A DNA stretch of 64,000 nucleotides from Cytobacillus gottheilii (lineage in GTDB: Bacteria; Bacillota; Bacilli; Bacillales; Cytobacillaceae), in assembly GCF_900166665.1 (NCBI RefSeq), contig NZ_LT800494.1:646672-710671 (forward strand), read 5' to 3'. Below, one piece after another: positions 1 to 64,000 of this stretch (position 1 is its first letter; the number at the start of each line of letters is the position of its first letter). The position numbers and the translations under genes were made by a program. Under the pieces are notes generated by a model that made no database searches, was not told where the DNA came from, and saw nothing but the letters and a program-made list of their open reading frames with translations.

Positions 1-2
1 AA

Positions 3-1352
3 ATCAATGCTGAAAAATCTAAAATTCATTCCGAAGCAAATGATAATAGCGCAGTAACGTTTGATATTGAAAAAATGGAATCAGCTTATCAGTTAATTTT
101 AAATAGCTATGTAGAAGAGGTGGAAAGCGAAGAGCTCGCAGAGGGAGCGATTCAGGGAATGCTCGCTACCTTAGACGATCCGTATTCTGTTTATATGGAT
201 GAAGAAAGTGCACGGCAGTTTAATGAAACATTAGAATCCTCTTTTGAGGGGATTGGGGCAGAGGTCAGCAAGGTAGACGGAAAGATCGTCATTGTTTCTC
301 CTTTTAAAGACTCGCCTGCAGAAAAAGCTGGATTAAAACCGGATGATGAAATCTTAAAAGTAGATGGCGATAGTGTTGAAGGCTTAGATCTGAATGAAGC
401 AACCTTAAAAATCCGAGGAGAAAAGGGTACAAAGGTGAAGCTGGAAATTGCCCGCACAGGTTTGAATAAACCGTTGCAGATTGAAGTGAAAAGAGACGAG
501 ATTCCGCAGATTACGGTTTACTCAGAAGTGAAAAGAGAGAATGGAAAAAATATAGGATATATGGAGATTACCTCTTTTTCAGAGGATACAGCAAGTGAGT
601 TTTCCGATCAGCTGAAAAAGCTGGAAAATGAGGGTGTAGACGGCCTATTAATTGATGTGCGAGGGAATCCAGGCGGCTTTTTAACGTCAGTGGAAGAAAT
701 ACTGGGCGAGCTTGTCACAAAGGAAAAACCATTTGTTCAAATTGAACAGCGCAACGGTGAACGTTCCACCTACTTCTCAGAGAGAGAAGAGGAAAAAGAC
801 TATCCGATTGCTGTGTTAATTGATAAAGGCAGTGCTTCAGCTTCTGAAATCTTGGCTGGTGCTTTAAAAGAAGCGGGCGGTTACACACTCATTGGAGAAA
901 AAACATTTGGAAAGGGAACGGTGCAGCAGCCAATGGCAATGGGAGACGGCAGCAACATTAAGCTAACCCTCTTTAAGTGGCTCACTCCTGACGGAAATTG
1001 GATTCATAAAAAAGGGATTGAACCGACTCTTGAGGTCACTCAGCCGGATTTATACCGGACACATCCGCTTCAATTGGAAGAAACCTTAAAAAAGGATATG
1101 AATCGAGAGGAAGTACAGTATGCCCAGGAAATTTTATCTGCATTAGGCTTTGAACCTGGCAGAGCGGACGGTTATTTCAGTGAAGAGACAGAGGTTGCTG
1201 TCCAGGCATTTCAGCGAATGCATGATCTTGAAACGAGTGGAGAGATCGATGGGAAAACAGCTCAAGCTCTGCAGCAGGCTGTATTAGAAGAACTGAAAAA
1301 AGAGAATAATGATTTGCAGCTGCAGGCTGGGCTGAAATATTTAGCACAATAA
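3..1352 (+). CDS. ctpB: Carboxy-terminal processing protease CtpB (5' end outside window)
   Basis: S41-family serine protease; in Bacillus the secreted CtpB cleaves the SpoIVFA signalling complex during sporulation. The reading frame is open to the left edge, so the signal peptide and start are missing; the first Met in view (position 75) is internal. Counting from that Met: a PDZ domain at about 55-135, the S41 core at about 155-320 with nucleophile Ser255 in the GSASASE motif and the Lys280/Gln284 pair in TFGKGTVQ, then a C-terminal peptidoglycan-binding domain at about 345-410. The Ser-to-Lys spacing of 25 residues matches CtpB. In B. subtilis the gene follows ftsEX and precedes minJ, as here. 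A terminator follows the stop. Confidence 0.93.
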   Translation: MNAEKSKIHSEANDNSAVTFDIEKMESAYQLILNSYVEEVESEELAEGAIQGMLATLDDPYSVYMDEESARQFNETLESSFEGIGAEVSKVDGKIVIVSPFKDSPAEKAGLKPDDEILKVDGDSVEGLDLNEATLKIRGEKGTKVKLEIARTGLNKPLQIEVKRDEIPQITVYSEVKRENGKNIGYMEITSFSEDTASEFSDQLKKLENEGVDGLLIDVRGNPGGFLTSVEEILGELVTKEKPFVQIEQRNGERSTYFSEREEEKDYPIAVLIDKGSASASEILAGALKEAGGYTLIGEKTFGKGTVQQPMAMGDGSNIKLTLFKWLTPDGNWIHKKGIEPTLEVTQPDLYRTHPLQLEETLKKDMNREEVQYAQEILSALGFEPGRADGYFSEETEVAVQAFQRMHDLETSGEIDGKTAQALQQAVLEELKKENNDLQLQAGLKYLAQ

Positions 1353-1358
1353 CTAGAA

Positions 1359-1411
1359 TGACAGGCAACGCCATTTTTCGACATGGAGATGGCGTTGTTG
1401 TCATATTTTTA
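1359..1411 (+). terminator. Rho-independent terminator after ctpB
   Basis: A 9 bp perfect stem (CAACGCCAT with ATGGCGTTG), extended by a TGACA/TGTCA pair, is followed by a T-rich run. It lies seven bases after the ctpB stop and separates ctpB from minJ. Confidence 0.8.
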
Positions 1412-1440
1412 TTTATGAACGATAGAATTATCAATAGGTT

Positions 1441-1468
1441 TTGCCGCAGCAATTTGGTAGAATATAAT
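1441..1468 (+). promoter_or_regulatory. Putative sigma-A promoter of minJ
   Basis: TTGCCG and a perfect TATAAT lie 16 bp apart, about 80 bp before the minJ start. A TTGACA at 1491-1496 lacks a good -10 partner, so I prefer the first site. The assignment is by consensus only. Confidence 0.5.
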
Positions 1469-1546
1469 ACATATAGAAACAGATGAAATTTTGACATGTA
1501 AAGAATATTAGAATTCTATTCTAGAAATATAGAGGTTGGTGGAACA

Positions 1547-2740
1547 ATGGCTGAATTATGGCTGATTGAAATAGCAAAAGGAGCGGCCAGGCTGCTATTG
1601 AATCCGGTATTTTATTTGCTCTTTTTTTATGCCGCATGGCTTGGTGTCTCTCGTGTAAAAAAAGAAAGAAGAGATTTTTCGGTGCGTGCCGAAAATGCCT
1701 ATTTTGAACTGAGACAGCTATTGCCTCTTGGATTGCTGTTAGGTCTTATTTTTTCCCTCGTTATGGTAGGAGCTGGGTTAGCTGTCCCTCTTGAAACGAT
1801 CGTATTCGCGGCTGCCTTAACTGTGCTGATTGCACTGACAGGGAAGGTGAGGTGGTTATCTCCCGTTTATACGCTAGGCTTTGCCTTTTTTCTGACAACC
1901 ATTGCGGTTCAGCAAAATTGGCCGCTTCCTTCCTGGCTACAGTCTGTCATTGAAGGAGATGCAATAATATTTCCTGCAGTTGCTGTTCTGGCTGGTCTGC
2001 TGTTAATAGGAGAAGGCATTTTAATTGCGAGAAATGGCAGCAAAGGGACATCCCCACGGTTAATGAAAAGCAAACGCGGGCAAGTTGTCGGAGCTCATGA
2101 AGTAAAGAGAGTTTGGATGGTGCCGGTATTTCTTTTAATTCCAGGGGATGCCCTTCAGACTTGGATTGAATGGTGGCCGGTCTTTTCTATTGGAGAAAAT
2201 GTTTATTCTCTAATTCTAGTGCCTTTTGCGGTTGGCTTTTTCCAGCGTATTCAAAGCTCGCTGCCAAAACTAGCAGTGAAAAATGTCGGAAGACGGATCA
2301 TGGCTCTTGGTGTATTGGTGCTGTTAACATCGATTGCGGCGTATTGGTATCCTGTTGCCGCTGTTGCCGCTATTACAGGAGCGATCCTTGGCCGGGAAAT
2401 CCTAGCGCTTCGTAACCGCGTGCACGAGGATAATGCTACCTTCTACTTTTCAAAACAAAACCATGCGCTCATGATTTTAGGGATCATCCCCAATACTCCA
2501 GCAAGCAAAATGGCTCTGCAGGTTGGCGAAATGATCACAAAGGTGAATGGCGTAAAGGTCTCAAATGAAAACGGCTTTTACGAAGCACTGCAAAAAAATC
2601 GTGCCCACTGTAAGCTCGAAGTTCTAGACGTCAATGGCGAAGTGCGCTTCGTCCAGCGTGCTCTTTATGAAGGTGACCACCATGAACTTGGCATTCTTTT
2701 TGTGCAGAATGAGAAGAAGTGGGGAAATGAAGCGGTTTGA
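1547..2740 (+). CDS. minJ: Cell-division topology protein MinJ
   Basis: Polytopic membrane protein that links DivIVA at poles and septa to the MinCD division inhibitor. The 397-residue product has about seven or eight hydrophobic segments through residues 15-290 and a C-terminal PDZ domain at about 305-385 (core around NHALMILGIIPNTPASKM). Length and the multi-TM plus PDZ layout match B. subtilis MinJ, and the position right after ctpB is the conserved one. The start is supported by GGTTGGTGG 5 bases upstream. In B. subtilis the motility regulator swrA follows; here there is a repeat element and accessory genes instead. Confidence 0.9.
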   Translation: MAELWLIEIAKGAARLLLNPVFYLLFFYAAWLGVSRVKKERRDFSVRAENAYFELRQLLPLGLLLGLIFSLVMVGAGLAVPLETIVFAAALTVLIALTGKVRWLSPVYTLGFAFFLTTIAVQQNWPLPSWLQSVIEGDAIIFPAVAVLAGLLLIGEGILIARNGSKGTSPRLMKSKRGQVVGAHEVKRVWMVPVFLLIPGDALQTWIEWWPVFSIGENVYSLILVPFAVGFFQRIQSSLPKLAVKNVGRRIMALGVLVLLTSIAAYWYPVAAVAAITGAILGREILALRNRVHEDNATFYFSKQNHALMILGIIPNTPASKMALQVGEMITKVNGVKVSNENGFYEALQKNRAHCKLEVLDVNGEVRFVQRALYEGDHHELGILFVQNEKKWGNEAV

Positions 2741-2815
2741 TTGAGTGATTTTTTAATTAATCATCTGAAAAAGTTCTTAATCTTTCAGAATTACCAACAT
2801 AATAAAAAAATTTTC

Positions 2816-3139
2816 GAGAGACTGGAACGTAAGTATTTAACACAACCACAGAACCGAATGGTTAGGAAGTTTATCTTTCTAATCATCCGGTTTTTTATTT
2901 GTTTTTAACATTTAATATTTCTAAACATGAGTGAAATGGAGCGAAGGCCCCTCGACTCCAGTGGGCAATAGAGGAAAGGGTGAGACCCCGCAGGAGCGCC
3001 AGCGACGAGGAGGCTCAGCTTCCTCCCCACGGAAAGCGAGGGTCCGTAGCGCAATGGAACGGGCTTGTGTAAACACGCAAACCTTGAAAATGAACCTTGG
3101 TGTTTTAGAAGCAATATTTCCATTTTGTCCCAGTCTTTT
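2816..3139 (+). repeat. Long intergenic element, copy A (~325 bp)
   Basis: First of three copies of the same element (others at 22670-22993, inverted, and 36919-37246). It begins with a degenerate GAGACTGG(A/GA)C end and closes with GTCCCAGTC, that is, short terminal inverted repeats. The left part holds a terminator-like hairpin built on AACCGAATGGTTAGGAAG and its imperfect complement, followed by T6. The right part holds a GC-rich core with GAGACCCCGCAGGAGC, GAGGAGGCTCAGC and GGAAAGCGAG. No convincing gene is inside; open frames lack ribosome sites. The rest of 2741-3313 shows only an AT-rich leader for the next gene. Confidence 0.85.
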
Positions 3140-3262
3140 CTTTGTTTTAGAACATGTGTAAATACAGCATAACTTCCAACAAAATAACTACTGAAATAAA
3201 GTTAATCTTAGAATATACTATTATCAACAGGTTAATGTTAAAAACGTTAATCTAATATTATT

Positions 3263-3283
3263 CATTCTAATATCTTTAGAATG
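3263..3283. promoter_or_regulatory. Inverted repeat before the nuclease gene
   Basis: CATTCTAA and TTAGAATG form a perfect 8 bp inverted repeat around a 5-base spacer, 30 bp before the nuclease start. A second imperfect palindrome of GTTAAT/ACGTTAAT type lies just upstream (about 3231-3251). Operator-like; the regulator is unknown. Confidence 0.35.
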
Positions 3284-3313
3284 AACAACATGAAACTCAT
3301 AGGAGAATCTAAA

Positions 3314-4255
3314 ATGAAAACGAATTATTTGATCTTACTTTTAACGGCCATCATTATGGTTGGCTGTACGAACGATGATCATGCAGCCACCACAGATATA
3401 GAAACAGATCAACAAGAAGTAACAACAGTTGAGCCAAATAAAAATAGTGAAAAAGAAGAAATTGTCACGACGGTTGAGGATGAACCAGCAGCAGAAGAAA
3501 CATTAACCCAAGCAAATGATGAACGATTTGCAGGATACGAACTCATGGAAGTAGATGGGGGTGATTTGTCTGGAAATCGTAAATCGAACGTCGTCGTTGA
3601 TATTGGTTACGGAGACCGTGAATATTGGGCATTTACGAATGAATACGGACAATTAGTGCGTGTTATTGCTGACGAAATCATTCTACAAGATGACAGTAAG
3701 GAGACTGTATTATCGTCTGGCCGCTATTATTCGGATGAAGCAAAGGTTCCTGGCGTCGAAAGTGACGTTTTAGATGAAGGACATGTCATTGCTGATTCTC
3801 TCGGAGGGGTATCAAATGCTTATAATATTACTCCACAAGATAGTACGCTAAACCGACATGGTGACCAAGCCTATTTGGAAGATACTATCCGCAAGGCAGG
3901 CGGGGCCACTCATTTCGAAGCGATTATCACCTACCCGGATACAGTAACACAGATTCCTTCGAGCTATCAGTATACGTATACAGTAAAAGGAAATGTCATT
4001 ACGGATTCATTTGACAATGTGAACCCTGATAAAGTAAACGAATCACTTGGACTAACCGGAAGTAAGGACACCGAGCCCGATTCAGCAAGTTCTTCCACAA
4101 ATGAAGGAGATCTTTCTAATATTGATACAAACGGGAATGGACAGGTGACAATCGCAGAAGCAAAAGCAGCAGGTTTCAGCATGCCAATAATGAGTGATCA
4201 TTGGTTGTACAAATATATGGATGATCGAGACGGTGACGGTATGGTAGGCGAGTAA
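3314..4255 (+). CDS. Secreted lipoprotein, DNA/RNA non-specific endonuclease with Excalibur-like tail
   Basis: Predicted extracellular nuclease tethered to the membrane, 313 residues. Order of parts: a lipoprotein signal peptide with lipobox ending at Cys18 (TAIIMVGC); a low-complexity acidic linker to about 65; an EndA/NUC-type nuclease fold at about 70-230 with the DEGH motif (His157) and the Asn-rich NITPQDSTLNRHGDQ stretch; and a C-terminal segment ending DRDGDG that resembles the calcium-binding Excalibur domain but lacks its usual cysteines. I chose ATG 3314 because AGGAGA sits 7 bases upstream; an upstream in-frame ATG (3281) has no ribosome site. It stands alone between a repeat element and a pseudogene. 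Role in nutrient DNA use or biofilm DNA is inference. Confidence 0.75.
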   Translation: MKTNYLILLLTAIIMVGCTNDDHAATTDIETDQQEVTTVEPNKNSEKEEIVTTVEDEPAAEETLTQANDERFAGYELMEVDGGDLSGNRKSNVVVDIGYGDREYWAFTNEYGQLVRVIADEIILQDDSKETVLSSGRYYSDEAKVPGVESDVLDEGHVIADSLGGVSNAYNITPQDSTLNRHGDQAYLEDTIRKAGGATHFEAIITYPDTVTQIPSSYQYTYTVKGNVITDSFDNVNPDKVNESLGLTGSKDTEPDSASSSTNEGDLSNIDTNGNGQVTIAEAKAAGFSMPIMSDHWLYKYMDDRDGDGMVGE

Positions 4256-4381
4256 GACACTCGAATTTTGAGGCAAAATAAATAAACTTGTTGGATGATT
4301 TATGTCAATTTGCAAATGGCTGTCTGTACAGAAATAATCATTTAGATTTGTATGGTGGAAATATAATTATTTTTCACTAAT

Positions 4382-4414
4382 AGGGCTTTCCTTAAAAAGG
4401 GATGCCTTTTTTCT
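4382..4414 (+). terminator. Possible terminator after the nuclease gene
   Basis: An imperfect GGC-TCC / GGA-GCC hairpin is followed by T6. The stem is interrupted, so this is tentative. Confidence 0.4.
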
Positions 4415-4503
4415 TATGTAGAAATAGGGCCAAGTGAGTTTAATAGGAAGGGGATATTAAGTACATGACGAATTTAAATGATAACAAAATTGGGAGGTAA
4501 TCA

Positions 4504-4771
4504 ATGATTCCAAGATTAAATCAAGTTGGTGCAGTATTTTTTCCTGTGCCTGTTCCTTTCATTGGTACAATATGCAAATGACAAATAATATCTCTATAGT
4601 CCTAATATGTCACAATACAAATTACGAGTCTTTTCAATGTTGCTTTTGTATTAGATAGCAGGATATTTTCAGAGGATAATATTTTTAAAACCCCACCCTT
4701 TCATCTGGTTTAATTTCAAAGATCCTTATGGTAATCATCTAATTGGTCTGCATGTGTTAAAGCTTTGTTGA
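4504..4771 (+). pseudogene. Decayed VOC/glyoxalase-family gene
   Basis: A good ribosome site (GGGAGG, 6 bases upstream) leads into MIPRLNQVGAVFFPVPVP, which resembles the start of VOC-family proteins, but a stop follows after 25 codons. Further on, one frame reads AFVLDSRIFSEDNIFKTPPF and a shifted frame reads FKDPYGNHLIGLHVLK, typical of the C-terminal VOC metal-site region. Stops, a frameshift and missing middle sequence indicate a dead gene. Family assignment is from motif memory only. The remainder of 4256-4833 shows no other gene; TTGAGA (4768-4773) and TATATC (4790-4795), 16 bp apart, may be the promoter of the following Nudix gene. Confidence 0.55.
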
Positions 4772-4833
4772 GAAAAGTTGTAGGGTGATTATATCCTTAT
4801 TTTAAAAAATTCAAATGAATAAAAGGTGAAATA

Positions 4834-5475
4834 ATGAATACAGAGATCCTAAAGATTTTTGATGTGAATGGAAAATACATAGGAACATCTACTAGAGAGG
4901 AAGTTCATAGTAAAGGCTTATGGCATGAGACATTCCATTGTTGGTTAGTGAGTGTAGTAGATCATAAATATTTTATTCATTTTCAGTTAAGAAGTAATCA
5001 GAAGAAAGATTATCCCAATATGTTAGATATATCTGCAGCTGGACATTTAAATGCAGATGAAAGTGTTCCTGATGGTATTAGAGAAGTTCATGAAGAGTTA
5101 GGTGTAAATGTATCAATGGAGGATTTAATTTTTATCGGAAACATACGTGATGAAATCATTCAGGATGATATTATTGATAGGGAACTTGGACATGTATTCT
5201 TATACATAATCCCAGATGTGTCAGAAATTAAGTATAACTTCCAAATTGAAGAAGTATCCGGAATAATGATGATTGAGTTAGAATCATTTGAGCGGTTATG
5301 GCTAGAAGAAATAGATAGTGTTCAAGCTAAAGGTATAGTATTAAATGAAAAATTGGAAAATATTGAAGTAGATCGATTCGTGCGTAAAGATGATTTCTTG
5401 CCCCATGATAATACCTATATTTCCAAAGTTTTAAAGGAATTAAAATTTTTCTTAAATAGAAGTCTTATTAATTGA
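4834..5475 (+). CDS. Nudix hydrolase, IDI/YfcD-like
   Basis: A 213-residue Nudix protein. The Nudix box is complete at about residues 69-91: a Gly, then Glu seven positions before REVHEELGV. The N-terminal segment and the HETFHCWLV and AAGHLNADE surroundings look like the isopentenyl-diphosphate-isomerase-like branch, which hydrolyses small pyrophosphate compounds; the exact substrate cannot be read from sequence. AAAGGTGA lies upstream of the ATG. AT-rich base use and solitary placement fit the accessory region. Confidence 0.75.
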   Translation: MNTEILKIFDVNGKYIGTSTREEVHSKGLWHETFHCWLVSVVDHKYFIHFQLRSNQKKDYPNMLDISAAGHLNADESVPDGIREVHEELGVNVSMEDLIFIGNIRDEIIQDDIIDRELGHVFLYIIPDVSEIKYNFQIEEVSGIMMIELESFERLWLEEIDSVQAKGIVLNEKLENIEVDRFVRKDDFLPHDNTYISKVLKELKFFLNRSLIN

Positions 5476-5579
5476 TAGTAAAGAGTTGGCCTTGAAAGAA
5501 TATCAAAAGACTACCAAATTTAACAGAGAATGAGTGAAGCAAGGAATAATGATATTTACACTTTGCTGAGGGGGTACTT

Positions 5580-6236
5580 ATGAAAACTCACTATTATTTA
5601 GGTTGGTTTGAAAGTTTTTTTTCAGAGAATCTGGGTAGGGCGCTACAGGAGGATATAATTGATAGAAAATCGCTTGCTATGATTAGCTCAAACCCATCTA
5701 TTTATGAAGATGATGGTGCTACTGAACGCACGTGGCTCGATCAGGTTGGTGTTATGTTTGATGAGTATCATTTAATTAATTACCGCCTACAGAAGGAGGA
5801 TGCTCAAACGATCATTCAAAATGCTTCCGTAATTTTCTTGTTGGGTGGCAATATTTTTAATCAAAATCGTTTTTTAGTGGAATATAAATTATCAGATTCG
5901 ATAAAAAAAAGCAGTGCCGTTGTGATGGGAGCAAGCGCTGGAGCAATCAACATGTCCGCAAAATGGTTATCCTCGAAAAACTTTGGAGATGAAGTTGAAA
6001 CGAGCACTGTTTACGACGGAATCGGTCTTGACGATTTTTCCGTTCTGTCTCATTTTGATCTTGAAAATAACATTGCACTGGTTCAAAGCGAACTATCTCC
6101 TCTATCAAAAGAAATAAATATTTATGCGTCGAATAAAGATTGCGCTATACGTGTAAAAGGAGACAAAATCGACGTCATTGGCGATGTTTATTTAATTTCC
6201 AACTCAAAGATTCAGAAAATGGATGAGACGCTCTAA
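5580..6236 (+). CDS. Peptidase S51 / class-I glutamine amidotransferase-like protein
   Basis: A 218-residue protein of the dipeptidase-E (S51) fold, similar in type to B. subtilis YgaJ. The nucleophile elbow GASAGA places Ser119 as catalytic; a histidine follows in VLSHFDLE near residue 159, and LLGGN at about 97 matches the family. Such enzymes cleave Asp-X dipeptides or related substrates in the cytoplasm, but the substrate here is not determined. GAGGGGG precedes the ATG by about 6 bases. No obvious operon partner; a Nudix gene is 104 bp upstream in the same direction. Confidence 0.7.
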   Translation: MKTHYYLGWFESFFSENLGRALQEDIIDRKSLAMISSNPSIYEDDGATERTWLDQVGVMFDEYHLINYRLQKEDAQTIIQNASVIFLLGGNIFNQNRFLVEYKLSDSIKKSSAVVMGASAGAINMSAKWLSSKNFGDEVETSTVYDGIGLDDFSVLSHFDLENNIALVQSELSPLSKEINIYASNKDCAIRVKGDKIDVIGDVYLISNSKIQKMDETL

Positions 6237-6441
6237 TTGTAGGGAATCGAACTGGCTTAACTGAATTAATTTCTTTATAACACCTTCTCTATTTTAAATT
6301 AAGCGAAGGAGAACTGGCGCCAGTGTTGAGTATGCGGTTATTTATTTACTTCATTTACCGGGTGCTTAAGTTCAAGGGACAGCTGCCAATTCAGATGGCT
6401 AGAGGGGCAGTTTTGTTTAATAGGGGTACTAAAATAAATAG

Positions 6442-6488
6442 AAAAGGCATATCAAAAGGTCCGTTTAGGGAAACTTGATATGCCTTTT
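6442..6488. terminator. Bidirectional terminator between the S51 gene and marR
   Basis: A perfect 14 bp stem (AAAAGGCATATCAA with its complement) around a 19-base loop, A-rich on one side and T-rich on the other. It can end transcription from either side. The preceding 6237-6441 shows only a weaker CTGCC/GGCAG hairpin near 6383-6420. Confidence 0.8.
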
Positions 6489-6499
6489 ATTACTAAAAG

Positions 6500-6913
6500 T
6501 TATTCTGCAAATAATTTTAGATTTAATATATCTTTAGTAGAAAGTGATTGTTCTAACACGATATTTATTTCCTTCATAATCTCCACAATATATTGTCCGC
6601 CACTGGGTGTCAGTAGGGCATAAACACTGCGTTTATCTTTATCAAAGCTCGCTCTCTCCACTACTTGTAGATGATGTTGCTCTAGTCTTGATACTAAACG
6701 AGACAGTGCGCTTTGACTTAGACCAACCATCTTTTGAAGCTCTGATAGACGTAACTTCTTTTCTTGAGCTTCATTTAAAAATATTAAAAAATAAAACTCA
6801 TTTAAGCCAAGCTGGTATTTTTGCTGAAGTACTTGATCAAGAGCGCGTGTAATTCGATTATGGAATTTTGAAAAATTCATCCAAATCTGGATTAATTCAT
6901 CGGAATTATTCAT
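6500..6913 (-). CDS. MarR-family transcriptional regulator
   Basis: A 137-residue winged-helix repressor. The MarR core spans about residues 30-110, with the recognition helix around GLSQSALSRLVSRLEQ and the wing DKDKRSVYALLT. I chose ATG 6913 because AAAGG lies about 8 bases before it; the ATG at 6919 would be too close. It is the second gene of a leftward unit with the namA-like oxidoreductase, 47 bp downstream of it, so it probably autoregulates through the palindrome at 8024-8053. Ligand unknown; electrophile sensing would fit an old-yellow-enzyme partner (inference). Confidence 0.75.
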   Translation of the reverse strand: MNNSDELIQIWMNFSKFHNRITRALDQVLQQKYQLGLNEFYFLIFLNEAQEKKLRLSELQKMVGLSQSALSRLVSRLEQHHLQVVERASFDKDKRSVYALLTPSGGQYIVEIMKEINIVLEQSLSTKDILNLKLFAE

Positions 6914-6960
6914 TGCCATCGCCTTTCAATAATTACTGACTCTAGTGTAACATATTATGG

Positions 6961-8007
6961 TTATTGAATGCTTCGAGCATATTGAAATGGCGGTGTAACT
7001 TTGCGTGTAATTTCTTTTATTGCATGTAGACTCCAATAAGGATCATTCAACATACCTCTTGCAACAGCCACTAAATCGGCGTCTCCATTGGATAAAGCAG
7101 CCTCTGCTACTTGAGGGGTACTTAGCATGCCTACTGCGATCACAGGAAGTCCAAACTTTTCCTTGAAAGCTCTTGCCAAAGGCACTTGATAGCCAGGGTA
7201 ATTGCCTGGCTTTAAAGAACCTGGTATACCTTCGCCGCCAGTTGAAACATGGAATATATCAACACCAGCTTCTTTAAATTGTTCAGCTATTTGTAATGAA
7301 TGATCTAATCCGTAACCACCATCAATATATTCAATAGCCGAAATTCTTAAGATTAGAGGCATGTCTTCTGGCATGACAGATTTAACTGACCGAATCACTT
7401 CAACGCCAAATTTGGAGAGATCTTGACCATATTCATCTGTTCGATTATTAATACTTGGAGACATAAATTGATGTAATAAATAACCATGCGCACCATGAAG
7501 CTCAATTGTATCAAAACCTGCAGCAACGGCTCTTCTAGCAGCTTCTTTGAATTGCTGGATTATTTCCTGAATCTCATTGAGCTTCAACGCACGTGGCTGC
7601 TTCAATGATCCATTTTTCGTTTCTTCAGGAAGTGCCTCACCTCCGAGATTAGATGGTCCAACTGGCTGCAGGGCATCTTCAGCCTTTCTGCCGGCGTGAG
7701 CAATTTGGATGCCAATTTTTGCACCATATTTATGAACTTCAGATACAATACGCTGATATGCGGGAATCTGGTTATCATCCCACAAACCTAAATCCTGATT
7801 CGTTATTCTCCCTTCAGGGGTTACACTCGTCATTTCCATAATGATTAATCCAGTACCACCGACGGCTCTGGATACATAGTGAACGTAGTGCCAATCATTC
7901 GGTATGCCATCTTCTTTATCTACAGAGTATTGACACATCGGTGCCATCACCGTTCGATTTTTAAGTGTTAAGCCTTTCATTGCAAAAGGCGTTCCGATTG
8001 TTTTCAT
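6961..8007 (-). CDS. namA: NADH:flavin oxidoreductase, old yellow enzyme (NamA/YqjM-like)
   Basis: FMN-dependent ene-reductase that reduces activated C=C bonds and nitro compounds with NADPH. The 348-residue product starts like YqjM (TLKNRTVMAPMCQYS), carries the substrate-binding ELHGAHGYLLHQFMSP motif and the FMN-binding C-terminal barrel strands. Start at 8007 is set by GGAGGGG 6-9 bases upstream; the frame extends further but without a ribosome site. It leads a two-gene unit with marR. A 30 bp palindromic site lies between its promoter region and ribosome site. Orthology to namA is likely but other OYE paralogues exist in Bacilli. Confidence 0.8.
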   Translation of the reverse strand: MKTIGTPFAMKGLTLKNRTVMAPMCQYSVDKEDGIPNDWHYVHYVSRAVGGTGLIIMEMTSVTPEGRITNQDLGLWDDNQIPAYQRIVSEVHKYGAKIGIQIAHAGRKAEDALQPVGPSNLGGEALPEETKNGSLKQPRALKLNEIQEIIQQFKEAARRAVAAGFDTIELHGAHGYLLHQFMSPSINNRTDEYGQDLSKFGVEVIRSVKSVMPEDMPLILRISAIEYIDGGYGLDHSLQIAEQFKEAGVDIFHVSTGGEGIPGSLKPGNYPGYQVPLARAFKEKFGLPVIAVGMLSTPQVAEAALSNGDADLVAVARGMLNDPYWSLHAIKEITRKVTPPFQYARSIQ

Positions 8008-8023
8008 AAATAACCCCTCCATT

Positions 8024-8053
8024 TTTAAATGCATGCACATGCATGTATTTAAA
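8024..8053. promoter_or_regulatory. Palindromic operator upstream of namA-marR
   Basis: TTTAAAT and ATTTAAA flank two overlapping short palindromes, TGCATGCA (8030-8037) and ACATGCATGT (8038-8047). The site sits just downstream of a weak leftward promoter-like pair (TTGCGT, 17 bp, TATTTT), where a bound MarR dimer would block transcription. The regulator match is inferred from adjacency. Confidence 0.5.
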
Positions 8054-8265
8054 ATAACAGAATTACTTATCAGACGCAATCTTAATAAATTTTATCATCT
8101 AAGTTTGTTTATATAGAGGAAGTGAAAATTTTCACCAAATTATCGTGTGCAAGTTTAAAGAATTGTTCGCTGTGGCGTCTTATTTCTTGTTGTACAACGG
8201 GCAAGTTTTCTTTATTAGAATATTTAAGTTGGATCAATCTGCTAATCTATTGATGTAAGAATTTG

Positions 8266-8274
8266 TGCTATCAT
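8266..8274 (+). promoter_or_regulatory. Extended -10 promoter of the 8304 gene
   Basis: TGCTATCAT is an extended -10 element 30 bp before the start of the next gene. No good -35 is seen. Confidence 0.4.
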
Positions 8275-8303
8275 ATTAAAAAAAGGAAAATTTCAGGTGA
8301 TTT

Positions 8304-9101
8304 ATGAATTTACAAATAAGATTTAATGACACAGTGATGGATTACATACTTAATAAGGTTGCAGCTCTTGGTTTGTTAATATTTATTATGTGTACATATT
8401 TATTGTTGGGTACCGGTTTAGATTTGTTTGAGTTTACAGAGTACTTATCAGATCTAGAGTATTGGCTATATATAAGTGGATATGCACTACTAATAACCGT
8501 TCTAATCGATTTAGTAGGATACAAGTGGGTTAAATTAACGATTATTGCAAAAATCTTTTTACACTGTTTGGCAGGATTCATTGTTTTTTTTCCATTTATG
8601 GGGATAAATCCTTTTACGTTGATTGCTGGATTTGTTGGTTCATTATGTGCGCTTATCTATGTTTTATGCTGTTATTTTTTAAAAAAGAAAAAGAGATTGG
8701 CTTTGATTGCTCTATTCGTTTTCCCTTTACTCCTCAGTGTGAGATTAATCGATTTTACTGATAAAGAGAATTGGACTGAAGAAATAACAAATACATCATA
8801 TGCTGCAATGTTTGACCATTTTAATGGCAAGCATGAAATTCCTCTATCTTTAAAAAAAGGAGATCTGGTAACGATTTATATATCCTTTACACCAACAAAC
8901 GGAGGAGGATATGGATACCAGATTTTAGATCAAAATAATGAAAATGTAGGGATGACAGAACTAGGGGAAATGGATAGAGAGTATGAAGAGCTTAATACGA
9001 GAGCGATCCAATTTAATGCAGAAAAAGCAGGAGCTTATAGGTTGATTGTCACTGGAGATCACTTGAAGGGGAAGATAGATGTAAAATGGACAATAAATTA
9101 A
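8304..9101 (+). CDS. Hypothetical four-TM membrane protein with C-terminal extracellular-type domain
   Basis: Not recognised. The 265-residue product has about four or five hydrophobic segments (roughly 18-40, 54-74, 80-120 and 128-148), then a soluble domain of about 110 residues rich in beta-type sequence, including IPLSLKKGDLVTIYISFTP and AYRLIVTGDHLKGKIDVKW. The pattern resembles a membrane anchor carrying an Ig-like or lectin-like sandwich, but I cannot name a family. AGGTGA precedes the ATG by 5 bases. It is monocistronic. Confidence 0.6.
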   Translation: MNLQIRFNDTVMDYILNKVAALGLLIFIMCTYLLLGTGLDLFEFTEYLSDLEYWLYISGYALLITVLIDLVGYKWVKLTIIAKIFLHCLAGFIVFFPFMGINPFTLIAGFVGSLCALIYVLCCYFLKKKKRLALIALFVFPLLLSVRLIDFTDKENWTEEITNTSYAAMFDHFNGKHEIPLSLKKGDLVTIYISFTPTNGGGYGYQILDQNNENVGMTELGEMDREYEELNTRAIQFNAEKAGAYRLIVTGDHLKGKIDVKWTIN

Positions 9102-9351
9102 TTCAAACTATTTATTTATAAAATAGACATTCGTTTTTGTTTTCCTTTAAACAAACGGGTGCGATTCTTCAGGTGTGAAAGATCGCTATTTTGTTTATTC
9201 AAGTAAACGTGGAAGCTTAACTTAAACAGAAATAATACTTAATGTGTGCTAGCTCTACTAGTACGAAAAAAGAAGAATAGTGAATCTTTACAGTAAAAAA
9301 TCACCATTTAGGCAATCCTAAATGGGACATTAGAACATGGTGGTAATAACG
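9102..9351 (+). other. Non-coding stretch with hairpins
   Basis: No gene seen. Contains an imperfect terminator-like hairpin near 9145-9196 (GCGATTCTT with AAAGATCGC, then T-rich) that probably ends the 8304 gene, and a perfect CCATTTAGG/CCTAAATGG hairpin with a 4-base loop at 9304-9325 without a T run. Confidence 0.5.
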
Positions 9352-9384
9352 TATACATCGAATGTATATCAGAAGGAATATAAT
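9352..9384 (+). promoter_or_regulatory. Palindrome plus TATAAT before the DUF1398-like gene
   Basis: TATACAT and ATGTATA form a perfect inverted repeat around CGA (9352-9368), placed where a -35 would lie, 10 bp before a perfect TATAAT (9379-9384). Operator or activator site for the 9462 gene is inferred. Confidence 0.35.
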
Positions 9385-9461
9385 GAGAAATCAGTTTTAT
9401 TAGAAGGAAGTATCTTGATACAAGCTTTAGAATAAAATTAATTCTTTTTGGAGGTATTTGT

Positions 9462-9845
9462 GTGAATGACAATATAACAGAAGGTGAGTTTCAAGAGATT
9501 ATCCGCAAAAGAAGCAGTGGTGATTTAAGTTTTTCACAATTCTTACAAGAATTGTCCCAAAGAGGCATAAATGAATACGAAATAGATGTTTCAATTGGTC
9601 AAGCCACCTATAAAGGAGTCCATTCGGAGTTTAAAACAGACTCTCAAGTAGACCTAGCTATCTCTGATCAATTTAATCGAAATAAGGTATTGGAGGCAAT
9701 CGCAAATATCTCGCTTCCTTTTTTAGATTTCTTAAAAGAAATTGCTGACGCTGGAATCATAACTTATCGGGTGTACATACCAGAGAGGAAAATTATATAT
9801 TTGGGTATAGAGGGAGAAGTAATTGAAGAACAGCTTAGAGTTTAA
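9462..9845 (+). CDS. DUF1398-like protein
   Basis: A 127-residue soluble protein of unknown function. The pattern YEIDVSIGQATYKG (middle) and the C-terminal FLKEIADAGIITYRVYI followed by YLG is what I associate with the DUF1398 family (E. coli YbcV type). Translation begins with GTG, supported by GGAGGT six bases upstream. It stands alone and is followed by a good terminator. Confidence 0.55.
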   Translation: MNDNITEGEFQEIIRKRSSGDLSFSQFLQELSQRGINEYEIDVSIGQATYKGVHSEFKTDSQVDLAISDQFNRNKVLEAIANISLPFLDFLKEIADAGIITYRVYIPERKIIYLGIEGEVIEEQLRV

Positions 9846-9904
9846 ATTAATTTTCAAAACAGGTACGTAAAAGAATTTTTAAAAAAAGTTATGTTAAAAT
9901 GGTG

Positions 9905-9929
9905 GAGTTGCTTAGGCAACTCTTTTTTT
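9905..9929 (+). terminator. Terminator after the DUF1398-like gene
   Basis: A perfect 7 bp stem GAGTTGC/GCAACTC with a 4-base loop is followed by T7. Confidence 0.85.
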
Positions 9930-9971
9930 GGAAGCAAGTTTAGTTTGTGAGGAAAACACTTAAACAAAGGG

Positions 9972-10106
9972 TGCTATAATTTAGTCATCTGTACAACAAA
10001 AGCGATATTATATAGATGGAAGCCTGCTATAACTGTATGTTACCCTTCAAATTTACTAAAGAAGTCATCCAAATCTCTTCAAATGATAAGCTTGAAGGGA
10101 TTTTTT
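9972..10106 (+). ncRNA. Candidate small transcript
   Basis: An extended -10 (TGCTATAAT, 9972-9980) is followed after about 90 bases by a terminator: an 11-pair stem (AATCTCTTCAA with TTGAAGGGATT, one G.T) then T6 at 10072-10106. Between them no open frame with a ribosome site is seen. A transcript of about 120 nt is inferred; it could equally be the remnant of a lost gene. Confidence 0.25.
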
Positions 10107-10117
10107 ATAGGATCATT

Positions 10118-10146
10118 TTGGGCTTCTTCTTGTTATTTGATACAAT
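10118..10146 (+). promoter_or_regulatory. Putative promoter of the SRPBCC gene
   Basis: TTGGGC and TACAAT with 17 bp spacing, 50 bp before the start codon. Confidence 0.4.
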
Positions 10147-10195
10147 ATAAGCAACAATACAGCTGCTATTTTTGTCAATAGAAGGAGGAATCAAT

Positions 10196-10678
10196 ATGAT
10201 TGAAAAAGGAACTTTTCATGAGTCAAAAGGCCATTATTCTTTAAGGTTTGAGCGTTCTTTTTCTCAAAAAGCAGAAGAGGTTTTCGCCGTTCTAACTGAT
10301 CCTGGTTCATTCACACAGTGGTACCCTTTTGCAACTGGTGAGATGGATGTTAGGCATGGTGGTGAAATAGCCTTTGATGATGGAGAAGGAACAACATATA
10401 AAGGAACGATTACCGAGTTTGAAGAGCCCTTCCTTTTTGCTTTTCATGAGGGTGGTGCTGATTTAATAAGAATCTCATTGCAAGAAAAAAATAACGGATG
10501 CCGAATGACTTTTATTCATACATTTGAAGATCCTTCATGGGCGGTTCAAACCGCAGCAGGGTGGCATCGCTGTCTCGATGCTTTTGGGCAGATCGTTAAT
10601 GGGGAACAGATTAAGTGGGATGACAACGCAGGTGAGTTGAGAGAGATGTATCGGGAAGCGTTTAAGGTGGAACGTTAA
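10196..10678 (+). CDS. SRPBCC / AHSA1-domain protein
   Basis: A 160-residue START-like ligand-binding fold. Typical AHSA1 features are visible: the N-terminal VFAVLTDPGSFTQWYPF segment, the central GTITEFEEPFLFAF strand pair and the C-terminal AAGWHRCLDAFGQIV helix. These proteins bind hydrophobic ligands or act with chaperones or toxins; no specific role can be read here. ATG 10196 is chosen because AGGAGG lies 7 bases upstream. Confidence 0.75.
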   Translation: MIEKGTFHESKGHYSLRFERSFSQKAEEVFAVLTDPGSFTQWYPFATGEMDVRHGGEIAFDDGEGTTYKGTITEFEEPFLFAFHEGGADLIRISLQEKNNGCRMTFIHTFEDPSWAVQTAAGWHRCLDAFGQIVNGEQIKWDDNAGELREMYREAFKVER

Positions 10679-10730
10679 AATAAAGCAGGAAGCTCCTTAG
10701 ATGCTGAGATTCTCTAACATATAAAAAAAC

Positions 10731-10778
10731 AAAAGAACAACATACTGAAGCAGCGTACTTCAACATGTTGTTCTTTTT
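10731..10778. terminator. Convergent terminator between SRPBCC gene and csp
   Basis: A perfect 13 bp stem (AAAAGAACAACAT with its complement) encloses a second GAAG/CTTC hairpin, with A and T runs on the two sides. It serves the convergent genes on both strands. Confidence 0.85.
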
Positions 10779-10784
10779 GTATTA

Positions 10785-11114
10785 TTAAGCTGCCATGCTG
10801 CGGCAGACTTCCGCACACTTAAAGCATGCCTCCGCACATTTTTGACAGTGGTCATGATCATGTTTTTTACATTCGTTTCCGCATTTCTCACAGATTTCCG
10901 CGCAAAGAGCACAAATCTGTTTTGCGGCTGGGCTGTTGGTTTGCATTGCTTTTACAGCTAATCCGCATAAATCTGCACAATCACGGTCTAATCGGATGCA
11001 ATCGGCCATCATTTTTACGTTATCTTCCTCTAAACAAGCGTCAAAGCACACATTACATGCTTCCATACATTCTAAACAGGCTTTGATGCATTCTTCATAT
11101 TGCTGCTGGGTCAT
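10785..11114 (-). CDS. Four-helix-bundle copper-storage protein, Csp3-like (DUF326)
   Basis: A 109-residue cytosolic cysteine-rich protein with 19 cysteines, most in CxxC or CxxxC spacing along four helices (for example CIKACLECMEAC and CAEACFKCAEVC) and a HDHDH stretch before the last helix. This is the Csp3 pattern, in which Cys residues lining the bundle store many Cu(I) ions. No signal peptide, so cytosolic. The start is supported by AAGGAGAG upstream. A palindrome lies over its promoter region (11142-11154). The nosDLYF operon 2 kb away also handles copper. Confidence 0.85.
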   Translation of the reverse strand: MTQQQYEECIKACLECMEACNVCFDACLEEDNVKMMADCIRLDRDCADLCGLAVKAMQTNSPAAKQICALCAEICEKCGNECKKHDHDHCQKCAEACFKCAEVCRSMAA

Positions 11115-11141
11115 AGCGAACTCTCCTTACTTTGCATTTTA

Positions 11142-11154
11142 GTAGTATTACTAC
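11142..11154. promoter_or_regulatory. Palindrome in the csp promoter
   Basis: GTAGTA and TACTAC form a perfect inverted repeat around one base. On the minus strand a TTGTCC lies 16 bp before TAATAC inside this palindrome, so a bound protein would cover the -10. A metal sensor is plausible but not shown; it is not a clear CsoR or CueR site. Confidence 0.4.
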
Positions 11155-11307
11155 CCTGTCTTCTTTGGACAAAACACAATCTTTCTAAAAGCAGCAAAAA
11201 GACCCGAACAATTAGACAGAACATCAACATATCTGCAATTGTTCGTATTTATGTCCCAGCCTTCAAATAGTAAAATGTATATGCTTCACCGTCATTAGGA
11301 ACAAATA

Positions 11308-11475
11308 CTAGATCAGAGAATAGTGATCTAGGTGTAAATGAGTTACAATAACAGCATCTGTCTGATCCTTCAATTCTTCAATAGAAAATGGTAAGTCCAC
11401 TAACGGATTATTCTGATTCTGTCTTGAGGAGTTTTGTAATGGCGGATATGCTCCTTTTTCGCCGAAAAATGGATC
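11308..11475 (-). pseudogene. Fragment of an MBL-fold metallo-hydrolase gene
   Basis: Minus-strand frame reads DPFFGEKGAYPP, then NPLVDLPFSIEEL and DAVIVTHLHLDH. THLHLDH is the metal-binding motif of metallo-beta-lactamase-fold hydrolases. The N-terminal part and everything after the motif are missing; upstream the frame runs into unrelated sequence. I call a truncated remnant. Confidence 0.6.
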
Positions 11476-11742
11476 GATTGATAATTTCTTGCAACAACAA
11501 AGGCTGCATCGAATTTGTAGATGAAAAGGTCCATTTAACTGGTGAGGCAGCTTCCGCACGAGTTGCAAAGCTAGAGGATCTTGGCGTAAGTGAGGGATAT
11601 ACAATTAAAGTAAATGAGGAAAAAGGGAAACACGGTACATGCAATCACCATATTTTTATGCGGAGTTCACCAGGTCTATCCTGATTTTGTGAAAGAGCAG
11701 AAGGAATTTGTCTTAAACAACTACAAATCAAGTGGAGAAAGC
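11469..11742 (+). pseudogene. Frameshifted remnant of an unidentified small protein gene
   Basis: From ATG 11469 one frame reads MDRLIIS, then KGCIEFVDEKVHLTGEAA and KLEDLGVSEGYTIKVNEE, well-formed protein-like sequence. Near 11660 a frameshift is needed to continue into VHQVYPDFVKEQKEFVLNNY before a stop. I do not recognise the family. It abuts the MBL fragment on the other strand at about 11470, suggesting a deletion joint. The rest of 11115-11910 holds a CGAACAATT/AATTGTTCG inverted repeat (from 11207) and nothing else clear. Confidence 0.45.
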
Positions 11743-11884
11743 TGAATGCAAATTTCCATCCAATACAGCTCTGGATGAGTTTTTAGTGAAATAGAGCAAA
11801 TATGCGGGGAATAAAGTATCGATTGTTCATATTAAAGGAGATTTTGGTAGTGGTAAAGTGCTTAAAATAAGATCAGACGCTCCC

Positions 11885-11926
11885 AAAAAGGAGAGCCTAT
11901 AAATCTTTTGCTAGGCTTTTCCTTTT
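11885..11926 (-). terminator. Terminator of the 57-residue membrane protein gene
   Basis: AAAAGGAGAGCCTA pairs imperfectly with TAGGCTTTTCCTTTT; on the minus strand the hairpin overlaps the stop codon and is followed by a T run. Confidence 0.65.
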
Positions 11927-12084
11927 CGGCGTAAAATAATGGCGTTTATTAATAAAACAACAGTAAGTAGTATGGATAGTGTAAAAGATACACTGCTGAT
12001 TTCTGCTTTGAATAAAAATGCAAGTGTATTAGAGATGATCAGTATAATGGCAATGACTAAAGAAATAGTGGAGAACTTAGTCAT
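11911..12084 (-). CDS. Small two-TM membrane protein (57 aa)
   Basis: Minus-strand frame starting MTKFSTISLVIAIILII and ending INAIILRRKGKA. Two hydrophobic segments (about 6-25 and 33-50) with a short loop (KAEISS) and a positively charged C-terminus, giving both ends inside. AAAGGAG lies 6-8 bases before the ATG and a terminator overlaps the stop, which supports a real gene. Function unknown. It is divergent from ogt. Confidence 0.6.
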   Translation of the reverse strand: MTKFSTISLVIAIILIISNTLAFLFKAEISSVSFTLSILLTVVLLINAIILRRKGKA

Positions 12085-12190
12085 AATCTGCTCCTTTCAT
12101 TTTATGTAAGTAAGGTTTCGTTATTTTAAGATAACATATTTAATTGAAAAGTGTATTGTTTCTGCCAATCGTTTTGAGGAGGAGATAAAG

Positions 12191-12700
12191 ATGGAATTGA
12201 AAATGACCACGTACCAATCACCAATAGGATTGATTGAAATAACGGGTGCCGAGCAGGGGATTGTTTCCATATTATTCTCTGAGGAGTCTGCACAAGATTC
12301 TGTGAATGTAGAATCTGTTCCAGCACCAATGAAGCAGTGTCTAAAGCAGCTGGATGAATATTTTAAAGGAGAAAGAATGGACTTTTCGTTTCCTTTTGCC
12401 TTTGCCGGAACGGATTTTCAAAAGAAGGTGTGGAATGCACTGACAACAATACCTTATGCGAAGACGGGCTCGTATAAACAAATTGCTGTTGCGATCGGCA
12501 ACGAAAAAGCAGTGCGAGCGGTAGGTATGGCCAATAGCAAAAACCCAATCAGCATAGCAGTACCTTGCCATCGAATCATCGGCAGCAGCGGAAAACTCAC
12601 AGGCTATGCAGGCGGCTTGTGGAGAAAAGAATGGCTATTAAAACATGAGCAGACCATGGCTGAAAATAGAAGGAAAGAAAATGCTAGTATTCTTAAGTAG
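12191..12700 (+). CDS. ogt: Methylated-DNA--[protein]-cysteine S-methyltransferase
   Basis: Suicide DNA-repair protein that takes the alkyl group from O6-alkylguanine onto its own cysteine. The 169-residue product has the PCHRI active-site motif with Cys126, the preceding helix-turn-helix (SYKQIAVAIGNEKAVRAVGMA) and the Asn hinge, and lacks the Ada regulatory domain. GAGGAGGA precedes the ATG. It is monocistronic with its own terminator overlapping the stop. Confidence 0.9.
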   Translation: MELKMTTYQSPIGLIEITGAEQGIVSILFSEESAQDSVNVESVPAPMKQCLKQLDEYFKGERMDFSFPFAFAGTDFQKKVWNALTTIPYAKTGSYKQIAVAIGNEKAVRAVGMANSKNPISIAVPCHRIIGSSGKLTGYAGGLWRKEWLLKHEQTMAENRRKENASILK

Positions 12701-12715
12701 AGTACTAGTTTTTTT
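12684..12715 (+). terminator. Terminator of ogt
   Basis: A 10 bp stem starting CTAGTA (one G.T pair) with a 5-base loop is followed by T7; it overlaps the ogt stop codon. Confidence 0.8.
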
Positions 12716-12759
12716 ATCTTATTCTTTCTCCTAATAGATTTTTTGAAAATTGAACCTGC

Positions 12760-12888
12760 TGATTGAAACGGAAGGGTGCGAGACTCCTGCGGGACGAGTG
12801 GGGAGCTGAGACCCCGCAGGAGCATCGCGACGAGGAGGCTCAGCACCCGCCCCGCCGGAAAGCGAGTACCCTGGAGTGGAAATCTAAC
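12760..12888 (+). repeat. Short GC-rich element, copy 1 (~130 bp)
   Basis: Starts GATTGAAACGGAAGGGTGCG and ends near GGAGTGGAAATC. Inside are CTCCTGCGGG ... CCCCGCAGGAG and GAGCTGAG ... GGCTCAGC inverted pairs and the GGAAAGCGAG box. A second good copy is at 59645-59773, with degraded pieces at 30953-31127 and 32802-32836; the core is shared with the long elements. Far higher GC than its surroundings. The rest of 12701-13025 is an AT-rich leader of nosD. Confidence 0.85.
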
Positions 12889-13025
12889 ATATCTTCTTAT
12901 CTTTTTAAAAGTCTTCAAGATAACTTCATTATTTCTTCACTTTTCCAGATTATAATGGGAAAAAATCATGTTTTGATAAGGATTCTCTTGTCAATAATGC
13001 AATAGAATTGAAAAGGGGGTTATGA

Positions 13026-14306
13026 ATGAAGATCACTTACATACTTTTCTTATCATTATGTTTATTGCTATTCCCAAATTCAATCTCAGCAGAAAGGCCC
13101 TCCTTACAAGTAATGATAGATGAGGCCGAAGCTGGCGGCACTCTGATAATCCCACCAGGGTATTATGAAGAAAACATTGCCATCGATAAACCTTTGAATT
13201 TAATCGGTGAGCGGGATGTCACAATTAACTCGTGCGAGAACGCTCCCGTTGTAGCGATAAGCGGAGATGGAGTCCAATTAGGCAACGTTTCGATTGAACA
13301 GTGCAATGAAGACAATAGTGAACTGGCTGCTGTATATGTCACGGGAGATCAGCATCATTTGAGCAATTTGAAGATCCAGTCATCACAAATGGGCTTGCAG
13401 CTGTTTGAAGCAAATCAGATTGTTGTGGAAGAAAGTGCAATCATGGGCACCAGGAAGGAGAACGGCATTGACCTTTGGAAAACAAATGACAGTACCATCA
13501 GAGAAATGAAAATCGACACTATTTTAGATGGTATTTATATGGAGCAAAGTCATCGAAATACGATCGTACAAAATGTCATTGAGAATGCCCGTTACGGCAT
13601 TCATTTAATGTTCACGAATGATACAGTCATTGAAGAGAATCAGTCGCAGCATAACTTTACAGGAGCCATGGTGATGGAGGCTGAGAATGTGCTGATCAAG
13701 AACAATGATTTCTCCTTTAATAACCAAAATGTTAATTCACAAGGACTGCTGCTGTACTTAACTTCGGATGTAGTGGCAGAGAATAATGTATTTGCTTCGA
13801 ATCGGGTAGGAGCTTTCATAGAGGATTCCTCAGATGCAACTATATCGAAAAATATCTTTCAATCTAATACGATTGGCGCGCAATGGAAGAATTCCAGCGA
13901 TAATCAATTAGTCTCAAACACCTTTAATGGAAATGTGAATGATACCCAAGCGAATGAAAGCGCTAATAATATTATTATAAATAATTACTGGGATGCTGCC
14001 CTTAAACTCGATATAGACGGAGATGGGGTGAGTGAACTTCCCCATGCAGCGGACCCATACTTCATGGCGCTTGTTCAAAGAATTCCAGAGTACCAATTAT
14101 TTTTCCAGCATCCAGGCATTACTTTGTTAAAACAAGTATTCAATGGACCAGAAGATGAATTATTAAGGGATTTAGAGCCTTCTATGGTCTATGCATGTTC
14201 TGAAAATGGACAAAAAAATGAAAAACAAATCGTTCTTTGGTTTGTGGGTGTTGCCTTTATATTTGTAAATCTTTTAATCATTCAAAAATGGAGGAGAACT
14301 ACATGA
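13026..14306 (+). CDS. nosD: NosD-type copper-maturation protein, right-handed beta-helix
   Basis: A 426-residue exported protein: signal peptide at 1-22 (LLLFPNSISA), then CASH/parallel beta-helix repeats over about 40-330 (successive xxIxxNxxxxN rungs such as NTIVQNVIENARYGIHL and NQLVSNTFNGN), and a C-terminal transmembrane segment near 405-420. In nitrous-oxide reducers NosD works with the NosFY ABC transporter to supply the Cu-S centre of NosZ. AAAGGGGG precedes the ATG. It is the first gene of nosD-nosL-nosY-nosF and overlaps nosL by ATGA. No nosZ is in the window. Confidence 0.85.
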   Translation: MKITYILFLSLCLLLFPNSISAERPSLQVMIDEAEAGGTLIIPPGYYEENIAIDKPLNLIGERDVTINSCENAPVVAISGDGVQLGNVSIEQCNEDNSELAAVYVTGDQHHLSNLKIQSSQMGLQLFEANQIVVEESAIMGTRKENGIDLWKTNDSTIREMKIDTILDGIYMEQSHRNTIVQNVIENARYGIHLMFTNDTVIEENQSQHNFTGAMVMEAENVLIKNNDFSFNNQNVNSQGLLLYLTSDVVAENNVFASNRVGAFIEDSSDATISKNIFQSNTIGAQWKNSSDNQLVSNTFNGNVNDTQANESANNIIINNYWDAALKLDIDGDGVSELPHAADPYFMALVQRIPEYQLFFQHPGITLLKQVFNGPEDELLRDLEPSMVYACSENGQKNEKQIVLWFVGVAFIFVNLLIIQKWRRTT

Positions 14307-14857
14307 AGAAAGTAATCTATTTTTCCCTTTTAAGTGTTATCATTGGCGGATTGCTGATGGGGTGTGGCAGTGAGGAGGTTCAGCCTAGAGCGATCAATGA
14401 GGAGACGGATAAATGTCCGGTCTGCAATATGTCGGTAATGGATAACCAGTTTGCTACTCAAGTAGTATTGGAAGATGGTTTATCTCACGTATTTGATGAC
14501 TTAGGTTGTATGTATGTGTGGCTGGATGAAAATCCAGATGAAGAAATTGCAGCGACATTTGTAAGAGATTATAACAATGAGGAATGGATTCGCTCTGAAG
14601 ATGCTTTCTATGTGTACAACATGGATGTGAAGACGCCAATGGCTTATAATATGATCTCATTTGAAAACCAGGATTCCGCAGATGAATTTATCGCTGAAAA
14701 TGATGGAGAATTGATTGCAGCAGATGCACTTGCTGATCATGATTGGCAGATGAATCATGAGATGATGGAAGGTCATGGACATGAAGGTGATCACGGACAT
14801 GGTGAAATGAAATCTGACCATGGTCATAGTGATAAAGAGGAGTCAGGCTCTCACTAA
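14303..14857 (+). CDS. nosL: NosL copper-binding lipoprotein
   Basis: A 184-residue lipoprotein that binds Cu(I) and delivers it for NosZ assembly in known systems. Visible: signal peptide with lipobox LLMGC (Cys21), the CPVCNMSV copper motif, the FDDLGCMYVW segment of the NosL fold, and an unusual histidine-rich tail of about 35 residues (HGHEGDHGHGE, HGHSD) that could add metal sites. Start at 14303 is fixed by GGAGGAG upstream and the 4 bp ATGA overlap with nosD. Confidence 0.88.
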   Translation: MKKVIYFSLLSVIIGGLLMGCGSEEVQPRAINEETDKCPVCNMSVMDNQFATQVVLEDGLSHVFDDLGCMYVWLDENPDEEIAATFVRDYNNEEWIRSEDAFYVYNMDVKTPMAYNMISFENQDSADEFIAENDGELIAADALADHDWQMNHEMMEGHGHEGDHGHGEMKSDHGHSDKEESGSH

Positions 14858-14888
14858 TCTTCTCGTTTAACCTAAACAAAGGATGGTC

Positions 14889-15704
14889 ATGATGCGGAAT
14901 TTCTGTTTATCCGAAATCTATACAACAATCAGGCAGCGTTCCTATTATTCTTTTAGTATCTTATGGATTGCTGTCTTGACGTTATTATTTATGCTGCAAA
15001 AAAGTGTGCCTGCCCTCACGTTATATACGAATATGACGGGCACGGTCATGAATATAGCATTATACATTATTCCGCTGTTTATGCTATTGGCCGGCTCATT
15101 TTCCATATCAGCTGAGATGGAAAATGGGCAGTGGCGCTTGCTTAGCACCTATCCCATTAATACACTGGAGTATGTGTTAGGAAAAATCGCTGGACAGTTT
15201 ATCTCGCAGATCACTGTTTTTACACTCAGTTTTGGCGTCAGTATTGTCATCTCACTGCTGACGGGCGGGGGAATTACGCTAAAGTGGGTTATGCTGCTCT
15301 ATGGATTTTCCGCTTTATTAATGTATATCTTTCTAGTCATTGGATTTACGGTCGGTTCCTTTGTTTCAACAAGGTGGCAATCATTATCGATATCTGTTGG
15401 GATCTGGTTTTTCCTGATCATGGTGTGGCCCATCGCCTGGATCAATCTGTTAAGTTTATTTCCATATACTTGGATCTCGCCGCTGATGAAGATATCCCTG
15501 TTTCTCAACCCTGCTGAACTGCTCCGCGTGATCTATGTGATTACCTTAGATGGCGGTGCTGTATTTGGGCAGCCATATGACGGACTCGTGAAGTTTTGGG
15601 AATCACCATTTTCACTGTTTATGTTATTTAACTACTTGGTTGTTGTATCTGCAGCATGCATCTTAACGTCTGCATTTGTTTTGAAGCGGAGGAGGCAAGT
15701 ATGA
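14889..15704 (+). CDS. nosY: NosY-like ABC transporter permease
   Basis: A 271-residue integral membrane protein with six hydrophobic segments, an ABC-2-type permease. It follows nosL and overlaps nosF by ATGA, the expected NosFY pairing. Three nearby ATG codons (14883, 14889, 14892) are possible; AAAGGA at 14878-14883 favours 14889 or 14892. In nos systems NosFY with NosD is thought to move a sulfur species or copper across the membrane. Confidence 0.8.
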   Translation: MMRNFCLSEIYTTIRQRSYYSFSILWIAVLTLLFMLQKSVPALTLYTNMTGTVMNIALYIIPLFMLLAGSFSISAEMENGQWRLLSTYPINTLEYVLGKIAGQFISQITVFTLSFGVSIVISLLTGGGITLKWVMLLYGFSALLMYIFLVIGFTVGSFVSTRWQSLSISVGIWFFLIMVWPIAWINLLSLFPYTWISPLMKISLFLNPAELLRVIYVITLDGGAVFGQPYDGLVKFWESPFSLFMLFNYLVVVSAACILTSAFVLKRRRQV

Positions 15705-16396
15705 GTCTGTTCATTGTGGATGGCATCAGTAAAGTGTATAAAGAAAAAGTAGCGCTTCATACCACCTCTTTCAAAGCTGAACCGGGGAGCTGTATTGTTC
15801 TGTGCGGAGGCAACGGAGCTGGGAAAAGCACAATGATTAATATCCTGGCAGGGATTTCAATCCACGATGGCGGAAATGTATATCTTGGAGAAACGAACCC
15901 GAAAGTGAAGCGCAAAGAATATTTACAGCAAATCGGTTATATGCCGGACGATTATCGTGCACAAGATACGCTTTCTGTAAAAGAATTTCTCCAATTTTAT
16001 GCCTCCATCCGACGCATTCATAAGGATCGGGTTGGTGAGGTGCTTGAGAAGATTGGCTTATCCGATAAAAGTTCCATGCTAGTTAAGAGTCTTTCAAAAG
16101 GAATGAAACAAAGACTTCTCTTTGGCCAGTCATTGCTCTCAAATCCAAAATTACTCATCATGGATGAACCAACAAATGGTCTTGATCCATATTGGGTTGA
16201 TCAGTTTTTGGCAATCCTCACAGAGTTAAAAAAAAGCGGCACTATTATTATTTTTTCGACTCATATGATGGATGTGGCTGCAGAGATTGCTAGTGAAATT
16301 CTTTTTATGAAGGAAGGAAGAGTCATTGAAGTTTTGAACTCAGAGCAGCCGGTGAAGGAAAATATCAGTCGTCTGATGCTGCTGCATAGATCATAG
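15701..16396 (+). CDS. nosF: NosF-like ABC transporter ATPase
   Basis: A 231-residue ABC ATPase: Walker A GGNGAGKST at about 35-43, signature LSKGMKQR, Walker B LLIMDEPTNGLDP and the switch His in STHM. GGAGG sits 7 bases before ATG 15701, inside the end of nosY (ATGA overlap). It energises NosY. The operon ends here with a strong terminator. A general multidrug-type ABC ATPase is excluded mainly by context. Confidence 0.85.
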   Translation: MSLFIVDGISKVYKEKVALHTTSFKAEPGSCIVLCGGNGAGKSTMINILAGISIHDGGNVYLGETNPKVKRKEYLQQIGYMPDDYRAQDTLSVKEFLQFYASIRRIHKDRVGEVLEKIGLSDKSSMLVKSLSKGMKQRLLFGQSLLSNPKLLIMDEPTNGLDPYWVDQFLAILTELKKSGTIIIFSTHMMDVAAEIASEILFMKEGRVIEVLNSEQPVKENISRLMLLHRS

Positions 16397-16414
16397 ATTC
16401 CCGTTTGCTTGCTG

Positions 16415-16449
16415 AGCTAGTATTCTTTCAAGAATACTAGCTTTTTTTA
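16415..16449 (+). terminator. Terminator of nosDLYF
   Basis: GCTAGTATTCTT and its perfect complement form a 12 bp stem followed by T7. Confidence 0.9.
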
Positions 16450-16507
16450 CGTTAGAATGGAAGCTATTCTATTCCTTGAAAAAATTCCTTTCTCTTCAAA
16501 ATATTAC

Positions 16508-16534
16508 TCAATTGTACACGCTTTCTGCCGATAT
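16508..16534 (+). promoter_or_regulatory. SigD-type (flagellar) promoter of the chemoreceptor gene
   Basis: TCAA, 15 bp, then GCCGATAT. The -10 is an exact match to the sigma-D consensus and the spacing is the canonical 15; the -35 differs from TAAA at one base. It lies 44 bp before the chemoreceptor start. Confidence 0.8.
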
Positions 16535-16577
16535 TAAAGATGGAGAAAATTATTCATTTTTCAACAAAGGAGAAACT

Positions 16578-18260
16578 ATGAAAACGATACGCGGGAAGTT
16601 AATACTAGGATTTTTAGTGGTTATTGTGCTGAGTATCGCACAGTCTGTTTATAATTTTTGGACCGTATCTTCTATGAACGATCGAACTGAAGAGGTCGTT
16701 TCAGAAGAGCTTCCGTTATTAATTGCTGATGAGAATCTTTTAACAAATATTGCGCAAGGTGTTTCAGCCGTAAGAGGGTACGTGTTATATGGAGATAGTG
16801 TGCATAAGGATGAGTTTTCTTCTTATCACTACACAAGTATGGAGGAGTTTGATCAAATTCTTCAAATCTCAAATAATCCCCAGGTTGAAGAATTAAGAAC
16901 AGCTTATCAAGATTGGGCGACATTAGTTGAAAATGAAGTGTTTGCTACATATGATTCTGGTGACAGAGATGGTGCAACACAATTATTAGTGGGGGAAGTT
17001 CAGCCTGCAGCCCGTGAACTAACAGAGCAGCTGACAGAATTGGCTGCACTCAGAGAAGCGGAAATTTTAGAAAGTGGAGATACTCTCCTTTCATATGGAG
17101 AAACCATTAATCTGATTGGATTAGGTGTATCTGCACTTATTATCATATTAGGTCTTATTATTGCGATCATAACCGCACGGAATATTTCCAACCCAATCAA
17201 ACGAGTTGCAGCTCGAATGAAGGCGATTGCAAGTGGAGAGCTCTCAACGAAGCCTATGTTGACGAGAGACAAAGGTGAGATCGGACAGCTTGTAGCATCT
17301 ATTAATGAAATGAACAACAATCTAAGCTCCATTGTTGGAAATATAGCATCTGTTTCCGATCAGGTGACAAGTCAAAGTGAAGATCTGCGCCGTTATTCGG
17401 AGGAAGTTAAAGCTGGTGGCCAGCAGATTGCGATGACGATGGAGGAGCTCTCAAAAGGAGCAGAGGAACAGGCGAACTCTTCAAGCACTCTTAGTGAGAG
17501 CATGAATCATTTCGCCACACAGCTGATGAATGCGGCTTTAAAAGGCGAGGACGCAAGAATATTGACGGATGAAACCATTAAAGGCACAGATAAAAGCAGT
17601 GAATATATGGATGATTCTATTAATAAAATGAATGCAATTAATGAAAAAATGCTAAATTCTTTGGAGATGGTACAAGGCTTGGATCAGCGCACAAGGGAAA
17701 TATCACAAATTGTTCATGTGATTCAGGGAATTGCTGAGCAGACGAATTTATTGGCACTAAATGCTGCCATTGAAGCGGCAAGAGCTGGTGAGAGTGGCCG
17801 AGGCTTTGCGGTGGTTGCTGATGAAGTGCGCAAGCTTGCGGAACAGGTTTCACATTCCATTGCCGATATTACCGAAATCGTTGCAGGCATACAGAGTGAA
17901 TCAGAGCTTGTCGTTTCATCTCTGCAGGAGGGCTATGAACTTGTTACAGACGGCACAAGCGGCATTGTTGAAACAGGCAAATCCTTTACAGCTGTTCAAG
18001 AATCGATTAAGAACACGGGTGTTCAAATTGCGGAAATGTCTGCTGTTCTATATGAAATTCTTGACCACTCTAGAGGAATAAACGAATCGATTGAATCGGT
18101 CGCGTCTATTTCAGAAGAGTCGGCTGCTGGCATTGAACAAGTTGCAGCAACAGCACAGCAATCCAGCAGTACAATTGAACAAGTAGCTGGAAGCATCGCT
18201 ACTTTAGAAGGAAACACGGCTAAGTTAAATAATCTGATTTTGGCATTTAAGGTGAAATAA
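16578..18260 (+). CDS. Methyl-accepting chemotaxis protein
   Basis: A 560-residue membrane chemoreceptor: TM1 at about 8-30, a periplasmic four-helix-bundle-type sensor domain at about 31-180, TM2 at about 182-205 (LIGLGVSALIIILGLIIAII), HAMP at about 206-258, and the long cytoplasmic signalling coiled coil with the conserved hairpin tip EQTNLLALNAAIEAARAGE near residues 390-410. Ligand unknown. ATG 16578 is chosen for AAAGGAGA upstream; an in-frame upstream ATG at 16476 would lie before the SigD promoter. Expressed as a single gene with its own terminator. Confidence 0.9.
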   Translation: MKTIRGKLILGFLVVIVLSIAQSVYNFWTVSSMNDRTEEVVSEELPLLIADENLLTNIAQGVSAVRGYVLYGDSVHKDEFSSYHYTSMEEFDQILQISNNPQVEELRTAYQDWATLVENEVFATYDSGDRDGATQLLVGEVQPAARELTEQLTELAALREAEILESGDTLLSYGETINLIGLGVSALIIILGLIIAIITARNISNPIKRVAARMKAIASGELSTKPMLTRDKGEIGQLVASINEMNNNLSSIVGNIASVSDQVTSQSEDLRRYSEEVKAGGQQIAMTMEELSKGAEEQANSSSTLSESMNHFATQLMNAALKGEDARILTDETIKGTDKSSEYMDDSINKMNAINEKMLNSLEMVQGLDQRTREISQIVHVIQGIAEQTNLLALNAAIEAARAGESGRGFAVVADEVRKLAEQVSHSIADITEIVAGIQSESELVVSSLQEGYELVTDGTSGIVETGKSFTAVQESIKNTGVQIAEMSAVLYEILDHSRGINESIESVASISEESAAGIEQVAATAQQSSSTIEQVAGSIATLEGNTAKLNNLILAFKVK

Positions 18261-18275
18261 TGTGGGTTTGGTGAA

Positions 18276-18302
18276 GGTCGGCTGAGAGGCCGTCCTTTTT
18301 TT
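18276..18302 (+). terminator. Terminator of the chemoreceptor gene
   Basis: GGTCGGC pairs with GGCCGTCC (one mismatch), followed by T7. Confidence 0.7.
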
Positions 18303-18337
18303 AGTTGTATGCGGATTTGACCGTCTGGCTGGGGTTT

Positions 18338-18455
18338 GGCGGATAAACTGCTGTTTTTGGCGGATAAATGAAAATAACGGCGGATAAAATTTTTTAACGG
18401 CGGATATATCAAAATAACGGCGGATAAAATTTCTGGACGGCGGATATCTTCATCT
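18338..18455 (+). repeat. GGCGGATAAA array 1 (six units, 20-21 bp period)
   Basis: Units start at 18338, 18359, 18379, 18399, 18419 and 18439. Each has the 10-base core GGCGGATAAA (or GGATAT variants) and an AT-rich tail such as TGAAAATAAC or ATTTCTGGAC. The tails are not random: the same tail types recur in the arrays at 63577 and 63905. It follows the chemoreceptor terminator. Open frames across it on the minus strand have no ribosome site. From 18456 to the mhq promoter I see no feature. Confidence 0.9.
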
Positions 18456-18614
18456 TATAGGCTAAAAACAGTGAGATTTCCAACAGGAATGGCAGCAATT
18501 TTCTCCTTTTGGTGTCAATTCTTCAAAAAACCTCTTTGCTGAACGAATTTCCTCACAAATGCAGCTCCCACCCACGCAAACTCGCCTAACCACTGCTGCA
18601 AAAAGGCAACGATA

Positions 18615-18643
18615 TTGACAGTCTCAACTATCTGCAATATAAT
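18615..18643 (+). promoter_or_regulatory. Consensus sigma-A promoter of the mhqR operon
   Basis: Perfect TTGACA, 17 bp, perfect TATAAT. Such a strong promoter needs a repressor; the operator follows immediately. Confidence 0.9.
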
Positions 18644-18661
18644 TATCTCATATTCAAGATA
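18644..18661. promoter_or_regulatory. MhqR operator
   Basis: TATCT and AGATA half sites flank an ATTC-containing centre; the 18-base site matches the B. subtilis MhqR box as I remember it (TATCT-cgaAtTCg-AGATA) at about 15 positions. It starts at the base after the -10 and covers the transcription start, fitting repression. Confidence 0.75.
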
Positions 18662-18695
18662 TTTTAATTAAGTGTAAATAAAGGAGGCAAGCTTA

Positions 18696-19106
18696 ATGAA
18701 TGAAGTTTTTGTCTCGATTTTAAAAACATCTAAAGCGATTCAGGATTTTTTAAAGCAATATTTGCGGGAATACGGGCTTAGCACGACTGAATTTGCCGTT
18801 CTTGAGGTATTATACGAGCATGGCAAGCAGACCGTACACCAAATTGCTGGAAACGTGTATCTTGCTACTGGTTCAATGACCTACGTAATTGATAAGCTTG
18901 TTGAAAAAGGATATGTCATGCGAAGTGATTGCAAAGAGGACCGCAGAGTTGTTCACGTTGAAATGGCAACAGAAGGACAGCGGCTCATGAATGATTTATA
19001 TCCTTCCTATAAAAATGCAATAGACGTGTTATTTGAAGAAGTGACAGAAAGTGAAATGAACAGCACCATTTCTGCTTTAGGTAAAATAGAATTAAAAACA
19101 AAATAA
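18696..19106 (+). CDS. mhqR: MarR-family repressor MhqR
   Basis: A 136-residue winged-helix regulator of quinone and catechol stress genes. DNA-binding core at about 35-105 with VYLATGSMTYVIDKLVEKG and the wing KEDRRVVHVEM. It heads an operon with a ring-cleaving dioxygenase and a hydrolase, the mhqED pair of B. subtilis, behind a matching operator, so autoregulation is likely. In B. subtilis mhqR is unlinked to its targets; here regulator and effectors are together. AAAGGAGG precedes the ATG. Confidence 0.8.
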   Translation: MNEVFVSILKTSKAIQDFLKQYLREYGLSTTEFAVLEVLYEHGKQTVHQIAGNVYLATGSMTYVIDKLVEKGYVMRSDCKEDRRVVHVEMATEGQRLMNDLYPSYKNAIDVLFEEVTESEMNSTISALGKIELKTK

Positions 19107-19141
19107 GAACCAGAGTTGTACAGAAAAAGGAGGGAGCAGTT

Positions 19142-20080
19142 TTGAAAAAAGCAACAGCAGGCATTCACCATATCACCGCCATTGTTGGGCATCCACAGGA
19201 AAATGTAGATTTCTATCATGGTGTATTAGGGCTTAGACTTGTTAAAAAGACAATTAATTTCGATGATCCGGGCACATATCATTTATATTTTGGTGATCAA
19301 AATGGCAATCCAGGCACCATCATCACCTTTTTTCCATGGGCCAATGCATATCCGGGAAAAATTGGCGACGGACAGGTTGGCGTAACAAGCTATGCTGTTC
19401 CAGCTGGAGCACTGCCATTTTGGGAAGAAAGATTCGTACATTTGGGGATTTCCTTTGAAAAGACAGAGCGTTTTGGTGAAGATATACTGGCGTTTACGGA
19501 CCCGCATGGGCTGAAGCTGGAGCTGGTTGAGCGTGCAAGCGGTGAACTGAATCAATGGGAAGAGTCTGGCATTCCGGCAGATAAAGCCATTAAAGGCTTT
19601 GCAGGTGCAATTCTTTTTTCAGCACATCCTTTAAAAACAGCTGAGGTGCTTGAAGAAGTCATGGGATTGGAAAAGGTCGCTGAAAATGATGATTACATCC
19701 GTTTTCAATCAAGTGCGTCAATCGGAAACATTGTTGATGTTAAGAAGGTTTCCAGTGGTAAAGGGCGATTGGGCGTAGGGATGGTCCATCATATTGCATG
19801 GCGTGCGCAGGATGACGAAGATCAATTAGACTGGAAACAATATATTGAAAGTAAAGGCTTAGGCGTGACGCCTGTTCAGGATCGCAACTATTTTAATGCC
19901 ATCTATTTCCGTGAGTATGGAGAGATTCTTTTTGAAATTGCTACAGATCCGCCTGGATTTGCACACGATGAATCTTTAGAAACAATGGGAACAGAACTGA
20001 AACTTCCTGAGCAATATGAACAATATAGAAGCAAACTAGAGCAATCACTATTTCCGATTAAAGTAAGAGATTTAAATTAA
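19142..20080 (+). CDS. mhqE: Ring-cleaving (extradiol-type) dioxygenase, MhqE/MhqO family
   Basis: A 312-residue VOC-superfamily protein with two tandem VOC modules (about 1-150 and 155-300). Metal ligands expected from the family are visible: His in GIHHITAI near the N-terminus, His in VHHIAWR near residue 218 and Glu in EILFEIATDPPG near residue 264. Members open the rings of hydroquinones or quinone-thiol adducts, giving resistance. Translation starts with TTG, supported by AAGGAGGG 7 bases upstream. Paralogues MhqA/E/O are hard to tell apart by eye. Confidence 0.8.
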   Translation: MKKATAGIHHITAIVGHPQENVDFYHGVLGLRLVKKTINFDDPGTYHLYFGDQNGNPGTIITFFPWANAYPGKIGDGQVGVTSYAVPAGALPFWEERFVHLGISFEKTERFGEDILAFTDPHGLKLELVERASGELNQWEESGIPADKAIKGFAGAILFSAHPLKTAEVLEEVMGLEKVAENDDYIRFQSSASIGNIVDVKKVSSGKGRLGVGMVHHIAWRAQDDEDQLDWKQYIESKGLGVTPVQDRNYFNAIYFREYGEILFEIATDPPGFAHDESLETMGTELKLPEQYEQYRSKLEQSLFPIKVRDLN

Positions 20081-20099
20081 TAGAATGGGGGAGAGTTTA

Positions 20100-20708
20100 A
20101 TGAAGCATATTTTTGAAAAAGGCACGAATCCGGATAAACCAGTTTTGCTGCTATTGCATGGTACTGGTGGGAATGAATTAGATCTATTGCCGCTTGCTGA
20201 AAAAATCGATGGAGAAGCTTCTGTGTTAAGTGTACGAGGGAATGTGCTGGAGAATGGCATGCCGCGCTTTTTTAGACGCCTGGCTGAAGGGGTATTTGAT
20301 GAAGAGGATCTGCAATTCCGTACAAAAGAATTAGATGAATTTCTGGATGAAGCTTCTCAAAAATACGGATTTGACCGCAAAAATATTATTGCAGTAGGCT
20401 ATTCAAACGGAGCCAATATTGCTGCTAGTTTAATGTTCCATTACGCTGACAGCTTGAAGGGAGCTATTCTGCACCACCCGATGGTGCCGAGAAGAGGCAT
20501 CCAACTTCCTGACTTATCAGGAACTTCCGTTTTCATTGCGGCAGGTACAAATGACCCAATCTGCCCATCAAGCGAATCAGAGGATCTTAAATCATTGCTT
20601 GAAGGAGCCAATGCCTCTGTTGAACTGCATTGGGAAAATCGTGGCCACCAGCTAACATTAGATGAGGTGCTGGCGGCTGCGAAGTGGTATGAGGAGAAGA
20701 AATATTAA
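20100..20708 (+). CDS. mhqD: Alpha/beta hydrolase, MhqD-like carboxylesterase
   Basis: A 202-residue phospholipase/carboxylesterase-type hydrolase. Oxyanion motif LLHGTGGNE, nucleophile elbow GYSNGA, acid in GTNDPICP and His in NRGHQL give a complete triad. Third gene of the mhqR operon, 19 bp after mhqE, and probably handles the ring-cleavage products. ATG 20100 is chosen because GGGGGAG is 6 bases upstream. Confidence 0.8.
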   Translation: MKHIFEKGTNPDKPVLLLLHGTGGNELDLLPLAEKIDGEASVLSVRGNVLENGMPRFFRRLAEGVFDEEDLQFRTKELDEFLDEASQKYGFDRKNIIAVGYSNGANIAASLMFHYADSLKGAILHHPMVPRRGIQLPDLSGTSVFIAAGTNDPICPSSESEDLKSLLEGANASVELHWENRGHQLTLDEVLAAAKWYEEKKY

Positions 20709-20740
20709 GGTAGAAATGAATGATAAAGTGTTCAGGGGAT

Positions 20741-20770
20741 AAGGCCTTGTAAAAAGGGCCTTATTTTTAT
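20741..20770 (+). terminator. Terminator of the mhq operon
   Basis: AAGGCC/GGCCTT stem with a 10-base loop followed by ATTTTTAT. Confidence 0.7.
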
Positions 20771-20850
20771 TGTTGAACCAGTTCTTTACACCAAATCTAT
20801 ATTTCCGTCTGTTCTTCATATAGCTTTAATGTGCCTTCTTACTGGCATTT

Positions 20851-20859
20851 TGGTATAAT
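20851..20859 (+). promoter_or_regulatory. Extended -10 promoter
   Basis: TGGTATAAT with no clear -35, 32 bp before GTG 20891. It lies within the longest possible reading frame, which argues against any start upstream of it. Confidence 0.55.
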
Positions 20860-20890
20860 AGTTCAAAATGCTGCAGAAAAAGGTGAGAAT

Positions 20891-21994
20891 GTGCCAAAGA
20901 AGAAGTTTCAGTTTTGGGCTTTACAGTTTTTAATTGTTTTAACCATTATCTATGTTTCAACTAAGATTTCTTTTTTATTTCAGCCAGTAGGAATCTTTGT
21001 ATCTACCTTGTTTTTCCCGATCATCATCTCTGGTTTTCTATTTTTTATGCTCAATCCGCTCGTGCAAAGATTACATAAGTGGAAGGTTCCAAAGGTTGTT
21101 GCAATTCTCCTTATCTATGCAGCTGTAATCGGTGTTGTCGTGCTCGCAGTTGGCAACCTCGTTCCTATGATCTCCAATCAGATCGTTGCACTTGTCAATG
21201 ATATGCCAACCTATGTGGAAAAAACAGAGGAATTCTTTGATTCATTATCCGAAACGCAAGAATTCCAGTGGATTACAACCCAGCAATATGTGACACAGGA
21301 AGAAATTATTAGAAGAATTACGGACTACGCCAATACGCTTCCTGATCGAATCACATCAGGGATATCCGGCATCTTCAGCGTTGTCACCAATATAGCGATT
21401 ACCATTGTGACAGTACCTTTCCTTCTATTTTATATGATGAAGGATGGAGATAAGTTTCCTGCAGCTATCGCAAAGTTCTTTCCTGCAGGTTACCGTGATG
21501 AAGGAATCAAGACATTAAAGGAAACAGCAAACACATTATCTTCTTATATCCAAGGGCAGATTACGGTAGCACTGTTTGTTGGTACATTGTCTCTGATTGG
21601 CTATTGGATTATTGATTTGCCTTATATGCTTGTCATGGCTTTAATTGTGGCTGTCACAAATATTATTCCTTATGTTGGACCGTTTTTAGGCGGAGCTCCA
21701 GCCGTTATTGTTGCCTTGTTTGACTCGCCTGGAAAAGCTTTTCTGGTGGTGGTCGTGATTGTAGTCGCGCAGCAAATTGAAGGGAATGTACTCTCTCCTT
21801 TAATCTTAGGAAAAAGCTTAAATACGCATCCAGCAACGATTATTATCTTGTTGCTTGTTGCGGGAAATTTAGCGGGAATCCTTGGTATGATTCTTGCGGT
21901 GCCAACGTATGCTGTCGCTAAAACGATTTTCGTTAATACAGTGAAATTTTTCCGGACCAGAAAACTGGCCCAATCGGAAATACCACCTATTTGA
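20891..21994 (+). CDS. AI-2E family (UPF0118) transporter
   Basis: A 367-residue polytopic membrane protein of the AI-2 exporter/PerM family. About seven or eight hydrophobic segments, with the family's long central soluble region (about 105-170) and conserved VTNIIPYVGPFLGGAPA and QQIEGNVLSPLILGKSL motifs near residues 255-310. Members export signalling molecules or ions; the substrate is unknown. Start is GTG 20891 with AAAGGTGAG upstream; an ATG 60 bases earlier overlaps the promoter. Confidence 0.85.
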   Translation: MPKKKFQFWALQFLIVLTIIYVSTKISFLFQPVGIFVSTLFFPIIISGFLFFMLNPLVQRLHKWKVPKVVAILLIYAAVIGVVVLAVGNLVPMISNQIVALVNDMPTYVEKTEEFFDSLSETQEFQWITTQQYVTQEEIIRRITDYANTLPDRITSGISGIFSVVTNIAITIVTVPFLLFYMMKDGDKFPAAIAKFFPAGYRDEGIKTLKETANTLSSYIQGQITVALFVGTLSLIGYWIIDLPYMLVMALIVAVTNIIPYVGPFLGGAPAVIVALFDSPGKAFLVVVVIVVAQQIEGNVLSPLILGKSLNTHPATIIILLLVAGNLAGILGMILAVPTYAVAKTIFVNTVKFFRTRKLAQSEIPPI

Positions 21995-21999
21995 TCAAG

Positions 22000-22033
22000 A
22001 GAGCCTCTGCATGATTGCAGGGCTCTTTTTTTA
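22000..22033 (+). terminator. Terminator after the AI-2E family gene
   Basis: AGAGCC-T-CTGC pairs with GCAG-GGCTCT, followed by T8. Confidence 0.9.
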
Positions 22034-22162
22034 TGTGTTTTTGGATTTGTCAATAAAAAAACATGTATAAAAACAGTCTTTCATCCAAATGTTCACAAAA
22101 TGTTCACTTACGAAGAGGATTTCCCTATAAGTATAATCAGAAAGTGTTAAAAAGAAGGGATG

Positions 22163-22651
22163 ATGAAATTGCCAACAACGAAAAAAGAAAGTATACAATT
22201 TGGTTTAATGATGTGTTTTGGAATGGTACTGGTTATGACGTTTTATAACTTTTATCTGAACGGTACATTAGGAAAAATGACGTTTATGGATGCTGCTGTT
22301 AACTTTGCCATTGGATTTATCATTGCACTGATCCTTGATTTATATTTAGTAGGACCTATGGCGAAGAAAATAGCAATGAAACTGACAGCCAATACAAACA
22401 AGGTCATCTTTAAAGTTCTAGCGATATCTACTTGTATGGTATTAGGGATGGCGTTTTTCATGTCCATTTATGGTGTTATCATGTCCAGTATGCATAACGG
22501 CATTTCTGATCATATCTTTATGTCATACCTAGCTGTGTTCGGAAAAAATCTGCTGATGGCATTGCCGCTTCAGATTCTTGTAATGGGACCGCTGGTTCGT
22601 CTGATTTTTATTAAATTTGTAAAAGCTGAGCCTGCGGTTAGGTCAGTGTAA
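22163..22651 (+). CDS. DUF2798 membrane protein
   Basis: A 162-residue membrane protein with four hydrophobic segments in two similar halves (about 12-32, 42-66, 85-107 and 125-152), the tandem layout of DUF2798 proteins, with MMCFGMVLVMTFYNFYLNG in the first half. Function unknown. ATG 22163 is slightly better spaced from AAGAAGGG than ATG 22160. Confidence 0.7.
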   Translation: MKLPTTKKESIQFGLMMCFGMVLVMTFYNFYLNGTLGKMTFMDAAVNFAIGFIIALILDLYLVGPMAKKIAMKLTANTNKVIFKVLAISTCMVLGMAFFMSIYGVIMSSMHNGISDHIFMSYLAVFGKNLLMALPLQILVMGPLVRLIFIKFVKAEPAVRSV

Positions 22652-22669
22652 TTGCCAGATGAAAATATG

Positions 22670-22993
22670 AAAGAGGCTGGGACAAAGCTAAGTTCTATTT
22701 CTAAAACATGAATAATCAATATCTTGGTTTAGGTATTAAAACAAGTCCGTTCCATTGCGCTGCGGACCCTCGCTTTCCGCGGGGAGCAAGCTGAGCCTCC
22801 TCGTCACTCCGTTCCTGCGGGGTCTCACACTTTGCTCTGCAGCCCGCAGGAGTCGAGGGCCCTCCGCTCCATTTCACTCATGTTTAGAAAATATATTTTA
22901 TAATCATAAATAAAAAAACCGGATGATTAGAAAATCATTTCCTAATCATTCGGTTCAATGATCGTGTTAAATACTTATGTCCCAGTCTCTTTC
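22670..22993 (-). repeat. Long intergenic element, copy C (inverted)
   Basis: Reverse-oriented copy of the element at 2816 and 36919. It begins AAGAGGCTGGGACA and ends TGTCCCAGTCTCTT, an imperfect 14 bp terminal inverted repeat. The central GC-rich core and the terminator-like AACCGAATG hairpin are both present. It lies between convergent genes, where the hairpin could end both. Confidence 0.88.
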
Positions 22994-23011
22994 ATCACTA
23001 TATGTTCCTCA

Positions 23012-23266
23012 CTACCTTTTCTGCAGTTCCTCCTGTGCCAAACGAACGAGTTCTTTTACCATGCTGCCGCCCAGTCTGCCGCCGACCTGTCCGGCTTCAA
23101 CAGATGTAAGCCTTCCGTTATAGCCCTTTTGAAGAGGAACACCTACTTCCTTAGCAGCTTCGAATTTTGCTTCATCTCCATTTTGAGTGCCCATTATTCT
23201 GCTCTTCAGTTCATCAAGGCCATGACGCGCTTCAGGAACGAGCGGGCGCCTTCTTCTTCTTGCCAT
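23012..23266 (-). CDS. Alpha/beta-type small acid-soluble spore protein
   Basis: An 84-residue basic protein that coats and protects spore DNA. It has the SASP-like core KFEAAKEVGVPLQKG around a germination-protease-like site and the C-terminal GQVGGRLGGSMVKELVRLAQ helix, after an Arg-rich start (MARRRRRPL). GGAGGG lies about 8 bases before ATG 23266. Presence of this gene indicates an endospore former. Only a poor SigG-type promoter could be seen upstream. Confidence 0.85.
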   Translation of the reverse strand: MARRRRRPLVPEARHGLDELKSRIMGTQNGDEAKFEAAKEVGVPLQKGYNGRLTSVEAGQVGGRLGGSMVKELVRLAQEELQKR

Positions 23267-23395
23267 ATAATAACCCTCCATTTGAAAGTTCTTCATCTAT
23301 TAGCATCTCCATCTGTATGACAAAATACTTGTTTTCAAAGACGACAAGAGCTATTGTAAGAGTGTGTACATTTTGTGAACAAAGAAGGTGTAAAT

Positions 23396-23632
23396 ATGGC
23401 ATTAAAATACATATCAGCATTTTTCCTGCCAGGCTTATTAGTCTTGTTTTTTACAAGAGTGACATATAATCGCGTCATTGGATTAATCCTGACCGTGGCT
23501 TTAATTGCAGCTTCTGTGTACAAAGGATATACAGATACCTATTGGCTCATTGTAATCGATGCTTTTTCACTGACTGCAGGTTTTTGGTATGCGCAGGTGC
23601 TGAAGAACAAAATGAAAAAATCGAATTCATGA
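23396..23632 (+). CDS. csbA: CsbA family membrane protein
   Basis: A 78-residue protein with three hydrophobic segments (about 4-20, 26-45 and 50-68), closely matching the size and pattern of CsbA (FLPGLLVLFFTRVTYNRVIGL). csbA sits directly before uvrBA in B. subtilis, as here, where it is sigma-B controlled. A GTTTTC element upstream has no convincing partner, so sigma-B control is not shown. ATG 23396 has AAGAAGGTG 7 bases upstream. Confidence 0.85.
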   Translation: MALKYISAFFLPGLLVLFFTRVTYNRVIGLILTVALIAASVYKGYTDTYWLIVIDAFSLTAGFWYAQVLKNKMKKSNS

Positions 23633-23640
23633 ACATTTCG

Positions 23641-23696
23641 AATACGAACAGAACTCCCAATCAAACGTTTGATTAAGAGCTCTGTTCGTATTTTTT
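23641..23696 (+). terminator. Terminator after csbA
   Basis: A perfect 12 bp stem (AATACGAACAGA with its complement) enclosing a second AATCAAACGTTTGATT palindrome, then T6. Confidence 0.85.
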
Positions 23697-23739
23697 GATT
23701 GCAGCAGTCATCATGCTCTATAAGAATTACAAAAAAAAA

Positions 23740-23753
23740 CGAATATCCGTTCG
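23740..23753. promoter_or_regulatory. LexA/DinR box of uvrBA
   Basis: CGAATATCCGTTCG matches the Bacillus SOS box CGAAC-N4-GTTCG except at one half-site base. It lies 30 bp before the putative -10 of uvrB. Confidence 0.8.
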
Positions 23754-23782
23754 TATATTGTTGGTTTGTATATAAGAGTTTG

Positions 23783-23791
23783 TGGTAGAAT
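23783..23791 (+). promoter_or_regulatory. Extended -10 promoter of uvrBA
   Basis: TGGTAGAAT with a poor TTGGTT (23761-23766) upstream. The LexA box is at its upstream edge. Confidence 0.45.
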
Positions 23792-23916
23792 GATGTTATG
23801 GGTATGGAAGTTAAATACTGACAAATGGGCGGCAGCTTGGTCCTTATGCAAACTGAAAGTATGTGCATTTGTGCAGTATCTGATTTCAATTACGGATTTG
23901 AACGGGAGGATTTTGA

Positions 23917-25896
23917 GTGAAGGACCAATTTGAATTAGTATCCAAGTATTCTCCACAAGGAGACCAGCCAGCAGCCATTCAAAAGATCGTTGAAGGAATC
24001 CGTGCTGGCAAGAAACATCAAACGCTGCTTGGAGCAACAGGTACAGGAAAGACATTTACGATTTCAAACGTCATTAAAGAAGTAAATAAACCGACGCTTG
24101 TCATCGCTCATAATAAAACATTAGCAGGACAGCTTTACAGCGAATTTAAAGATTTTTTTCCGAACAATGCGGTTGAATATTTTGTCAGCTATTATGATTA
24201 TTATCAGCCGGAAGCATATGTTCCGCAAACAGATACATTTATTGAAAAAGATGCAAGCATCAATGATGAAATTGATAAACTGCGGCACTCTGCAACCTCA
24301 TCCCTATTTGAAAGACAGGATGTCATTATTATTGCGAGTGTATCATGTATATATGGCTTAGGTTCCCCGGAAGAGTATAGGGAGCTTGTTTTGTCTTTGC
24401 GAACAGGAATGGAAATCGAAAGAAATCAGCTTCTTCATCGATTAGTGGATATTCAGTACGAACGAAACGACATTGATTTTAAGCGCGGTACATTTCGTGT
24501 GCGCGGTGACGTAGTTGAGATTTTCCCGGCTTCAAAGGATGAACATTGCATTCGCGTTGAATTCTTTGGCGATGAGATTGACCGAATTCGTGAAGTGGAT
24601 GCGCTAACCGGAGAAATTATCGGTGAACGCGAGCATGTTGCTATCTTCCCGGCATCTCACTTCGTAACGCGTGAAGAAAAAATGCGCGTAGCTATTGAAA
24701 ATATTGAAAAAGAACTGGAAGAGCGCCTAGCGGTTCTAAGAGAAAATGACCGTTTGCTAGAAGCGCAGCGCCTTGAGCAAAGGACTCGTTATGACTTAGA
24801 AATGATGAGAGAAATGGGCTTTTGTTCAGGAATTGAAAACTATTCCCGTCATTTGACATTAAGGCCTCCTGGCTCAACGCCATATACATTAATCGACTAC
24901 TTCCCGAAGGATTTTCTTTTGGTTGTCGATGAATCTCATGTAACCATTCCTCAGGTGCGCGGGATGTTTAATGGTGACCAGGCGCGTAAAAATGTTCTGG
25001 TTGAGCATGGCTTCCGTCTGCCTTCTGCGATGGACAACAGGCCATTAACATTCCCGGAATTTGAAGAGCATATCAGTCAAATTGTGTATGTATCAGCAAC
25101 GCCTGGACCATATGAAATGGAACACACACCAAAAATGATTGAGCAGATTATCCGTCCAACTGGATTGCTTGATCCTACGATTGATATTCGTCCGATTGAA
25201 GGGCAGATTGATGATTTGATTGGGGAAATTCATGAACGAGTCGAGCGCAATGAACGTGTTCTTATTACAACACTGACGAAAAAAATGTCTGAGGATTTAA
25301 CCGATTATTTAAAGGAAATTGGCATTAAAGTGCAATATCTGCATTCTGAAATAAAGACGCTTGAAAGAATCGAGATTATTCGTGAACTTCGTCTTGGAAA
25401 ATATGATGTTCTTGTGGGAATCAACCTCTTGAGAGAAGGTTTGGATATTCCGGAAGTTTCATTAGTAACGATTTTAGATGCAGACAAAGAAGGCTTCCTT
25501 CGTTCAGAAAGATCCCTTATTCAAACGATTGGCCGTGCAGCGAGAAATTCAGCAGGCCATGTGATTATGTATGCTGATAAAATCACGAAATCAATGGATA
25601 TAGCCATAAACGAAACGAAGCGCCGCCGTTCCATACAAGAAGAGTACAATGAAAAGCATGGCATTACTCCGCAGACGATCCAGAAGGATATCCGCGATGT
25701 GATTCGAGCAACACATGCGGCAGAGGAAACGGAAGAATACAATGCGCCGGCAAAGCTTGGCAAAATGAACAAGAAAGAACGCGACAAGCTGTTAAGCGAA
25801 ATGGAGAAAGAGATGAAGGATGCGGCCAAGAATCTCAATTTCGAGCGTGCAGCTGAGCTTCGTGATCTAATACTTGAACTAAAGGCGGAAGGATGA
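23917..25896 (+). CDS. uvrB: Excinuclease ABC subunit B
   Basis: Damage-verifying helicase of nucleotide excision repair, 659 residues. Walker [11 protein letters not shown] at about 39-48, the DNA-gripping beta hairpin [17 protein letters not shown] at about 92-108, helicase motifs through GRAARN near residue 540 and the C-terminal UVR motif (about 625-655) that contacts UvrC. GTG start with GGGAGGA 6 bases upstream. First gene of uvrBA under a LexA box. Confidence 0.97.
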
Positions 25897-25903
25897 TGAC
25901 CCT

Positions 25904-28783
25904 ATGGCAATGGATAAACTGATTGTAAAAGGTGCCCGAGCACATAATTTGAAAAATATTGATGTCACCATCCCGCGAGATAAGCTTGTTGTTTTAACAG
26001 GGCTTTCAGGTTCCGGAAAGTCTTCGCTCGCCTTCGATACGATTTACGCGGAAGGACAGCGCCGCTATGTAGAGTCGCTGTCTGCTTACGCCCGTCAATT
26101 TTTAGGGCAAATGGATAAACCTGATGTCGACGCCATTGATGGTTTATCACCGGCTATCTCAATTGATCAGAAAACCACCAGCCGCAACCCGCGTTCAACG
26201 GTCGGAACCGTCACAGAAATTTATGATTATTTACGGCTTCTGTTCGCGCGTGTTGGCCGTCCAACATGTCCGATCCATGGAATTGAAATATCATCACAGA
26301 CCATTGAACAGATGGTTGACCGCATCATGGAGTATCCGGAGCGAACGAAGCTTCAAGTTCTGGCACCGCTTGTCTCTGGAAGAAAAGGCACACACGTAAA
26401 AATTTTAGAAGAAGTGAAAAAGCAAGGATTTGTCCGTGTTCGTGTTAATGGAGAAATGCGTGACCTTGGAGAAGAGATCGAGCTTGAAAAGAACAAAAAG
26501 CACTCAATTGAGGTTGTGATCGATCGAATTGTGGTGAAGGACGGCGTAATAGCCCGCTTAACAGATTCAATGGAAACCGCCCTAAAGCTTGGTTCAGGCA
26601 AAGTGCTTGTGGATGTCATTGGGGAAGAGGAATTGCTTTTCAGTGAAAACCATGCTTGTCCGCACTGCGGCTTTTCCATCGATGAACTGGAGCCGCGAAT
26701 GTTTTCCTTTAACAGTCCCTTTGGAGCATGTCCGCAATGTGATGGTTTAGGATCTAAGCTCGAGGTTGATCCAGAGCTTGTTATTCCTAACTGGGATCTT
26801 CCTTTAAATAAAGGTGCCATTGCCCCATGGGAGCCGACGAGTTCACAATACTATCCTCAGCTTTTAGAAGCTGTCTGCAATCATTATGGTATTGACATGG
26901 GTATTCCTGTAAAAGATTTGCCCAAAGATCAGCTTGAACGGGTCCTATATGGTTCGGGAAAAGATAAAATTTATTTCCGCTATGAAAATGACTTCGGACA
27001 AATTCGTGAAGGCTATATCAACTTTGAAGGAGTTATTCCGAATATTGAGCGCCGCTACAAAGAAACGAGCTCCGATTATATTCGGGAGCAAATGGAAAAG
27101 TATATGGCCCAGCATTCTTGTCCTTCATGTCAAGGCTATCGCCTAAAGCCAGAAAGCCTGGCTGTCTTAATTAATGGGGAACATGTCGGTAAGGTAACGT
27201 CTCTTTCCATTCAAGAAGCCTTTCATTTCTTTGAACAACTCTCACTAACAGAAAAAGAGATGGCTATTGCCAACCTAATTTTAAGAGAAATTAAAGAGCG
27301 TATTGGCTTTTTAATCAATGTGGGACTAGACTACCTGACACTCAGCAGAGCGGCCGGTACATTATCTGGAGGAGAAGCACAGCGGATTCGTCTGGCTACT
27401 CAAATCGGTTCAAGATTGACAGGTGTTCTTTATATATTGGACGAGCCATCCATTGGGCTGCATCAGCGCGACAATGATCGTTTAATTGAAACCTTAAAAA
27501 ATATGCGTGATATTGGGAACACACTTATTGTCGTTGAGCATGATGAGGATACGATGATGGCGGCAGACTATCTAATCGATGTCGGCCCTGGTGCTGGTGT
27601 TCACGGCGGACAAATTGTCTCAGCCGGAACACCGCAAGAAGTCATGGATGATCCGAATTCACTGACAGGTCAATATTTGGCAGGGAAAAAGTTCATCCCG
27701 CTTCCTGTTGAAAGAAGAAAAAACGATGGAAGATTCATTGAGGTAAAGGGTGCAAAGGCGAATAACCTTAATAATGTTAACTTTAAGTTTCCACTAGGCT
27801 CGTTTGTGGCTGTTACTGGGGTTTCGGGATCAGGAAAGAGTACACTGATTAATGAAATACTTCATAAGAGTCTCGCTCAAAAGCTGCACAATGCGAAAAG
27901 CAAACCAGGTGAGCATAAAGAGATTAATGGGGTCGAATTTTTGGATAAGGTCATTGATATCGATCAGTCGCCTATCGGCCGGACACCAAGGTCCAATCCA
28001 GCTACCTATACGGGTGTTTTCGATGATATTCGTGATGTGTTTGCAACTACAAATGAAGCGAAAGTGCGCGGATATAAAAAAGGTCGTTTCAGTTTTAACG
28101 TTAAAGGCGGCCGCTGTGAAGCATGCCGTGGAGATGGAATTATTAAAATCGAAATGCATTTTCTGCCTGATGTGTATGTACCATGTGAAGTGTGCCACGG
28201 CAAACGATATAACCGTGAAACGCTTGATGTCACATATAAAGGAAAGAACATTGCTGACATTCTTGATATGACAGTGGAAAACGCACTAGAATTCTTTGAA
28301 AATATCCCGAAAATCAGCCGAAAGCTGCAAACCATTTTTGATGTCGGCTTAGGGTATGTAAAACTTGGCCAGCCAGCTACAACCCTTTCTGGAGGAGAAG
28401 CACAGCGTGTCAAGCTTGCATCAGAATTGCATCGCCGCTCAACGGGAAGATCTCTCTATATTTTAGATGAACCAACAACAGGTTTACATGTTGATGATAT
28501 TTCCAGATTGCTAGTAGTCCTGCAGCGTCTTGTGGAAAATGGCGATACTGTTTTAGTCATTGAACACAATCTTGATGTTATTAAAGCAACTGATTATATC
28601 ATTGACCTAGGACCAGAAGGCGGAGACAAAGGCGGAACGATTGTTGCAGCCGGAACGCCGGAAAAAGTTGCGGAAGCTCCTGGTTCCTATACAGGAAAAT
28701 ACTTAAAGCCAATTCTTGAACGTGATCGGGAACGAATGAAAAAAGAAATCCAAGAAAAAGAAGCAAGTGCAGCAAATGCATAA
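25904..28783 (+). CDS. uvrA: Excinuclease ABC subunit A
   Basis: Damage-recognising ABC ATPase of nucleotide excision repair, 959 residues. Two ATPase modules: Walker [10 protein letters not shown] near 32 and GVSGSGKST near 645, signatures [12 protein letters not shown] near 487 and [12 protein letters not shown] near 828, and zinc modules CPHCGF...CPQC and CEACRGDG...CEVCHGKR. It starts 7 bp after the uvrB stop, translationally linked. Confidence 0.97.
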
Positions 28784-28821
28784 AAAAATCAGCTAGGCGC
28801 TATAAGCCTAGCTGATTTTTT
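28784..28821. terminator. Terminator between uvrA and treP
   Basis: A perfect stem of about 14 bp (AAAATCAGCTAGGC with its complement), T-rich on both strands, serving the convergent genes. Confidence 0.9.
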
Positions 28822-28869
28822 ATTGTTTGGCCTTGGCGGGAAACAACCAAAGTTTTAATCCCTTTCTTC

Positions 28870-30306
28870 TTATGCTCTTTTTTGGAAAGGGATTTTTCCA
28901 AAGTTCATCTTCGAGAATACAACCGTTAAGATGAATGGAATCACGATTGCGACAACCATTCCAACAGCGAACATTAGCATATGTTCAGTTTGTATGGATA
29001 AAATTCCAGGTAAACCGCCTACACCAATGGAATATGCCATAACGCCGCTTCCGACCGAAATGACTGCTGCTACCATGGAACCAATCATGGCTGCTAAGAA
29101 TGGATAGCCGTACTTCAAGTTAATACCAAACATAGCAGGTTCCGTAACACCTAGATAACAAGAGATCGCTGCTGGAACGGAAACCTGTCTTTCTTCTTTG
29201 TTTTTGCGGTTAATATAGATCATCGCTAATACAGCTGAACCTTGTGCAATATTAGATAGAGCAATCATTGGCCATAATGGTGTACCGTCTAACGCATTCA
29301 TAAGCTGAAGGTCGATTGCATTTGTCATATGATGCAAGCCAGTGATAACTAATGGTGCATAAACAAATCCAAACAATGCTGCAAACAGCCAGCCAAATGC
29401 GGATGTTAATCCACCGTACACAACATCAGAAATAAAGGTACCGATCTGCCAGCCGATAGGACCTAAAACAGTATGTGCCAGTAATACAGTTGGTACTAAA
29501 GATAAAAATGGGACAACAATCATTGAGATTGAATTTGGAATAACTTTTCTTAAGTTAATTTCTAATACTGAGAAAAGCAGCCCGGCTAGGATTGCAGGAA
29601 TAACCTGTGCCTGATAACCGATCATTTCAATTTGGGCAAAACCAAAATCCCAGACTGGAATGTCTCCAGTTTCTGCACCTGCCACACCATAGGCATTAAG
29701 AAGCTGCGGAGAAACGAGCGTAATCCCCAGCACAATCCCGAGAATTTGGGATGCTCCCATTTTACGGGCAACAGCCCATGTGATGCCAACAGGAAGGAAA
29801 TGAAAGATTGCTTCGCCAATTAACCAAAGAAATGAGTGCACGCCAGCCCAAAACTGGGAAGATTCTACAAGAGTCATGGTTCCATCTTCAAGTAAATTAA
29901 TTTCACCAATCACATTACGGAAACCTAGTATTAACCCCCCAACAACAAGTGCTGGAATTAATGGAGTGAAGATATCAGCTAAATGAGCAATCATCCGCTG
30001 CAGGAAGTTCATATTTTTCTTCGCAGCTACCTTAGCATCATCTTTAGAGGTGTCACTCACACCCGCGATTTTCACAAACTCATTATAAAATGTTGATACT
30101 TCATTGCCTACGATAACCTGGAATTGACCAGCTTGTGTAAAAGTACCTTTTACAATTGGGATTGCTTCAATTTTTTCAACATCAGCTTTCTTTGGATCAA
30201 CGAGCACAAATCTCATCCGAGTTGCGCAATGGGTAACAGCTGAGATATTTTCGCTGCCGCCAATTTCGTCTAACAGCTGTTTCGCAGATTCACTGTACTT
30301 GCTCAT
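28870..30306 (-). CDS. treP: PTS trehalose-type transporter subunit EIIBC
   Basis: Phosphotransferase permease that imports and phosphorylates a sugar. The 478-residue product has EIIB (about 1-85) with phosphorylated Cys27 in THCATRMRF, then the ten-TM EIIC of the glucose/sucrose superfamily with the conserved GLHHM, LSNIAQGSAV and CYLGVTEPAMFGI motifs. No EIIA is fused. Trehalose specificity is inferred from two TTGTATATACA operators in the promoter. treA and treR, which follow treP in B. subtilis, are absent here: uvrA's convergent end lies 86 bp beyond the stop. Confidence 0.85.
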   Translation of the reverse strand: MSKYSESAKQLLDEIGGSENISAVTHCATRMRFVLVDPKKADVEKIEAIPIVKGTFTQAGQFQVIVGNEVSTFYNEFVKIAGVSDTSKDDAKVAAKKNMNFLQRMIAHLADIFTPLIPALVVGGLILGFRNVIGEINLLEDGTMTLVESSQFWAGVHSFLWLIGEAIFHFLPVGITWAVARKMGASQILGIVLGITLVSPQLLNAYGVAGAETGDIPVWDFGFAQIEMIGYQAQVIPAILAGLLFSVLEINLRKVIPNSISMIVVPFLSLVPTVLLAHTVLGPIGWQIGTFISDVVYGGLTSAFGWLFAALFGFVYAPLVITGLHHMTNAIDLQLMNALDGTPLWPMIALSNIAQGSAVLAMIYINRKNKEERQVSVPAAISCYLGVTEPAMFGINLKYGYPFLAAMIGSMVAAVISVGSGVMAYSIGVGGLPGILSIQTEHMLMFAVGMVVAIVIPFILTVVFSKMNFGKIPFQKRA

Positions 30307-30357
30307 TTTTTCTCCCCCTAACTTTTTATAAAAATACTTACCTGTTAAAAAGTCAAA

Positions 30358-30370
30358 CTTGTATATACAG
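30358..30370. promoter_or_regulatory. TreR-type operator 2
   Basis: CTTGTATATACAG, identical over 13 bases to operator 1, centred 37 bp further into the leader of treP. Confidence 0.75.
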
Positions 30371-30387
30371 ATTATGATTACGGTTTC

Positions 30388-30416
30388 ATTCTAACTTGTA
30401 TATACAGATTTGTCAA
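30388..30416 (-). promoter_or_regulatory. Sigma-A promoter of treP
   Basis: On the minus strand TTGACA, 17 bp, TAGAAT. Operator 1 sits wholly inside the spacer. Confidence 0.85.
30395..30407. promoter_or_regulatory. TreR-type operator 1
   Basis: CTTGTATATACAG lies in the -35/-10 spacer of the treP promoter; the core TTGTATATACA is the known B. subtilis tre operator half-palindrome. Confidence 0.8.
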
Positions 30417-30537
30417 CGAGAAATAAATCGCTTTCAGATCCCTATTCCAATAGGTAATTCCACCTTTTTACCCTACCCTGTTTTCAACTGAATCACTCTT
30501 GAAAACCAGGGAAAAATGTCTTAGAAAATAAAATGTT

Positions 30538-30563
30538 TGAAACCTTTTTGAACCTTTCTCGTA
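30538..30563 (+). promoter_or_regulatory. ECF (SigW-type) promoter of yvlA
   Basis: TGAAAC, 16 bp, CGTA: an exact match to the sigma-W consensus and spacing. The yvl genes are sigma-W targets in B. subtilis, which supports it. Confidence 0.8.
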
Positions 30564-30586
30564 AAAAGGATAAAGGAGATGAACGT

Positions 30587-30904
30587 ATGGATACAGATAA
30601 AATTCTTTCAGCTTTAAGTTATTTCAGTATTTTCTTCGCTGGTTTTATTTTTCCACTCGTTTTATTTTTTGCAACAAGCAGCGAAAGTGTAAAAGAGCAT
30701 GCCAAAAAAGCGTTTATTTCACATATCATACCGCTCCTCTCAGTGCCGCTTTTACTCTTTGCGGTATTCATGGAGCCGACTTTTACAGCAGGAGCAAATG
30801 AAATTCCGTTCTTTTTTCTAGGATCCCTGCTGGTCAGCCTTCTTTTATCTTTTATTGTCGTTATTTGGAATATTATTAAAGGAATTAAAGTCTTTACTGT
30901 TTAA
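30587..30904 (+). CDS. yvlA: YvlA-like membrane protein
   Basis: A 105-residue protein with three hydrophobic segments (about 9-30, 44-62 and 72-98), DUF4870-like in pattern (KILSALSYFSIFFAGFIFPLVLF). ATG 30587 has AAAGGAGA 8 bases upstream; an in-frame ATG at 30533 overlaps the promoter. First gene of the yvl envelope-stress group. Role unknown. Confidence 0.7.
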   Translation: MDTDKILSALSYFSIFFAGFIFPLVLFFATSSESVKEHAKKAFISHIIPLLSVPLLLFAVFMEPTFTAGANEIPFFFLGSLLVSLLLSFIVVIWNIIKGIKVFTV

Positions 30905-30952
30905 TAAATAGAAGATTGTAGTCTTAATGTATTGTCTAAGAAAATATTTGTA

Positions 30953-31127
30953 GATTGAAATGGTGCGAGAGACTCCGCAGAAACGCTGTACCATGAAATG
31001 GGAATCAAACTAATCACATTAAAAAAAGGTTTTAGTTGATTAGAACGAAAGTATGCGAGACTCCGGCTGGACGAGGTGGCTCAATACCCGCCCCGCCGGA
31101 AAGCGAGTACTCTGGAAATCTTTCAAC
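30953..31127 (+). repeat. Degraded short GC-rich elements between yvlA and yvlB
   Basis: Two partial copies: 30953-31010 (GATTGAAATGGTGCGAGAG...) and 31036-31127 (ending CGCCGGAAAGCGAGTACTCTGG). They share boxes with the element at 12760 but each lacks an internal part. They lie inside what is one operon in B. subtilis. Confidence 0.7.
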
Positions 31128-31195
31128 ATTTAAGTGAAAACAACAAGGTTTGCCAAAACGGCCTAAAAAAAGGCATAAAATATGGAGGGATCCCG

Positions 31196-32305
31196 ATGCA
31201 AGAAGAGAGAAAACGTATATTAAAAATGGTTGAAGACGGAAAGCTAAAGGTTGATGAAGCACTTATTCTTCTTGAAGAACTCGAAAAATCCAATAAAGCA
31301 GCACAAGAGAAAGAACAGAACATGTTTCCAGAGCTAAGTGACAAAGTTCATTTTGAAGAAGCGAAAAAAGAAGATCCTTTAAATGAAAAGTTCAATAGCG
31401 CAAAAGTGAAAATCATTGATTTTGTCGATTCAGCTCTAAAGAAAATTAAGGATGCAGATTTTGATTTGAATTTTGGCCAGTCCGTTGATATTTCGCATAT
31501 TTTCCAATATTCGAATGTATATTTAAAGAACATAGACATTGATGTAGCGAATGGTGGGATTAAGTTAATTCCTTGGGAGCAGCAGGATGTCCGCATCGAG
31601 TGTAAGGCAAAGGTTTATCGCGTGGAAACACAGGAAGAGGCAAGACAGAAATTCTTAAAGGACGTTCTTTTTGCAGTTGAAGGGGAGAAGCTCCGCTTTT
31701 CGGCTCAGCAAAAATGGATGAAGCTTGAAGCTTCCATTTATGTTCCTCAATCACAATATGAAAACATTAAAGTGCGCATGTTTAATGGACCGATAGATGG
31801 TGAAAACTTATATGCGGAAAGCTTTAAAGCAAAATCAGCGAATGGTAAAATTAATGTAGTTGGTCTGCAGGGGAAATATGCAGAAATCGAGACAGCGAAC
31901 GGGCAAGTCAATATTCAAAATAGCACGGTAGACGAGTTTGAAATTGAGACAATTAATGGAGTGGTCCATGTGGAAGGCAGCTGCAGAAAGGCAGACGTTC
32001 AAACCTTCCATGGAGATATTTATTGCCATATAAAAGGCACAGGCTGTGAGCAGCTTGAAGCAAAAGTAACGACAGGAAATATTGAATTATTTGTTCCTGA
32101 ATTTACTGCTGTAAATGGAGAGTTGAAGACAAATCTAGGCAGCTTTAATGTCGAGCTCGATGGCATTGAAGTCATTGAAGAGAAAAGCGAAGTGATTCAA
32201 AAGAATCTGCGCTTTCGCTCATTGAAGGATCCTCTCAGCGGATTAAGGCTGCTGGCTGATTCAAAAACAGGATCAATATCGGTAAAAAAATCAGCAATCA
32301 TATAA
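31196..32305 (+). CDS. yvlB: YvlB-like protein, DUF4097 beta-repeat
   Basis: A 369-residue soluble protein. The N-terminus (MQEERKRILKMVEDGKLKV) is a SHOCT-like bacterial two-helix module, then a putative linker, then a C-terminal right-handed beta-repeat of the DUF4097 adhesin-like type (about 170-350, rungs such as SANGKINVVGLQGKYAEIET). Sigma-W regulated in B. subtilis and linked to envelope stress. ATG 31196 has GGAGGG upstream; a longer frame would start inside the repeat. In B. subtilis yvlC (PspC) follows; it is missing here. Confidence 0.8.
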   Translation: MQEERKRILKMVEDGKLKVDEALILLEELEKSNKAAQEKEQNMFPELSDKVHFEEAKKEDPLNEKFNSAKVKIIDFVDSALKKIKDADFDLNFGQSVDISHIFQYSNVYLKNIDIDVANGGIKLIPWEQQDVRIECKAKVYRVETQEEARQKFLKDVLFAVEGEKLRFSAQQKWMKLEASIYVPQSQYENIKVRMFNGPIDGENLYAESFKAKSANGKINVVGLQGKYAEIETANGQVNIQNSTVDEFEIETINGVVHVEGSCRKADVQTFHGDIYCHIKGTGCEQLEAKVTTGNIELFVPEFTAVNGELKTNLGSFNVELDGIEVIEEKSEVIQKNLRFRSLKDPLSGLRLLADSKTGSISVKKSAII

Positions 32306-32362
32306 AATAGACAGTTGCGAAGAGAGCTGTCTGCAGCAATGCTGCTAAAAGAGGTGTAGCGA

Positions 32363-32710
32363 ATGAAATGGTTAGTAGGAATACTCATAAATGCTGTTCT
32401 GTTTATCGCGATAGGAGGTTTTTTTGGAGACTCCTTCTATTTATCGGGATTTGGGGCGGCAATCATTGCAAGCGTGGTGCTATCGGTTCTTAACATTTTG
32501 GTCAGACCCATTTTAATTATCCTGACACTGCCGATCACGTTTCTTACACTGGGATTATTCCTATTTGTAATTAATGCTGTTACCCTTCTTATCACAGATG
32601 GCATTATGGGCAGCTCCTTTGAACTGGCAGGCTTTGGAACAGCCTTTATCGTCAGCATCATCATGTCCATTGCCAACATAATCATCCAAAGTACATTTGC
32701 AAAAGATTAA
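32363..32710 (+). CDS. yvlD: YvlD-like membrane protein, phage holin family 4
   Basis: A 115-residue protein with four hydrophobic helices (about 4-24, 28-48, 52-74 and 86-110) and the LVRPILIILTLPITFLTLG motif of the YvlD/holin-4 family. Follows yvlB by 57 bp with AGAGGTG upstream of the ATG. Part of the sigma-W group; YvlC/YvlD are linked to resistance against membrane-active toxins in B. subtilis. Confidence 0.85.
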   Translation: MKWLVGILINAVLFIAIGGFFGDSFYLSGFGAAIIASVVLSVLNILVRPILIILTLPITFLTLGLFLFVINAVTLLITDGIMGSSFELAGFGTAFIVSIIMSIANIIIQSTFAKD

Positions 32711-32739
32711 CAAACGGGTCATTTTAACCCAAAATAAAC

Positions 32740-32788
32740 CCGAACTGTTAGCAGAGTTCATTCATCTGCCTGATGGTTCGGTTTTTTG
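32740..32788 (+). terminator. Terminator of the yvl group
   Basis: CCGAAC/GTTCGG and GCAG/CTGC stem pairs followed by T6. Confidence 0.8.
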
Positions 32789-32801
32789 TGTCTTTAGAAT
32801 C

Positions 32802-32836
32802 CTGCCTCTGAAAGCGAGTACCATGGAGTGGAAACA
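32802..32836 (+). repeat. Short GC-rich element remnant
   Basis: Only the right end survives: CTGAAAGCGAGTACCATGGA, then GTGGAAAC, matching the 3' end of the elements at 12760 and 59645. Confidence 0.6.
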
Positions 32837-32898
32837 CTCTCTCTTCTTTATTAAGGCAACAAAGTATGCAAAAACATCCAAAAAACAATCTCAGCAAT

Positions 32899-32926
32899 TT
32901 GGTTCTTGTGAAAAAAATGCTAAAAT
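32899..32926 (+). promoter_or_regulatory. Putative promoter of hprK operon
   Basis: TTGGTT, 16 bp, TAAAAT preceded by a TG dinucleotide (TGCTAAAAT), 65 bp before hprK. Confidence 0.55.
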
Positions 32927-32990
32927 AGATTGATGCATAATAACCGTTACGAACGTGTTAAAGGCTAGCGAGATAAAAGGAGGCGTATTT

Positions 32991-33926
32991 ATGCCAAAGG
33001 TTCGCACGAAAGAAGTTATTGAAAAATTCAATTTAGAATTAATTAGTGGTGAGGAAGGCATTAATAGACCCATCACAACGACTGATATTTCAAGACCAGG
33101 AATTGAGCTTGCCGGATTTTTTGACTACTACCCAGCCGAAAGAATTCAGCTGATTGGAAAAACGGAATTGACTTTTACAAAAAAACTGAATAAATCAGAA
33201 CGCACAAGCAGACTTGAAAGATTATGTTCTGACATTACACCGGCAATCATTGTAACAAGAGAAATGGACGTTCCCGATGAATTGATTGAGGCAGCTGAGA
33301 AAGAAGCCGTTCCTTTGTTGCGGACGAAGCAAAAAACAACACGCTTTTCCAGCTTGCTGACAAACTATTTAGAAAGTAAACTTGCTCCCACAACGGCCAT
33401 CCACGGAGTGCTTGTTGATATCTATGGCGTAGGTGTATTAATCACCGGTAAAAGTGGAGTCGGAAAAAGTGAAACCGCATTAGAGCTTGTGAAGCGGGGG
33501 CATCGCCTTGTTGCGGATGACTGCGTGGAAATTCGACAGGAGGATGAAGATACTCTTGTTGGCAGCTCTCCAGAGTTAATTGAACATTTACTCGAGATTC
33601 GCGGCCTTGGCATTATTAATGTAATGACCCTTTTTGGAGCTGGTGCAGTTCGCAGCTATAAAAAAATTGCGCTTGTGATGGACTTAGAGATATGGGATCC
33701 GAAAAAGCAATACGACCGTTTAGGGCTCGATGAAGAGAAAATGAAAATTATTGATACCGAAGTGACCAGATTAACGGTCCCTGTTCGACCAGGCCGAAAT
33801 TTAGCAGTTATTATTGAAGTGGCAGCCATGAATTTCCGCCTGAAAAAAATGGGAGTAAATGCTGCTCAGCAGTTTACGGATAAACTATCAGATGTAATTG
33901 AAGACGGAGATCATGAAGATCGTTAA
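32991..33926 (+). CDS. hprK: HPr kinase/phosphorylase
   Basis: Bifunctional sensor that phosphorylates and dephosphorylates Ser46 of HPr and Crh, setting carbon catabolite control. The 311-residue product has an N-terminal domain (about 1-130) and a kinase domain with the P-loop GKSGVGKSE and the signature [19 protein letters not shown]. Very close to the B. subtilis protein in length and motifs. ATG 32991 is supported by AAGGAGG. Its substrate Crh is encoded at 52202 in this window. Confidence 0.97.
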
Positions 33927-33971
33927 AATTTAAACTATATAGATAGCAGGATAAGAGGAGGAGAATACAGA

Positions 33972-34790
33972 GTGGAGCAAAATATAGAACCGCTTAATCG
34001 AGTTGCCTTTGAAATTGGGCCGCTCACGGTCAATTGGTATGGCTTAATTATTGGTGTAGGAATTGCCCTTGCTTTAATGATTGCAATGCGCGAGTCAGAC
34101 CGCCGCGGCTTGGATAAAGAAATCTTTGCTGACTTAATGTTATGGGCGATTCCAATTGCAATTATTTCAGCAAGAATTTATTATGTTATTTTTCAATGGG
34201 ACTATTACGCACAAAACCCAGGTGACATTATTAAAATCTGGGAAGGCGGAATTGCGATTCACGGTGCCCTCATTGGAGCCGTCATTACAGCGTACATATT
34301 TACAAGAATAAAAAAAGTTTCTTTTTGGAAAGTAGCTGATATAGCTGCTCCAAGTATCATTCTTGGGCAAGCCATTGGCCGCTGGGGCAACTTTATGAAC
34401 CAGGAAGCGCATGGTGAAGAGGTTACTCGTCAGTTCTTGGAAAATCTTTATTTGCCTGATTTTATTGTAAATCAAATGTATATTAATGGTACTTACTACC
34501 ATCCGACATTTTTATATGAATCGCTCTGGAATTTTGCGGGCTTTATTCTTTTAATCTTGCTTAGAAGAGTTAATCTGCGCCGTGGCGAGCTATTTTTAAC
34601 GTATGTCATCTGGTATTCCATCGGAAGATTCTTTATTGAAGGAATGCGTACAGACAGCCTAATGGTTACCGATTTCTTGCGAGCTGCCCAATTGCTTTCT
34701 GTTGCTCTCATTGTTGGTGCTATTGCACTGATTATTTTTAGAAGAGTCAAAGGTTATGCAGATGCTCGTTATTTAGATAAAGGTGTGTAA
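33972..34790 (+). CDS. lgt: Prolipoprotein diacylglyceryl transferase
   Basis: Membrane enzyme that attaches diacylglycerol to the lipobox cysteine of prolipoproteins. 272 residues, about seven hydrophobic segments, with HGALIGA and the Lgt signature [13 protein letters not shown], plus the essential EG-R motif in [12 protein letters not shown] start with AGGAGGA upstream. Follows hprK by 45 bp, as in B. subtilis. Likely substrates here include the nuclease (3314) and NosL. Confidence 0.95.
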
Positions 34791-34796
34791 GATCGT

Positions 34797-35744
34797 ATGT
34801 TTCTGGAGTCTGTAAAAAAAGGGTTGATGGTTGGCTTAAAGACAACATGGACATTAGGAAAAGTCATCTTTCCAGTTACATTAATTGTTTCATTGCTGCA
34901 ATACACGCCGGTACTTCCGTGGGTCATTTCATTGATCACCCCGCTCATGAATATCATTGGGCTATCAGGTGATGCGGCCATTCCGATTGTATTAGGGAAT
35001 TTGCTGAATTTATATGCTGGAATTGGAGCCATTTTAACATTGGACCTGACTGTCAAAGAAGTATTTATCATTGCTGTCATGCTGTCCTTTTCACATAATC
35101 TTCTGATTGAATCAGGAGTGGCACTGAAAGTTGGCGTTAAGCTGTGGGTCATTCTTGCCGTCCGGATTGGTCTTGCATTTGGCTCTGCCCTAATTATCAA
35201 TCTTGTTTGGAAGGGCGGATCGGAAATGGCCCGTTATGGGTTTATTCCCCAAACGGAGGCAGAATTAACCGGCTGGGCTGCCATTTTATTGGATGGCCTT
35301 CAAAAGGCTGCTTTAGGGATTTTTCAGCTGGCGTTAATCGTTATTCCGTTAATGATTGCCATTCAAATACTAAAGGATTTAAAATGGCTAGCTGTCTTTT
35401 CAAAATGGATGGCACCTGTGACAAGAATGTTAGGGATGAAAGAAAATACATCTACAACTCTTGCAGCAGGTCTGCTGTTTGGTCTTGCATTCGGTGCAGG
35501 TGTAATGATTCAAGCTGTAAAAGAGGATGGCGTCAGCAGAAAGGATGTCACCCTTGCGTTTATATTCCTGGTTGCGTGCCACGCAGTTGTTGAAGATACA
35601 TTGATCTTTATTCCGCTTGGAATCCCCGTGCTGCCGCTCTTGCTTATAAGGATCGGGGTCGCTATAGTGCTTACACTCGTTGTAGCCTATTTTTGGAGAA
35701 AGGCGGACTTGTCGAAAAGAAAGGAAGCAACCTATGAACACTAA
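34797..35744 (+). CDS. yvoD: YvoD-like nucleoside recognition (Gate) domain membrane protein
   Basis: A 315-residue membrane protein with two Gate/nucleoside-recognition halves (about 20-140 and 165-290) and the motif [14 protein letters not shown] in the first and [15 protein letters not shown] in the second. Transport role unknown. It lies 6 bp after lgt and overlaps ppaX by 11 bp, the conserved order. Confidence 0.85.
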
Positions 35745-36387
35745 AATAAATACGATTCTATTTGATTTAGATGGAACACTCATTAATACAAATGAACTGA
35801 TTATTTCTACGTTTTTGCATACATTGGAACAATATTATCCGGGAAAATATAGCCGTGAAGATGTTCTGCCATTCTTAGGGCCGACTTTGCATGAAACGTT
35901 TCATAAACTGAATCCCGAAAAAACAGATGAAATGATCGCTGTCTATAGAAGCTATAATATTGCCAACCATGATCTGCTCGTGACAGAGTTTGAAGGTGTT
36001 TTTGTAACAGTTAGGACCTTGAAGGAGTCAGGCTATAAGCTGGCGATCGTAACAACGAAGATCTTAGATGTTGTAAAAAAAGGACTTGTTTTAACCAATC
36101 TCGATCAGTTTTTTGATGTCGTGGTGGCGTTAGATCATGTCGAAAATGCCAAACCAGATCCAGAGCCGATTCTGAAGGCATTAGAACAGCTGAATTCAAA
36201 GCCGGAAGAGGCTATTATGGTGGGGGATAATCATCATGATATTTTAGGCGGCAAAAATGCACGCACGAAAACAGCGGCTGTTGCCTGGTCTGTGAAAGGC
36301 AAAGACCATCTCATGACTTATCAACCTGACTATATGTTAGAAAATATGGCAGATTTACTGGATATTTTAGAGGCTGAAAACAAATGA
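35734..36387 (+). CDS. ppaX: Pyrophosphatase PpaX
   Basis: HAD-family enzyme that hydrolyses the pyrophosphate made when HprK dephosphorylates P-Ser-HPr. 217 residues with HAD motif [11 protein letters not shown] at about 10-19, motif II (VTTK), and motif [16 protein letters not shown] near 165. Linkage to hprK supports the assignment. GGAAG precedes the ATG inside yvoD. Confidence 0.92.
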
Positions 36388-36917
36388 GAAGAACGACAAG
36401 GTATCCTGTGACGGGAGGCAATTCTCTTTGGCATGTATACAAAACCGTGCCATTTCTCAAGGTTGTGAAAAACTTTGTCGTCATTCAGCTTGCTCGATAT
36501 ACACCGATATTAGGGTTGAAAAACTGGCTTTATCGCACATTTTTAAGAATGAAGGTGGGCGATCAGACATCCTTTGCCTTAATGGTGATGCTTGATGTGA
36601 TGTTCCCGGAAAAAATAAGCGTTGGCCGAAACACCGTGATTGGCTACAATACAACCATTCTGGCACATGAGTACTTAATCAAAGAATACAGATTGGGAGA
36701 AGTAGTCATTGGTGATGAAGTCATGATTGGTGCCAACACTACCATTCTTCCCGGTGTGAAAATCGGGGATGGGGCCATCGTCTCAGCCGGTACGCTTGTC
36801 CACAAAGATGTACCGGATGGCGTCTTTGTCGGCGGCAACCCGATGCGGATTATTTACACAAAAGAACAGCTGGCAGAACGCTGGGCAAACGATGAGATTT
36901 ATGGAAATGGATCTTGA
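36384..36917 (+). CDS. yvoF: YvoF-like hexapeptide-repeat acyltransferase
   Basis: A 177-residue left-handed beta-helix transferase, ATGA-coupled to ppaX. Hexapeptide repeats run from about 73 to 150 ([40 protein letters not shown]), ending in the usual GNPMRI. Acyl acceptor unknown. Last gene of the hprK operon; the long element that follows carries a terminator-like hairpin. Confidence 0.85.
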
Positions 36918-36918
36918 T

Positions 36919-37246
36919 TAAAGAGGCTGGGACATAAGTATTTAACACACCCATAGAACCGAATGGTTAGGAAGTCATCTTTCTAAACATTCGGTTTTTT
37001 TTATTTATGATTATAAAATATATTTTACCAACATGAGTGAAATGAAGCGGAGGACACTTGACTCCAGTGGGCAATAGAGGAAAGGGTGAGACCCCGCAGA
37101 AGCTTTGCTTCGGGGAGGCTCAGCTTCCTCCCCACGGAAAGCGAGTGTCCGCAGCGCAATGGAACGGACTTATCTAAATACCCAAACCAAGATATTGGAA
37201 ATTCGTGTTTTAGAAATACTAATTTCGTTTTGTCCCATCCTCCCTT
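36919..37246 (+). repeat. Long intergenic element, copy D
   Basis: Starts AAGAGGCTGGGACATAAG two bases after yvoF and ends TTTTGTCCCATCC. Same order of parts as copy A: terminator-like AACCGAATGGTTAGGAAG hairpin, then the GC core with GAGTGAAATG, GAGACCCCGCAG, GGAAAGCGAG and GCGCAATGGAACGG. Copies A and D are the most alike. Confidence 0.88.
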
Positions 37247-37310
37247 TTGCGTAATCTAATAGAACCTTCTCACACCTAGTCTTATTTTTCCGAAAACAAA
37301 GAGTTTTTCA

Positions 37311-37339
37311 TTGACGCTTCACACTTTCAGATGTAAACT
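37311..37339 (+). promoter_or_regulatory. Putative sigma-A promoter of the his operon
   Basis: TTGACG, 17 bp, TAAACT, 65 bp before hisZ. Confidence 0.6.
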
Positions 37340-37341
37340 AA

Positions 37342-37362
37342 CTAATAACTTCACTTTATTAG
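37342..37362. promoter_or_regulatory. Inverted repeat at the his transcription start
   Basis: CTAATAA and TTATTAG around a 7-base spacer, just downstream of the -10. Operator-like; the leader is too short and lacks conserved parts for a T-box, so a protein repressor is the simpler idea. Confidence 0.4.
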
Positions 37363-37404
37363 CATGGTAGCGAACTAAAGGATTTGACAGAGGTGACGAT
37401 CAAA

Positions 37405-38589
37405 ATGAGTCCATTATATATGTTTGAAAAGCCATTAGGCATGAGAGATACCTTGCCAGAGCTTTATGAAATAAAACGAAATGTCCGTGCATCAGTTGAA
37501 AATGAAATGAGAAGCTGGGGCTATCAATTTATTGCTACACCAGCGCTGGAATATGATGAAACCGTAGGAGCTGCATCTGCGATTATGGAGCAGCAGCTAT
37601 TTAAACTTCTTGATCAGCAAGGCCGCACTTTGGTGCTGCGTCCGGATATGACCGCTCCGATTGCCAGAGTCGCAGCTTCAAAACTGTTAAAAAGGAATAT
37701 CCCGATTCGGCTGGCTTACTCGGAAAATGTCTATCGCGCTCAGCAAAGAGAGGGTGGCAGACCAGCTGAATTTGAACAAATCGGAGTTGAGTGTATAGGA
37801 GACTCTACCATTAGTGCGGATGGAGAAGGAATTGCCCTTATGATTTCGGCTCTAAAAGCAGCGGGATTGCAGGAGTTTCAATTATCTGTTGGACATATCG
37901 GATTTGTCCGTAAGTTATTTCAGCAAATAGTAGGTACAGAGGAAAGAGTTGAGGCACTGACCAGGTTCCTATATGAAAAAAACTATGTTGGCTTCAAAAT
38001 GCATGTTGAAAACCTGTCTCTGTCTTCCATTGATAAGCAGCGCCTGCTTCGTTTTCTTCATCTAAAAGGGCATGAAGAAACCATTTCTGCTGCTTATGAC
38101 ATTCTTGAAAATGGGCAGGGAACAGATGAGGTTGAAGAACTGCGCCAGCTTTGGGCTATCATAGCCGATTATGGCTATGCGGATATCGTTAAGTTCGATT
38201 TAACGCAAGTCAGTCATATGAGCTATTATACAGGGATTGTCTATGAAGCATATGCAGAAAAGGTGGGTTTTCCAATTGGCAACGGAGGCCGATACGATGG
38301 ATTGCTAGGAAAGTTTGGGAAGCATACCGGGGCAACCGGTTTTGCCATCCGCTTCGATCGATTGCTGGAAGCGTTAGTAGAGAAGAAAGAAGCTGAACCT
38401 ATATATGCCATCTTTTTCAGTGCAGAAAGAAGAAAAGAAGCTTTTCAGCTTGCAAGTGAACAAAGAGCATTCGGTAAAAAGGTTGTACTGCAGGATATAA
38501 GCGGTGTTCACGATCTGGATGCCAACACGAAGCAATATGAAGATATCGTGTATTTACTAGGAAAGAGCGGAAAGGAGTCTATGCAATGA
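37405..38589 (+). CDS. hisZ: ATP phosphoribosyltransferase regulatory subunit
   Basis: Catalytically inactive class-II aminoacyl-tRNA-synthetase paralogue that activates short-form HisG and gives it histidine feedback. 394 residues with synthetase-like motifs ([15 protein letters not shown], motif-2 [19 protein letters not shown], and [13 protein letters not shown]). ATG 37405 is chosen for AGGTGA 8 bases upstream, rather than the TTG at 37384. First gene of the eight-gene his operon. Confidence 0.95.
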
Positions 38590-39230
38590 ATAATCTGCTG
38601 ACGATTGCGATGCCAAAAGGGAGAATATTTACAGAAGCGGCAGAGCTCCTCAGAAAAGCAGGCTTCCCTTTGCCGCCAGAGTTTGATGATTCAAGGAAAC
38701 TTATTATTGATGTTCCTGAGGCTCAATTTCGCTTTATTTTAGCAAAACCAATGGATGTGGCGACCTATGTAGAGCATGGAGTGGCTGATCTTGGGATTGC
38801 AGGAAAAGATGTTATGCTCGAAGAAGAGCGTGATGTATATGAACTGCTGGATTTGAAAATAAGCGCTTGCCATTTGGCTGTAGCTGGCCTGCCTGACACC
38901 AAAATGAACGAGGTTGCGCCAAAGGTGGCGACAAAATATCCGCATGTGGCCGCAGACTATTTCCGTCAGCAGGGAGAGCAGGTTGAAATTATTAAGCTGA
39001 ACGGCTCGATTGAACTTGCACCATTGATTGGACTTGCAGACAGAATTGTGGATATCGTTTCAACAGGCCGTACGTTAGTTGAGAATGGTTTGATCGAGTA
39101 TGAAGTGATTGAGCATATTACATCCAGACTAATTGTCAACCGCGTCAGCTATCGGGTGAAGGACGAGCGTATTACAGAAATCGTGGAAAAGCTAAGCGAG
39201 GTTATAAAGCAAAAAGGAGAGCCCGCATGA
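38586..39230 (+). CDS. hisG: ATP phosphoribosyltransferase, short form
   Basis: First step of histidine synthesis, joining ATP and PRPP. 214 residues, lacking the C-terminal regulatory domain of long HisG, consistent with hisZ upstream. Motifs [10 protein letters not shown] and the PRPP-binding [23 protein letters not shown] overlap with hisZ. Confidence 0.97.
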
Positions 39231-40498
39231 TGAACATATTAAAAGCAACGGCCAACCTTTCCATTCAGCGTTCTGTTGATGGCGGAACGGACGAGCAGCG
39301 TGCTGCCGTTCAAAGCATCATAGCAGATGTGCGGAAGAATGGAGATGCTGCACTCTTAAAATATACGGAAAAATTTGATGGCATAACGCTGTCCTCTATT
39401 AGGGCAACATCTGAAGAGATTGAAGAGGCCTACACTCTTTTGGAGGAAGAACAAAAGGAAATTATCCAGCGGGCAGCGGCCAATATTCGCGCTTTCCACG
39501 AGAAACAGCGAACTCAATCCTGGATCACGACAGATGCTGATGGAACGTTGCTCGGACAAAAGGTAACACCGCTGGATTCAGCTGGCTTATACGTGCCAGG
39601 CGGAACAGCAGCTTATCCATCATCGGTGCTGATGAATGTGATTCCTGCCCAGGTTGCCGGTGTTAGTAAGATCGTGATCACTTCTCCTCCTGATCGCACG
39701 ACAGGCAAGCTGCCTCCTGCTGTTTTAGTCGCAGCTAATGAAGCAGGTGTCACGGAAATATACAAAGTTGGCGGGGCGCAGGCCATTGCAGCACTTGCGT
39801 ACGGAACAGAGACCATTCCTGGTGTTGATAAAATCACTGGACCAGGCAATATTTATGTTGCTCTTGCCAAACGTGAAGTATACGGAGATGTGGATATCGA
39901 TATGATTGCCGGACCGAGTGAAATTGTTGTTCTAGCAGATGAAACAGCTTTTCCAAACGAGGTGGCAGCAGATCTATTATCACAGGCTGAGCACGATGAA
40001 CGGGCCTGTGCCATCCTCGTTACAGACAGTATGACGTTAGCGGAAAACGTAAAGCTGGAAGTAGTAAAGCAGCTCGAAACCCTGCCGCGCAAAGTAATTG
40101 CCGCATCAGCGATCGAAAACTACGGTGCCATTTATGTAACAGATACTATGGATGAAGCAGTAGGACTGGTGAATCAGCTTGCTCCAGAGCATCTGGAATT
40201 ACTGACGGCAGAGCCGATGACACTGCTGGGAAGCATTCGCCATGCCGGTGCCATTTTTATGGGACGATACAGCTCCGAGCCGGTGGGTGATTATTTTGCA
40301 GGACCGAATCATGTGCTGCCGACAAATGGAACAGCCCGTTTCTCTAGTCCATTAAGTGTCGATGACTTTGTGAAAAAATCGAGTATTATCTACTACAGTG
40401 AAAAAGCATTGCAGAAGAATGCTGAAGATATTGCAGCCTTTGCCAGAATGGAAGGTCTTGAAGCACATGCTCGTGCCGTTGAATCGCGGTTTAAATAG
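39227..40498 (+). CDS. hisD: Histidinol dehydrogenase
   Basis: Zn enzyme making the last two oxidations to histidine. 423 residues with [18 protein letters not shown], the signature [29 protein letters not shown] and GPNHVLPT motifs carrying zinc and catalytic residues. ATGA overlap with hisG. Confidence 0.97.
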
Positions 40499-40510
40499 GA
40501 GGAAAATAAC

Positions 40511-41098
40511 ATGACTCGTACAGCAGAAATCACTAGAAATACAAACGAAACCAAAATTCAATTGTCATTAAATATAGATGGAGAAGGCAAAAGTGATTTG
40601 CAAACAGGTGTTCCTTTTTTAACCCACATGCTGGACCTTTTTTCCAAACACGGCCAATTTGACTTGACTGTCAATGCTGATGGCGATACCGAAGTAGACG
40701 ATCACCATACGACAGAGGATATTGGAATCTGCCTTGGTCATGTACTGAAGGAAGCTTTAGGTGAAAAAAAAGGAATTAAGCGCTACGGAAATGCTTTTGT
40801 GCCAATGGACGAAGCGTTAGCGCAGGTAGTGGTTGACTTGAGCAATCGCCCACACTTAGAAATGCGAGCGGAATTTCCGAGCCAGAAGGTTGGCACGTTT
40901 GATACCGAATTGGTTCATGAGTTTCTCTGGAAGCTTGCATTAGAGGCAAGAATGAATTTGCATGTGATCGTACACTACGGTCAAAACACGCACCATATTA
41001 TAGAAGCAATTTTTAAAGCGCTGGCACGTGCTCTTGATGAGGCAACGACCATTGATCCTCGTATAAAAGGAGTTCCATCCACGAAAGGAATGTTGTAA
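40511..41098 (+). CDS. hisB: Imidazoleglycerol-phosphate dehydratase
   Basis: Manganese dehydratase of histidine synthesis, 195 residues, monofunctional (no phosphatase domain). Metal motifs DDHHTTED near 65 and the later [16 protein letters not shown] near 160. AGGAGG precedes the ATG. Confidence 0.97.
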
Positions 41099-41761
41099 AT
41101 GATCGGCATCATTGATTATGGCATGGGCAATTTGTTCAGCGTCGAAAAAGCGCTGGAACGGTTAGGTGTTGAAGCTTTTATTTCAGACGATCATGAGAAA
41201 CTAAGTCAGGCGGATGGCCTCATTTTACCTGGTGTCGGTGCATTTAAAGATGCGATGGATCTTCTGAACGAATCCGGGTTAACTAGGATGATTCACGAGT
41301 ATGTACAAACAGGTAAGCCGTTTCTGGGCATATGCCTTGGCATGCAGCTGCTATTTGAAAGCAGCGAGGAAAACGGATTAACAAATGGACTTTCACTGCT
41401 GCCGGGAAAAGTCATCCGTTTCTCAGGTGTAGATCGTAAAGGGGTATCTTATAAGGTGCCTCACATGGGATGGAATAAGCTTCGATTTGAACAAGATTCT
41501 CCACTTTTGCAAGGTGTAGATGAGGACTATGTTTATTTTGTGCATTCCTATTATGTGGATGCTGATCAGTCAGATGTTGTGCTTGCTGGGGCAAGCTACG
41601 ATGTGAATGTTGCCGCAGTTGTGGGCAAGGAAAATGTATTCGGCATGCAGTTTCATCCGGAAAAAAGCAGTGTGATGGGCATGCAGTTATTGCGTAATTT
41701 TACAAAGCTGACAGAGAAGGGAAGTACCGCAGATGAGTTTTACAATCTATCCCGCAATTGA
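41099..41761 (+). CDS. hisH: Imidazole glycerol phosphate synthase, glutaminase subunit
   Basis: Class-I glutamine amidotransferase that feeds ammonia to HisF. 220 residues, nucleophile Cys79 in GICLGMQ, His/Glu in MQFHPEKS. Its ATG directly follows the hisB stop. The 3' end overlaps hisA by 29 bp. Confidence 0.96.
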
Positions 41762-42458
41762 TATGCGTGCCGGCAAATGTGTGCGCCTGCTGCAAGGAGA
41801 CTATGATCAGGAGACGGTGTACGGTGATTCACCTTTTGACATGGCGAAATCATTTGCTGATGTTGGAGCAGCTTGGATTCACATGGTCGATCTTGATGGA
41901 GCAAAAGACGGCAAAAGAATCAATGACCGTTTTGTTGTGGAAGCGGCACAGAAGCTGCACGCTAAAGTGCAAATCGGCGGCGGAATCCGCACGGAGGAAG
42001 ACATCGTTCATTATCTGGATCGCGGAATTTCCCGTGTGATTATCGGAAGCATTGCTGTCAGCAACCCTGAGTTTGCGGTTGAAATGATCCGTAAATATGG
42101 AGAAAAGATTGCTGTTGGACTTGATGCAAAAAATGGCTATGTAGCTACACATGGCTGGCTGCAAACTTCAGAAGTAAGAGCAGTTGAGCTTGGAAAAACC
42201 TTCGCTGATGCCGGAGCGGAAACATTTATATTTACTGATATTGCTACTGATGGCATGCTGTCTGGACCAAATGTGGAAGCTGTTGTTGACCTGGCAGCGG
42301 AAACCGGCAAAAATGTAATTGCTTCAGGCGGAGTCAGCAGTCTTGCAGATCTTGCTGCATTAAAGAAGTATGCAGATCAAGGAGTTGCTGGTGCCATTGT
42401 CGGAAAAGCCATATATGAAGGGCGGTTTTCAGTGAAAGAGGCGGTGGCGTTATGCTGA
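41733..42458 (+). CDS. hisA: Phosphoribosylformimino-5-aminoimidazole carboxamide ribotide isomerase
   Basis: TIM-barrel isomerase of histidine synthesis, 241 residues. Starts [17 protein letters not shown]; catalytic Asp in AIDM and Asp in FTDIATDGM; phosphate motifs IGGGIR and ASGGVSS. Starts inside the end of hisH and overlaps hisF by 7 bp. Confidence 0.96.
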
Positions 42459-43210
42459 CAAAAAGAATCATTCCCTGTCTTGATGTAAAGGAAGGAAGAG
42501 TCGTAAAGGGAATTCAGTTTGTGGAGCTCCGCGATGCTGGTGATCCAGTTGAACTCGCTCGTTTTTACGATGAACAGGGAGCTGATGAGCTTGTCTTTTT
42601 AGATATTTCAGCCTCTCATGAAGGACGCAAAACAATGGCGGAGGTTGTGAAGGATGTTGCTTCTGAGCTCGCCATTCCGTTTACCGTCGGCGGCGGCATC
42701 AACTCGCTGGAAGATATGAAGCGCATTTTACGGGCGGGAGCTGACAAGGTTTCATTAAACACAGCAGCCGTTTTGCGCCCAGAGCTGATTACTGAAGGAG
42801 CCAACTTTTACGGATCACAATGCATCGTTGTTGCCATTGATGCGAAGTATGATGAAGAAATTGGCACTTGGCGGGTGTACACACACGGCGGCCGCAAAGC
42901 GACAGAGCGGGATGTCATCTCATGGGCAAAAGAAGCGGTCGAAAGAGGTGCCGGCGAACTGCTGCTGACAAGCATGGATGCTGACGGTGAAAAGAAGGGC
43001 TTTAACATTGCTTTAACAAAAGCAGTCAGCGAGGCCGTTTCCGTGCCGGTTATCGCTTCAGGTGGTGCTGGGAACGCTGACCATTTTGCGGAAGCATTCC
43101 TGGACGGCAAGGCAGATGCCGCTCTGGCAGCTTCTATTTTTCACTATAAAGAAACCTCTGTAGCAGAAGTGAAGGAACATGTGAAACAAAGAGGAGTGTG
43201 TATCCGATGA
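42452..43210 (+). CDS. hisF: Imidazole glycerol phosphate synthase, cyclase subunit
   Basis: TIM-barrel cyclase partner of HisH, 252 residues. [16 protein letters not shown] with the catalytic Asp, VGGGI and the second Asp in [11 protein letters not shown], then ASGGAGN. Confidence 0.97.
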
Positions 43211-43839
43211 AAATTGTATTTGATGGCAATGGACTCATCCCGGCAATCGTTCAGCATGCCGAGACAAAAGAAGTGCTGACACTCGCGTATATGAATGAAG
43301 AATCCTACAAAAAATCGCTTGAAACGGGCGAAACCTGGTTCTATAGCCGTTCCAGACAAGAGCTTTGGCACAAAGGCGCAACAAGCGGAAATACGCAAAA
43401 AATCGTAGAAATGAAACTCGATTGTGATCAGGATGCGTTAGTTGTCCTCGTTCAGCCAGCTGGACCGGCTTGTCATAAAGGGACAGAAAGCTGTTTTGAG
43501 GAAAGTGTTTATAAGGGAGAAGCTTTGGGAGATGCCCCCGCAGATTACAGCATTTTAGGAAAACTTGAAAAAGTGATTCGTGATCGCGAAGCTGAACGCC
43601 CAGAAGGCGCTTATACCACTTATTTATTTGAAAAAGGCGTCGATAAGATTTTGAAAAAAGTGGGCGAAGAAGCCTCCGAAGTCATTATCGCAGCTAAAAA
43701 CCGTGACAAAGAAGAATTAAAATGGGAATCAGCAGATCTGCTGTACCACTTGCTTGTCCTACTGCGTGAACAAGACCTTCCATTTGGAGACGTATTGAAG
43801 GTACTGGAGAAAAGACATGAAAAACCGGCCGCTGAGTAA
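43207..43839 (+). CDS. hisI: Bifunctional phosphoribosyl-AMP cyclohydrolase / phosphoribosyl-ATP pyrophosphatase
   Basis: A 210-residue HisIE fusion for steps two and three. HisI part (about 1-115) with the zinc cysteines in KLDCDQDA and CHKGTESCF; HisE part (about 118-205) with [20 protein letters not shown] and the [14 protein letters not shown] helix. ATG 43207 is ATGA-coupled to hisF with AGAGGAG upstream. Last gene of the operon. Confidence 0.96.
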
Positions 43840-43855
43840 AGTGGGCGGTTTTTTT
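43821..43855 (+). terminator. Terminator of the his operon
   Basis: AAAACCGGCCGC pairs with GTGGGCGGTTTT (11 of 12), followed by a T run; it overlaps the end of hisI. Confidence 0.85.
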
Positions 43856-43872
43856 GTTGAGGGGAGATGCGG

Positions 43873-44425
43873 TTTGATAGGAAAAGTGGGGTTTTGATAG
43901 GAAAGCTGGAAATTTTGATAGGGAATTTCAGAAATTTGATAGGAAACCAAGAAAGTTTGATAGGAAAAAGAAATATTTTGATAGGAAACGCAGAAAATTT
44001 GATAGGAACCCCTCATGAGAAGATAGAAATGGACTAAATAAAGGAGTGAAAAGCTCGAAATTATGCAGATACCAGGTGAAAATGCAGATATCTGAACTAG
44101 AAAAGGTCATTTTGCGTCTGAAAATTCGATTTGATAGGAAAAAGCGAAATTTTGATAGGAAATTTCGGAAATTTGAAAGGAAACCAAGAAAGTTTGATAG
44201 GAAAAAGAAATATCTTGATAGGAAACGCAGAAGATTTGATAGGAACCCCCATCAGAAGATAGCAATGGACTAAATAAAGGAGCAAAAAGCTCTAAATTAT
44301 GCAGATACCAATTCAAAAGGCAGAAATCAAAACTAAAAAAGGTCATTTTGCGTCTGGAAATTCGATTTGATAGGAAAACTCGAAATTTCGATAGAAAACT
44401 TCAAAAATTTGATAGGAAAAACGAC
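43873..44425 (+). repeat. TTTGATAGGAAA arrays, 21 bp period, duplicated block
   Basis: Units start at 43873, 43893, 43914, 43935, 43956, 43977 and 43998 (first block); 44130, 44151, 44172, 44193, 44214 and 44235 (second block, exact 21 bp steps); and 44366, 44387 and 44408 (third, partial). The core is TTTGATAGGAAA with a variable 9-base tail. Between blocks is about 120 bp of shared sequence (GAAGATAG(A/C)AATGGACTAA, GGTCATTTTGCGTCTG) that recurs with an offset of 236-237 bp. Reverse-strand frames encode SYQNF-like heptads without ribosome sites. It fills the space from the his terminator to the NERD gene. Confidence 0.92.
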
Positions 44426-44571
44426 CAAAAAACTTTTATAAAAGTCTCCCTCCCAAGACTAACTCATTTATAAACTAACTTTTGAACTTTTTATGATCAT
44501 TTATCCGAAAAGAAGGATACACCAAACCAAAAAGCTAATCTTTAAATTACTATCTTAAAGGAAGTGTTGAA

Positions 44572-45528
44572 TTGATTAGAAAGGAACGAGAAATCCCCAT
44601 TCGAATTCGTAAAATTCAATCCTCATTAGACAGAGTAATTATGCCCTCTGAGAAAAGAGCTATTTTAGAAGGCGAGTTAAAATCAAGGCTAGCTGGTTAT
44701 TATGGTGAAAAGGCGATCGATTATTATTTAAGGAAATTACCTGAAAATGAGAACTATATCCTCCATAGTTTAAGGTTACAAATGAAGTCCGATTACTTCC
44801 AAATTGACACGCTGCTTTTAACAGATAAGTATGCCTTAATAATTGAAGTGAAAAATCTGGCAGGTGAACTTTTTTTCGATGTTAATAGTAAACAGCTGAT
44901 TCAAACAACAGCGGATGGAGAAGTGAAAGGGTATCAAAATCCAGTACAGCAGGCGATGTATCAAAAACGAGATTTAGAAAAAGTATTTCAAAGTAAAGCC
45001 ATCCATCTCCCTATCGAGTACCTCGTAATACTCAGCAAGCCCTCTACCATTCTTAAAACAAATTCCAAATATGCGATCCCAAAAATGATTCATGCACAAT
45101 ATCTAATTGAAGAAATTGAACATCTCAATAAGAAGTATCACATTGTCATTCATGAACAGAAAGCAGTGAAGAAAATGGCCAAAATGCTTGCAAAACTTCA
45201 TTGTCCGGAAACGTATGATGTTTTAAAGGCCAATCAGTTCACCCAAGAGGATATTCAGAAGGGTGTACGCTGCACGGATTGTGGCCACACGCCAATGCAA
45301 CGCAAGCATGGAACATGGATATGCCCAAATTGCTGCAAGATAGATATACACGCACATGTCAAAGCAGTGGAGGATTATTTCCTATTATTCGAATCACCAC
45401 TGACAAATCAAAAATTTCGTGATTTTACATTTCTGGATTCGGAGCAAACAGCCAATAGACTTCTGAAAAAGATGGATCTTCCTCATTCGGGTAATGGGAG
45501 GTGTCGTATGTATTATAGGTTAAACTGA
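44572..45528 (+). CDS. NERD-domain protein with zinc ribbon
   Basis: A 318-residue soluble protein. NERD (nuclease-related) domain at about 35-150: GEKAIDYYL, then DYFQIDTLLLT and LIIEVKNLAGELFFD, giving the Asp and Glu-Val-Lys pattern of restriction-endonuclease-like folds. A zinc ribbon follows at about 237-260 (CTDCG...CPNCC). Nuclease activity is suggested but not known. Start is TTG with AAAGGAAG about 8 bases upstream. Not part of the B. subtilis gene order; it sits beside the repeat arrays. Confidence 0.75.
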   Translation: MIRKEREIPIRIRKIQSSLDRVIMPSEKRAILEGELKSRLAGYYGEKAIDYYLRKLPENENYILHSLRLQMKSDYFQIDTLLLTDKYALIIEVKNLAGELFFDVNSKQLIQTTADGEVKGYQNPVQQAMYQKRDLEKVFQSKAIHLPIEYLVILSKPSTILKTNSKYAIPKMIHAQYLIEEIEHLNKKYHIVIHEQKAVKKMAKMLAKLHCPETYDVLKANQFTQEDIQKGVRCTDCGHTPMQRKHGTWICPNCCKIDIHAHVKAVEDYFLLFESPLTNQKFRDFTFLDSEQTANRLLKKMDLPHSGNGRCRMYYRLN

Positions 45529-45605
45529 AATGAATCAATTATTCTGACTTCTAACCCCCACAAAAAATACATCCCCCCAAGCCCTTCTCCTAATGCTTGT
45601 ACATA

Positions 45606-45614
45606 TGATATACT
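45606..45614 (+). promoter_or_regulatory. Extended -10 promoter of yvcD
   Basis: TGATATACT, 32 bp before the yvcD start, no clear -35. Confidence 0.4.
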
Positions 45615-45645
45615 ACTACAGTTAATATGTATGATGGAGGATTTC

Positions 45646-47139
45646 ATGAGTAAAGACTCTAAAGCGAGACATCAGATGGGAAAGTTATTGTCGTTTAATC
45701 CTTCGGGTGAGTATTACTTTTCAAAAGGAGTAAAGGCTTATCATCGCAGGGATTTTTATAAAGCAGCAAAATATTTGCAGCGTGCTATGCAGCTTGAGCC
45801 AGGCGAGCCGATGATTGTGTGTCAGCTTGCGATTGTGTATTCGGAAATGGGCGAGCATCAGCAATCGAATCGCCTGCTTCATATGATTTTGGAAGAGCTG
45901 GATGAGCACATGAGTGAGTGCCATTATTTTTTAGCCAACAATTATGCGCACATGGGCCTTTTTAAGGATGCGTATCAGCATGCGAATCTTTATCTGGAGT
46001 TAAATGAAGATGGGGAGTTCTCTGAGGATACAGAGGATTTGCTTGATTTGTTAACACTGGAGGCGGAGGAGCTTGATGAGGATCTGTATGAGCAGGATGA
46101 TCTTATGATTAAGCAGGAGCAGGCAAGAGAACTGCTGGAATCAGGTCATTTTCCAAAGGCGGTTGAAATTTTAACGTCGGTGATTGAAGATTATCCGGAG
46201 TATTGGTCTGCTTATAATAATTTGGCGCTTGCGTATTTTTATTTAGGTGAAGTGCAGAAGGCTTCTGAAATATTAAATAAGGTTCTTGAAGAAAATCCAG
46301 GGAACTTGCATGCGTTATGCAACAGGCTTGTTTTTGCTTTTTATCAGCGCAATTTCACAGAGATCAAGCTGTTAAAAGAAACATTAAAGAAAATTAAGCC
46401 GATGTCTGCTGAGCATCAGTTTAAGCTTGGTGCTACGTTTTCGCTGACTGGAGAGTATGAAGCGGCGTTTCAATGGCTTCGTAAGCTTCAAAAAACAGGT
46501 TTTGATGGAGATGGTCCATTTTATTACTGGCTGTCCTATGCCGCTTATTTTACCGGAAGAGAGGAAATTGCACGCTCTTCTTGGAAAAAAGCTGTAGAAA
46601 TCAACCCAGATAAAGAAGGCTTTGAACCGTGGAATGATCAGAAAACGGTGCAGAATGGATTTGAAGATCATCAATCTTCTATTCAAAAAAAGCTGAAGAG
46701 TGATTATAAAGAGGAAAGACTGTTTGCCCTATTTTTAATCTCAGTATCAAATAAGCGGGATGAACTGCTTACTTCAGAAGGAATTAAGAAAAACCATAAA
46801 TTTTCTTCGATTGAAAATGAATATGTGTCTTATATTAAGACCGGTTCACCAATCGGTTCGGCAGTTGGCGCACACGAAATCGCCCAGTTATTATACAAAA
46901 ACCACCATCCGATTGGCACGACGGAAGCAGGTCTTTTTCTGTTATGGTTTACCGTTTATATTGAAATGGAAAAAAGCAGCATGCCTATAAAGAATAAATT
47001 AGCATGGGCTGCAGCAATTGAGTATGTTTGGAAAAAAATGCGCAATGAAAAGGTTCCTCAGTCACAATTGGCTGGACAATACGGAATTTCAGTTTCTACG
47101 CTGGGGAAATACATCAAACTGGTAAATGATTTCCTTTAA
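45646..47139 (+). CDS. yvcD: Tetratricopeptide repeat protein YvcD
   Basis: A 497-residue cytoplasmic TPR protein. Repeats are clear at about 20-110 (YYFSKGVKAYHRRDFYKAAK) and 155-320 (AYNNLALAYFYLGEVQKA); an acidic linker lies at about 115-140 and the C-terminus has a helix-turn-helix-like QLAGQYGISVSTLGKYIKL. Placed between his and trxB as in B. subtilis. ATG 45646 is chosen for GGAGG 5 bases upstream. Binding partners unknown. Confidence 0.85.
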   Translation: MSKDSKARHQMGKLLSFNPSGEYYFSKGVKAYHRRDFYKAAKYLQRAMQLEPGEPMIVCQLAIVYSEMGEHQQSNRLLHMILEELDEHMSECHYFLANNYAHMGLFKDAYQHANLYLELNEDGEFSEDTEDLLDLLTLEAEELDEDLYEQDDLMIKQEQARELLESGHFPKAVEILTSVIEDYPEYWSAYNNLALAYFYLGEVQKASEILNKVLEENPGNLHALCNRLVFAFYQRNFTEIKLLKETLKKIKPMSAEHQFKLGATFSLTGEYEAAFQWLRKLQKTGFDGDGPFYYWLSYAAYFTGREEIARSSWKKAVEINPDKEGFEPWNDQKTVQNGFEDHQSSIQKKLKSDYKEERLFALFLISVSNKRDELLTSEGIKKNHKFSSIENEYVSYIKTGSPIGSAVGAHEIAQLLYKNHHPIGTTEAGLFLLWFTVYIEMEKSSMPIKNKLAWAAAIEYVWKKMRNEKVPQSQLAGQYGISVSTLGKYIKLVNDFL

Positions 47140-47140
47140 T

Positions 47141-47173
47141 GAGCAGATTTTTGGCGAAATCTGCTCTTTTTTT
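47141..47173 (+). terminator. Terminator of yvcD
   Basis: GAGCAGATTT with its perfect complement, 6-base loop, then T7. From here to trxB (247 bp) only a 21-codon frame at 47262 with three cysteines and a poorly spaced AAGGAGG is seen; I do not call it. Confidence 0.9.
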
Positions 47174-47408
47174 ATATGATAAAGAAAAATAATACATTGT
47201 TGGATTGCATGAAAATCGGCCGCTAAATCCTTATCAAAACGGGAAGGAGGCAGCTGCCGAGATGAACTGTGATCCACCATCTTATGAGAAAAAATTATGC
47301 AAATCCATTTTTATAGGATCATGTTAGATGGAGAAGCTAATAAATGGGTATGGAATAAGAAGCGCAGCATAAACTGCGGCTGTGAAATCTCCTGCACATT
47401 TTATATAA

Positions 47409-48374
<966 letters not shown>

Positions 48375-48385
48375 TGCTTGTGTAC

Positions 48386-48419
48386 AGCTAACTTTTTGGT
48401 GCGAACTGAAATGTTAGCT
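48386..48419 (+). terminator. Weak hairpin after trxB
   Basis: AGCTAAC/GTTAGCT stem, long loop, poor T run (TATCCTTT). Confidence 0.35.
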
Positions 48420-48530
48420 TATCCTTTACAAAAAGTCATTATGTTTTAACTGTGCTGTAACGTTAGTGAAACAAATTTCGGGTAATATAAGAATAGAAAT
48501 TGACCCCCTTTTTAAGATATAAATCTTGTT

Positions 48531-48561
48531 GAGCACAGTGAAAGCTGGGCTCCTTTTTTTT
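48531..48561 (+). terminator. Terminator upstream of yvcI
   Basis: GAGC-A-CAG pairs with CTG-G-GCTC, followed by T8. Either the real end of trxB read-through or of a short leader transcript. Apart from these hairpins and the yvcI promoter, 48375-48796 shows no gene. Confidence 0.65.
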
Positions 48562-48692
48562 GCGCTGAAATCATTTGGCATAAATTACAAACTCATTGCA
48601 GATCCAGTCCGAAATTGACTTGTAGGTTTGTTCTGACAGAGGATTATTCCATTCACTTAAATGGATAAAAGCTGTGACTAAGCAGTCAATCG

Positions 48693-48721
48693 TTGTCGCT
48701 GTCTTGTAAACATAGTATAAT
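48693..48721 (+). promoter_or_regulatory. Sigma-A promoter of the yvcI-crh operon
   Basis: TTGTCG, 17 bp, perfect TATAAT, 76 bp before yvcI. Confidence 0.7.
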
Positions 48722-48796
48722 ATAAGGAATATTAAAAACGGTAAAATAGTAGGCTTCGGGTATTCCAGCCCGATCGTAAAGGTCAGGTGAGTAGTA

Positions 48797-49255
48797 GTGC
48801 AAAGGGTCACCAATTGTGTATTGTTGAAAGAAAATAAAGTTTTGCTTCTTCAAAAACCGAGACGCGGCTGGTGGGTAGCGCCAGGCGGAAAAATGGAGCC
48901 GGGAGAATCGGTTAGAGACTCTTGTATCCGCGAGTTTCGAGAGGAAACAGGGATTTATCTGCGCAATCCAAATATAAAAGGGATTTTTACTTTTATTATG
49001 AAGGATGGCGATCGGGTGATGTCAGAATGGATGATGTTTACCTTTATGGCACAGGAATCTGATGGCCTCAATGTGGATGAGTCAGAGGAAGGAAAGCTTT
49101 CATGGCATGAGCTTGAGGACATTAAGCACTTGCCAATGGCAGCTGGTGACTATCACATTTTAGACTATATGATTCATGGCAATGGAATGATTTATGGCAC
49201 ATTTACTTATACACCAGATTTTGAGCTGATCAGCTATAGGCTTGATCCTAGTTAA
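48797..49255 (+). CDS. yvcI: Nudix hydrolase YvcI
   Basis: A 152-residue Nudix pyrophosphohydrolase; Nudix box at about 31-53 (GGKMEPGESVRDSCIREFREETG). Closely similar to YvcI, including GWWVAPGG and FTYTPDFELISYRLDP. Substrate not settled (nucleotide or RNA cap type). GTG start with AGGTGAG upstream. First gene of yvcI-rapZ-yvcK-whiA-crh. Confidence 0.92.
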   Translation: MQRVTNCVLLKENKVLLLQKPRRGWWVAPGGKMEPGESVRDSCIREFREETGIYLRNPNIKGIFTFIMKDGDRVMSEWMMFTFMAQESDGLNVDESEEGKLSWHELEDIKHLPMAAGDYHILDYMIHGNGMIYGTFTYTPDFELISYRLDPS

Positions 49256-49295
49256 TGTTCTATAAAAATCGAAGCAGTTTCAGGGGGAAATGATG

Positions 49296-50189
49296 ATGAG
49301 TACGGGTTCAATTAATGAAACACAAATGGTTATTATTACAGGTATGTCTGGTGCAGGAAAAACAGTAGCAATTCAAAGCTTTGAAGATCTCGGATTTTTC
49401 TGTGTTGATAACTTGCCCCCAACGCTACTGCCAAAATTTCTTGAACTGATGAAGGAATCCGGGAATAAGATGAATAAGGTTGCTTTGGTAATGGACCTTC
49501 GCGGCCGTGAATTTTTTGATCACCTTTTTAAAGCGCTAGACGAGCTGGCTGAAAAATCATGGGTTACGCCTAAGATCCTTTTTTTAGATGCTGATGATGC
49601 TACGCTCGTAAGCAGGTATAAAGAAACAAGAAGATCTCATCCGCTCGCTCCATCTGGTCTGCCGCTTGAAGGCATTAAGCTTGAGCGGGAGCTGCTTGAG
49701 GAGCTGAAGGGAAGAGCGCAGCTAATTTATAAAACCTCGTCTATGAAGCCGAGAGAACTTCGTGAAAAGATACTAATGGAATTTTCAGTGAATAAAAAAA
49801 CCATTTTTACTGTCAATGTCATGTCCTTCGGTTTTAAGTATGGACTGCCAATTGATGCGGATCTAGTGTTTGATGTGCGCTTTTTGCCTAACCCGCATTA
49901 CATCGACCATATGCGTCCAAAAACAGGGTTAGATGAAGAAGTTTCGAGCTATGTGCTGAAGTGGAATGAAACAACGAAATTTCTTGAAAAAGTGACTGAA
50001 TTGCTAAATTTCATGCTTCCTCATTATAAAAGAGAAGGAAAGTCACAGCTTGTTATTGCTATAGGCTGTACTGGAGGACAACACCGATCCGTTGCCTTGG
50101 CTGAATATCTGGGCCGCTTCTTTCAAGAGGATTATCATACAAAGATTACGCATCGGGACATTGAGAGGAGAAAGGAAAAGACAAAATGA
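49296..50189 (+). CDS. rapZ: RNase adapter / nucleotide-binding protein RapZ (YvcJ)
   Basis: A 297-residue P-loop protein: Walker A GMSGAGKT at about 17-24, DLRGREF and the C-terminal CTGGQHRSV motif typical of RapZ. In E. coli RapZ steers a small RNA to RNase E; in B. subtilis YvcJ hydrolyses nucleotides and affects competence. Three ATG codons are in tandem (49290, 49293, 49296); AGGGGG at 49282-49287 and alignment to YvcJ favour 49296. ATGA overlap with yvcK. Confidence 0.93.
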
Positions 50190-51163
50190 GCAGACAGCCG
50201 AGGATTGTCATCATTGGCGGGGGAACAGGATTACCTGTCCTTTTAAGAGGACTGAAAAAGTATCCTGTTGATATTACAGCAATTGTAACCGTAGCTGATG
50301 ATGGCGGCAGTTCAGGCAGGCTGAGAGATGATTTAAATATTCCGCCTCCTGGAGATATTCGCAATGTATTAGCAGCCCTTTCTGATGTTGAACCATTAAT
50401 TGAGGAGATGTTCCAGCATCGGTTTTCAACAAGCAATGAACTAGCGGGCCATTCATTAGGAAACTTAATACTGGCTGCCATGACGTCGATTACAGGAAAC
50501 TTTGTTCATGCGATTCAAGAGATGAGCAAAGTTTTAAATGTAAGAGGCAAGGTGCTTCCTGCGGCCAATCAAAGTGTGGTTTTAAAAGCGGAGATGGAGG
50601 ATGGCAGCATTGTATCTGGTGAATCGAAAATTCCATACTCAGGGAAAAGAATTAAGCGGGTATTTCTGGAGCCCGAGCGGATACAGCCTTTGCCTGAATC
50701 GGTTCATGCCATCAGACAGGCAGATATGATCATTATTGGTCCAGGCAGTTTATATACAAGTATCCTGCCGAATCTGCTTGTGCCAAAGCTTGGCAATGAG
50801 GTGCGCCGTTCCAGAGCGAAGAAAGTATATATTTGCAATTTGATGACCCAGGCTGGCGAGACGCATAATTACACGGCCAGTGACCATGTGAAAGCGTTAT
50901 ATGACCATCTGAATTCAGCTTTTATGAATACCATTCTCGTAAACAAGGAGAATATCCCAGCAAACGTGCAGGAAAAATATATTGAAGAAATGGCGAAGCC
51001 TGTTTATTACGATGTCGATCGGCTTCATGAATTAGGACTAGAGGTTATACCAGGTGAGATCGTCAGCTATGAAGGCGGAATTATTCGCCATGATACGCAG
51101 CAAGTGGCAGATATTCTTTATCATTTGCTTTTAGCTGAAACCAAAAAGCGTTTTGAAGCGTAG
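50186..51163 (+). CDS. yvcK: Gluconeogenesis factor YvcK
   Basis: A 325-residue CofD/UPF0052 protein that binds UDP-sugars and is needed for growth on gluconeogenic carbon and normal cell shape. Motifs [27 protein letters not shown] and [18 protein letters not shown]-coupled to rapZ. Confidence 0.95.
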
Positions 51164-51226
51164 TATATACTGTGCCAATGTTTGTTTTGTGTTAAATGAA
51201 TGTTGTGCCGGGTAGGAGGTGAAGGG

Positions 51227-52177
51227 ATGTCTTTCGCTTCAGAAACAAAAAAAGAACTTACCAATATTGAAACCAAGGGCTGCTGCAGTATATCAGAACT
51301 CTCTGCCTTAATCCGAATGAATGGCTCCTTATCCTTCTCTAACCGTAAATTGGTTGTTGACATACAAACGGAAAATGCAGCGATTGCCAGAAGGATCTAT
51401 ACGCTGATCAAAAAGAATTACAACGTGCAGGTGGAACTCCTTGTTCGTAAAAAAATGAGACTAAAGAAAAACAATGTTTACATTGTCCGCCTTGCAGAAG
51501 GAGCCAGCACCATCCTTGATGAGTTGAAAATTTTAAGTGAGGGCTTTGTTTTTACACATGATATTGCTCAAGAGCTTGTGAAAAAGAAATGCTGCAAACG
51601 TTCTTATTTACGCGGAGCTTTTCTTGCAGGAGGTTCTGTAAACAACCCTGAGACATCATCGTATCATCTCGAAATTGCCTCTTTATATAAGGAACACAAT
51701 GACGCATTGTGCGAGCTTATGAACACATTTGGCTTAAACAGCAAAACACTGGAACGAAAAAAAGGTTTTATTACGTATTTGAAAGAAGCAGAAAAAATCA
51801 CCGAATTCCTGAATATTATTGGTGCACATGCCGCATTGCTGCGGTTTGAGGACATCCGGATTGTCCGTGATATGCGAAATTCGGTTAACCGTCTTGTTAA
51901 TTGTGAAACTGCGAACTTGAACAAAACGATTGGGGCAGCACTGCGCCAAGTCGAAAACATAAAATATATTGAAAAAACAGTAGGTCTGCAAATCCTTCCA
52001 GATAAATTACGGGAAATTGCAGAGCTGCGTGTAGCGTATCAAGATGTGACATTAAAAGAGCTTGGAGAAATGGTTTCTGGGGGAAATATCAGTAAATCAG
52101 GCATTAATCACAGATTGCGAAAAATTGATGAAATTGCGGAAAAGCTAAAAGCGGGTGATATCAGTATCCCGCAGTAG
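51227..52177 (+). CDS. whiA: Sporulation/cell-division regulator WhiA
   Basis: A 316-residue protein with an N-terminal LAGLIDADG-like homing-endonuclease fold (about 15-200, with [15 protein letters not shown]) and a C-terminal helix-turn-helix DUF199 domain (about 220-310, [21 protein letters not shown]). Affects division and chromosome segregation in Bacillus. ATG 51227 is set by AGGAGGTGA upstream. Confidence 0.95.
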
Positions 52178-52201
52178 CGAGCAATAGGAGGAACGAAACT
52201 T

Positions 52202-52459
52202 ATGGTGGAGAAACAGGTTGAGGTTAAATTAAAAACGGGTTTACAGGCACGCCCAGCGGCATTGTTCGTGCAAGAAGCGAATCGTTTTGCATCTGATATC
52301 TTTTTAGAGCGAGATGGGAAAAAGGTCAATGCCAAAAGTATTATGGGCTTAATGAGTCTTGCTGTCAGCACAGGGGCAACCATTACATTGATTGCAAACG
52401 GCAGTGACGAGCAGGAAGCACTTGAGCAATTAGCCAATTACATTCAACAAGAACAATAA
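52202..52459 (+). CDS. crh: Catabolite repression HPr-like protein Crh
   Basis: An 85-residue HPr paralogue. Position 15, the PTS-phosphorylated His in HPr, is Gln (KTGLQARPAA), while the regulatory Ser46 is kept (NAKSIMG). So it cannot carry sugar phosphate but can be phosphorylated by HprK and act with CcpA. GGAGGA precedes the ATG. Last gene of the yvcI operon. Confidence 0.97.
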   Translation: MVEKQVEVKLKTGLQARPAALFVQEANRFASDIFLERDGKKVNAKSIMGLMSLAVSTGATITLIANGSDEQEALEQLANYIQQEQ

Positions 52460-52463
52460 AAAG

Positions 52464-52494
52464 AAAGGGCACATCATGGGGATGTGTCCTTTTG
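52464..52494 (+). terminator. Terminator of crh
   Basis: AAAGGGCACATC with GATGTGTCCTTT, 5-base loop, then TTTTGT. Confidence 0.75.
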
Positions 52495-52516
52495 TGTTGG
52501 GCATAATTTTGGCTAT

Positions 52517-52550
52517 AAAAAAGTGAAGCACCTGTATAGTGCCTCACTTT
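52517..52550 (-). terminator. Terminator of clpP
   Basis: AAAGTGAAGCAC / GTGCCTCACTTT stem (one mismatch); T-rich on the minus strand after the stem. Confidence 0.8.
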
Positions 52551-52556
52551 GAAAAC

Positions 52557-53153
52557 TTATTTTGCTTCGTTTGGATTACGGGAAATAATTTTGTCGATTA
52601 AGCCGTACTCTAATGCTCTTTCAGCAGTCATGAAGTTATCACGATCTGTATCCTTCGCAATAATTTCAAGCGGCTGACCAGTGCGTTCTGCAAGAATCGT
52701 ATTTAACTTTTCGCGAAGGAAAAGAATACGTTTTGCTGCAATTTCGATTTCAGTTGCCTGACCTTGAGCTCCGCCAAGTGGCTGGTGAATCATTACTTCA
52801 CTGTTTGGAAGTGCGAAACGTTTTCCTTTTTCGCCGGCAGCAAGAAGGAAGGCACCCATTGAAGCAGCCATACCTGTGCAGATTGTAGAAACGCTTGGCT
52901 TGATGTATTGCATTGTATCGTAAATCGCCATACCAGCTGTGATGCTTCCGCCTGGTGAATTGATGTATAATGTAATATCTTTTTCAGGATTCTCCGCTTC
53001 AAGGAATAGCAATTGAGCCACAATCGAGTTGGCAACATTATCATCAATCGCACTGCCGAGCATAATAATGCGGTCCTTCAAAAGGCGGGAGTAAATATCA
53101 TAAGCACGTTCCCCGCGGTTTGTTTGTTCGATAACTGTAGGGATTAAATTCAT
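52557..53153 (-). CDS. clpP: ATP-dependent Clp protease proteolytic subunit
   Basis: Tetradecameric serine protease that degrades proteins fed by ClpC/ClpX/ClpE. 198 residues, catalytic Ser in [13 protein letters not shown] (Ser98), His in MIHQPLGG (His123) and Asp in KDTDRDNFM (Asp172). Start at 53153 is set by AAAGGAGG on the minus strand. Single gene with a CtsR box over its promoter. Confidence 0.97.
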
Positions 53154-53228
53154 TCCAATTCCTCCTTTAAAATTAAGGGATAGTGCAGACTTATTTATGT
53201 AAGACATACACCATTTTTATGTAGTTTT

Positions 53229-53257
53229 ATCATACACTAATGGTCAATAAAGGTCAA
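53229..53257 (-). promoter_or_regulatory. Sigma-A promoter of clpP
   Basis: Minus strand TTGACC, 17 bp, TATGAT. Confidence 0.8.
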
Positions 53258-53258
53258 A
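53242..53258. promoter_or_regulatory. CtsR operator
   Basis: GGTCAAT-AAA-GGTCAAA is the tandem heptad CtsR box. It covers the -35 and spacer of the clpP promoter, so CtsR would block polymerase until heat or protein stress. From 53259 to the tRNA terminator nothing else is seen. Confidence 0.85.
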
Positions 53259-53460
53259 AGAATCGCATCTATAAGGAAGCGAAATCGTTCGACAGATTTT
53301 GATTAACAAGTTTATATGCCAGATTTTTAGAGACATTCCACTTTTTATCTTACCCAGTCTGCATACTTTTTACACCTTTGAGGGAAAATAAAAAATTGAT
53401 CTTATCTTGCCTCCAGATGAGTTGAGCTGAAGATGCAGCAAAATGATCCTGCTAAAAGAA

Positions 53461-53496
53461 AAAAGGCCATTGCTTCAATAAGCAATGGCCTTTTTT
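53461..53496 (-). terminator. Terminator after tRNA-Arg
   Basis: GGCCATTGCT with its perfect complement, 6-base loop; U run on the minus strand, directly 3' of the tRNA. Confidence 0.85.
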
Positions 53497-53499
53497 CTA

Positions 53500-53571
53500 C
53501 ACCCTCGGAGGGAATCGAACCCCCATCTCAAGAACCGGAATCTTACGTGCTATCCGTTGCACCACGAGGGC
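53500..53571 (-). tRNA. tRNA-Arg (anticodon CCG)
   Basis: Read on the minus strand it folds into a full cloverleaf of 72 nt: acceptor GCCCTCG/CGAGGGT, D stem GTGC/GCAC, anticodon stem TAAGA/TCTTG with loop TTCCGGT (anticodon CCG), T stem GGGGG/CCCTC with loop TTCGATT. CCA is not encoded. It reads CGG codons. Confidence 0.95.
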
Positions 53572-53687
53572 AAGTTGTATCTTGCTGTAACGCTCCATTT
53601 CTTTAAACGTTACGAATACTAATTATAGGATAATATGTTCAACATTGCAACAACCATTTAGTTTGTAAGCGACAAGTCTCAGAAATC

Positions 53688-53727
53688 AAAAATGCCGGTC
53701 CATCATTATTCAATGATGGATCGGCAT
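53688..53727 (-). terminator. Terminator of the riboswitch-controlled gene
   Basis: ATGCCG.TCCATCATT hairpin with one mismatch; U run on the minus strand, overlapping the stop codon region. Confidence 0.8.
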
Positions 53728-53891
53728 GCTGGACAGGTGATAACTTCATTTCTTCTAAATTGAATTTTCTTGAAATCGTTCTTGGTGAAAGTCGTAAAGA
53801 CATTGTACTTGTGTCCGCATAAGCAGGTGTGCTGGTCCTTGACGACGTGTCTAACTTCTTTGTCCTTGCTGAGTACTGTTGGAAAAATCAT
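53706..53891 (-). CDS. Small zinc-ribbon-like protein under a c-di-GMP riboswitch
   Basis: Not recognised by name. The 61-residue product has two cysteine pairs, Cys23-x-Cys25 (HTCLCGHKY) and Cys52-xx-Cys55 (ITCPACRS), suggesting one metal-binding knuckle, and no signal peptide or membrane segment. AAGGGTGA lies 5 bases before the ATG and a terminator overlaps its end, so it is a discrete gene. The leader 53892-54024 carries a GEMM-I aptamer, so its level should follow c-di-GMP, linking it to motility, biofilm or surface behaviour. Function unknown. Confidence 0.75.
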   Translation of the reverse strand: MIFPTVLSKDKEVRHVVKDQHTCLCGHKYNVFTTFTKNDFKKIQFRRNEVITCPACRSIIE

Positions 53892-53944
53892 TGTTCACCC
53901 TTCTTAAAGCAGTATTAGGCAAATTAAAAAGGAATGATCGACTT

Positions 53945-54024
53945 ATATGCAACCCGGCTGCCATGACAATATACATGTTTTAGGCCCGTGGCTTTGCGTC
54001 TTTTACTTTCGTAAAATTTGCCCA
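53945..54024 (-). promoter_or_regulatory. c-di-GMP-I (GEMM) riboswitch aptamer
   Basis: Minus strand shows the GEMM-I hallmarks in order: GGGCAAA, a GAAA-tetraloop hairpin (TTTTAC-GAAA-GTAAAA), the conserved GACGCAAAGCC, CGGGCCTAAA, and the closing GGCAGCCGGGTTGC. The aptamer starts near the predicted +1 and ends about 55 nt before the start codon. Its GGCAAATT (plus 54015-54022) is complementary to AATTTGCC in the downstream leader (plus 53918-53925), a possible alternative fold. No intrinsic terminator lies between aptamer and gene, so translational or RNA-stability control is possible. Confidence 0.9.
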
Positions 54025-54029
54025 AATGT

Positions 54030-54038
54030 ATAATACCA
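54030..54038 (-). promoter_or_regulatory. Extended -10 promoter of the riboswitch transcript
   Basis: Minus strand TGGTATTAT; start would be near 54023, right at the aptamer. No clear -35. Confidence 0.55.
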
Positions 54039-54205
54039 TAAAAATAGAAATAAATCATATCAAAAATTTTATTTGTAAAATAGATCTTTCCTTTTCGAAA
54101 TGGGTTTCGTACCCCGAGGAGTTTCATCCTTATTCATTTACAGTATTTTCTCCATACAATAATTGCTCATCTTCCTGTAAAATAAAGATGAAGGGGGAAG
54201 GCAAC

Positions 54206-55537
54206 ATGGATTTAAAAGCAGGTTTATGGCAGCAGCAAACCATGAAGTTGGCGATGACTCAAGAGCTTAAGCAATCTATTGAGCTATTGCAGTTTAATTC
54301 CCAGGAGCTTACTGCCTTTCTTGAGGAAAAGGCTTTGGAAAATCCTTTGCTGGAGCTGCATTCAAATTTCGTTAAAACAATGGATCCCCGTGTACAGCGA
54401 TTTAAGAAAACAAAAAGCAATCATAATCAAGATAAAGAGAATTGGATTGAACAGCTTGCTGTCAGTGTACAGCAATTGGACGATTATCTGATTCAGCAGG
54501 TTCCGGCCAATCTGACAGAAGAAGAGAAAAGAATCATATTCTATTTTATTCATAACCTTGATGAAAACGGTTACTTATATAATGTGGATGTTACGCAAAT
54601 TGCTCAGCTTTTTGAAACTGAAAAAGAAACGGTACAAGAACAGCTCGACCTATTACATCAATTAGAACCTGCAGGAATTGGGGCGCGCAGTTTGCAGGAA
54701 TGTATCCTATTGCAGCTCGAACGGCTAATACCAGCAAACGAGCTGGCTGAGGAGATTATTCGCCATCATTTTCAATCATTTGCTGATAAAAAGTGGAAAC
54801 AGCTGGCCAAGCAGATAAAAGCAGATATAAAGGACATCCAAGTTGTCTATGACCTGGTGCAAACGTTAAAACCTCGGCCGGCAGCAAGGTTTGCATCAGA
54901 GAAGCCAGCTTATATCATACCTGATGTGATTGTTTATGCAGAGCAAAATGGTATTCACATTCAGCTTTATGATGAAAGTGTCCCCGCGATTGCTTATAAT
55001 GAAGTTTACGCTAATAAACTTCAAACAGCAGGTGATCAGCAGTTGGGGCGTTATTTGCAAAATCGGCAGCAGGACTATCAATGGATTAAACGGTCGATTG
55101 AACAGAGAAAAGAAACGATCTTAAAAGTCACAAAAAAGATCGCAGAGCGTCAGCCATACTTTTTTCAGAAGGGGCCAACTTTTTTAAAGCCGATGACGAT
55201 GAAGGAAATTGCTGAGGAACTTGATATTCACGAATCAACTGTGAGCAGGGCGGTTAGAGAAAAATATGTGCAAACACCTTTTGGAACTTTTGAATTGCGC
55301 ACCTTTTTTGCCAGTATGATTAAGACCGCAACGAATGCTGACGCTTCATCTGAGGAGGCGAAGGCAGCAATGAATAAACTTATTTCATCAGAGAATAAGG
55401 CAAAGCCCTATTCTGATCAGGATATTGCTAATTTGCTAAAAACAGAGGCTGGTTTAGTCATTTCAAGAAGAACGGCTGCTAAATATCGTGAGCAGCTGGG
55501 TATTCCATCCTCTTCCAAACGAAAAAGATATGATTGA
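54206..55537 (+). CDS. sigL: RNA polymerase sigma-54 factor SigL
   Basis: Sigma factor for -24/-12 promoters, used with enhancer-binding activators. 443 residues: N-terminal Gln-rich activator-interacting region (QELKQSIELLQFNSQELTAF), core-binding domain, helix-turn-helix (MTMKEIAEELDIHESTVSRAVR) and the RpoN box variant SRRTAAKYREQLGI near the end. ATG 54206 has AAGGGGGAAGG upstream; a longer frame from 54026 lacks a ribosome site and overlaps the divergent riboswitch promoter. Divergent from the riboswitch gene. Confidence 0.95.
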   Translation: MDLKAGLWQQQTMKLAMTQELKQSIELLQFNSQELTAFLEEKALENPLLELHSNFVKTMDPRVQRFKKTKSNHNQDKENWIEQLAVSVQQLDDYLIQQVPANLTEEEKRIIFYFIHNLDENGYLYNVDVTQIAQLFETEKETVQEQLDLLHQLEPAGIGARSLQECILLQLERLIPANELAEEIIRHHFQSFADKKWKQLAKQIKADIKDIQVVYDLVQTLKPRPAARFASEKPAYIIPDVIVYAEQNGIHIQLYDESVPAIAYNEVYANKLQTAGDQQLGRYLQNRQQDYQWIKRSIEQRKETILKVTKKIAERQPYFFQKGPTFLKPMTMKEIAEELDIHESTVSRAVREKYVQTPFGTFELRTFFASMIKTATNADASSEEAKAAMNKLISSENKAKPYSDQDIANLLKTEAGLVISRRTAAKYREQLGIPSSSKRKRYD

Positions 55538-55550
55538 TAGGAGAATATCC

Positions 55551-55787
55551 ATGAGCCGTAAACTAACCTTATACACTAGAAATAAATGTCCGCTGTGTGA
55601 TAAAGCGAAGCAAATCATTCTCGAATTAAAAGACGAACTTACCTTTCAATACACTGAATATGATATTGATGAAAGTGACGAGCTGACAGAAAGATATGGG
55701 CTTATGATTCCGGTTGTCTATGTTGACGGAGTTGAGGTTCAGTATGGACAAATTGATCGCATGACATTAGAAGAAGCTCTAGTTTAA
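55551..55787 (+). CDS. Glutaredoxin-like protein
   Basis: A 78-residue thioredoxin-fold protein with CPLC (Cys13/Cys16 from ATG 55551: NKCPLCDKA) and a cis-Pro loop MIPVVYVDG. Similar small NrdH/glutaredoxin-like proteins follow sigL or precede cggR in Bacilli. TAGGAGA is 7 bases upstream. Redox partner unknown. Confidence 0.85.
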   Translation: MSRKLTLYTRNKCPLCDKAKQIILELKDELTFQYTEYDIDESDELTERYGLMIPVVYVDGVEVQYGQIDRMTLEEALV

Positions 55788-55927
55788 TCCATCTTGCTGA
55801 TAGAAGGCAGCTGGTCTATAGCTGCAGAAAAACGGGATGGAGAAGCAGCTAATAGGGCAGAACGTCATTATTTATTCTTATTTTTAAAAATAGGCTTTAA
55901 AATAAAACGATATTAGTTGCATTCAAG

Positions 55928-55974
55928 AATCATTCTTGCTAAAATTCAAATTGTAGCAAGGGTGATTTTTTTTT
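55928..55974 (+). terminator. Terminator upstream of the cggR operator
   Basis: AATCA-CTTGCTA pairs with TAGCAAG-TGATT, followed by T9. Confidence 0.8.
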
Positions 55975-55980
55975 CAGTCG

Positions 55981-56018
55981 GTGGGACATAATATGTCTAT
56001 GCGGGACTAAAAGTGACC
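55981..56018. promoter_or_regulatory. CggR operator
   Basis: Direct repeats GTGGGACATAATATGTC and GCGGGACTAAAAGTGAC, spaced by a few bases, match the CGGGAC-N6-TGTC repeats bound by CggR in B. subtilis. It lies 27 bp before cggR; the promoter itself is not clear. Confidence 0.75.
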
Positions 56019-56044
56019 ATGAGTGATGAAGAAGGAGCTGCGAG

Positions 56045-57067
56045 ATGTACTCACTAATTGATATTCAGAAAAAATTATTGCCAGATTTGCTTGCTGTTAT
56101 GCAGAAACGCTACCACATCTTAGAGTACATAAGCCAAATGGAACCTGTTGGCAGAAGAAGCCTGGCAGTGAGTCTTGGACTGACTGAAAGGGTTCTGCGC
56201 AGCGAGGTTGAGTTTCTTAAGTCACAGGATTTAATCTCCATTGCTAGTTTAGGTATGAGCATCACAGAAGAAGGAAGAAAATTGCTTGTCGAACTTCGCA
56301 GCATAATGAGAGAAATTTCGGGTATAGTGAAAATGGAACAGCAGCTGGCCGACAAATTGGGCATTCAAAGGGCGATTATTGTATCCGGAAACGCGGATGA
56401 GGCCCCTTGGGTCAAGAATGAACTTGGCAGAGCAACTGCACAGTGGATGAAATCTTCATTACATGGAGAGAATATCATCGGTGTTACTGGTGGTACGACC
56501 ATGTCGACTGTGGCAAAAATGCTGACACCAACAAAACCTGATCAAAATTGGCTGTTTGTACCGGCTAGAGGCGGTATCGGCGAGGATGTCAAAAATCAGG
56601 CGAATACGATCTGTTCACAAATGGCGGAAAATACAGATTCAAAACATCGAGTCTTGTACGCGCCAGACGAAGTGAGCAAGGAAATGTATGAGTCGATGAT
56701 TAAGGATCCGAACTTTAATGAAGTTCTTCATTTGATCAAGTCTGCATGCATGGTTCTCCATGGGATTGGAGATGCTATTACAATGGCGGAACGCCGTAAA
56801 ACAAGCAGTGAGAATGTGGAAAAGCTTATTGAAGCAAAAGCAGTGGGCGAAGCGTTTGGCTACTATTTCAACGAAGCCGGTGAGATTGTCCATAAAATTC
56901 AGACGGTCGGCCTGCAGTTAGCAGACTTGGCTTCCATTCAGCATGTCCTTGCAGTTGCTGGTGGAGGCTCGAAGGCAAAAGCCATTGCAGCCTATATGAA
57001 AAGAGCTCCTAAATCCACCATATTGATTACGGATGAAGGTGCAGCAAATCAGTTGTTAAAAGGGTAA
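56045..57067 (+). CDS. cggR: Central glycolytic genes regulator
   Basis: SorC/DeoR-family repressor of the gapA operon, released by fructose-1,6-bisphosphate. 340 residues: N-terminal winged helix (about 20-80, RRSLAVSLGLTERVLRSEVEFL) and a C-terminal sugar-phosphate-binding domain from about 90 with VTGGTTM and HGIGDA motifs. GAAGGAG precedes the ATG by 8 bases. Confidence 0.96.
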   Translation: MYSLIDIQKKLLPDLLAVMQKRYHILEYISQMEPVGRRSLAVSLGLTERVLRSEVEFLKSQDLISIASLGMSITEEGRKLLVELRSIMREISGIVKMEQQLADKLGIQRAIIVSGNADEAPWVKNELGRATAQWMKSSLHGENIIGVTGGTTMSTVAKMLTPTKPDQNWLFVPARGGIGEDVKNQANTICSQMAENTDSKHRVLYAPDEVSKEMYESMIKDPNFNEVLHLIKSACMVLHGIGDAITMAERRKTSSENVEKLIEAKAVGEAFGYYFNEAGEIVHKIQTVGLQLADLASIQHVLAVAGGGSKAKAIAAYMKRAPKSTILITDEGAANQLLKG

Positions 57068-57088
57068 AACCTTTAAATAAAAAAATGA

Positions 57089-58120
<1,032 letters not shown>

Positions 58121-58196
58121 TTTTACCGATATTAACGCTAATTTAACCTCATCATAATGGATATAACATATGTGTTTGTCTATAATGATAAATGGG

Positions 58197-58239
58197 AACG
58201 GGGGAGCAGGGAACATATCCCTCTCCCCCGTTGTCTTTT
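58197..58239 (+). terminator. Hairpin/terminator between gapA and pgk
   Basis: A 10 bp stem AACGGGGGAG/CTCCCCCGTT followed by GTCTTTTC. In B. subtilis gapA and the pgk group are only partly co-transcribed; this hairpin may give that split. The remaining 58240-58388 shows only small hairpins such as AGAAGA/TCTTCT before the pgk ribosome site. Confidence 0.75.
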
Positions 58240-58388
58240 CATGAGCAGATGGCTTATGAAAAGCAGTTAGCGCAAACTGCGTCTCAGGCATGCTTTTACA
58301 GGCTTGTCAGGGTACGAGTTTCTTATTGGGAAAGCAAATATTATGTTTAGAAGATTGTGATGGTCTTCTAATAGGAGGTTCTTTTGCT

Positions 58389-59573
58389 ATGAACAAGAAA
58401 AGCGTCAAAGATGTTGATTTAAAAGGAAAACGCGTATTTTGCCGTGTGGACTTTAACGTACCGATGAAGGACGGTCAAGTTACAGACGAAACACGTATCC
58501 GTGCAGCATTGCCAACGATTAATTATTTAACAGAGCAAGGAGCAAAAGTTATTCTTGCCAGTCACCTTGGTCGTCCAAAAGGAGCCGTGGTTGAAGAGCT
58601 TCGTTTAACTCCTGTAGCAAAACGTCTTTCAGAGCTACTTGGCAAAGAAGTTCAGAAGTCTGATGAAGCATATGGTGAAAATGTGCAGCAGATGGTCAGC
58701 AGCATGAATGAAGGCGATGTTTTATTATTAGAAAACGTTCGTTTTTATGCTGGCGAAGAAAAAAATGACCCTGAATTAGCGAAAGCTTTTGCTGAACTTG
58801 CAGATGTATATGTAAATGATGCATTTGGAGCAGCACACCGTGCGCACGCTTCAACAGAAGGTATTGCACATCATCTTCCAGCTGTTTCCGGACTGCTGAT
58901 GGAGAAAGAACTAGCTGTACTAGGAAAAGCTATGTCTAATCCTGAGCGTCCTTTCACTGCAATCATTGGCGGAGCAAAAGTTAAAGATAAAATCGGTGTT
59001 ATTGAAAACCTTCTCGATAAAGTAGATAACCTAATCATCGGCGGCGGACTTGCTTACACATTTGTGAAAGCTCAAGGCCATGAAATTGGAAAATCCCTTT
59101 TAGAAGAAGACAAAATGGATTTAGCTCTTTCTTTTATTGAAAAAGCAAAAGAAAAAGGCGTTAAGTTCTATATGCCAGTTGATGTAATTGTCTCTGATGA
59201 TTTCTCAGAAGATGCAAACACAAAAGTAGTATCTATTGAAGAAATTCCTGCAGATTGGGAAGCATTAGATATTGGACCAAAAACAGCTGAAATTTACAGC
59301 GAAGTCATCCAAAACTCTAAGCTTGTGATCTGGAACGGACCAATGGGTGTGTTTGAACTAAATAAATTTGCTGGCGGAACAAAAGCTGTTGCAGAAGCAC
59401 TTGCTGAAGCAAACGATACATATTCAGTCATCGGTGGCGGAGACTCTGCAGCTGCAGTTGAAAAATTCCACTTAGCAGACAGAATGAGCCACATCTCCAC
59501 AGGCGGCGGTGCTTCCCTTGAATTTATCGAAGGAAAAGAACTTCCTGGAGTAGTAGCATTAAACGATAAATAA
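58389..59573 (+). CDS. pgk: Phosphoglycerate kinase
   Basis: 394 residues, standard length. [12 protein letters not shown] substrate motif, SHLGRPKG, the hinge region and [12 protein letters not shown] nucleotide loop. ATG 58389 is chosen for AGGAGG 10 bases upstream; the frame extends further up without a site. Makes ATP from 1,3-bisphosphoglycerate. Confidence 0.98.
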
Positions 59574-59644
59574 GGTTGAAACCTGTCTTTAAAAGGTTGT
59601 TGTTTATAAAATTTTTGAACAGTACCATTTTTGAGTATTCTTGT

Positions 59645-59773
59645 TGATTGGAACGGAATGGCGCGAGACTCCAGCGGGAGAAGTGAGAAAGATGAGACCC
59701 CGCAGGTGCGAAAGCGCCGAGGAGGCTCAGCTCTCACCCGCGGAAAGCGAGTGCCATGCAGTGGAAATCAAGC
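59645..59773 (+). repeat. Short GC-rich element, copy 2, inside the glycolysis operon
   Basis: Starts GATTGGAACGGAATGGCGCG and ends GTGGAAATC, with ACTCCAGCGGG, GAGACCCCGCAGG, GAGGAGGCTCAG and GGAAAGCGAG boxes. It is placed between pgk and tpiA, a spot that is short and empty in B. subtilis. Confidence 0.88.
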
Positions 59774-59842
59774 TACTCTTGTTTTGAGATAAGATTGTAA
59801 CAAATCCTGTAAAGTAGCCTATATGAACGAAAGAACGAATGA

Positions 59843-63491
<3,649 letters not shown>

Positions 63492-63501
63492 GTTTTGAGT
63501 T

Positions 63502-63535
63502 GGGAGCGGCCTTTTGGGGGCCGCTCTTTTTATTT
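63502..63535 (+). terminator. Terminator of the glycolytic operon
   Basis: GAGCGGCC with its perfect complement, 7-base loop, then T5-A-T4. Confidence 0.9.
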
Positions 63536-63576
63536 TGTGTGGGTGGTGGTGGCTGACTGGTGCTGATTTGGCGTTT

Positions 63577-63672
63577 GGCGGATAAATCCGTATTTTTGGC
63601 GGATAAATCAAAATAACGGCGGGTAAATCCCCTTTTTCGGCGGATAAATTTTCTGGACGGCGGATATCCGGA
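63577..63672 (+). repeat. GGCGGATAAA array 2 (five units)
   Basis: Units start at 63577, 63598, 63618, 63639 and 63659. Tails include TCCGTATTTTT, TCAAAATAAC and TTTTCTGGAC; the final TTCTGGACGGCGGATATC matches the end of array 1 almost exactly. The 230 bp up to the next array hold only a TATCCCAAA/TTTGGGATA hairpin. Confidence 0.9.
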
Positions 63673-63904
63673 TCTACATAGCGAAAACCAGTTGAGTAAA
63701 TAGCAGAATCGTGATCAATATCTAACCGAAAGAGACAAACTAAGAGTTTTTAGCCGTATTTTGAGCGAAAAAGGGCATCGCTTGCTATTTTAATTAGCAG
63801 CAGAAACACGGATGGCTTTTTGTATCCCAAAATTAGTAATCGAGTCACTTTGGGATAAAAGCAGATGTGCATTCTGCAATGATTTCGACGGAAAAAGGTC
63901 GTTT

Positions 63905-64000
63905 GGCGGATAAATCTGTATTTTTGGCGGATAAAAAATTTTAACGGCGGATAAATCAAAATAACGGCGGATAAATTCCTTTTTTCGGCGGATAAATTTT
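63905..64000 (+). repeat. GGCGGATAAA array 3 (five units, runs off the window)
   Basis: Units start at 63905, 63926, 63946, 63966 and 63987. The order of tails (TCTGTATTTTT, AAATTTTAAC, TCAAAATAAC, TTCCTTTTTTC) overlaps those of arrays 1 and 2. It continues past the right edge. Confidence 0.9.

What the first reader, a model, noticed from the sequence alone, without database searches (positions are those of the whole stretch)
53706..54038. c-di-GMP-I riboswitch controlling an unnamed 61-residue Cys-pair protein
The minus-strand leader carries all GEMM-I hallmarks (GAAA-tetraloop hairpin, GACGCAAAGCC, CCTAAA, GGCAGCCGGGTTGC) and starts at the predicted promoter. Its only target is a small protein with CxC and CxxC pairs and no known role. 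The aptamer's GGCAAATT can pair perfectly with AATTTGCC about 90 nt downstream, which suggests a switch without a terminator. A c-di-GMP effector or adaptor not yet described is possible. It is divergent from sigL.
Basis: partly seen in the sequence, partly recalled or inferred. Interest (0 to 1): 0.8.

Follow-up and report, generated by a model that had tools for sequence, protein, structure and literature searches.

The report
c-di-GMP switch: zinc microprotein and CheY
Upstream of a conserved 61-residue protein, likely zinc-binding, this bacterium carries an RNA element that matches the family sensing the signal c-di-GMP and is predicted to block the protein's translation when the signal is high; in related bacteria the same form of the element stands almost only before this small protein or a regulator resembling the chemotaxis protein CheY, so the unknown protein probably works in the switch between swimming and settling.

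Summary
The minus-strand leader is a full-length c-di-GMP-I aptamer (80.5 bits, gathering 35) before a conserved 61-codon gene under purifying selection. Of 46 named genome loci encoding relatives, 37 have the aptamer just upstream. I predict a translational OFF switch without terminator. Correction: the invariant putative metal ligands are H15, C25, C53, C56, not CxC plus CxxC. Main new result: the exact aptamer core occurs at 77 places in the family and order scans; 40 precede this protein family, 33 a stand-alone CheY-like response regulator, 4 neither. Of 25 CheY-like leaders checked, 22 carry the arm; the one in the window's genome does not. So this looks like a dedicated two-target c-di-GMP element, and the microprotein probably acts in motility or chemotaxis (inferred). 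Some copies sit among phage genes. Ligand binding, zinc and the protein's role are untested; no known protein family fits.

The parts
54030..54038 (-). extended -10 promoter element TGGTATTAT (predicted)
   Evidence: sequence; such a motif lies 7-11 nt before GGCAAA in 39 of 40 leaders
53945..54032 (-). c-di-GMP-I aptamer
   Evidence: RF01051, 80.5 bits
54015..54025 (-). 5' switching strand TTGGGCAAATT, part of the aptamer
   Evidence: 11 bp with 53915-53925
53915..53925 (-). 3' switching arm AATTTGCCTAA
   Evidence: TTTGCC-type arm in 39 of 40 aptamer-bearing leaders
53924..53932 (-). anti-Shine-Dalgarno strand CCTTTTTAA (predicted pairing)
   Evidence: fold of the post-aptamer region
53895..53904 (-). 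Shine-Dalgarno region AGAAGGGTGA, 3 nt before ATG
   Evidence: duplex with 16S 3' end -8.5 kcal/mol
53706..53891 (-). 61-aa microprotein gene; invariant H15, C25, C53, C56 (putative zinc ligands)
53692..53727 (-). hairpin followed by a T run, overlapping the gene's end (probable terminator)
   Evidence: 56-nt stretch folds at -22.5 kcal/mol, z -4.6, 0 of 200 shuffles as good; not listed by the pattern scan

Best explanation
The leader matches the c-di-GMP-I aptamer and is joined to a conserved platform that is predicted to hide the Shine-Dalgarno when c-di-GMP is bound, so that a likely zinc-binding microprotein would be made only when c-di-GMP is low, as would a CheY-like regulator that in most related genomes checked carries the same aptamer and platform. 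Mechanism: transcription is predicted to start at about the strand GGGCAAAUU. With ligand, that strand is held in the aptamer and CCUUUUUAA pairs with UUAAGAAGG over the Shine-Dalgarno: OFF. Without ligand, GGGCAAAUU pairs with AAUUUGCC; the sequestering hairpin cannot form in the same nested structure and the ribosome site opens: ON. The protein probably binds zinc through H15/C25/C53/C56 and serves the low-c-di-GMP, motile state, most likely as an adaptor in chemotaxis or motor control. Shown: the aptamer match, its linkage to this protein family, the conserved alternative pairings, the sharing of one aptamer core by the two gene families. Predicted: OFF direction, start site, zinc. Inferred: the motility role, at about one in three; the confidence below is for the switch and the two-target linkage.
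For: Aptamer 80.5 bits. Of all 43 matches, 25 have an aptamer over the gathering score directly upstream: 20 of 20, five of 20, none of three. Of 46 named genome loci, 37 by pattern. 3' arm in 39 of 40 leaders against 1 of 25 other GEMM-I leaders that one search printed (34 loci given, 8 not parsed, the window's own left out; mostly the best-scoring loci, not a random sample). Nested-fold test: Shine-Dalgarno more open in the captured than in the aptamer state in 35 of 39 leaders, means 0.42 and 0.23; captured state more stable without ligand in 33 of 39 (related leaders, not independent). CheY-like set 20 of 22, or 15 of 17 without five whose start codon I doubt. Own arm/Shine-Dalgarno pairs more stable than swapped ones in 11 of 12 hand-made groups. 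Exact aptamer core: family scan 61 places = 32 this protein, 25 CheY-like, 4 neither; order scan 20 places = 10 and 10; four places shared, 77 in all. The two genes are neighbours on one contig (L126) and 10-12 kb apart in two genomes. Own genome: 20 GGDEF matches, 19 over the cut-off. All 32 genomes with the exact-aptamer protein have FliG, 169 of 193 overall. dN/dS 0.05-0.34 in 10 of 14 pairs, the other four saturated.
Against: No binding or expression data. For the window itself the Shine-Dalgarno stays mostly paired even in the captured state (0.05 to 0.28). A first test that only blocked the arm raised opening in 18 of 38 leaders; the result needs the nested exclusion of the anti-SD strand. 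Shuffling the anti-SD strand was beaten at 5% in only 7 of 35. One group of four leaders (L088, L099, L105, L108) fails the swap test. L123, the window genome's own CheY-like leader L074, its relative L197, and L186 lack the arm, so those would switch otherwise. Nine of 46 named loci lack the aptamer. Four exact aptamers precede neither gene. Co-occurrence of the two genes is weak: 13 of 25 genomes against 61 of 193, p 0.036 without correction for kinship. One genome with the riboswitch-CheY gene (G117) has no FliG match. Six of 25 CheY-like proteins have Glu at the acceptor Asp. Zinc binding rests on residue conservation alone.
Confidence: 0.6

Rival explanations
1. Same riboswitch and OFF logic, but the microprotein is a nucleic-acid-binding zinc ribbon (a translation or transcription regulator), and shares the aptamer with CheY-like genes only because both belong to the low-c-di-GMP state.
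For: Net charge +5 in the window, mean +6.4 over 36 aptamer-linked members; weak matches to phage families of unknown function (phrog_15583, E 2.6e-5, 12 of 44 members); relatives without aptamer exist.
Against: No DNA- or RNA-binding family over its cut-off for the window protein; no fold match with E under 0.001.
Confidence: 0.35
2. The switch is ON rather than OFF: ligand binding frees the arm, which then helps expose the ribosome site or stabilises the message.
For: The window's Shine-Dalgarno is largely paired in both modelled states; blocking the arm alone changes opening in no consistent direction (18 of 38 up).
Against: Nested folds favour opening in the captured, ligand-free state in 35 of 39 and 20 of 22 leaders; the arm lies next to or overlaps the sequestering strand in the leaders printed.
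Confidence: 0.15
3. The gene is mainly phage or mobile-element cargo that has settled at several chromosomal sites, and the CheY-like link is a by-product of the riboswitch being copied between cargo genes.
For: Six loci share a neighbourhood of phage-type genes, whose DnaD-like loader, RecT, RecE-like exonuclease and repressor were identified in L125; three loci come from viral contigs; neighbours differ between clades.
Against: In the window the neighbours are clpP, tRNA-Arg, sigma-54, a glutaredoxin-like gene and cggR; no match in phage or plasmid records; the gene stays next to sigma-54 in four named loci.
Confidence: 0.2

Closest known systems
Vc2, the Vibrio cholerae c-di-GMP-I translational OFF riboswitch (named so in PMC9262584, passages seen; Inuzuka 2018 seen only as a reference there)
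   Same: GEMM-I aptamer; translational repression by ligand; stem P1 at the aptamer's ends decides the switch
   Different: Other platform, Gram-positive hosts, a new target protein family; here OFF is predicted, not measured
C. difficile c-di-GMP-I riboswitches before prophage genes and before small hypothetical proteins (PMC3649979 and PMC11477304, passages seen)
   Same: GEMM-I upstream of phage-borne or small unknown genes
   Different: Whether those proteins resemble this one was not tested; the family scan of the phylum sample found only the window's own genome
cmrRST of C. difficile, a signal-transduction operon behind a c-di-GMP-II riboswitch (PMC11477304 table passage; PMC12393383 listing)
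   Same: A c-di-GMP riboswitch before a response-regulator system
   Different: Class II riboswitch, full two-component operon; here class I and a stand-alone CheY-like domain
Bc1 and Bc2, c-di-GMP-I riboswitches of Bacillus thuringiensis (PMC11218506, PMC4933901; start of abstracts in the search listing)
   Same: GEMM-I in Bacillaceae
   Different: Bc1 has a long platform with two terminators; Bc2 controls a collagen adhesion protein; here no terminator is seen and the target differs
CheY
   Same: Second target class: one Response_reg domain, nearest solved chains are CheY
   Different: A paralogue outside any flagellar operon seen here, with its own c-di-GMP riboswitch; some copies lack the acceptor Asp

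Membership tests
c-di-GMP-I riboswitch (RF01051) | covariance-model score over gathering, full length | tested here: met
   80.5 against 35 bits, positions 1-87
c-di-GMP-I riboswitch (RF01051) | G at the position equivalent to Vc2 G20 (c-di-GMP rather than c-GAMP) | tested here: inconclusive
   GGCAAA is kept in the leaders, but the mapping of G20 to this motif is recalled; PMC9262584 calls it a selectivity factor, not a hard filter
c-di-GMP-I riboswitch (RF01051) | binds c-di-GMP | not testable with these tools
   needs in-line probing or ITC
translational OFF riboswitch | alternative helix excluding the aptamer, and a hairpin over the Shine-Dalgarno | tested here: met
   predicted pairings; see evidence against for the exceptions
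translational OFF riboswitch | ligand lowers translation | not testable with these tools
   needs a reporter assay
transcriptional (terminator) riboswitch | intrinsic terminator between aptamer and start codon | tested here: not met
   none listed on the minus strand in 53450-54300, and none in the folds of the post-aptamer region
YnfU-family zinc-binding protein (NF038384) | curated score | tested here: not met
   11.6 against 36 bits
DUF678 (PF05077) | Pfam gathering score | tested here: not met
   19.6 against 24.1 bits
CSL zinc finger (PF05207) | Pfam gathering score | tested here: not met
   15.7 against 29.2 bits
zinc ribbon in general | four conserved metal ligands and the ribbon fold | tested here: inconclusive
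prophage cargo gene | phage genes as neighbours (window copy) | tested here: not met
   clpP, tRNA-Arg, sigma-54, glutaredoxin-like, cggR; phage-type neighbours in other clades

The most novel reading that the evidence does not exclude
A dedicated c-di-GMP riboswitch subtype wires two proteins, a stand-alone CheY and an unknown zinc-ribbon microprotein, as one translational module; the microprotein is a new class of motility or chemotaxis adaptor that works with that CheY, and prophages carry the module to alter host swimming.
Probability: 0.3. Interest if true: 0.82.

Novelty: new variant of a known kind. Interest (0 to 1): 0.62.

Why it matters
How c-di-GMP reaches the flagellar and chemotaxis machinery in Gram-positive bacteria has been worked out in few genera (recalled). 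A conserved riboswitch subtype that stands before a CheY-like regulator and one unknown microprotein gives a short, testable list of parts, and gives an orphan protein family a signal, a predicted sign of regulation and a probable pathway.

Full report
The aptamer. cmscan of the window puts RF01051 at 53945-54032 on the minus strand, full length, 80.5 bits against a gathering score of 35. The reading frame 53706-53891 (-) follows after 53 nt. A strong hairpin with a T run overlaps its end (56-nt stretch, -22.5 kcal/mol, z -4.6, 0 of 200 shuffles as good), though the simple pattern scan did not list it. The unit looks like a single-gene transcript of about 340 nt that ends before tRNA-Arg (53499-53572). 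The divergent gene is sigma-54.

The protein is real and conserved. A search of 101 whole genomes gave 43 matches in 32 genomes. A search of named genomes gave 46 loci, with record titles from Cytobacillus, Niallia, Peribacillus, Mesobacillus, Metabacillus and Bacillus (two titled Paenibacillus and Pseudomonas); the nearest to the window is Cytobacillus gottheilii, 95% identical. dN/dS is 0.05-0.34 in the 10 of 14 pairs where it can be computed; in the other four, synonymous sites are saturated. Among the 31 members of A1, P4, T5, H15, C25, I43, F45, C53 and C56 are invariant, but C23 is kept in only 23. In the 44-member A4, C23 is invariant, yet three aptamer-linked members of A1 (L018, L020, L025) lack it. 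The most economical metal site is therefore His + 3 Cys. AlphaFold2 gives a small strand-and-helix model (pLDDT 83, pTM 0.61) without a usable match.

The riboswitch goes with the protein. With the covariance model, 25 of all 43 matches have an aptamer directly upstream: L001-L020, L021, L022, L024, L025 and L061. L062 has one after, not before, the gene; L073 has one on the other strand. Among the 46 named loci, 37 have the aptamer by pattern and nine do not. Two loci look decayed: L089 keeps GGCAAA and the arm, and L126 keeps the arm, without a recognisable aptamer.

How it switches. The 5' strand GGGCAAAUU of the aptamer can pair with AAUUUGCC in the platform: 11 bp in the window, 9-15 bp in most leaders, 8 in L080. 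The arm is present in 39 of 40 aptamer-bearing leaders (37 named loci, the window, two viral contigs); L123 lacks it and L108 can form only 6 bp. In the window, folding the post-aptamer region alone pairs CCUUUUUAA with UUAAGAAGG over the Shine-Dalgarno. If the long-range helix forms, that hairpin would be a pseudoknot and is excluded in a nested fold. In that model the site is more open in the captured than in the aptamer state in 35 of 39 leaders (means 0.42 and 0.23), and the captured state is the more stable one without ligand in 33 of 39. The leaders are related, so these are not independent tests, and in the window the opening is modest (0.05 to 0.28). A simpler test that only blocked the arm gave an increase in 18 of 38, so the result depends on the nested exclusion. 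Own arm/Shine-Dalgarno pairs are more stable than swapped pairs in 11 of 12 groups that I made by hand; the group L088, L099, L105, L108 fails. Shuffling the anti-SD strand was little test, below 0.05 in 7 of 35. The -10 motif lies 7-11 nt from GGCAAA in 39 of 40 leaders, so the transcript probably begins at about the switching strand. Other GEMM-I leaders differ: of 25 printed (34 loci given, 8 not parsed, the window's own left out), one has a TTTGCC arm; several show T runs typical of terminators (for example L031, L032, L036, L060), which I saw by eye and did not count. Most of those loci were the best-scoring ones, not a random sample.

Two targets. The exact aptamer core GGCAAATTTTAYGAAARTAAAAGACGCAAAGCC occurs 61 times in 49 of 193 genomes of the GTDB family, with no hit of the reversed control. 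By coordinates and translations, 32 precede this protein, 25 a stand-alone CheY-like response regulator and 4 neither (L155, L189, L193, L194). The order scan gave 20 places in 19 of 397 genomes: 10 before the protein, 10 before CheY-like genes. Four places are in both scans, so there are 77 in all: 40, 33 and 4. Of the 25 CheY-like leaders of the family scan, 22 have a TTTGCC or ATTGCC arm, and the captured state opens the Shine-Dalgarno in 20 of 22, or 15 of 17 if five with a doubtful start codon are left out. The window's genome carries both genes; its CheY-like leader (L074) has the aptamer but not the arm. That protein has one Response_reg domain and its nearest solved relatives are CheY proteins. 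Six of 25 CheY-like proteins have Glu in place of the acceptor Asp.

Function. The shared aptamer is the best clue: the protein is regulated as a CheY-like protein is. All 32 genomes with the exact-aptamer protein have FliG, against 169 of 193 overall, while distant relatives in genus g24 also occur in genomes without FliG. Against this: co-occurrence is weak (13 of 25 against 61 of 193; p 0.036, kinship ignored), and one genome with the riboswitch-CheY gene (G117) has no FliG match. I commit to a motility or chemotaxis adaptor, at about one in three; a nucleic-acid-binding role is about as likely in view of the positive charge.

Mobility. Neighbours differ between clades: sigma-54 and cggR/gap-type genes in L078, L080, L082, L083; lexA/yneA/tkt-like genes in another group; a SulP-like and an MFS-like transporter in Peribacillus (names recalled from sequence); and phage-type genes in L084-L087, L124 and L125, identified by PHROGs in L125 only. 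Three loci come from a viral-contig collection.

Literature. Vc2 is described as a translational OFF switch (PMC9262584, passages). Gram-positive riboswitches are said to prefer transcriptional platforms, and c-di-GMP-I riboswitches precede small hypothetical and prophage genes in C. difficile, where a c-di-GMP-II riboswitch precedes a response-regulator operon (PMC11477304 and PMC3649979, passages). Five searches of the open library listed no paper whose title or shown abstract describes this protein family or a c-di-GMP-I riboswitch before a CheY gene; full texts were not read, so this is a limited statement. GGDEF domains are plentiful in the window's genome (20 matches, 19 over the cut-off), so the ligand is probably made.

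Noticed in passing
L074 1501-1987 (window genome C4:3441506): The best-scoring GEMM-I of the genome precedes a stand-alone CheY-like regulator without the AATTTGCC arm; a 120-residue ORF starts at that gene's stop.
   Followed up: partly
L158-L163: CheY-like proteins under the same aptamer with ADR for ADD and Glu at the acceptor Asp, perhaps phosphorylation-independent.
   Followed up: no
L155, L189, L193, L194: Copies of the exact aptamer with neither gene behind them; in L189, L193 and L194 the longer ORFs nearby lie on the opposite strand.
   Followed up: partly
L089 and L126, upstream of the gene: Aptamer decayed or lost while the platform arm is kept.
   Followed up: partly
L077 (window genome C4:427176), L038, L051: GEMM-I elements before another recurring small protein of 75-81 residues (VLFG-V-F/Y-F-E type); in L077 it is divergent from a chemoreceptor-like protein.
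   Followed up: no
L034, L041, L042, L044, L045, L049, L050: GEMM-I elements before a recurring protein of 122-125 residues beginning MIVVDKKKY, not identified.
   Followed up: no
L103 5596 and L112 5579: A second, divergent family member without aptamer lies just upstream of the aptamer-linked copy in two Peribacillus records.
   Followed up: no
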